A DNA stretch of 32,094 nt from Nitratifractor sp. (GTDB lineage: Bacteria; Campylobacterota; Campylobacteria; Campylobacterales; Sulfurovaceae). The translations under genes and the position numbers were made by a program. The stretch covers positions 1 through 32,094 of the forward strand of contig NZ_WFQN01000050.1 of the NCBI RefSeq assembly GCF_015487065.1, given 5' to 3'. Positions 1-32,094 of this stretch are shown in pieces (the first letter of the stretch is position 1; every line of letters starts with the position of its first letter). The notes beneath the pieces are model-generated. The model saw only the letters and a program-made list of their open reading frames with translations. It made no database searches and had not been told where the DNA came from.

Positions 1-178
1 CACTGTCGAGACGGTAGACCGCCGCATCTTCGCTGCTGCCGATTCCCACGACCAATCGCTCATCATTGCTCACCAGATCCGCCAAAATATGTGAAAGGTC
101 CCCCGGACCCAATTTGGCGGCTCAACCGGCGGCTTTGACGAACTTGGTCAGCTTGTGACTGTTGTCAAGTTCCCGCAT
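1..178 (-). CDS. selD: Selenide, water dikinase (SelD), 5' part only, truncated by the left edge; contains an in-frame UGA read as selenocysteine
   Basis: Minus-strand translation from ATG at 178: MRELDNSHKLTKFVKAAG-U-AAKLGPGDLSHILADLVSNDERLVVGIGSSEDAAVYRLDS. It matches the SelD N-terminal pattern (...AAG[C/U]xxKLGPxDL...DDAAVY-like). UGA is at 124-122. Ribosome-binding-site-like GGAGGAGAT lies just upstream of the ATG. Confidence 0.9.
81..124 (-). promoter_or_regulatory. Bacterial SECIS-like hairpin immediately 3' of the selD UGA codon
   Basis: After UGA (124-122), 17 nt lead to the apical hairpin GGTCC-GGG-GGACC (109-97) with a G-rich loop. A lower stem GCCAAA/TTTGGC (118-113 with 86-81) encloses it. 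Spacing and a G in the loop fit the general bSECIS rule. Confidence 0.7.
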
Positions 179-427
179 TCGGATCTCCTCCTTTTTCCAA
201 AACTATGACTTCTTCTTCCCCATATTATCTCCAATTTTGCATAAGGAACGGATCTTCACGGTTCAACGTAGTGAATCACTTCTAATGGTTGGGATAAGAA
301 TATGCTAAAATTCCCTCCGAATGCATTGGCCCGCGGGACGGGCACTCATAAGATGCCGGAGCAATCTCCAGACACCCTTATCAGAGCATATTTTCCAGTA
401 ATCAATATTTGTGACAAAGGAATCATC

Positions 428-1564
428 ATGCAACGACGTGACTTTCTCAAAACGATCTCCATCGCGGCTGCCGCCGGACTCGCCGGCGGTACTGCCCCTC
501 TACGGGCCGCGGAGTCGACCTATGAAAGTGAAGAGAAGATCTCTCAGGAAAAGCGGCGTTTTCGGGTCCGCTACCGTTTCGATCTGAAAAACCCCGACGG
601 CAAAGGCCCCTATCCCGCCCGCCTCTGGAACCCCATGCCCTATCAGGCCCCCTGGCAGAACGTACGGATCCTGAACTTCAAGGGCAACTACGACCACTGG
701 AACCTCAACGACGACAACAGCTACGACGTCTCCATCCTCTATGCCGACTGGAAGAAGAGCCCCCGGCCCAAGACGCTGGAGATCGAGATGGAGATCGAGA
801 CCCGCTACCGCAGCGTCCCGCTCAAAGCCATCGAAGCCGCCAGCAAGCGCAACCTTCCCATCCCGGTAGAGGTCCGACGCTTCCTCAAACCCACCGCCCA
901 CATCCCCACCGACGGCAAGATCAAGGCCAAGGCCGACGAACTGACCCGCGGGGTCAGCGACCGCTTCGAAAAAGTCAAACGAATCTACGATTGGGTTACC
1001 CAGGTGACCTTCCGGGATCCCAAGGTGATCGGCTGCGGTTCCGGCGATGCGGGCAAAATGATGAATAGCGGCTATTTCGGCGGCAAATGTACCGATATCA
1101 GCTCTCTCTTTGTTGCCCTGCTGCGCGCCGCGGGAATCCCCGCCCGGGAGGTCTTCGGAATCCGTCTGGGGCTCTCCCACTACTCCAAAGCCCTGGGCAA
1201 GGCGGACGATAAAGGTTTCGCCGAGATCAGTACCTGGCAGCACTGCCGGGCCGAATACTACATCCCCGGCCTCGGCTGGATCCCCAGCGATCCGGCGGAC
1301 ATCACCAAGCTGGAGCTGGTCGAAAGCCGCAAATACAACGACCCCAAAGTCCAGGAGCTCAAACGGCGCTACCTGCACGGCTGGGAGATGAACTGGGTCG
1401 GCTTCAACTGGGGCCGGGACTTCATCCTCTCCCCCAAACCGGAGCAGTACCCCATCAATATGCTGGGCTACCCCTATGCCGAAGTGGAGGATGAGCCGCT
1501 GGATTACTACTTCCCCAAAGAGTTCGCCTATCGCATCACGTCCCAGGAGATCACGAAACGGTGA
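428..1564 (+). CDS. Tat-exported transglutaminase-like domain protein
   Basis: Starts MQRRDFLKTISIAAAAGLAGG (twin-arginine signal). Transglutaminase-like core GGKCTDISSLFVALLRAAGIPAREVFGIR...WQHCRAEYYIPGLGWIPSDPAD. Start at 428 preferred over 302 because of the signal peptide and the AAAGGAA upstream. Confidence 0.85.
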   Translation: MQRRDFLKTISIAAAAGLAGGTAPLRAAESTYESEEKISQEKRRFRVRYRFDLKNPDGKGPYPARLWNPMPYQAPWQNVRILNFKGNYDHWNLNDDNSYDVSILYADWKKSPRPKTLEIEMEIETRYRSVPLKAIEAASKRNLPIPVEVRRFLKPTAHIPTDGKIKAKADELTRGVSDRFEKVKRIYDWVTQVTFRDPKVIGCGSGDAGKMMNSGYFGGKCTDISSLFVALLRAAGIPAREVFGIRLGLSHYSKALGKADDKGFAEISTWQHCRAEYYIPGLGWIPSDPADITKLELVESRKYNDPKVQELKRRYLHGWEMNWVGFNWGRDFILSPKPEQYPINMLGYPYAEVEDEPLDYYFPKEFAYRITSQEITKR

Positions 1565-2256
1565 AACTCGACTGCCGCAACCTCGACTGCCCGGTGCCGG
1601 TTCTTCGCACCAAGGAAGCGCTGGAAAGCCTGCAGGAGGAGATCCTGGACGTAGAGCTCAATACCCTCTCCTCCATCGAAAATGTCAAGCGTTTTGTCAA
1701 GAGTCAGGGGCTTTTTTTCGAGGAGAAGAAGCTAGGGCCCAGACATGTGATTCTGAGCATTGTCAAGGGATATGAATGTACGCTGGAGCCTGCGGAGACT
1801 GTCACAGCCGATGACAACAGAGTCACCCGGGAGCTTGACACCTCCTTCTCTGAGGGGAGGAGCCCTGACGAAGCGCTTCGGGCCGCCCAGATCGCCCAGG
1901 CGGCCCAGGAGAAAAAAGAGGCCCAGAAGTTTTATATGTTGCTTTTCGGGGGAATCGTCTCGGCGATCCTCGCCAGTACCTGCTGTCTGGGGCCGCTGCT
2001 CTTTCTCCTCTTCGGAGTCAGTGTGGGTTCTTTGAGCTTTCTGCAGTGGTTCGCGCCTTACCACGCCTGGTTCAGCTTCGCCGCTGTCGCCGTTGTCGGC
2101 TGGCTCTGGTTCGACTGGTCGCGAGGACGCAAAGAACGCATCGCCTGCGCCACCAGTCTCTGTAAAAACTATACGCTCTATCTGACGCTGGGAACGCTCT
2201 TTGTAGCCGTTATGGTCAGCTATCCCTGGTGGATGGGATGGGTGATGGGAGATTGA
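1561..2256 (+). CDS. Fusion of an N-terminal TusA/YedF-like sulfurtransferase domain and a C-terminal MerT-like membrane transporter domain
   Basis: N-terminus MKLDCRNLDCPVPVLRTKEALE has the CPxP motif of TusA/SirA/YedF. Residues ~125-231 (GGIVSAILASTCCLGPLLFLLFGVSVGSLSFLQWFAPYHAWFSF..., then CATSLC loop) match the MerT layout: CC in TM1 and a Cys pair in the TM2-TM3 loop. GTG start overlaps the previous stop (GTGA). Confidence 0.85.
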   Translation: MKLDCRNLDCPVPVLRTKEALESLQEEILDVELNTLSSIENVKRFVKSQGLFFEEKKLGPRHVILSIVKGYECTLEPAETVTADDNRVTRELDTSFSEGRSPDEALRAAQIAQAAQEKKEAQKFYMLLFGGIVSAILASTCCLGPLLFLLFGVSVGSLSFLQWFAPYHAWFSFAAVAVVGWLWFDWSRGRKERIACATSLCKNYTLYLTLGTLFVAVMVSYPWWMGWVMGD

Positions 2257-2299
2257 AGATGGAAAATGGAAGATGAGAAATGATGGAGGTTTTTTATAG

Positions 2300-2599
2300 A
2301 TGAGAGTTTTTTTGATTTTCGCTTGCTTGATGGGGACTCTTTTCGCGGGAGAGAAGATCGCCGTGATCGACGTAAAGGGAATGACATGCCCCCTCTGCAC
2401 CGTAGCGGTCAAACGCTCCCTCAAAAAGACGCCCGGCGTCCTCAAAGCCAAAGTCAAGCTCAATACGAAGAAAGCTACCGTACGCTTCCGGGATGATCTC
2501 AATACCAGCCGTCTGCTGGAGGCGATCAAAAAAGCGGGTTACGAAGGGAAGATTCTCTCCGTCACTCCTGCGAATTCAGCAGAGGTTCCACAACAATAG
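2300..2599 (+). CDS. MerP-like periplasmic heavy-metal-associated (HMA) domain protein
   Basis: Signal peptide MRVFLIFACLMGTLFA, then GMTCPLCTVAVKRSLKKTPGVLKAKVKLNTKKATVRF, with the CxxC HMA motif in a MerP-like context. Confidence 0.8.
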   Translation: MRVFLIFACLMGTLFAGEKIAVIDVKGMTCPLCTVAVKRSLKKTPGVLKAKVKLNTKKATVRFRDDLNTSRLLEAIKKAGYEGKILSVTPANSAEVPQQ

Positions 2600-3227
2600 C
2601 CCGCCCTTTGCGGTTGACTTTGCAATACTCCACCACCATGCCGTGGGCCCGGGCATAGACCTGGGCGCTCGGTAGACCGGGGAAGAGCTCTTCCTCCCTG
2701 CCTGCCAGCCCTTCCAACATCCACGCCTGAACCTCGTCATAATTCGAGAGCTCATAGCCCAATGTCTCCAAAAGTCTGGCCGTATAACTGTCCACGACGA
2801 AAGCCTCCCGATAGCAGGCGTAGTTGAGGATCGCATCGGCAGTCTCCGGTCCGATCCCCCGTCGCGCCAAAAGCCAGTCGCGCTCCACCGTTTCACGAAA
2901 AGTTTCGAAACTCCCAAACTCTTCGATGACTCTACGGCTGAGTTCTCTGAGATTGCGTCCCTTGGCGGTATGAAAACCGCTGGGCCGGATCAGCCCTTCC
3001 AGAGAGGCTGCAGGATATTCTGCCAGGTGCTCGGGTGAGAGCAACCCTTCGTTGCGCAGATTCTCCAGAGAGATCTCTACCCGTTCCCAGTTGGCGTTTT
3101 GGGTCAGGATCGCCCCTACCACCACCGTGAAAGTACCGCTTTCGGGCCACCACCAGGGATCTCTGGAAGGATTGTCATATCCGAGGGATTTGAGACGGGA
3201 GAGAAGATCGAGGGAGTCGCTGATCAT
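2562..3227 (-). CDS. HhH-GPD DNA glycosylase of the MagIII / endonuclease III family
   Basis: DPWWWPESGTFTVVVGAILTQNANWERVEISLENL...IRPSGFHTAKGRNL...LLARRGIGPETADAILNYA resembles H. pylori MagIII (WWWP, GAxLTQN, RPSGFY, KGIGxExADAI). Confidence 0.8.
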   Translation of the reverse strand: MISDSLDLLSRLKSLGYDNPSRDPWWWPESGTFTVVVGAILTQNANWERVEISLENLRNEGLLSPEHLAEYPAASLEGLIRPSGFHTAKGRNLRELSRRVIEEFGSFETFRETVERDWLLARRGIGPETADAILNYACYREAFVVDSYTARLLETLGYELSNYDEVQAWMLEGLAGREEELFPGLPSAQVYARAHGMVVEYCKVNRKGRAIVVEPLLNSQE

Positions 3228-3249
3228 TTTTTTTACGAATAACCAGAAA

Positions 3250-3270
3250 CTAGTAACTAGTAACTAGTAA
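3250..3270. repeat. Heptanucleotide tandem repeat (CTAGTAA)x3
   Basis: Three exact copies at 3250-3256, 3257-3263 and 3264-3270, read directly. Confidence 0.95.
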
Positions 3271-3317
3271 CAAGAGTTGGCGGATGTTAACACGTTTAAA
3301 CATTGCAACCACAATTC

Positions 3318-3345
3318 TTAACTATTAACTGTTAACTATTAATTC
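3318..3345. repeat. Heptanucleotide tandem repeat TTAACTA/TTAACTG/TTAACTA/TTAATTC
   Basis: Four 7-nt units read directly. The last degenerate unit contains the fabH stop codon. Confidence 0.9.
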
Positions 3346-4352
3346 TTCCCTGCAAAGGGAAGCAACGCGCTAGCCCAGGTCAGACCGCCGCCGAAGGTAT
3401 CCAGCAGCATCAGATCTCCGTAACGCAGGCGTCCCTCTTCATAAATATCATTGATGGCCATGGGGATGGAGGCGGCGGAGGTATTGCCGTACTTCTCCAC
3501 CGTCACAATAATCTGATCCTCCCGCATCTTCAGCGCATCTCCCACGGCCTTGATGATCCGGTAGTTGGCCTGATGGGGGACGAAGTGGTCGATTTTCTCC
3601 GCCGGAATCCCGTTCTTCTCCAGGATCTCTTTCACATCTTTGGTCAGGGTCTTCACCGCCAGTTTGAAGGTCTCGTTCCCCTTCATCTTAACATATTGAA
3701 GCCCCTGCTCGATCACTTCGCAGCTGGCAGGATGGACCGAACCCGGTGCGGGGGTCATCAGGAAGTCGGCATAGCTGCCGTCGGCACTGGCATGGATATC
3801 GACAATCCCCTCGTCCCGATTCTCTGTCGCGGAGATCACCGCCGCTCCCGCTCCGTCACCAAAGAGAATGCAGGTACTCCGATCGGTGTAGTCCACAATG
3901 GAGCTGAACTTTTCCGCTCCGATGAGCAGAACGTTGCGTTTCATTCCCGATTCGATAAAGGCTTTGGCGATGCTGAGGCCGTAGACAAAACCGCTGCAGG
4001 CGGCTGAGATATCGAAGGCCTGGACATTACGGATCCCCAGTTTGTCGGAGATGATACAGGCGGTGGAGGGCATATTGAAGTAGTCCGGTGTCACCGTCGC
4101 ACAGAGGACCAGATCGATCTCTTCGTGCTCCAGACCGGCCCGGGCGATGGCATCCCGAGCCGCTTCCACAGCCAGATCGCTGGTCGCCACATCAGGATCG
4201 GCGATGTGACGTTCCCGGATCCCGGTCCGTTTGACGATCCACTCGTCGCTGGTATCGACCATCTTTTCCAGATCGGCATTGCTCAGAATTTTAGGGGGGA
4301 CATAGGCTCCGATAGAACGCATAGCGGCATAAATGGGGGTAGAACGGGACAT
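3339..4352 (-). CDS. fabH: 3-oxoacyl-[acyl-carrier-protein] synthase III
   Basis: Characteristic FabH sequence: [55 protein letters not shown]. Confidence 0.95.
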
Positions 4353-4434
4353 AAGACTCCTTCGCCAGTCAATAGCAGAAGGTTATTTTAGCATAGGGGG
4401 GCTTTATTACTCCACTGTCTGTCACCGCAGGAGA

Positions 4435-5454
4435 TCACTCCTGGGCACCGTTGGCACTCTCTAGAAGTTCTTCGATCCGTTTGTTGACATCCGACCGGGT
4501 ATAATTGATCGCCTGGAAGATAGCGTTTTTGATCGCTTTGGCGTTGCTGGAGCCGTGGCTGACAATGGCACAACCGTCCACCCCCAGAAGGGGGGCTCCG
4601 CCGTACTCCGCATAATCCACCTGCTTTTTGAGACGGGCGAAAACCTTCTTTTTCATCAAAAGCGCGCCGATCTTGGCCGGGAGGGATTTACGGATCTCCT
4701 GACGCATCATCGTAAAGATCGCGTCGGCGACTCCCTCACTGGTCTTGAGCAGGATATTGCCGGTAAAGCCGTCGGTCACGACGACATCGACACTCCCGTT
4801 GAAGATGTCCCGTCCTTCGACGTTGCCGATGAATCCGGGAATCTTCTTCAACAGGGGGAAAGCCTCTTTGGTCAGTTCGTTCCCTTTGGACTCCTCTTCC
4901 CCGTTGGCCAGCAGACCGACACGGGGAGCGGAGATCCCCATCACTTCCTGGGCATAGACCTCTCCCATGGCACCGAACTCATAGAGATTTCGGGCTTTGC
5001 ACTCCACGACAGCCCCCACATCCAGCACCAGGGTTTTGGCATTGTTGACGTTGGGCATCAGCGTCGCCAGAGCCGGTTTGGAGATGTGGGGCAGACGGCC
5101 GATCCTGAGCGTAGCCAATGTCATGGTAGCTCCGCTGTGTCCGGCGGAGACTACCGCATCGGCTTTGCCGTCCCGGACCAGTTCCACCGCCTTGTAGATG
5201 GAGGAATCTTTCCGGCGCAGGGCATTGGTGGCCTGATCGTGCATATCGATCACGTCGCTTGCTTCGACGATCTCCACACGTTCCAGGTAATATTCGGGAA
5301 GAAAAGAGAGAATCGCATCACGGTCGCCGACGAGAATGGGAAGAAAACGCCGTTCATCCATCGCCTGCATACATCCTTCGATGATGGGTTCGGGACCGAA
5401 ATCCCCTCCCATCGCATCGATCGCAATGCGGATCAACCGATCACCGGAGCTCAT
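4435..5454 (-). CDS. plsX: Phosphate acyltransferase PlsX
   Basis: [48 protein letters not shown]. Sits between fabH and rpmF. Confidence 0.95.
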
Positions 5455-5606
5455 CAGGACTTGTATTCACCTGTCGTGGGGTTCATGCGGTGAGGCATTC
5501 TCCAGGTACCGTCGGCATCTTTGACGGGCCGGGGGAGTTTGACTTTGTAGTGAGTGCGGCGCTTGGCGGCGCGGGTTTTGCTGTGTCTTCTCTTGGGTAC
5601 TGCCAT
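5454..5606 (-). CDS. rpmF: 50S ribosomal protein L32
   Basis: Own minus-strand translation: [50 protein letters not shown] (50 aa). Missing from the ORF track, probably through the length cut-off. Its stop overlaps the plsX start (TGATG). Confidence 0.93.
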
Positions 5607-5630
5607 AATTTATCCTTTCTATATGGTGTA

Positions 5631-6005
5631 TCAATATTCGATATCCACATCACTCCCGGCCTCTCGACAGGCCGGACAGTAGTGATAGGCGGAACGGTAG
5701 GAGGCGATTTCACCCTCCATCAGGGCGGCGATGTCAATCACGCCGTCCAGAAACTCAATTGTATCCAAATCCTCAGTGACCTTCCGAGGTTGATCGGTCA
5801 ATGTGAGATTCAACGGAAGATGAAGCGCCTCGGTAAACTCCGCTCCGCAGCGATCGCAAATCAGGGTGATTTCTCCTGCAATCGTCGAGCTGAGCTTTAC
5901 TTCATGACTTCCCTCTCGCAACAGGGTTCCGGCCATCTCCAGAGTCTCTGCTTTCAGGCAGAACTCTCCGGGGCTGCGCCCCACCTTGTTGAAAGAGATC
6001 TTCAT
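5631..6005 (-). CDS. YceD/DUF177-family protein upstream of rpmF
   Basis: Contains CDRCGAEFTEALHLPLNLTLTD and a C-terminal CPACR; classic yceD-rpmF-plsX-fabH arrangement. Confidence 0.8.
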   Translation of the reverse strand: MKISFNKVGRSPGEFCLKAETLEMAGTLLREGSHEVKLSSTIAGEITLICDRCGAEFTEALHLPLNLTLTDQPRKVTEDLDTIEFLDGVIDIAALMEGEIASYRSAYHYCPACREAGSDVDIEY

Positions 6006-6019
6006 CGCGAGAACTTCGT

Positions 6020-6433
6020 TTAGAGAATTTCCCGGCGGGCGAAGAAGAAGGCGATCTCTTTCTCGGCGTTTTCCAACGAGTCACTTCCGTGAACGGCGTT
6101 GGCATCGATGCTCTCGGCAAAATCGGCACGGATGGTACCGGGAGCCGCTTCTTTGGGATCGGTCGCGCCCATCAGCTCACGGTTTTTGGCCACGGCATTC
6201 TCTCCTTCGAGGACGGAGACAACGACCGGACCGGAGATCATAAACTCCACCAGCTCTCCGAAGAAGGGACGTTCTTTATGCACGGCATAGAAGGCTTCGG
6301 CATCGGCACGGCTCAGCTGCACTTTTTTCATCGCGGCGATACGCAGTCCGTTGCTCTCGAAACGGTCGATGATCTTGCCGATCACATTTTTTTTGACAGC
6401 GTCGGGCTTAATGATCGAAAGGGTCTGTTCCAT
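6020..6433 (-). CDS. ndk: Nucleoside diphosphate kinase
   Basis: [26 protein letters not shown]...[43 protein letters not shown]. Confidence 0.97.
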
Positions 6434-6519
6434 CGTTATTGATCCTGATTAAAATTTTGGAGGTGGATAATACCACAATGAGTATTAAAGGAAAGTTAAA
6501 AGAGGGGCTTTGTTTTACA

Positions 6520-6535
6520 ACCCGCCGTCGCGGGT
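6520..6535 (-). terminator. Possible stem-loop terminator downstream of the ferredoxin gene
   Basis: Perfect inverted repeat ACCCGC-CGTC-GCGGGT just after the ferredoxin stop (6548). No clean U-tract. Confidence 0.35.
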
Positions 6536-6547
6536 CGGTGGAGAAGA

Positions 6548-6835
6548 TCAGTCTTCGATGACAGGGGTGTGATTGGCACGGGCCTCTGCAGAGATATCTT
6601 CACGGCAGGGCATTCCTTCGACGCACTCCGCCCATACGATACATCCCTCGGTGGGGCATGCCTCGGCACAAGCGGGAGTATCATGATAGCCTACACACTC
6701 GACACACTTGTCGGCATAGACGTAATAGGTGTCCTCACCTGTGGGGTTATCGTCCTCGTCAACAATCGCTTCGACGGGACACTCGTCGATACAGGCTGCA
6801 CAGTTGATGCAGATATCTGTAATCATTACTGCCAT
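6548..6835 (-). CDS. 2[4Fe-4S] ferredoxin
   Basis: MAVMITDICINCAACIDECPVEAI...CVECVGYHDTPACAEACPTEGC: two Fe-S cluster motifs, Campylobacterota-type. Confidence 0.9.
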   Translation of the reverse strand: MAVMITDICINCAACIDECPVEAIVDEDDNPTGEDTYYVYADKCVECVGYHDTPACAEACPTEGCIVWAECVEGMPCREDISAEARANHTPVIED

Positions 6836-7004
6836 GTGTTTCTCCTTTGTTCGTTTTGTGAATCACACTATATCACAGGAAGATTAAACGACTCTTTAAG
6901 CAGCCTTTCCAGAAAGAGGGTCCTTGAAATGCTACTTCCGGTGACACATATTCCAAGAAATAGGAAAATCTTTCCAAAGGAAGAGCCCCTGAGAAAGGAC
7001 CGCT

Positions 7005-8234
7005 TCAGCCCGGTATTCCGTCTGCCCTCGGAGAAATTAGCCATTTGAACGTATATTTGATGTAGAGAAGAAACGGCAGCGACCACACCAGTGCCGAGAC
7101 CACATCGAGCGTCATCGCATAGGTGGGGTAAAAAGCCGAAGCTGTGCGCAAGCAGGCGGCGAGAATGATAAGAAAAACTCCGATACAAATCCACGTTTTT
7201 CTCTCTTTGGCGATGTCCCTTCCCGTGTGGACGATGGTGATGACGATTATCACCAGATAAAAAGAGAGCGTCCACGCGCCGGAGGTGAGCATATGCAGCA
7301 AGTCGCCGTTGTAATAGGGTTGACCCGCCAGATAGTTGTATCCGATCAGCCCGTAGCCCACGGCGATAAGCACCGGTACCGTCATCAGGGCCCGGATGAG
7401 CCGTTTGCCCAGGATGTTGGTCTCGTCATAGGCGATGAAATCGTTCAAAATCGCCAGCGACGCCGATGCCGTCCCCAGGGCGATCCACCCTAGCGCCCTG
7501 TTTTGCGGGAAGAAAAACTCCAATGCCGTAAAAAGAGCGATCATAAAGATCGTCAGGTTGTACGCCGGCGGTCGGGCGAAAAAGATCTCTTCGTACCCCT
7601 CGTGCTCCAATATTTCATTGACCGCTTCGATATTGACGCGACGGATGGAGAGGATGATCAGCACCAAAAAGATCCCCAGGCTCACCTTCAAAATCTCCAG
7701 AGGCGTCGTCCGCACCCAGCCGAAAACAGCGAGGTAAAACCAGATCTGAGCCGCCTGAACCGCCACGAAACCGTAGGCGATGCTCACGTGACGTTTGGCC
7801 GGATCCTGGAAAATAGGTTTGATCACCAGCAGCGTCATCCAGGCATAGAGGGCGATATTGATAACGGCCGCCGGATAGGGGGTGATCAGATCCATGGCCC
7901 AGAAAGCGACGCGCCCGACGATCCAGAGTCCGAAGATGTTACGCAGGGTGTTTCCCACGATCGGGACGGTACCCGGATAGAGCTCCGGCGCCCCGGTGAA
8001 GATGAAGGCCGCCATTCCCAAAAATCCCACCCCGAAAAGCATCTCGTAGATGTGCCAGCTCATACCGTCGCGGATAAATCCCAGGGGAATATAGCCGGCA
8101 TAATGAAAGGCCCAAAGCAGGATGGAGAGCACCATATAAGGCGCCATCAGCAAAAAAGCCGGGCGAAACCCGTAGGCCAGATACTGGGGAAAATCCCCTT
8201 CGGGGTAGTAGGCGTAGTGTTCGGTGGCGGCCAT
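7005..8234 (-). CDS. NnrS family multi-pass membrane protein
   Basis: YPEGDFPQYLAYGFRPAFLLMAPYMVLSILLW...GMSWHIYEMLFGVGFLGMAAFIFTGAPELY. Typical NnrS N-terminus and many TM helices. Confidence 0.85.
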   Translation of the reverse strand: MAATEHYAYYPEGDFPQYLAYGFRPAFLLMAPYMVLSILLWAFHYAGYIPLGFIRDGMSWHIYEMLFGVGFLGMAAFIFTGAPELYPGTVPIVGNTLRNIFGLWIVGRVAFWAMDLITPYPAAVINIALYAWMTLLVIKPIFQDPAKRHVSIAYGFVAVQAAQIWFYLAVFGWVRTTPLEILKVSLGIFLVLIILSIRRVNIEAVNEILEHEGYEEIFFARPPAYNLTIFMIALFTALEFFFPQNRALGWIALGTASASLAILNDFIAYDETNILGKRLIRALMTVPVLIAVGYGLIGYNYLAGQPYYNGDLLHMLTSGAWTLSFYLVIIVITIVHTGRDIAKERKTWICIGVFLIILAACLRTASAFYPTYAMTLDVVSALVWSLPFLLYIKYTFKWLISPRADGIPG

Positions 8235-8971
8235 TATTTCAACTCCAGTTCAAATGTCTTTATAATGTATGGATCTTTGAGCAGTTTGGCCGTTTCGGCA
8301 TAGACCCACTCGTCGGTGCGCTCGGGTTGCGGCCGATCGAAGGTGTAGGTCTTGACGATGCGGCCCGGGTCGGGCTCCAGGAGCAGAATCTTGTCGCTGA
8401 GGCGAATCGCCTCCATGATATCGTGGGTGATGAAAAAGATGGTGATCGCTTTTTGCGCGATCAGTTCGATGATATGGTTTTGTAGCTCCCGTTTGAGGCC
8501 TATATCCAGCGCCGAAAAGGGCTCGTCGAGAAAAAGGAGCTCCGGCTGCGTCACCAGTGCCCTGGCAAACGAAACCCGCTGACTCATCCCGCCGCTGAGC
8601 TCCTTGGGGAATTTGTCGAAATCCTCCTCTTCCAGGTCGAACGTCAAGGCGATCTCTCTGGCCCGTTTTTCACGCTCAGCTTTGGGGACTCCCAGGGCTT
8701 TGAGGCCGAAAGCGATGTTGTCGATGACGTTTTTCCAGGGCAGCAGCCGGGGATCTTGGAAGGCGATGGCCTGAGTTTTGAAACTGTTTTCGATGCTCCC
8801 TTCCTGCCGATCCAGCAGTCCGGCGCACAGACGCAACAGCGTCGTCTTGCCGCCGCCGCTGGGCCCCACGATTGAGAGCACTTCACCTTGATTGAGCTCG
8901 AAAGAGATATCTTCCAGAATCGTCTTGTATCCGAAAGAAAAACGGAGCTTTTCCACTGTTAGTCGCGCCAC
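8234..8971 (-). CDS. ABC transporter ATP-binding protein (nitrate/sulfonate/taurine-type)
   Basis: VARLTVEKLRFSFGYKTILEDISFELNQGEVLSIVGPSGGGKTTLLRLCAGL...LSGGMSQRVSFARALVTQPELLFLDEPFSALD (Walker A, signature, Walker B). GTG start at 8971 preferred over the 9394 start in the ORF track. Confidence 0.9.
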   Translation of the reverse strand: MARLTVEKLRFSFGYKTILEDISFELNQGEVLSIVGPSGGGKTTLLRLCAGLLDRQEGSIENSFKTQAIAFQDPRLLPWKNVIDNIAFGLKALGVPKAEREKRAREIALTFDLEEEDFDKFPKELSGGMSQRVSFARALVTQPELLFLDEPFSALDIGLKRELQNHIIELIAQKAITIFFITHDIMEAIRLSDKILLLEPDPGRIVKTYTFDRPQPERTDEWVYAETAKLLKDPYIIKTFELELK

Positions 8972-9741
8972 TTTTCCACCTCCTGCTTGATAGGCTCCAG
9001 GAAAATATACTCTACGACCATCAAAAGCCCCACCATGATGACCACCAGGGCCATCGCCGTTTCGGTATCCAGCTGACTGCGGGCCATGGCGAGGCTGGCA
9101 CCGATTCCGTCGCTGGCGGCCAGGAGTTCCGCCATCACCACGATCTTCCAGGCCATCCCCAGCGCGCTCACCCAGGCCGGAAAGATGTAGGAGAAGATAT
9201 GGGGCAGATAGATGTCGATAAACTTCATCAGCAGCGGTACTTTGAAGGTATCGGCCATCTCCTCGAACTTGTCTTCGAGGGTGCGGGTGCCTTGCAACGC
9301 ACCGATGAAGACGATGGGCAAGGAGGCGACGATCACGGTAAATTCCACTGTGGCGTTGCCCATCCCGAACCAGATCATCGCCAGGACGATCCACGCGATC
9401 GGCGGCATCCCCATCAAGATGGTGATAATGGGGCGGCTCGTGATCGAAGCGGTGACGAAAAAGCCGGCGATGAGCCCCAATACAGTGCCTACGACCAGTG
9501 AAACACCGAATCCCACGACGACTCTTTCGACGGTCAGATCGAGATTGGAAAGAAACTCACTGTCGTGAAAGAGTGCCAAAGCCGCCTGAAAGCTCTTCAA
9601 CGGCGCGGGCAATATCATATCGCCGTAGATCTGACTTCCCAGATCCCACAAGGCAATAAAGAGGAAAATAGCGGCGACCGCCCCCCACCCTCTCCAGAGA
9701 AAGGCGGGGAAATCCCTGAGGATTTTTATTAGTGCGTCCAT
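8959..9741 (-). CDS. ABC transporter permease (SsuC/TauC-like)
   Basis: Hydrophobic; GVSLVVGTVLGLIAGFF...PPIAWIVLAMIWFGMGNATVEFTVIVASLPIVFIGALQGTRTLE...WKIVVMAELLA resembles the SsuC/TauC family EAA region. Confidence 0.88.
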   Translation of the reverse strand: MDALIKILRDFPAFLWRGWGAVAAIFLFIALWDLGSQIYGDMILPAPLKSFQAALALFHDSEFLSNLDLTVERVVVGFGVSLVVGTVLGLIAGFFVTASITSRPIITILMGMPPIAWIVLAMIWFGMGNATVEFTVIVASLPIVFIGALQGTRTLEDKFEEMADTFKVPLLMKFIDIYLPHIFSYIFPAWVSALGMAWKIVVMAELLAASDGIGASLAMARSQLDTETAMALVVIMVGLLMVVEYIFLEPIKQEVEKWRD

Positions 9742-10709
9742 CAGCGATAAAAACCTTCATCCGGCAGTTTGCCGCCGACGATTTTGGGGCTTTGCTCTTT
9801 GAGTTTCGTGAAGAAAAACTCCAGATCTTTGCGGGCCGCTTTAGCCGGAACTACTTGCATCTGCACCTGGGAAATGGAGTCCTCCACCGCTTCGGGGGTG
9901 AACATTTTGGTGTATTTGACTACCAGTTTTCCCGCCTCTTTAGGATGGGATTTGTACCATTTCATCGCCTCTTCATAGGCTTTCTCAAAGGCGGCGACGA
10001 CCGTCTCGTTTTTTCGGATATCTCCGACGGCGGCGATTCCCGCTTGGGGAATTTTCCCTGCGGTTCCGAAGGCTTCGCCCCACTCTTTTTGAAGGTCAAT
10101 ACCGCGGTAGAGCTCCGGTGCGATGATCTTGATCGGGAAAGAGTGGGTCTTTCGCAGTACCATCGAGGTGGCGGGTTCAGGAAGGAGTGCGTTGTCCTGA
10201 CGTCGCATAATGAGCTGCTGCGCCGCATCCATCGGGTTGGAAACATACTTGATATGGATATCTTTTTGGGTGAGCCCCTTTTTCTTCATCACGGCTTGCA
10301 AGACAATGTCGGGCATATCGCCGCGCCAGGGGACCAGCAGGGTTTTGCCTTTGAGCTTCTCCAGGGTATCGATATTTTTATCCCGCACCAGGATCTGCAA
10401 AATCCCCCAAATCGAGACGTTGAGCAACTGAATGGGCTGCTTTTTGTTGTAGAGGATCGCGCCCACGTTAGTGGGAACGGCGACAAAATCGACCTCTTTG
10501 TTGATGATCATCGCCCGGAGCTGATCGGGATTGTTCCAGAGTTTGAACTCCACCTCTTTGGCGACATCTTTCAATGCTCCGCTTTCGATCATATGAAAGA
10601 TCGGATGGGAGACATTGGCGGCGGGGCCGGCGATAACGATTTTGTCGAGTTGTTTTGCCTGCACTCCGGCGATGAGGAGCAGAAGCGTCAACAGAATCTT
10701 TTTCAACAT
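9741..10709 (-). CDS. ABC transporter substrate-binding protein (NMT1/SsuA/TauA-like)
   Basis: Signal peptide MLKKILLTLLLLIAGVQA, then a periplasmic-binding-protein-like sequence (VDFVAVPTNVGAILYNK, LKGKTLLVPWRGDMPDIVLQAVMKKKGL). Stop overlaps the permease start by 1 nt. Confidence 0.85.
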   Translation of the reverse strand: MLKKILLTLLLLIAGVQAKQLDKIVIAGPAANVSHPIFHMIESGALKDVAKEVEFKLWNNPDQLRAMIINKEVDFVAVPTNVGAILYNKKQPIQLLNVSIWGILQILVRDKNIDTLEKLKGKTLLVPWRGDMPDIVLQAVMKKKGLTQKDIHIKYVSNPMDAAQQLIMRRQDNALLPEPATSMVLRKTHSFPIKIIAPELYRGIDLQKEWGEAFGTAGKIPQAGIAAVGDIRKNETVVAAFEKAYEEAMKWYKSHPKEAGKLVVKYTKMFTPEAVEDSISQVQMQVVPAKAARKDLEFFFTKLKEQSPKIVGGKLPDEGFYR

Positions 10710-10710
10710 C

Positions 10711-11232
10711 TTATTTTCCTCCCTTTCTGGTGGCATATTTCAGAAGCTTCTCATACTGCTCTTTCGTCAGGATATCCCGCACCGCCCTGATACATCTCAG
10801 ATGGGCTTTGGTCAATTCGGTTCGCAGCTTGCTGATGGCATCGACAATCTCATCCTGCGCTTCGGGTGATTGATTGTCGATCGCAATATTCTGAGCGAGC
10901 TTCAGCTCCAGCATTTTGATATCTTTTGCCGTCTTTACCACCATCGGTACTGTTTTGTTTTTGATGGCGACGATTTTATCGATCTGCTCTTTGCTCAGTC
11001 CCAACGTCGAACTCTCGGGGTGAAACAGTGTCAACCCCACAAGAAAGGGGAGGTTTTTCGGCACAAGGAAATAGTCTTTGGGAAAATTCTCTTTACCCCG
11101 GACGAACATCCCCGGTTCCCCGGCGACCTGAGACAGTTTGGCTTTTAGATCCCCCATGGGGAGATTCGGTTTGGCCATCAGGAGCGTGGCGACACTCAGG
11201 CCGAGTCCAATCAGTATCGTTTTTTTACTCAT
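10711..11232 (-). CDS. Periplasmic protein, possibly LTxxQ/Spy-CpxP-like
   Basis: Signal peptide MSKKTILIGLGLSVATLLMA. Helical; contains LSKEQIDKIVAIKNK and LTKEQYEKLLKY repeats. Confidence 0.55.
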   Translation of the reverse strand: MSKKTILIGLGLSVATLLMAKPNLPMGDLKAKLSQVAGEPGMFVRGKENFPKDYFLVPKNLPFLVGLTLFHPESSTLGLSKEQIDKIVAIKNKTVPMVVKTAKDIKMLELKLAQNIAIDNQSPEAQDEIVDAISKLRTELTKAHLRCIRAVRDILTKEQYEKLLKYATRKGGK

Positions 11233-11256
11233 GTTTGATCCTTTTTGTTTTGGTTT

Positions 11257-12216
11257 TTAGAACATATAGCCGACACGGAAAAGAAACCGTCGTTTCTCCA
11301 GCGGTTGATACTCTTTGAGGTTTTTATGCACCAAAAAGCTCACCCCCGCACCGAAAAAGAGTTTTGGCTTGCCGAAGGGCAGATACTGGATCTCCGGCGT
11401 GATGTAGCCGGCACTCCCGCTGAAAGCTTTGAAAGGAAGCTTGGAGCGCAACATTGGGTTGGTATCGTTGCCCATATCGGTGGAGCTGTTGTATTTGAAG
11501 TTGTACTCCAAACCGATATTGAATGTGTCGGTGATTCCCTTGACCACCCCCACATCGAAAAGAAACTCGTTGCCGAAATCGTAGTCGTGCTCCGCTTTGG
11601 GGCGATAGGTGTACATCGCGTGCAGATCCGCACGAAGCATGGGATCGAAGATCTTGGAAGCCCCAAATTCCAATTTGTACTCCGCTTTTCCCGTCCCCGG
11701 CTGGGTGGGCAAGGGAGTATTGACACCCCGGGCGAAGGGCGGGGCTTTTTTGAATCCCTTGCTTGTCGAACCGGTCGGCAGCTTCACCCCCGCCCCTACG
11801 GCCAGCTGATAACCGTGGTCGTTGTAAAAGCGATATTTCCCCATCACAATGACATCGCCGATGCCGGCATTGTCAATCGCCACATCGTTGGGCCCCAGCT
11901 GGGCCGTGGCTCTGATCTGCTTGTAGGGAATCACGAGACGCAGATCCGTATCTTTGGCGATGCCGTAGCGCAGAGCCAGTAGCGTGACATTGGCGGTAGC
12001 ATCGAGATGCTCCATGTTGGTCACTTCGTGTGTTCCGTCAAACATACTGTCCCGTTTGAAATAGATATGCTTGAGCCCCATGACCAGTTTGCCCTGCGGG
12101 ACCACCATGCCGCCCGCTTTGGTCTCGATCCCGGGAATCACCTGTGCCGAAAGGTTCTGCACCGTCGCGACCAGACCCCAAGCGGCCAGCGTCGCACCGA
12201 AGAATCTATTTTTCAT
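11257..12216 (-). CDS. Outer-membrane beta-barrel transporter-like protein (Phenol_MetA_deg-like)
   Basis: Signal peptide MKNRFFGATLAAWGLVATVQNLSAQ, alternating beta-strand pattern, C-terminal FRVGYMF. Start at 12216 preferred over 12321. Confidence 0.65.
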   Translation of the reverse strand: MKNRFFGATLAAWGLVATVQNLSAQVIPGIETKAGGMVVPQGKLVMGLKHIYFKRDSMFDGTHEVTNMEHLDATANVTLLALRYGIAKDTDLRLVIPYKQIRATAQLGPNDVAIDNAGIGDVIVMGKYRFYNDHGYQLAVGAGVKLPTGSTSKGFKKAPPFARGVNTPLPTQPGTGKAEYKLEFGASKIFDPMLRADLHAMYTYRPKAEHDYDFGNEFLFDVGVVKGITDTFNIGLEYNFKYNSSTDMGNDTNPMLRSKLPFKAFSGSAGYITPEIQYLPFGKPKLFFGAGVSFLVHKNLKEYQPLEKRRFLFRVGYMF

Positions 12217-12254
12217 TATTGTTTTCCCTTTTTTGAGTGGATTGATTCTTTTCG

Positions 12255-12289
12255 GAGGCTTGCGCCTTTTTGCACAAAGCCGAAGCCTC
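12255..12289 (-). other. Stem-loop in the 5' leader of the outer-membrane protein gene
   Basis: Perfect 7-bp inverted repeat GAGGCTT (12255-12261) / AAGCCTC (12283-12289). Confidence 0.4.
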
Positions 12290-12373
12290 GCAAAGTATTC
12301 GCCTGGCATATCTGCTTCCACTTCCTACTGTCACGGTCATACCCTCCTATGGAATTTCATGTCATTATTGTTC

Positions 12374-12392
12374 GGTAATGATAATCATTTGC
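12374..12392. promoter_or_regulatory. Putative Fur box (primary)
   Basis: GGTAATGATAATCATTTGC matches 16 of 19 positions of GATAATGATAATCATTATC. Confidence 0.7.
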
Positions 12393-12429
12393 AAGATTAT
12401 TAAAAAAGAACTTATCCCCTCCTGAATTT

Positions 12430-12448
12430 GAGAATGACTATCAATTTT
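12430..12448. promoter_or_regulatory. Putative second, weaker Fur box
   Basis: GAGAATGACTATCAATTTT matches about 13 of 19 consensus positions, 56 bp from the first box. Confidence 0.4.
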
Positions 12449-12574
12449 TTTCTAGAAGAGGTGAGTTATACAGAATGTTGCTGATGAAGTTCCGGATAAT
12501 GTAAAATCAGCATTTTCGGAAATGCCAAGAATCGGCCTTTCCTGACGTGATATGAGTGAATTGAATAATAAAGG

Positions 12575-12588
12575 GGAGTCAGGACTCC
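12575..12588 (-). terminator. Possible metK terminator
   Basis: Inverted repeat GGAGTC-AG-GACTCC shortly after the metK stop, followed on the minus strand by CCTTTATTATT. Confidence 0.35.
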
Positions 12589-12611
12589 GTCTGAGAAACT
12601 TTTTGGAGGCT

Positions 12612-13769
12612 TCAGAGCCCCAGATAGGAGCGGATCTCCTCGACCCGGTCGGTCCGTTCCCAGGTAAACTCGGGTAGCTCCCGGCCGAAATGGCCGTAGG
12701 CGGCGGTTTTGCGATAGATGGGGCGTAGCAGATCGAGGCTCTGAATAATTCCGGCAGGCCGCAGATCGAAGACATCCCTGACACAGCTTTCGAGCTTTGA
12801 TTCCTCTACTTTGCCGGTGCCGTGGGTCTCCACCATAATGGAAACCGGCTCCACCACTCCGATGGCGTAGGCGATCTGGATCGTCACCCGATCGGCTACC
12901 CCGGCAGCCACCAGGTTTTTGGCCACCCAGCGGGCGGCATAGGCGGCGGAGCGGTCCACTTTCGTGGGATCCTTGCCGCTGAAGGCTCCTCCGCCGTGAG
13001 GGCAGCTGCCGCCGTAGGTGTCGACGATGATTTTCCGGCCCGTCAGACCGGCATCCCCCTGGGGACCGCCGATGACGAAACGGCCGGTAGGGTTGATATG
13101 GTAGACGATATCCTCGGCGATCAGCTCCTCGGGAATCACGGCATGAATCACCTCTTCCAGTACATCTCGGTGCAGTTGCTTCTGCTCCACCTCCGGCGCA
13201 TGTTGGGTGGAGACCACCACCGTGGTTACCTCCACCGGTTTGCCGTCACGATACCGGACACTTACCTGGGCTTTGCCGTCAGGACGTAGATAGGGCAGAG
13301 TTCCGTCCTTGCGCACCTGGGCCAGACGGGCGGTGATCTTATGGGCCAGTGAGATGGGCAGGGGCATCAGTTCCTCGGTCTCCCGACAGGCGTAACCGAA
13401 CATCAGCCCTTGATCCCCTGCGCCGGTCTCTCCGGAAGCCTGGTCGACCCCCTGGTTGATATCGGGGCTCTGTTCCCCGATCCCATTGAGGACCCCGGCG
13501 CTGCGGTAGTCGAAGCCGAAACTGGCATCGGTATAGCCGATCTGGCGGATCACCTCCCGGGCGATATCCTGCATGGGAGCATAGGTATGGGTTTTGAGCT
13601 CTCCGGCAATGACGCAATAACCGTTGCTCAGCAGCGTTTCACATGCCACTCTGGCCCGGGGATCATGTTCGATGATATAGTCCAGAATCGCATCACTGAT
13701 CTGATCCGCCATCTTGTCGGGATGCCCTTCGGTGACCGATTCACTGGTAAATATATACTCTTTTGTCAT
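12612..13769 (-). CDS. metK: S-adenosylmethionine synthase
   Basis: [30 protein letters not shown]..., [38 protein letters not shown]. Confidence 0.97.
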
Positions 13770-13827
13770 CGTCTCTCTTCCTTGAAACTGTGAGTTGAAC
13801 AAGTCTTTTATATCATAACTTTGGACT

Positions 13828-13857
13828 TGAAGAAGAGTTTACACAAACCCTTCTTCA
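13828..13857. other. Strong inverted repeat in the dxs-metK intergenic region
   Basis: TGAAGAAG-A-GTTT-ACAC-AAAC-C-CTTCTTCA: 8 bp, one A/C mismatch, 4 bp, 4-nt loop. Confidence 0.75.
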
Positions 13858-13886
13858 AATACAAATCCGACTGGGAAATCGGGGGC

Positions 13887-15719
13887 TTAGCGGCTTTCTT
13901 TCATGATCGCCAGAACCCGTTCCGCCAGTTGTCGGGGCCGCAGTCCCAGATGTTCCTCGACCACTTCGGTCTTTCCGTGGGGAATGAAGGTATCGTCATA
14001 CTCGAAGCTCACGATCCGTTCCGGCCTCTTCTCCTCGTTTGCAAAGAACTCTTCTAGGGCCGAAGCCACTCCCCCCATCCGGGCACCGTCGCTGAAGACG
14101 AACCAGGTATTGTATCGGTCCGCCAATTCCCGCAGCAGTGCTTCGTCCAGCGGTTTGACGAAGCGCAGATCCAGGAGAGCCGGACGGTAGGCAACGCCGA
14201 GAGCCTCCGCCGTCAACAGAGCCCTCCCCACCCCATTGCCATAACCGACGAAGAGAATTTCTTTCCCCTCCCGAAGCAGATGAGCCCGGCCCAACTCATA
14301 GTCGGGAACTTCACTATCCGGGGCCATGAAAGCACCTCTGGGATAGCGTAGCGCAAGCGGGCGGGAGTAGTCGGCAGCGAAACGGAGCGCTTTTCGCAGA
14401 CTCGTTTCGTTGTAGGGAGCCACCAGGGTCAGGTTGGGAATCGGGCGCAGATAGGAGATGTCGAAGGCTCCCTGATGGGTCTCGCCGTCTTCTCCCACGA
14501 TGCCGGCCCGGTCGATGGCGAAGGTCACTCCCAAATCCATCAGAGCGATATCGTGGATCACCTGATCGTACCCCCGCTGCAAAAAGGTGGAATAGATGGC
14601 GCAGAAGGGCTTGAAGCCCTCTTTGGCCAGCGGTCCCATGCTGGTGACGGCATGCTGTTCGGCGATGGCCACATCCCAGAACCGCTCCGGATACTTCTCG
14701 ATCAGCGGTCCCAGGCCCGTACCGCCCGACATGGCGGCGGTGACTCCGACGATCCGGCTGTCCCGTTCCGCCAACTCCATCAACGTTTCACTAAAGATCT
14801 TGGTCGCGCTTTTGGGACCGCCGCCTTTTTTGAGCGGTTCTCCCGTTTCGATATCGAAAGGTCCGACGCCGTGCCAGTGTTCCAGCGGTCCTTCGGCAAG
14901 CTCGTACCCTTTGCCCTTGGTCGTCTGAGCATGGACGATCACCGGTTTACCCATGGATTTGGCGATCTGCAATGTCTCGATGATCGAAGAGATATCATGG
15001 CCGTTGATGGGGCCGATATATTCGATCCCCAACTCTTCGAAAAGCACTCCGGGGGTGATGAGGCGAAAAGACTCCTCGAACTTCTTCGCCATATAGCTGG
15101 CGCTCTCGGGAAGCATCTCCAGAAGCGATTCGGTCTTCTTCTTGAACTTTTGATAAAAGGGGCCCGCCATCCCTTTGGAAAGATAGCGGCTCAAGGCACC
15201 GATGGGTTTGGCGATACTCATTTCGTTGTCATTGAGAATGATCACCACCGGGTATTTCCGATCCCCCAGCTCGTTGAGGGCTTCATAGACCATCCCGGCA
15301 CTCATACTTCCATCCCCGATCATCACGACCGGGATGCGATCCTCCCTTTTGAGACGGATCGCCTTGGCCGCTCCCACCGCCAGAGAGATGGAGGTGGAGC
15401 TGTGCCCCGCCTTGTAGTAGTCGTAGGGAGATTCCTCGGGATTGGTGTAACCGCTGATCCCCCCAAACTGCCGCAGGGTCTCAAACGCTTCCCAGCGATC
15501 GGTGAGCAGTTTGTGGGCATAAGCCTGATGGGAGACATCGAAGATAAAGGGATCTTTGGAGACATCGAAGACATAGTGCATCCCGATAATCAGATCCACC
15601 GCCCCCAGAGTAGAGCTCAGATGACCGCCGTTGCGGCTGACCACTTCGAGAATCCGGCGGCGGATCTTTGCAGCCAACGCCTCCAGTTCCCGGGGAGTTT
15701 TATCTTTAATCTCTATCAA
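13887..15719 (-). CDS. dxs: 1-deoxy-D-xylulose-5-phosphate synthase
   Basis: GGHLSSTLGAVDLIIGMHYVFD, GHSSTSISLAVG, VVMIGDGSMSAGMVYEALN, AEQHAVTSMGPLAKEG. Confidence 0.96.
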   Translation of the reverse strand: MIEIKDKTPRELEALAAKIRRRILEVVSRNGGHLSSTLGAVDLIIGMHYVFDVSKDPFIFDVSHQAYAHKLLTDRWEAFETLRQFGGISGYTNPEESPYDYYKAGHSSTSISLAVGAAKAIRLKREDRIPVVMIGDGSMSAGMVYEALNELGDRKYPVVIILNDNEMSIAKPIGALSRYLSKGMAGPFYQKFKKKTESLLEMLPESASYMAKKFEESFRLITPGVLFEELGIEYIGPINGHDISSIIETLQIAKSMGKPVIVHAQTTKGKGYELAEGPLEHWHGVGPFDIETGEPLKKGGGPKSATKIFSETLMELAERDSRIVGVTAAMSGGTGLGPLIEKYPERFWDVAIAEQHAVTSMGPLAKEGFKPFCAIYSTFLQRGYDQVIHDIALMDLGVTFAIDRAGIVGEDGETHQGAFDISYLRPIPNLTLVAPYNETSLRKALRFAADYSRPLALRYPRGAFMAPDSEVPDYELGRAHLLREGKEILFVGYGNGVGRALLTAEALGVAYRPALLDLRFVKPLDEALLRELADRYNTWFVFSDGARMGGVASALEEFFANEEKRPERIVSFEYDDTFIPHGKTEVVEEHLGLRPRQLAERVLAIMKESR

Positions 15720-15954
15720 CGGCTTCTCCTTTGAGCAGTGCCGCGACGATCAACCGTCTGGCCCGCTCAGGGCTCAGACGTTTTTTTTCCAGTGAGAGCT
15801 CTTCCAAAAGCGTTTGAAACCAGGCGTCATCCAGACGATGTTTGTAATAAAGAACCGCGGACTGATCCCCGGGGGCACTCTTGAACCACTCCTCCGGTCC
15901 CACAACCTGCAGCGTGGTATCGGGAGCGAAAGCCGAGACACGAACCTTTCTCAT
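15706..15954 (-). CDS. Hypothetical 82-aa protein between hisC and dxs
   Basis: ORF with ATGA overlap with hisC and 14-nt overlap with dxs, consistent with translation in the operon. No family recognised. Confidence 0.6.
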
Positions 15955-17045
15955 CCCAGTACCTCATCCATCACTTCAAAAAGCCGATCGTTCTGCGCGG
16001 GAGTCCCTACGGTGATCCGCAGGGCATTCATCCCGTAGGAGCTCAGATCCCGCACGATCACCCCCCGGCGAAGCAGTGCTTCGGCCACTGCTGATGCCTT
16101 CCGCTCTTTGGGGAAAAGCCAGGTGATAAAGTTGGTGTAGCTCTCGATATAGTCGAATCCGTGCGCTTCGGCATACGCCTCGTACCGGGGGAGCTCCTGC
16201 CGATGGAGCGCCAGGCTCTTCTGCACAAAAGCCTCATCCGCGTTGGCGGCAATCGCCGCCGCCAGAGAGAGGGTCGTAATGTTGAAAGGAGGACGCAGTT
16301 TCATCAGGGCCTGAATGATCTCAGGTTGCGCGATACCGTAACCGACCCGCATTCCTCCCAGACCGTAGGCTTTGGAGAAGGTGCCCAGGTAGAGGGCATT
16401 GGGATAGCGCAGCAGTTCCGCCGGATCGATCCGATAGGCCGGATCCCGGTCGGCCGCATACTCCATATAGGCGCCGTCGACCACCACCAAAGTATCCGGG
16501 TCTGCCGCCTCGATGATTTTGAAAATCTCTTCCCGTGCCGTCGCATCCCCCGTAGGGTTGTTGGGGGTACAGAGGAAAACCACTGCAGGCTTGTGCTCCC
16601 GCATCATCGGGATAAACTCATCACTGCGGTGACGGTAATCGGCGGTACGGAGAATCTCGGCCCCCTGCTGCAGCGCATAGATGCTGTACATCGCAAAGGT
16701 GACCCGGCTCATCAGGACTTTGGATCCTTCATGAAGTTTGGCTCGGGAGACAAACTCCAGGATCTGATCGCTGCCGGCCCCGATAATGAGGGTCTCCTCC
16801 CCGACGTTGAAACGTTTCGCCAGCGAAGCCTTGAGCTCATACATACTGTCATCGGGATAGAGGTGCGCTTTGTCGGCGTTGGCCCGGATCGCCTCCGCCG
16901 CCTTCGGACTGGTCCCCAGAGGGTTTTCGTTGGAGGCGAGTTTGACCACCTCTTCGGGGCGGATTCCGAACTCCCTCACCACCAGCTCGATGGGTTTACC
17001 CGCTTCGTAGGTTTTGATCGCGTCAAGCTCTTTATTGAATTTCAT
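15951..17045 (-). CDS. hisC: Histidinol-phosphate aminotransferase
   Basis: [47 protein letters not shown] (PLP-lysine motif). Confidence 0.93.
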
Positions 17046-17091
17046 AGGTTTCCTTCTCTTCTCATCTCACACTCCGCACTCAACGCTTCTG

Positions 17092-18159
17092 TCAGACATC
17101 ATCGGCTTCTTTCACATACGAACCGAGGAATTTGATCGACTCCCGATGTTTTTCGAAAATCTTCCGGATCTTCTCGTCTTCTCTATGGCCGTCAAATTCG
17201 ATGAAAAAGATCGATACTCCCCCGACGATGTGGGATTTGATCTTGGTCAGATCGATCTCGGCCTCTTTGAAATCGTTGAGGAAATCCACCAAGGCCCCCG
17301 GCCGGTTGGGCAAACGAACCAGGATCGTGGTCTTGTCCCGTCCACTGGGCCGATTCTCGAAATCACTGACGATAAAGAAGCGTGTCCGGTTGTTTCCTTC
17401 ATCCTCAATATTTCTGAAAAGAACCGGCAGGTGGTAGATTCGGGAGGCGACTTCGGAGCAGATGGCAGCGGATTCCGGGTCTTTGGCTGCCAACTGTGCC
17501 GCCTTGGCGGTGGATTCCACCGGAATCTGCTCTACCAGGTCCAGCCCCACATCTTCGAGGAAGCGACTGCATTGACCGAAGGCGATATCTTTGGAGTAGA
17601 GCCGCTTGATCTCTTTGATATTCTCCGCTTTGGTCGCCAGTACATGGTGAATCTCCACAATCACTTCCGCGACGATCTTCAGATCATAATCACTCAGACA
17701 GCTGATGGTGTCGCTGACGATCCCGTTGAAGCTGTTTTCGATGGGAACGACACCGAACTTGGCTTTGCCGCCGGCCACTTCCCGGAAAACCCCCTTGATG
17801 GTATGAATAGGGAGGTAGGCGCTCATGGCTCCAAATTTCATCTCCGCCGCCTGATGGGTGAAGCTCGCCTCCGGCCCCAGAAAGGCGACCCGTTCGGGCA
17901 GCTCGTAGTTGCGGGCGACGGCGAAAAGCTCCAGGAAAAGCGCCTCGATCGCCTCGTCGGTGAGCAGTCCGCCCCGCTCCCGATTGCGGGCTTTGAGCCG
18001 CTCCAGAATCTCCTGCTCCCGCTCCGGTCGATAGATCGGCGCCCCGGTGCTATTTTTGAGCCGGCCCACTTCGTGAACGATTCGAAGACGCTCATTGTAG
18101 AGGTCCAGCAGGGCATCGTCGATCCGGTCGATCTCTTTGCGCAAACTCTCCAGTGTCAT
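17092..18159 (-). CDS. pheA: Bifunctional chorismate mutase / prephenate dehydratase
   Basis: Chorismate mutase N-terminus LRKEIDRIDDALLDLYNERLRIV; prephenate dehydratase VAFLGPEASFTHQAA...PIENSFNG...NRTRFFIVSD; ACT domain. Confidence 0.94.
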   Translation of the reverse strand: MTLESLRKEIDRIDDALLDLYNERLRIVHEVGRLKNSTGAPIYRPEREQEILERLKARNRERGGLLTDEAIEALFLELFAVARNYELPERVAFLGPEASFTHQAAEMKFGAMSAYLPIHTIKGVFREVAGGKAKFGVVPIENSFNGIVSDTISCLSDYDLKIVAEVIVEIHHVLATKAENIKEIKRLYSKDIAFGQCSRFLEDVGLDLVEQIPVESTAKAAQLAAKDPESAAICSEVASRIYHLPVLFRNIEDEGNNRTRFFIVSDFENRPSGRDKTTILVRLPNRPGALVDFLNDFKEAEIDLTKIKSHIVGGVSIFFIEFDGHREDEKIRKIFEKHRESIKFLGSYVKEADDV

Positions 18160-18160
18160 C

Positions 18161-19381
18161 TCAGGCCTCCAGATGTCCCTTTTCCAGACGGATCTGATCC
18201 TCGAAATTCTCCCGATCGCGGATCAGACGACACGTTCCCGCTTCGCAGGCCACCTCCGCGGCACGGCCCCGGGTGTTGTAATTGCTGGCCATGGTGAACC
18301 CGTAGGCCCCGGCGCTGTGCACCAGGAGCAGATCCCCGCTCTCCGTCGGCGGCAGCAGCAACTCTTTGGCCAGCCAATCTCCGCTCTCACAGATCGGACC
18401 GACAACATCCGCCGGAGTCTTTTCCTCTTCACGCTCCGTCTCTTTGAGCATTTCAATCCGATGGTAAGCCCCGTAAAGCGAGGGGCGCAGAAGATCATTC
18501 ATCGCCCCGTCGACAATGACAAAACGTTTGGTTCCGTTGCGCTTTTCGTAGAGGACCCGGGTCAGCAGCCAGCCGGCATTGGCCGTCAGGTAACGTCCCG
18601 GTTCACAGATGATGGTCAGATCCAGCCCCCGGATGGCGGAGGTGACCGCTTCGGCATAGGCCTCCACCTCGATCGGAGTCTCATCCCGATAGACCACTCC
18701 AAGTCCACCGCCCACATCGAAGAAACGAATCTCCACCCCAATTGCCGCCAGGGAACGGACCAGATCGGCGACGATACCGGCCGCTTCCCGGATCGGGGAG
18801 ATCTCGGTCAGTTGAGAACCGATATGGAAATGAATCCCCACCGGATCGAGCCAGGGGGAGTTTTTGGCATGAATATACATCCGTTTCGCCATCGCGATCT
18901 CAACTCCGAATTTGTTTTCATGCAATCCGGTGGAGATGTAGGGGTGGGTTTGAGGATCGACGTTGGGGTTGACCCGGATAGAGATCCGGGCCTCTTTGCC
19001 GAGGCTTTGGGCCACCTGCTCCACCCGGTACATCTCCGCTTCACTTTCGAGATTGATCATCAAGATCCCCTCTTCCAATGCCTGCCGGATCTCATCGTCC
19101 CGTTTCCCCACTCCGGAAAAGATGATCTTGTAGGGTTCGATCCCCGCCGTTCGGGCCCGCAGAACCTCTCCGATACTCACACAGTCGGCGCCGGAACCAA
19201 GCCGACCGAAATGGGCGATCACCGAGAGGTTGGAGTTGGCTTTGACCGCATAGGCGATCAGTGATTTTTCACCGGCAAAAGCCTCTTTGAGCCGACGATA
19301 GTTCTCGGTCATTGCGTCAAAATCATAGACATAAAGCGGCGTACCGTATTGGCGGGCCAAGGCTTCGAAATCAATCTGCAT
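18161..19381 (-). CDS. lysA: Diaminopimelate decarboxylase
   Basis: YGTPLYVYDFDAMTENYRRLKEAF, AVKANSNLSVI, GIHFHIGSQLTEISPIREA, CEPGRYLTANAG, YGFTMASNYNTRGRAAEV. Confidence 0.95.
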   Translation of the reverse strand: MQIDFEALARQYGTPLYVYDFDAMTENYRRLKEAFAGEKSLIAYAVKANSNLSVIAHFGRLGSGADCVSIGEVLRARTAGIEPYKIIFSGVGKRDDEIRQALEEGILMINLESEAEMYRVEQVAQSLGKEARISIRVNPNVDPQTHPYISTGLHENKFGVEIAMAKRMYIHAKNSPWLDPVGIHFHIGSQLTEISPIREAAGIVADLVRSLAAIGVEIRFFDVGGGLGVVYRDETPIEVEAYAEAVTSAIRGLDLTIICEPGRYLTANAGWLLTRVLYEKRNGTKRFVIVDGAMNDLLRPSLYGAYHRIEMLKETEREEEKTPADVVGPICESGDWLAKELLLPPTESGDLLLVHSAGAYGFTMASNYNTRGRAAEVACEAGTCRLIRDRENFEDQIRLEKGHLEA

Positions 19382-19431
19382 ACTCTTCTCTTCGTTGTGG
19401 GATCGTCTAAATGGAGGATATTTTATCCAAA

Positions 19432-20541
19432 TCAGGCCGCGTTTCCTCTGAGGGAGAGAGACGGCGACTCCCGGCGCCGCTCACGCCGATCCAGCCCCCA
19501 TGCATAGATCAGCAGAATCGCGACGGGCAAGGTCTGGCCTAGCTCCGGAGCGATCACCCCGTTCATTCCCAGACGGAAGAGGGCATACAGCAGCGCCCAG
19601 AACAGCAGTGCGCTCCCCAAAAGTGCCACCCAGAGCTGCTCTTTGCGTACAAAACGGTGATAGGGAGGCGTCCGATAGAAGAAAATCACCATCAGGGCCA
19701 GAGCAAAAAGGGGCATAACGACTTTGTTGGAGAGAATCGACTTGACTTTGTCCGACGAGAGCCCCTGCCGCTCCAACAGCCGCAATGCCGCGATAGAATC
19801 TCCCAGGGAAAACGTTCCTCCCTGATAAATCTTGCGAAAGACCTTGGGGCGGTAGCCTTCCAGTACAATCAGCCCTTGAACGCTGCGGTCTTTGAACCCG
19901 ACGAGTCGCCCCTTTGAATCAAAGCGCTTGGTGCGGATTTCAGCCCGGGGAGCGATCCAATGCCCTTTGTGATAGGACGCCGACGGAAAACGAACAGTAC
20001 GAACCACTCGCCGCCCCTGCATTTCAAAAAGCGTCCCTTCTCTGAGTTCTTTGCGCAAAGGGTCCAACTCCCGGGCATAGACAAAGGCTTTGTCGTATTT
20101 GAAGAAGAGATCCGTCAATCTCTCTTTGTAACGATCGGCATGGAGAATTTCTCTGGCACGATCCTGACCGTAGGCAAACGGAGTCATCTGCAAAAAAGTA
20201 AAGAGCAGATAGATCCCGACTCCGGAAACGAGGAAGGGGAGCAGAAGCTGTCGCCGTCCATAACCGAAGGAGAAGAGGGAAACAAAGATATTGCGGTAGA
20301 TGAACGAGATCTGTGTCCAAGCCATCGCCATCAATATCACCAGCGGATAGATGAGCGCGACCATATATTCCCAGGTATAGAACGCATAGAGAATTTTACG
20401 GTTAACCCCGCCGTGGAGCCGTTGAGCGTTCTGGAGAAAATCGATAAAGACCACCGCCAGGCTCAAACCGATCAAGAGGATCAGAAAGTTTTTCAGATAG
20501 TGTCGGGCAATGTAGCGGAAATAGCGCTTAGGCCCCTGCAT
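19432..20541 (-). CDS. LptF/LptG-family permease (lipopolysaccharide export)
   Basis: MQGPKRYFRYIARHYLKNFLILLIGLSLAVVFIDFLQN...; TM helices flank a periplasmic domain. Position after pth matches Campylobacter. Confidence 0.8.
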   Translation of the reverse strand: MQGPKRYFRYIARHYLKNFLILLIGLSLAVVFIDFLQNAQRLHGGVNRKILYAFYTWEYMVALIYPLVILMAMAWTQISFIYRNIFVSLFSFGYGRRQLLLPFLVSGVGIYLLFTFLQMTPFAYGQDRAREILHADRYKERLTDLFFKYDKAFVYARELDPLRKELREGTLFEMQGRRVVRTVRFPSASYHKGHWIAPRAEIRTKRFDSKGRLVGFKDRSVQGLIVLEGYRPKVFRKIYQGGTFSLGDSIAALRLLERQGLSSDKVKSILSNKVVMPLFALALMVIFFYRTPPYHRFVRKEQLWVALLGSALLFWALLYALFRLGMNGVIAPELGQTLPVAILLIYAWGLDRRERRRESPSLSLRGNAA

Positions 20542-21100
20542 CGCCGCTCCCTTTGAGCGTGTAGCGGGATTTGAGCTCATTGAGGGAGATCGTCGGGACT
20601 TTCAGTGCCGCATCGGTCGCTGCTTCTACCACCTTCTCGACAATGACCTCCTCCTGCTCCGTAAAGGGACTCAGGACATAGCTGACCACTTCACTTTTGC
20701 GTGCCGGTTTCCCCACACCGATACGAAGGCGCAGATAGTCACCGCCTACTGCGGCATCAATGGACTTGAGACCGTTGTGTCCCCCGGAGCTTCCGCCGAC
20801 TTTGTAACGGAGGGTTCCCAGAGACAGATCGATATCGTCGTGGATTACCACCAGGTCTTCGAGAGGAATTTTGTAAAAATCCATGACGGCTTTGACGCTG
20901 CGGCCGGAGAGATTCATAAAGGTAAGAGGTTTGAGGAAAAAACGGTCACCCTCACGATAGAGGTGACCTTCGAAGCTTTTCTTGGAAATATCTCTGGCAC
21001 CGGTTTCAGCCACCAGACGGTCGATGACCCGAAAACCGATATTGTGTCGGGTCTTTGCGTATGTCGGCCCGGGATTTCCCAATCCGACATAGAGGGTCAC
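20528..21100 (-). CDS. pth: Peptidyl-tRNA hydrolase
   Basis: MTLYVGLGNPGPTYAKTRHNIGFRVID, FLKPLTFMNLSGRSV, GGSSGGHNGLKSID. Confidence 0.96.
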   Translation of the reverse strand: MTLYVGLGNPGPTYAKTRHNIGFRVIDRLVAETGARDISKKSFEGHLYREGDRFFLKPLTFMNLSGRSVKAVMDFYKIPLEDLVVIHDDIDLSLGTLRYKVGGSSGGHNGLKSIDAAVGGDYLRLRIGVGKPARKSEVVSYVLSPFTEQEEVIVEKVVEAATDAALKVPTISLNELKSRYTLKGSGDAGA

Positions 21101-21109
21101 GGCGTCGCC

Positions 21110-21646
21110 TTAGCGAGCTTTGATCACACCGCAGACGGAAACGTGGGGGCGGTCCATCATCCGGCACCCTTCGGGAACGTCGATATCCCGGACAAGAATC
21201 GACTCATCCCGATCCAGCTCACTCACATCCAGGGTAAAGTTGGCGGGAATATTTTCAATCGCGCCGCGAACTTTCAGACGGCGTTTGGTGATAACCAGAA
21301 CCCCTTTGTTCTTGAGGCCTTTGGGGACACCGACGGTCTTGACGGGAACCAGATAATCGGTCACTTCGCCGGGAACGGCGATGCGCAGATCCACATGCTG
21401 GATATCACCGGTGACAGGGTGAAGCTGATACTCCTGAATCACGACGTTGAGCTCTTTGTCACCCACTTTGACGGGAAATGCCAGATTCTCTTTTCTGCGG
21501 ACGGTTCTGATAAATTCACCCTGCTTGAAAGCGGCATGGATATTCTCCACCCCTTTCGCATAGATGTTGGCAATCAGATAACCATCTCGTTTGAGCTTTT
21601 TGGCGTTGCTCTTTCCGATACTCTCTCTAACGATGCCTTCCAACAT
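21110..21646 (-). CDS. rplY: 50S ribosomal protein L25 (Ctc form)
   Basis: [32 protein letters not shown]..., [19 protein letters not shown]. Confidence 0.92.
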
Positions 21647-21718
21647 AATGTAGTCCTTTGTGTAAAATAGGGCGGAATTCTATCCTAAAAACCCTGAAAG
21701 GTTCTTAAGAGCCGGACG

Positions 21719-22876
21719 CTACTCCTCATCCTCTTTGAAATCATAGGCATCCAGCTCCTCCAATATTTTCGCCTCCTCGGTATGTTTGGCCGGCGTTTTG
21801 ACCGTTCCGCGACCGATGCCCTCCATCCAGAGTTTGAGATCGGAGGGAGAGGTGGCATACTCCAGAGCCGTCTCTTCCGAAATGATCCCGTCCACAACCA
21901 GATCGTAAAGATGCTGGTCAAAGGTCTGGGATTTATAGATGTCCCGACCTTCAGCGATGGCATCCGGAATCTCAAAGTCACGGTTTTCCGCTATCAATTC
22001 AGCAATTCTCGATGTCTGGACCATCACTTCGACCGCGGCAATCCGCCCTCCGTCGATAGTCGGGACCAGACGCTGGGAGACCACCCCTGCCAAAATCGAA
22101 GCCAGGGAGAGTCGCACGCGGTTTTGCTCCTCTTCGGGGAACATGCCGATGACACGGTTGATGGTCTCTTTGGCATCGAGGGTATGCAGGGTCGAAAAGA
22201 CCAGGTGTCCGGTGTTAGCGGCATGCAGCGCCAGATCCACCGTCTCCACGTCCCGCATCTCCCCGACAAGGATAATATCGGGGTCTTCCCGAAGTGCGGC
22301 GGGCAGCGCATCACGGAAAGAGTTGGAATCCTGACCGATCGACCGCTGGTTGATCAAACACTTTTTGTCGTGGTGAACGAATTCGATGGGATCTTCCAAT
22401 GTGATGATATGTTTATAGTATTTTTCATTAATTCGATTCAGAATCGCCGCCAAAGTGGTAGACTTCCCGCTTCCCGTTACCCCGGTGACCAGGACCAGGC
22501 CTCGTCCTTTGTCGGCAAAGCTTTTGATCACCTCCGGCAAACGGAGCTCCTCAACACTGGGGATATCTGACGGAATCAAACGCATCACGATACTGAGGCC
22601 GTCCATCTGGTAAAAGATATTGACACGGAAGCGGTTCTTCTCATCCAAAACATAGGCCAGATCGAGCGACTTGTGCTCCTTGAGCTGTACATACTGCTCC
22701 GCCGTCGTGATCTCCCGTACCAGCAGATTGACTTTGCTCGCATCCAGAACTTCATCGCCCAGTTTTCTCAATATCCCGGTTATCCGTGCCCGCGGAACCG
22801 TGCCCGCTTTGATGTGCAGGTCACTACCTCCGTGGGCCACGAGGGTTTTAAGGTATTTGTTCAGTTTATCTTTCAT
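21719..22876 (-). CDS. pilT: PilT-like type IV pilus retraction ATPase
   Basis: GGSDLHIKAG, GLVLVTGVTGSGKSTTLAAILNRIN, ITLEDPIEFVH, ALREDPDIILVGEMRDVETVDLALHAANTGHLVFSTLHT. Confidence 0.88.
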   Translation of the reverse strand: MKDKLNKYLKTLVAHGGSDLHIKAGTVPRARITGILRKLGDEVLDASKVNLLVREITTAEQYVQLKEHKSLDLAYVLDEKNRFRVNIFYQMDGLSIVMRLIPSDIPSVEELRLPEVIKSFADKGRGLVLVTGVTGSGKSTTLAAILNRINEKYYKHIITLEDPIEFVHHDKKCLINQRSIGQDSNSFRDALPAALREDPDIILVGEMRDVETVDLALHAANTGHLVFSTLHTLDAKETINRVIGMFPEEEQNRVRLSLASILAGVVSQRLVPTIDGGRIAAVEVMVQTSRIAELIAENRDFEIPDAIAEGRDIYKSQTFDQHLYDLVVDGIISEETALEYATSPSDLKLWMEGIGRGTVKTPAKHTEEAKILEELDAYDFKEDEE

Positions 22877-23877
22877 GCGTTCTCCAGCCGTTTCAGCATG
22901 TCGGAAAATGCCTTTTCAAAGGCTTCGACCCCTTCACGCATCAGTTGCCCGTAAACCGCATCCATTACAATTCCGTGGTGCCCCAGTTCGGCAAAATAGG
23001 CGTCGATCTCCTCCTCCGGTCGGGGAAGGGTGATCTCGGGATGCCCACCGGCTTCAAAAGCTTCGATGGTCTCGAGAGGGGCCGTATTGACACAATGGGG
23101 ACCGTAAAGGGAACGGATATAGTAATCCGCCGGAAACGGTTGCCCCGCCTTGACCCCGGTGCTGGCGAAAAGGGTTCGAATCGAGGGGGTATGATTTCGC
23201 TGGACCATTCCATAGATCTTGGCGGCGTTCATGATACCGGTCCGTCCCACCGGCAGTCCCTTCTCCTCCAGTATCGGATCCAGCAGTCGGTCGAAACGGC
23301 TGACAAAGACGCTGATGACCGCTTCCACCCGCTCTCCGCCGGTATTTTCAAACTCGTCGATCCCCTCTTTCATCGCCTTCAGACACTCCTTGGCCTGCAT
23401 CGGAGAAAAGACCAGGGTCGCATTGACACTGATCCCGTCGGCCAGCAGAGCCCGCATCGCCGGGAACCCTGCCTCCGTCGCCGGCACCTTGATCATGACA
23501 TTGGGTTCGCCGATGCTTTTGAAGAGGCGTCGCCCCTCGGCGATAGTCCCCTCGGTATCGTTGGCGAGGAAGGGATCGACTTCGATGCTGATATAGCCTT
23601 CACTCCCCTCATCATAAACCCCGCGCAAAGCGATAGCGGCACTTTTGATATCCTCGATAGCCAACGCTTCATACTTTTCTTTGGGTGTCAATCCCCGGAG
23701 AGAGGTGAAAGCCTCCTCGTAGGCAGGAGAACTACTGATCGCCTGGGCGAAGATAGAGGGATTACTGGTCGCTCCGTTGATTATGCCCTCTTCGACCATT
23801 TTCACAAAATCGTGCCTGAGGAAATCCCGTTCGATAAAGTCGAGCCAGAGCGAAAATCCCAGATTGTCATCAATCAT
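22873..23877 (-). CDS. tal: Transaldolase
   Basis: NLGFSLWLDFIERDFL, GATSNPSIF, GYISIEVDPFLANDT, NVMIKVPATEAGFPAMRALLADGISVNATLVFS. Confidence 0.93.
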   Translation of the reverse strand: MIDDNLGFSLWLDFIERDFLRHDFVKMVEEGIINGATSNPSIFAQAISSSPAYEEAFTSLRGLTPKEKYEALAIEDIKSAAIALRGVYDEGSEGYISIEVDPFLANDTEGTIAEGRRLFKSIGEPNVMIKVPATEAGFPAMRALLADGISVNATLVFSPMQAKECLKAMKEGIDEFENTGGERVEAVISVFVSRFDRLLDPILEEKGLPVGRTGIMNAAKIYGMVQRNHTPSIRTLFASTGVKAGQPFPADYYIRSLYGPHCVNTAPLETIEAFEAGGHPEITLPRPEEEIDAYFAELGHHGIVMDAVYGQLMREGVEAFEKAFSDMLKRLENA

Positions 23878-24601
23878 CTTGATACTCCCATCGGTAATTT
23901 GACCAGCTTCCCAGCTCCGGGGCGGAAGATAGCGCCGCCTCCAACTCTTCGAGGAACTGTTGGCGGGGGACGGCGACGGCTCCTAGCCGCACCAGGTGAT
24001 CCGAGACCACCTGGCAGTCGATAAAATCATAACCTTTTCCCCTTAAAACATCACTGAGAGCCTTGAGCGCGATTTTGGAGCCGTCCCGGGTACGGGAAAA
24101 CATCGATTCGCCGAAAAAGGCCCGTCCCATAGCAATCCCGTAGAGCCCGCCGACCAAAGCCTCCTCTTCATAGACTTCGACACTGTGAGCAAAACCCCGG
24201 CGGTGCAGTTCGGTATAGGCCTCCTGCATCTCGGACGTCAGCCAGGTCCCCCGCTCCTGACGTTCGGGCATCGACGCACAGGCGGTGATGACGGCAGGAA
24301 AGTCGTGATCGAAACGCACCGTATAGTTTCGGTTTCGCAAGATGCGTCGAAAGGAGCGGTTGACCCGAAGCTGATCCGGGTAGAGGATCAGACGCGGATC
24401 GGGAGACCACCAGAGAATCGGATCTCCCGGATTGTACCAGGGGAAGATCCCGTGGCGGTAAGCTTTGAGAATGCGGTCGGGATGGAGATCACCGCCGAAG
24501 GCCAGCAGCCCCTCCTCCGCCGCATGCCTGGGATCGGGAAACGTGTGGGAATAGGGGCTCAGCGGCGTAATGAAATAATCGGGGTCAAAGATAGAGGACA
24601 T
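23870..24601 (-). CDS. aat: Leucyl/phenylalanyl-tRNA--protein transferase
   Basis: FPDPRHAAEEGLLAFGGDLHPDRILKAYRHGIFPWYNPGDPILWWSPDPRLIL...GESMFSRTRDGSKIAL. Confidence 0.96.
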   Translation of the reverse strand: MSSIFDPDYFITPLSPYSHTFPDPRHAAEEGLLAFGGDLHPDRILKAYRHGIFPWYNPGDPILWWSPDPRLILYPDQLRVNRSFRRILRNRNYTVRFDHDFPAVITACASMPERQERGTWLTSEMQEAYTELHRRGFAHSVEVYEEEALVGGLYGIAMGRAFFGESMFSRTRDGSKIALKALSDVLRGKGYDFIDCQVVSDHLVRLGAVAVPRQQFLEELEAALSSAPELGSWSNYRWEYQDD

Positions 24602-24615
24602 CGGACTTTGTGCCT

Positions 24616-26811
24616 TCAGCTCTCGAAAGTAAAGTGCAGATCGTCTGTCTCGTCGAGAACAACCCGGACGGTGCCGCCTTGCTTCAGCGGACCGAAGAGG
24701 ATGGCGTCGGTCAGAGACTCTTTGATCTTTTCATCAATGACCCGGGCGATCTCCCGCGCTCCGAACTCCTCGCTTTGGCTGAGCCTTGCCAGATGGCGCC
24801 GGGCCTCTTTGGAGAGTTTGACTTTGACCTTTTTCCCGGCAAGCTGGGTGTTGAGATCTTCGATCTGAATCTTGACGATCCGCTCCAGATCTTTCAGCCC
24901 CAGGGGAGCGAACTCCACGGTGGCACTGAGACGGTTGCGGAACTCAGGGGAGAAGAAATCCTTCATCGCCCGCTCCGTCCTGGCCCCGGACTCTTTGGCA
25001 AAGCCCATGACACCGGGCTCTTTGGTTCCCAAATTGGAAGTCATGACCAGGATGACATTTTTGAAATCACTCACCACGCCGTTATTGTCGGTAAGCGTGG
25101 CGCTGTCCATCACCTGCAGCAGAATATTCATGATGTCGGGATGGGCCTTTTCGATCTCGTCCAGCAACAGGACGGTGTGAGGATGCTTTTTGATCATCTC
25201 CGTCAGCAATCCTCCCTGTTCGTACCCCACATAACCCGGGGGCGCACCGATCAGACGACTCACGGCGTGTTTTTCCATATACTCGCTCATGTCCAACCGT
25301 TCGAAATGGATGCCCAGTGTCTCGGCCAGGGCACGGGCCAGAGCGGTCTTGCCCACCCCCGTGGGGCCGACAAAAAGAAAACTGCCGATGGGTGTATCGG
25401 GACGGTTGAGCCCGGCATAGGAGCGTTTGATCGCCTGGGTCAGTCGCTCAATCGCCTCCTCCTGTCCGACGATCCGCTCCTGTAGACGCTCTTTGAGTCG
25501 GCGCAACCGCTCGGTATCCTCCTCTTCCAAAGTGGCAGGAGGCAGTTTGAGCATCGTCGAAAGGATCCGGGAGATATCTTTGGCCGTCACCTCCACGTCC
25601 CGCTCTCCCCGGAGCATGAAATGGGCCCCCGCTTCATCGATCAGATCCATGGCTTTGTCCGGCAGGAAACGTTCATGCAGATATTTGACACTCAGATCGA
25701 TGGCGCTGCGCAACGCTTCGTCACTGAAACGGATCCTGTGGTGCGCTTCGTATTTGTGCTGGACCCCTTTGAGAATCAGAAAAGTCTCTTCGACACTGGG
25801 CTCCTCTACGTCCACTTTGGCGAACCGTCGGGAGAGGGCCTTGTCTTTGTCGAAGAAGTTGCGATACTCCTGATGGGTCGTGGCGCCGATACACTTGAGC
25901 TCTCCCCTGGCCAAGGCCGGTTTGAGAATATTGGAGGCATCCATACTGCCGCCGCCGGTACTCCCCGCTCCGACCAGCGTATGGATCTCGTCGATGAAGA
26001 CGATCGCTTCCGGAACGCTTTTGAGCTCTTCGATCACCCCTTTGAGGCGCTTTTCGAAATCCCCCCGGTATTTGGTCCCGGCTACCAGCGCTCCCATATC
26101 CAGGGCATAGATCCTGGCATTGCGAATCGCGTCGGGAACCTCCCCCTCGGCAATTTTGAGGGCTAAGCCCTCGGCGATGGCGGTCTTGCCGACTCCGGGT
26201 TCCCCGACGAGAAGTGGATTGTTTTTCTTGCGACGACAGAGGGTCTGCATCACCCGCTCGATCTCTTCGGTCCGTCCGATCACCGGATCGATCTTCCCCT
26301 GGGCGGCCAGAGCCGTCAATTCCACGGTAAAGTCATCCAGATTGGGGGTGGTGCTCTGCGGAGTCTGCTCTGCTTCCTTCTCTTCGATTGATCTGCCTTG
26401 ATGGGAGATCGCTTCCAGGATATCCAGCCGGCTGATCCCGGCGCGCTCCATCAGATAGGCGGCATAGCTCTCCTGCTGATCCCGGATCGCCACCAGCATA
26501 TTGCCGATGGTCGCCTCTTTTTTTCCCGCGGCCTGAATCTGGGTAATCATCGCATTGACCGTTCGGGAGAGCGACACTGTCTCCACCGGCTCCGCCTCCT
26601 GTTCAACCTGAGGGACATGGGCGGCGATATGAGCGACGATAGCCCTTTTCATCTCCTGGGTCTCGGCACCGAGCAATCGCAGGAGCTGTTCCCCCGCTCG
26701 ACTGGACAGAATACCCAGAAAAACATGCTCGATGGTCAGATATTCATGGTGTTTGCGTTTGGCGTACTCTACGGCACGCATAAAGACTTTGTTTAGTTCA
26801 ACACTAATCAT
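24616..26811 (-). CDS. clpA: ATP-dependent Clp protease ATP-binding subunit ClpA
   Basis: Two AAA+ modules (GEPGVGKTAIAEGLA; FVGPTGVGKTALARALAETLG), ClpN domain; adjacent to clpS and aat. Confidence 0.96.
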   Translation of the reverse strand: MISVELNKVFMRAVEYAKRKHHEYLTIEHVFLGILSSRAGEQLLRLLGAETQEMKRAIVAHIAAHVPQVEQEAEPVETVSLSRTVNAMITQIQAAGKKEATIGNMLVAIRDQQESYAAYLMERAGISRLDILEAISHQGRSIEEKEAEQTPQSTTPNLDDFTVELTALAAQGKIDPVIGRTEEIERVMQTLCRRKKNNPLLVGEPGVGKTAIAEGLALKIAEGEVPDAIRNARIYALDMGALVAGTKYRGDFEKRLKGVIEELKSVPEAIVFIDEIHTLVGAGSTGGGSMDASNILKPALARGELKCIGATTHQEYRNFFDKDKALSRRFAKVDVEEPSVEETFLILKGVQHKYEAHHRIRFSDEALRSAIDLSVKYLHERFLPDKAMDLIDEAGAHFMLRGERDVEVTAKDISRILSTMLKLPPATLEEEDTERLRRLKERLQERIVGQEEAIERLTQAIKRSYAGLNRPDTPIGSFLFVGPTGVGKTALARALAETLGIHFERLDMSEYMEKHAVSRLIGAPPGYVGYEQGGLLTEMIKKHPHTVLLLDEIEKAHPDIMNILLQVMDSATLTDNNGVVSDFKNVILVMTSNLGTKEPGVMGFAKESGARTERAMKDFFSPEFRNRLSATVEFAPLGLKDLERIVKIQIEDLNTQLAGKKVKVKLSKEARRHLARLSQSEEFGAREIARVIDEKIKESLTDAILFGPLKQGGTVRVVLDETDDLHFTFES

Positions 26812-26828
26812 CTTCGTTTGTCTCCTCT

Positions 26829-27128
26829 CTATTCGTCCGCTTCCAGGGTTGCCAGAAGCGGGAAGCCGTTCTGCCGAGCTTTGAGCTTGACCTGCTGCAC
26901 CTTGGTCTCGGCGATCTCGTAGGTGTAGATGCCGCAGACCGCTTGTCCCTTTTCATGCACGGTCCACATGATCTCCTCGGCTTCCCGGGAACTCTTGTGA
27001 AAAATTGTTTGCAGGACATCGATGACAAACTCCATCGTGGTGTAGTCGTCGTTGTGCAGAATCACCCGATAGAGCTCCGGCTCTTTGAGTTCGATCTCGT
27101 TCTCGATCTCCTCTTCGATTCTCGGCAC
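26829..27128 (-). CDS. clpS: ATP-dependent Clp protease adaptor ClpS
   Basis: PELYRVILHNDDYTTMEFVIDVLQTIFHKSSREAEEIMWTVHEKGQAVCGIYTYEIAETKVQQV. Confidence 0.96.
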   Translation of the reverse strand: MPRIEEEIENEIELKEPELYRVILHNDDYTTMEFVIDVLQTIFHKSSREAEEIMWTVHEKGQAVCGIYTYEIAETKVQQVKLKARQNGFPLLATLEADE

Positions 27129-27196
27129 GGTCAGTCCTCTCTTTCAAACATCTTGTGTGTTACAATCAAGATCAATTATACATATTTCGCAAGGAA

Positions 27197-27865
27197 ATGC
27201 AAGTGCAGCCGATCTTTATCAGTGCCACCGGAACCGATGTGGGAAAGACCTGTACCGCTGTACAACTCATTGACCGACTGGGCCGTTCAGGCATCAGGGT
27301 CGGTGCCTGCAAACCGATCGAAACCGGGGTCGGAAACGTTCCGGCGGATGCGGCCCGTCTCCTGGAAGCGGTTCAACGCTACAACCCCGCTTTCGCCACG
27401 TTTGAAGCACACGATCTCTGCGCCTACACTTTTCTCCTCCCCGCCGCTCCTTTTTGCGCTGACAAGGCAGCGACCATCTCTCTTGACAAAATCTTTGACA
27501 AAATCCGTCAACTCCAGTCACATTGCGATCTCCTGATCATCGAGGGAGCCGGGGGGCTGATGGTTCCGATCCTCTCGGACTATATGATGATCGACCTTGC
27601 CCGGGATATCGGGGGCCATATCCTTCTCGTCGTTTCCTCGGAACTGGGGGGGATCAATGCGACACTCCTAAGCCTGGAGATGCTCAAATCCCGTCAACTG
27701 CCCTTTGACTGGTGTGTCAATCTTTATCGGAATCGTGAAAGCTTCGATCGGGTCAGCCGCCCCTATTATGATGCGGCATTTCCCGATGAATGGTGGACCT
27801 TACAGGAGGGACTGGACACCTTTCTGAAGCACTTTCTAAACCGATCCCCACTCGGGATTCGATAA
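27197..27865 (+). CDS. bioD: ATP-dependent dethiobiotin synthetase
   Basis: MQVQPIFISATGTDVGKTCTAVQLIDRL...GACKPIETGV...LLIIEGAGGLMVPI. Confidence 0.92.
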   Translation: MQVQPIFISATGTDVGKTCTAVQLIDRLGRSGIRVGACKPIETGVGNVPADAARLLEAVQRYNPAFATFEAHDLCAYTFLLPAAPFCADKAATISLDKIFDKIRQLQSHCDLLIIEGAGGLMVPILSDYMMIDLARDIGGHILLVVSSELGGINATLLSLEMLKSRQLPFDWCVNLYRNRESFDRVSRPYYDAAFPDEWWTLQEGLDTFLKHFLNRSPLGIR

Positions 27866-27894
27866 AATAGAGATAAAAATCACGGAGTATACCG

Positions 27895-28797
27895 ATGCAA
27901 CATCTCGTCGACACCGATCAACTCACTCTCAAACAGATTTGGAAGATCCTGGAAGACACTGCGTCGTTCAAAAGCCGCCGACCGGCTCCGTTGCTCAGCG
28001 GCAAACTCCTCTTTACGCTTTTTTTTGAAAACTCCACCCGGACCCGCAGCTCCTTTGAGGTGGCGGCCAAACGCCTGGGGGCCGAGATGGTCCATCTGGA
28101 CCCTTCCCGCAGCTCCACCAAAAAGGGCGAAACCCTGGAGGATACTTTCGCCAATCTCTGTGCCATGGAGCCCGACGGTGTCATCATCCGCCACAGTGAA
28201 AACGACACCCCCTCCCGTCTGGCAGAGATGGAGAGGGTCCCCGTCATCAACGCCGGCGCCGGAAACTATGCCCACCCGACCCAGGCACTGCTGGACCTCT
28301 ACACCCTCTACGAATGGTTCGGCGGAGAGCTCGAAGGCTTGCGTGTAGCGATCGTCGGCGATATCGTCAATTCCCGTGTCGCCGCCAGCGACATCCGTCT
28401 CTTTCGCCGTATGGGAATCCAGGTCTCACTCGTCGCACCCAAACCCTTTATGCCTCCTGTAACCGATCTTCCCCAATTCGAAGATCTCCGGGAGGTCCTG
28501 GACGATGTGGAGGTAATTATCAGCCTCCGAGCTCAATTGGAACGCCACAAAAAACCGATCTTCGACGACTATGCCGCCTATGCCCGCCGCTACTGCATCA
28601 CCGAGGAGTTGCTGGAAGATCGGGGAATCGTGATCATGCATCCGGGCCCCGTCATGCGCAACATCGACCTCTCCGACGAGATCCTCGAAGATCCGCGATG
28701 CATGGTCCTGGATCAAGTCAAAAACGGTGTCTATGTCAGAATGGCCGTTTTAAAACTTCTTTTGCTCGATGTCCGGAACACTCCCATGGACGCCTAA
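27895..28797 (+). CDS. pyrB: Aspartate carbamoyltransferase catalytic subunit
   Basis: FFENSTRTRSSFEVAAKRLGAEMVHLDPSRSSTKKGETLEDTFANL...NAGAGNYAHPTQALLDLYTL. Confidence 0.96.
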   Translation: MQHLVDTDQLTLKQIWKILEDTASFKSRRPAPLLSGKLLFTLFFENSTRTRSSFEVAAKRLGAEMVHLDPSRSSTKKGETLEDTFANLCAMEPDGVIIRHSENDTPSRLAEMERVPVINAGAGNYAHPTQALLDLYTLYEWFGGELEGLRVAIVGDIVNSRVAASDIRLFRRMGIQVSLVAPKPFMPPVTDLPQFEDLREVLDDVEVIISLRAQLERHKKPIFDDYAAYARRYCITEELLEDRGIVIMHPGPVMRNIDLSDEILEDPRCMVLDQVKNGVYVRMAVLKLLLLDVRNTPMDA

Positions 28798-28829
28798 TGC
28801 TTCCCAAAAGCTAAGCCGGTTCGCCTCTG

Positions 28830-29813
28830 ATGACCTTTTATGAAACACAGGAGGGCTTTCGTCGTCTCAACGCTCTGGGAACGGGGGGAGAAGATTTCTT
28901 TTTTCTCATATCCTTTGACAGAGAACGGATTCTGGCGGAACCCCTGGATCAACTTCCCTGCAAGCTCCTCTATCGGCTGGACGATTGGAGCAATGAGCCG
29001 AAACTTCCTCCTCCGAAACCTTCAAGCGAAAGAGGAATCCGTATCTTCCCACCCGCTTACACCGACTATCTCGACGCTTTTGAGAGGGTTCAGGAAGAGA
29101 TCCGTCGCGGCAATACCTATCTGCTCAATCTGACGTTTGCCAGCCCGATAGAGACCCAAGCTTCTCTCGAAGAGATATATTACAGTGCCCAGGCTCCCTA
29201 CAAACTCCACCTGCCAGGCCTTTTTACCTGTTTCAGTCCCGAGAAGTTCATCACGATCCGTCACGGAAAAATTTTCACCTATCCGATGAAAGGCACCATC
29301 GACGCCTCCCTCCCGGATGCCGCTGAAAAAATCCTACAGGACCCCAAAGAGACGGCGGAACACGTCATGATCACCGACCTGATGCGAAACGATCTCAACC
29401 GAGTCTCCCGCAACGTCCGCGTTACCCGCTTTCGCTATCTGGATAAAATCCCCGCCGGCGACAGAGACCTCTACCAGGTCAGTTCCGAAATCATCGGCGA
29501 ACTCTCCGACGATTGGCGCGCTCATATCGGATCAATCCTGGCAGAGATCACCCCGGCGGGCTCTATTAGCGGTACCCCCAAGCGCAAAACACTAGAGATC
29601 ATCGAGAGAATAGAAAATTATCAGCGGGGTTTTTATACAGGAGTCTTTGGAGTCTGCAAGAGGGAGGAGCTGCGTTCCGCTGTCTTGATTCGCTTCCTGG
29701 AGAAAGCGGAAAGCGAGGGTCTCTATTATTATAAAAGCGGAGGAGGAATCACTCTGGACAGCGACCCAGAACGAGAATATCAGGAGTTGCTCTCAAAAAT
29801 CTATCTGCCGTGA
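28830..29813 (+). CDS. pabB: Aminodeoxychorismate synthase component I (chorismate-binding)
   Basis: RGNTYLLNLTFASPIE, FTYPMKGTIDAS, MITDLMRNDLNRVS, EITPAGSISGTPKRKTLEIIERIE, GFYTGVFG, KSGGGITLDSDPEREYQE. Confidence 0.88.
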   Translation: MTFYETQEGFRRLNALGTGGEDFFFLISFDRERILAEPLDQLPCKLLYRLDDWSNEPKLPPPKPSSERGIRIFPPAYTDYLDAFERVQEEIRRGNTYLLNLTFASPIETQASLEEIYYSAQAPYKLHLPGLFTCFSPEKFITIRHGKIFTYPMKGTIDASLPDAAEKILQDPKETAEHVMITDLMRNDLNRVSRNVRVTRFRYLDKIPAGDRDLYQVSSEIIGELSDDWRAHIGSILAEITPAGSISGTPKRKTLEIIERIENYQRGFYTGVFGVCKREELRSAVLIRFLEKAESEGLYYYKSGGGITLDSDPEREYQELLSKIYLP

Positions 29814-29862
29814 ACTTTTCGACAGAAATTAGGGACTTCAGAGGAAAAATTTCTATCGGGAT

Positions 29863-31947
29863 TTAGAATTTTCCTCCCATGTTGAATTCGAAGAATGCCG
29901 TATTGTCACCGCTCTTCTTATTGACAGGTGTCGCAAAAATAAGATTGATAGGACCGAAGGGTGAACGCCACTCCACTTGTGCTCCGACGGAAGCCCGGTT
30001 GATCCATCCTTTATCGTCGAGATCCTCATAGACCGTATTTTTGATCATTCCGTAATCGGCGAATCCGGTCAAACGCATATTGCGTGTCACCATATCGAGA
30101 GGAATGCTCGCTTCGATCGAGTTGACCAGGATCTCATTACCCCCAGCAATGTATCGATGACCGTTGCTGTCGGTATATCGGGGGGAGATCGATCCGGGGG
30201 CGAATCCTCTCACTCCATCGCGTGCACCGCCCAACGTAAACATCTCCGCCATCGGTGTATAACCGTCATCGTTGATATATCCGGCGTGAAGCTTGTAACG
30301 TAGAATCAGATCGTAATCGATCATATCTTCCAACCCGTAATAGGTGGCAAATTTGAAATCGGTTTTGAAAAATTCAGCATCGCCGCCTACTCCCGCATAC
30401 TCCAGAGCAAGTTTGGTATAGATCCCTTCCCGGGGAACATAGTAGTCATCGGTATTGTCAAAAGCTACTGATGCTAGAATAGAAGATTTTTTATAGGATT
30501 CGAAAGCATGCTCAACATCACTGGGAGGAGTGTAGTCATGGTAGTCTACATCAGTATAGGAATATCCCACTGAAGCATCCCAGTTGTGTCCGATTTTGCG
30601 CCCGATAGAGAGCCATCCTCCTCGGCGACTGACTGTATAATCTTCTGTCTCATTATCGTCATATTCATATTTATTTTTAGAATCATAGACACCTACCGAT
30701 AGGCTAAAAAGCGAATTGAAGATTCTGGGATCTTTAAAGGAAAGAGCTATATTGTGACTTTTCTGCCCATATTCCAGATTAAGTGAACCGGCAATTCCTC
30801 GTCCGAGAATATTACGGTCGGAGACACCGGCATTGACCATGAACCCGTCATAACTTCCGTAGCCGACACCCCCAGAGAGGCTGCCGGTCTGGGCTTCGGT
30901 AACTTCTACAACCAGATTCATCTCATGGTCGTTGATCCGCTGGGGTTTAACGACAACTTTGTCGAAGAATCCGGTACGCTGGAGCTCTTTTTTCGTATCC
31001 TGCAGATCGGTATAGCTGAAAAGATCGCCGGGGGCCAGATAGATATAGCGTCGAATCACATAATCCAGTGTTTTGGTATTGCCGGTGATGATAACGTCAT
31101 GAATCCTGACCTTCTTATTAGGGTTAATCTGATAGGTAACCGAGACGGTATGTTTTTTGGAATCTTTTTTGAAGAGAGGTCTGATCTGGGCAAAAGCATA
31201 CCCCATATCTCCCACCTTCTCCTGGAGAGTCTTGAGGTCATGGCGCAGTTTCTTGACATTGAAGATCTTGCCCGGCTTGAGCTTCATATCTTCCATGATC
31301 TGCTCAGTTTTGAGACCCGGAACTTTGCCGGTGATCTTGACATCGGCAACAGTGTAGGGCTCCCCTTCCTGAACCACGTAGGTCACTTCCGCTTTGTGGT
31401 TGGCAAAATCCATCTTCATCAGCGGCTCAGCCACTTTGGCATCGAGGAAACCACGCTCCAAATAGGCTTCTCGAATCCGCATCTGGTCATAGGGGAGCTG
31501 GTCAGGGACCGCTTTGCCCCCTCCGCCGCCGATGATGGGAACCCAACTGAACCAGGTCCCTTCCTTGTTGACCAGGTTCTCTTCCAGGTCGGAAGTAGAG
31601 ACCTTTTTGTTTCCGACAAACTTCACCTTGTCGATCTTGATCTCCTCCCCTTTGTTGACATCAAAAGTGATCGCCACACCGTCGTTGACCTGCTCAACCT
31701 TGGTCTTGACGGTGGTTCCGTAAAGCCCCTGAGCCTGAAGTGCCTTGATGATGGCCTCTTTGGCATGCTCTACTTTGGCCGGAGTATAGAGATCTCCTTT
31801 TTTCAGACCGATGAGATCCATCAGTTTGTCGGAGTCACTGATCCCCTCAATCTCAATGCTGGTTATCGGCGCTTTATGAGGCACTGCCGCCTGAACTGTC
31901 ATCGCCGAAAATGCGAAAAGCACCAGAATTAGAGCTTTTTTGAACAT
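29863..31947 (-). CDS. bamA: Outer membrane protein assembly factor BamA
   Basis: Signal peptide, POTRA-like repeats, C-terminal barrel with GGARDGVRGFAPGSISPRY and terminal FFEFNMGGKF. Confidence 0.93.
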   Translation of the reverse strand: MFKKALILVLFAFSAMTVQAAVPHKAPITSIEIEGISDSDKLMDLIGLKKGDLYTPAKVEHAKEAIIKALQAQGLYGTTVKTKVEQVNDGVAITFDVNKGEEIKIDKVKFVGNKKVSTSDLEENLVNKEGTWFSWVPIIGGGGGKAVPDQLPYDQMRIREAYLERGFLDAKVAEPLMKMDFANHKAEVTYVVQEGEPYTVADVKITGKVPGLKTEQIMEDMKLKPGKIFNVKKLRHDLKTLQEKVGDMGYAFAQIRPLFKKDSKKHTVSVTYQINPNKKVRIHDVIITGNTKTLDYVIRRYIYLAPGDLFSYTDLQDTKKELQRTGFFDKVVVKPQRINDHEMNLVVEVTEAQTGSLSGGVGYGSYDGFMVNAGVSDRNILGRGIAGSLNLEYGQKSHNIALSFKDPRIFNSLFSLSVGVYDSKNKYEYDDNETEDYTVSRRGGWLSIGRKIGHNWDASVGYSYTDVDYHDYTPPSDVEHAFESYKKSSILASVAFDNTDDYYVPREGIYTKLALEYAGVGGDAEFFKTDFKFATYYGLEDMIDYDLILRYKLHAGYINDDGYTPMAEMFTLGGARDGVRGFAPGSISPRYTDSNGHRYIAGGNEILVNSIEASIPLDMVTRNMRLTGFADYGMIKNTVYEDLDDKGWINRASVGAQVEWRSPFGPINLIFATPVNKKSGDNTAFFEFNMGGKF

Positions 31948-32044
31948 GGATATCCTTTTCCCTCTCTTTTGGAAAGTTTTTCATCAATATACTACCTTGA
32001 TTTGACTAAAATAAAATTGATAATATTTTCGTATTATTTAATAT

Positions 32045-32094
32045 CTGTCTCTTATACACATCTGATGCTGCCGACGATCTTACGCGTGTAGATC
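32045..32094. other. Untrimmed Illumina Nextera adapter with i5 index (artefact)
   Basis: CTGTCTCTTATACACATCT + GATGCTGCCGACGA + TCTTACGC + GTGTAGATC. Matches the Nextera read-through (one mismatch, GAC to GAT); TCTTACGC is the reverse complement of i5 index GCGTAAGA. Confidence 0.97.

Follow-up and report, generated by a model that had tools for sequence, protein, structure and literature searches.

A TusA-MerT fusion protein in a selD-dependent gene triad of Campylobacterota, a candidate route for selenium uptake

What is carried by a protein in which a TusA domain is joined to a MerT-type transporter, next to the gene of a selenophosphate synthase? The question arises from a stretch of Nitratifractor sp. 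DNA of 32,094 nucleotides (the window), which is contig C50 of a metagenome-assembled genome of 1.86 Mb (88.6% complete, 6.7% contamination). Nucleotides 1561–2256 of the forward strand were found to contain a single ORF of 231 amino acids, whose GTG start shares four bases with the stop of the preceding gene. The ORF is uninterrupted, as the initial annotation had described it, and both of its Pfam domains lie above the gathering cut-off, TusA at amino acids 2–56 (E 5.8e-13) and MerT (PF02411) at amino acids 125–228 (E 2.2e-11, 44.3 bits against a cut-off of 32.9). The YedF-type TusA domain (amino acids 1–70, nucleotides 1561–1770), assigned from Pfam, the AF2 model and the TusA tree, contained a CPVP motif with Cys10 at 1588–1590. 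It is followed on the same strand by a linker (amino acids 71–118, 1771–1914), of which amino acids 72–100 were modelled at low confidence, and by a MerT domain with three membrane helices (amino acids 119–231, 1915–2253; Pfam and AF2). The remaining cysteines, like Cys10, were found where the annotation had placed them: Cys141-Cys142 in the first membrane helix (1981–1986), and Cys196 (2146–2148) and Cys201 (2161–2163) in the basic loop between helices 2 and 3. In the AF2 model the TusA part adopted a b-a-b-a-b-b fold (pLDDT about 80) and superposed on YeeD of the YeeE-YeeD complex 8k1r with 1.4 A over 69 columns.

Among the NCBIfam models, selenium_YedF was the top match for the N-terminal part of the fusion (amino acids 3–87, 52 bits against a cut-off of 110). 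The match to this model (TIGR03527) stopped at profile position 86 of 194, and the C-terminal DsrE domain of YedF was lacking; the TusA domain with its CPxP motif and the adjoining selD are features of YedF. The MerT part contained the Pfam domain and the cysteine pair of the first helix, and it scored below the cut-offs of the curated mercury models (PRK13751, 41.7 bits against 150; MerTP, 44.5 against 180).

The fusion was present in 17 of 397 sampled Campylobacterota genomes. Five of them belong to the window's genus (with that of the window counted), five are Nautiliaceae-like and four Sulfuricurvum-like, and the other three represent two further families. When 84,980 species were scanned, at least 20 full-length fusion loci were recovered, all of them in Campylobacterota and none outside it among the matches listed; at least 33 non-redundant fusion loci were collected once duplicates had been removed. 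No TusA-MerT fusion was found among 136 Aquificota genomes. Absence from close relatives had been named beforehand as the mark of a frame artefact of assembly. The fusion recurred instead in separately assembled genomes of the genus, with identities of 90% (G238), 81% (G058, in a single contig) and 68% (G003), and also in Nautiliaceae, in Sulfuricurvum and in other families; the genus includes a single-contig genome of 2,101,285 bp. An assembly artefact is thus ruled out. A seemingly split gene in one genome (G347) was only a contig break, with the two halves at contig ends. The dN/dS of the whole gene was about 0.11–0.13 against two relatives and was low in each half, which indicates that the fusion gene is under purifying selection. 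The linker of about 50 amino acids, which had been presented as a feature of the protein, is long only in the window's genus and its near relatives (27–47 amino acids); most other fusions contained 3–20.

The CPxP motif of TusA, the cysteine pair of helix 1 and one loop cysteine (Cys196) were invariant in 19 aligned fusions, and the helix 1 pair was conserved in all 55 MerT domains of the set. The second loop cysteine of the window, Cys201, was substituted with serine in L043, L059 and L061 and was not kept in Sulfuricurvum. The C-x4-C pair of this loop, which had earlier been taken for a working pair, is thus present in the window but not conserved as a pair; among the fusions only Cys196 is invariant.

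The fusion was found to be the middle gene of a conserved triad, in which an exported transglutaminase-like protein is followed by MerT and by an exported HMA/MerP-like protein. The upstream gene of the window (428–1564, forward strand) encodes a Tat-signal protein of 378 amino acids from the ATG at 428, in an ORF that opens at 302 (Pfam Transglut_core, 7e-22). Its predicted catalytic residues, located by alignment, are Cys221 (1088–1090), His272 (1241–1243) and Asp288 (1289–1291), so that the Cys-His-Asp triad of the PF01841 superfamily is intact. In an alignment of 14 such proteins C203, C221, H272-C273 and D288 were invariant, which adds the two further conserved cysteines Cys203 and Cys273. 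The model of the protein (pLDDT 80, pTM 0.81) had its nearest folds in 3isr, a putative cysteine protease, and in TgpA (6g49). The downstream gene (2300–2599, forward strand) encodes a small HMA/MerP-like protein (Pfam HMA, 1.3e-15) with a signal-peptide-like N-terminus and the CxxC motif Cys30-Pro-Leu-Cys33 (2387–2398); it scored 52 bits with the NCBIfam MerP model, below the cut-off.

Every fusion locus with enough sequence contained the transglutaminase-like gene upstream, mostly with a Tat motif, and a small HMA gene with a signal peptide downstream; triad loci with MerT alone, where the sequence reached far enough, likewise had the HMA/MerP-like gene next. Neighbouring genes of the triad often overlap by 1–4 bases, and the gap between the upstream gene and the fusion or MerT gene was short or negative in nearly all loci. 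The initial annotation had rightly noted selD next door and had overlooked both partners, as well as the TusA-less MerT proteins that occur in the same cluster. The latter were found in Arcobacteraceae, Sulfurospirillum, Campylobacter, a Helicobacter-like genome and others (names assigned from grouping). Since most triad MerT proteins lack TusA, the system does not depend on the fusion, and TusA is an addition to something wider. The triad loci also included tandem HMA genes (L138:7031-7587) and tandem transglutaminase-like genes (L141:5640-8122). Selenocysteine within the transglutaminase or MerT genes of the g56/g23 species was considered and rejected, as the ORFs are complete and the TGA in question appears to be their normal stop.

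A search of Desulfobacterota with the transglutaminase profile matched 31 of 247 genomes, and among 18 loci read, MerT and HMA lay beside the transglutaminase-like gene only at L170. The genome concerned (G646), sampled from the phylum to which a Desulfobulbaceae MAG belongs, carries selD at another site, and this triad means that the arrangement is not confined to Campylobacterota. The remaining loci look like a paralogous group. selD was present in 17 of the 18 cases, a figure of little weight as there was no selD-lacking group for comparison.

The distribution of the triad was compared with that of selD in the 397 genomes of the class, of which 284 contained selD above the curated cut-off and 113 did not; some genomes are incomplete, and an absence there may reflect a gap. 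The transglutaminase-like family, being long and cleanly detected, served as the triad marker, with a profile built from the same family. The marker was found in 115 genomes, that is, in 115 of the 284 with selD and in none of the 113 without it. A crude Fisher test gave P 4e-21 but takes no account of kinship, and the comparison was therefore made genus by genus. Eight genera contained species both with and without selD, and there the marker was present in 45 of 50 genomes with selD and in 0 of 18 without (stratified exact P 3.6e-8). For the fusion alone, four such genera gave P 0.0025, the fusion being absent from their selD-lacking members. All 17 fusion genomes contained selD. Co-occurrence of the fusion with selD in Campylobacterota had been named as a test, and a wide spread in genomes without selenium genes would have spoken against the idea; the triad marker and the fusion both behaved as selenium-utilisation traits, occurring only together with selD.

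The triad was found in genomes that use selenium only for selenouridine (SelU without SelA; G074, G217, G390 and G308) and in genomes that use it only for selenocysteine (SelA without SelU; G004, G225, G133 and most Arcobacteraceae tested). It therefore follows SelD, the step that both uses have in common. One genome of the window's genus (G131) contained SelU and no SelD, SelA, transglutaminase marker or fusion; either this SelU has no supply of selenophosphate, or the assembly has a gap. The best selD hits fell into two groups of scores, about 420–454 and about 340–373 bits. The second type was present in all fusion genomes, and some relatives without the triad had only the first, possibly reflecting two SelD lineages with different suppliers.

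In the window, the N-terminal 59 codons of selD lie on the reverse strand at 1–178, cut by the contig end, with an in-frame UGA (Sec19) at 124–122 (translation MRELDNSHKLTKFVKAAGUAAKLGPGDLSHIL...). A full selD with one TGA was found in the same genome (G000:C58:20918-21835). Nucleotides 1–291 of the window and the region near 21682–21970 of that contig have about 290 bp around the selD start in common, at 96% identity, and then diverge, probably because strains are mixed in the assembly. In the collected set, sel genes adjoined the fusion in 24 of 33 non-redundant loci among the matches listed, and in the window itself. selD was divergent to the triad in the window's genus (close relatives L031, L032, L035 and L053) and in Arcobacteraceae, downstream on the same strand in Nautiliaceae, upstream with selU on the same strand in Sulfuricurvum, and convergent in G074 and G225; selA/selB lay beside the triad in L055, L060 and L143. 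With several unrelated arrangements, the inheritance of one linkage is hard to credit. The selenium link is strong: the triad is restricted to species able to activate selenium, and it is carried by many selenium-using relatives of Campylobacter. In Nautiliaceae and certain other Campylobacterota (L037-L041, L056, L057, L074, L076 and L082), selD or YedF also had as its neighbour a DsrE-like protein of 118 amino acids (CGTCQARCG). The gene of this protein adjoins the fusion operon in Nautiliaceae, and the protein could be an additional carrier in the same pathway.

In the TusA tree the main fusion group, with the domain of the window, stood beside Nautiliaceae YedF (97/96), and the Sulfuricurvum fusion group stood with Sulfuricurvum/Helicobacteraceae YedF (99/94). 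The MerT and transglutaminase trees split the two fusion groups likewise. Forcing all fusions into one clade was rejected on the transglutaminase tree (p 4e-6) and was not rejected on the short TusA tree (p 0.11); two separate fusion events are thus likely without being proven, and one clade could also have been broken up by lineages that lost TusA. TusA was probably joined to MerT twice, independently and from local YedF proteins. If so, the repeated joining of a YedF-type carrier to the transporter argues for direct hand-over between the two.

Several known systems resemble parts of the triad. The MerT and MerP proteins of mer operons have the MerT fold, the cysteine pair of helix 1 with a loop cysteine, and an adjacent exported HMA protein with CxxC, whereas no merR, merA or merB was seen beside the triad; its partners are the Tat-exported transglutaminase-like protein and sel genes, its proteins fall below the NCBIfam MerT/MerP equivalog cut-offs, it depends strictly on selD, and TusA is fused to its MerT. 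YedF, the selenium-associated TusA and DsrE protein, has an N-terminal TusA domain with CPxP, adjoins selD and, in its local forms, stands beside each fusion group in the TusA tree, but the fusion contains a membrane transporter in place of the DsrE half, and Nautiliaceae retain a separate YedF and the DsrE-like protein of 118 amino acids. In YeeE-YeeD (TsuA-TsuB) and YeeED a membrane importer is coupled or fused to a TusA-family domain whose CPxP cysteine acts on the substrate; there the transporter is of an unrelated fold, the substrate is sulfur, and TusA comes after the transporter in the solved fusion construct, whereas it is N-terminal here. The candidate selenium transporter YedE/FdhT (NF033796) also lies beside selD and a TusA-type protein, in selenium users only, but belongs to a different family. 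A MerT domain is tied to selenium, as selenocysteine, in the MerT/CopZ fusion-like selenoprotein (NF045683) and in MerP/MerT-like selenoproteins; the fusion contains no selenocysteine, has its HMA protein separate, has a TusA domain that NF045683 lacks, and scored 26.8 bits with that model against a cut-off of 375. In the MerTP fusions (NF033556) and the MerT-rhodanese-like proteins of L146 and L147 the extra thiol domain is HMA or rhodanese-like, and their loci showed no transglutaminase-like gene. The latter two proteins (L146:5343-6221 in G311, 292 amino acids; L147:5017-6015 in G264, 332 amino acids) contained MerT and a C-terminal region that looked rhodanese-like by eye, and so represent another MerT joined to a chalcogen-carrier-like domain; their neighbours, also by eye, were an ArsR-like regulator and a methyltransferase-like protein, with a DsrE-like protein in L146. 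A MerT-HMA (MerTP-like) fusion of 200 amino acids, with a further HMA match beside it, was present at L145:384-986 (G307).

No description of the triad, of the TusA-MerT fusion or of a role of either in selenium use was found in the literature covered, which leaves out most subscription journals. The selenium genes of Lin et al. (2015) comprised YedE, YedF, DUF3343 and a LysR regulator, and in their text, which contained no mercury term, transglutaminase came up solely as one of the partners of YedF in STRING (PMC5322559). MerT-like and MerP-like selenoproteins, containing selenocysteine, are included in surveys, and metal-resistance roles were suggested for most of these transporters (PMC9312934, PMC2398784, PMC13188914).

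We consider, with a probability of roughly 0.6, that the fusion is the membrane part of a selenium acquisition system derived from a recruited MerP/MerT-type thiol relay. In the established model of MerT, Hg(II) passes from two MerP thiols to the cysteine pair of helix 1, then to a cytoplasmic cysteine pair and to MerA (PMC5715351). We infer selenium as the cargo here, together with the inward direction, the chemical form that is moved, the sequence of transfers and what the transglutaminase-like protein does. The Tat-exported transglutaminase-like protein may free or convert a periplasmic selenium compound, which is the weakest part of the model. The selenium would then be bound at the CPLC motif of the HMA protein by its two thiols, as the vicinal cysteine thiols of thioredoxin hold selenium after reaction with selenite (PMC8538045), and would pass to the cysteine pair in MerT helix 1 and across the membrane to Cys196. 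By the positive-inside rule, the basic loop of Cys196 should be cytosolic, on the same side as TusA. From there, by analogy with YeeE-YeeD, selenium would move to Cys10 of the attached TusA domain, acting as a perselenide carrier, and on to SelD. The thiosulfate importer YeeE has as its obligate partner YeeD, a TusA-family protein with a catalytic CPxP cysteine, and natural YeeED fusions occur, for example in Corynebacterium (PMC11073785); the TusA-MerT fusion would in the same way keep a toxic intermediate bound and channelled. Protein-bound delivery and selenium carriers have long been postulated because the Km of SelD for selenide lies in the toxic range (PMC8538045). We lean slightly towards a substrate-channelling import of this kind, from thiol to thiol through the transglutaminase-like, HMA and MerT proteins (with TusA where fused) to SelD, with no free intermediate.

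Some results were counted against import. As many as 169 of the 284 selD-containing genomes lacked the triad marker, and the triad is therefore one solution among several. The inspected triads of Campylobacter and Sulfurospirillum did not adjoin sel genes, a MerT of 90 amino acids in three Campylobacter-family genomes contained no loop cysteine at all, and the AF2 model of the fusion (pTM 0.34) does not fix the orientation of TusA relative to MerT. In favour of import, none of the 17 fusion genomes had YedE/FdhT, the usual candidate for selenium transport, above the cut-off; TusA-less triads coexist with FdhT in several genomes, which was counted against import, so that the triad is no general replacement of YedE/FdhT.

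An opposite direction of transport, with excess reactive selenium moved out or held at the membrane, would track selD just as strictly, and YedE was allowed to be a possible selenium exporter in the 2015 comparative study (PMC5322559). We regard such export or buffering as unlikely, since inward transport is what has been described to date for MerT/MerP relays, the TusA domain sits where an importer would unload, and the exported HMA protein looks as if it served for capture. Another cargo is conceivable as well. Many of these bacteria are sulfur metabolisers, and the TusA family and the structural match to YeeD would suit a sulfur carrier on a MerT that imports thiosulfate or polysulfide, with the selD link arising from shared regulation. 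This would leave the absence from all 113 selD-lacking genomes, many of them close relatives, unexplained; the TusA domain is moreover YedF-like, as all 19 fusions matched selenium_YedF and only one matched the YeeD model, and sulfur import appears decidedly doubtful.

Mercury is the cargo that the MerT and HMA domains themselves suggest by their family matches, and the Aquificota MerT homologues inspected lay in operons of a CsoR-like regulator, MerT, MerP and a MerA-like protein (gene names by eye). The triad could accordingly be a mercury or soft-metal uptake and resistance module that is merely near selenium genes or shields selenoproteins from Hg. No merA or mer regulator was recognised in the triad neighbourhoods read, only 2 of the 17 fusion genomes had a MerA above the cut-off, unlinked and elsewhere in the genome, and the fusion had no match among 72,556 plasmids. 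Uptake of Hg without MerA would harm the cell, and the strict dependence on selD within genera also speaks against this reading, which is disfavoured as quite improbable. Compared with the Aquificota operons, the triad of Campylobacterota may represent the same transport pair, in which selenium partners would have taken the place of MerA. Least credible of all is a role in the maturation of a selenocysteine-containing formate dehydrogenase or another periplasmic selenoprotein, rather than in selenium supply. The N-terminus of the transglutaminase-like protein does weakly match a Tat model of the formate dehydrogenase region (23 bits against a cut-off of 48), but the four fusion genomes without SelA, and hence without selenocysteine, have kept the triad, which there adjoins SelU-SelD in Sulfuricurvum and selD in G074.

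To our knowledge, which here follows the reviews, a dedicated selenium uptake route has not yet been found in prokaryotes. Judged by sequence and distribution, the cluster is a good candidate for such a route, and a concrete one for both the uptake and the delivery of selenium, found in cultured genera. It gives a new marker for selenium use, and if the selenium import reading is true, parts of mercury uptake would have been reused for an essential trace element.
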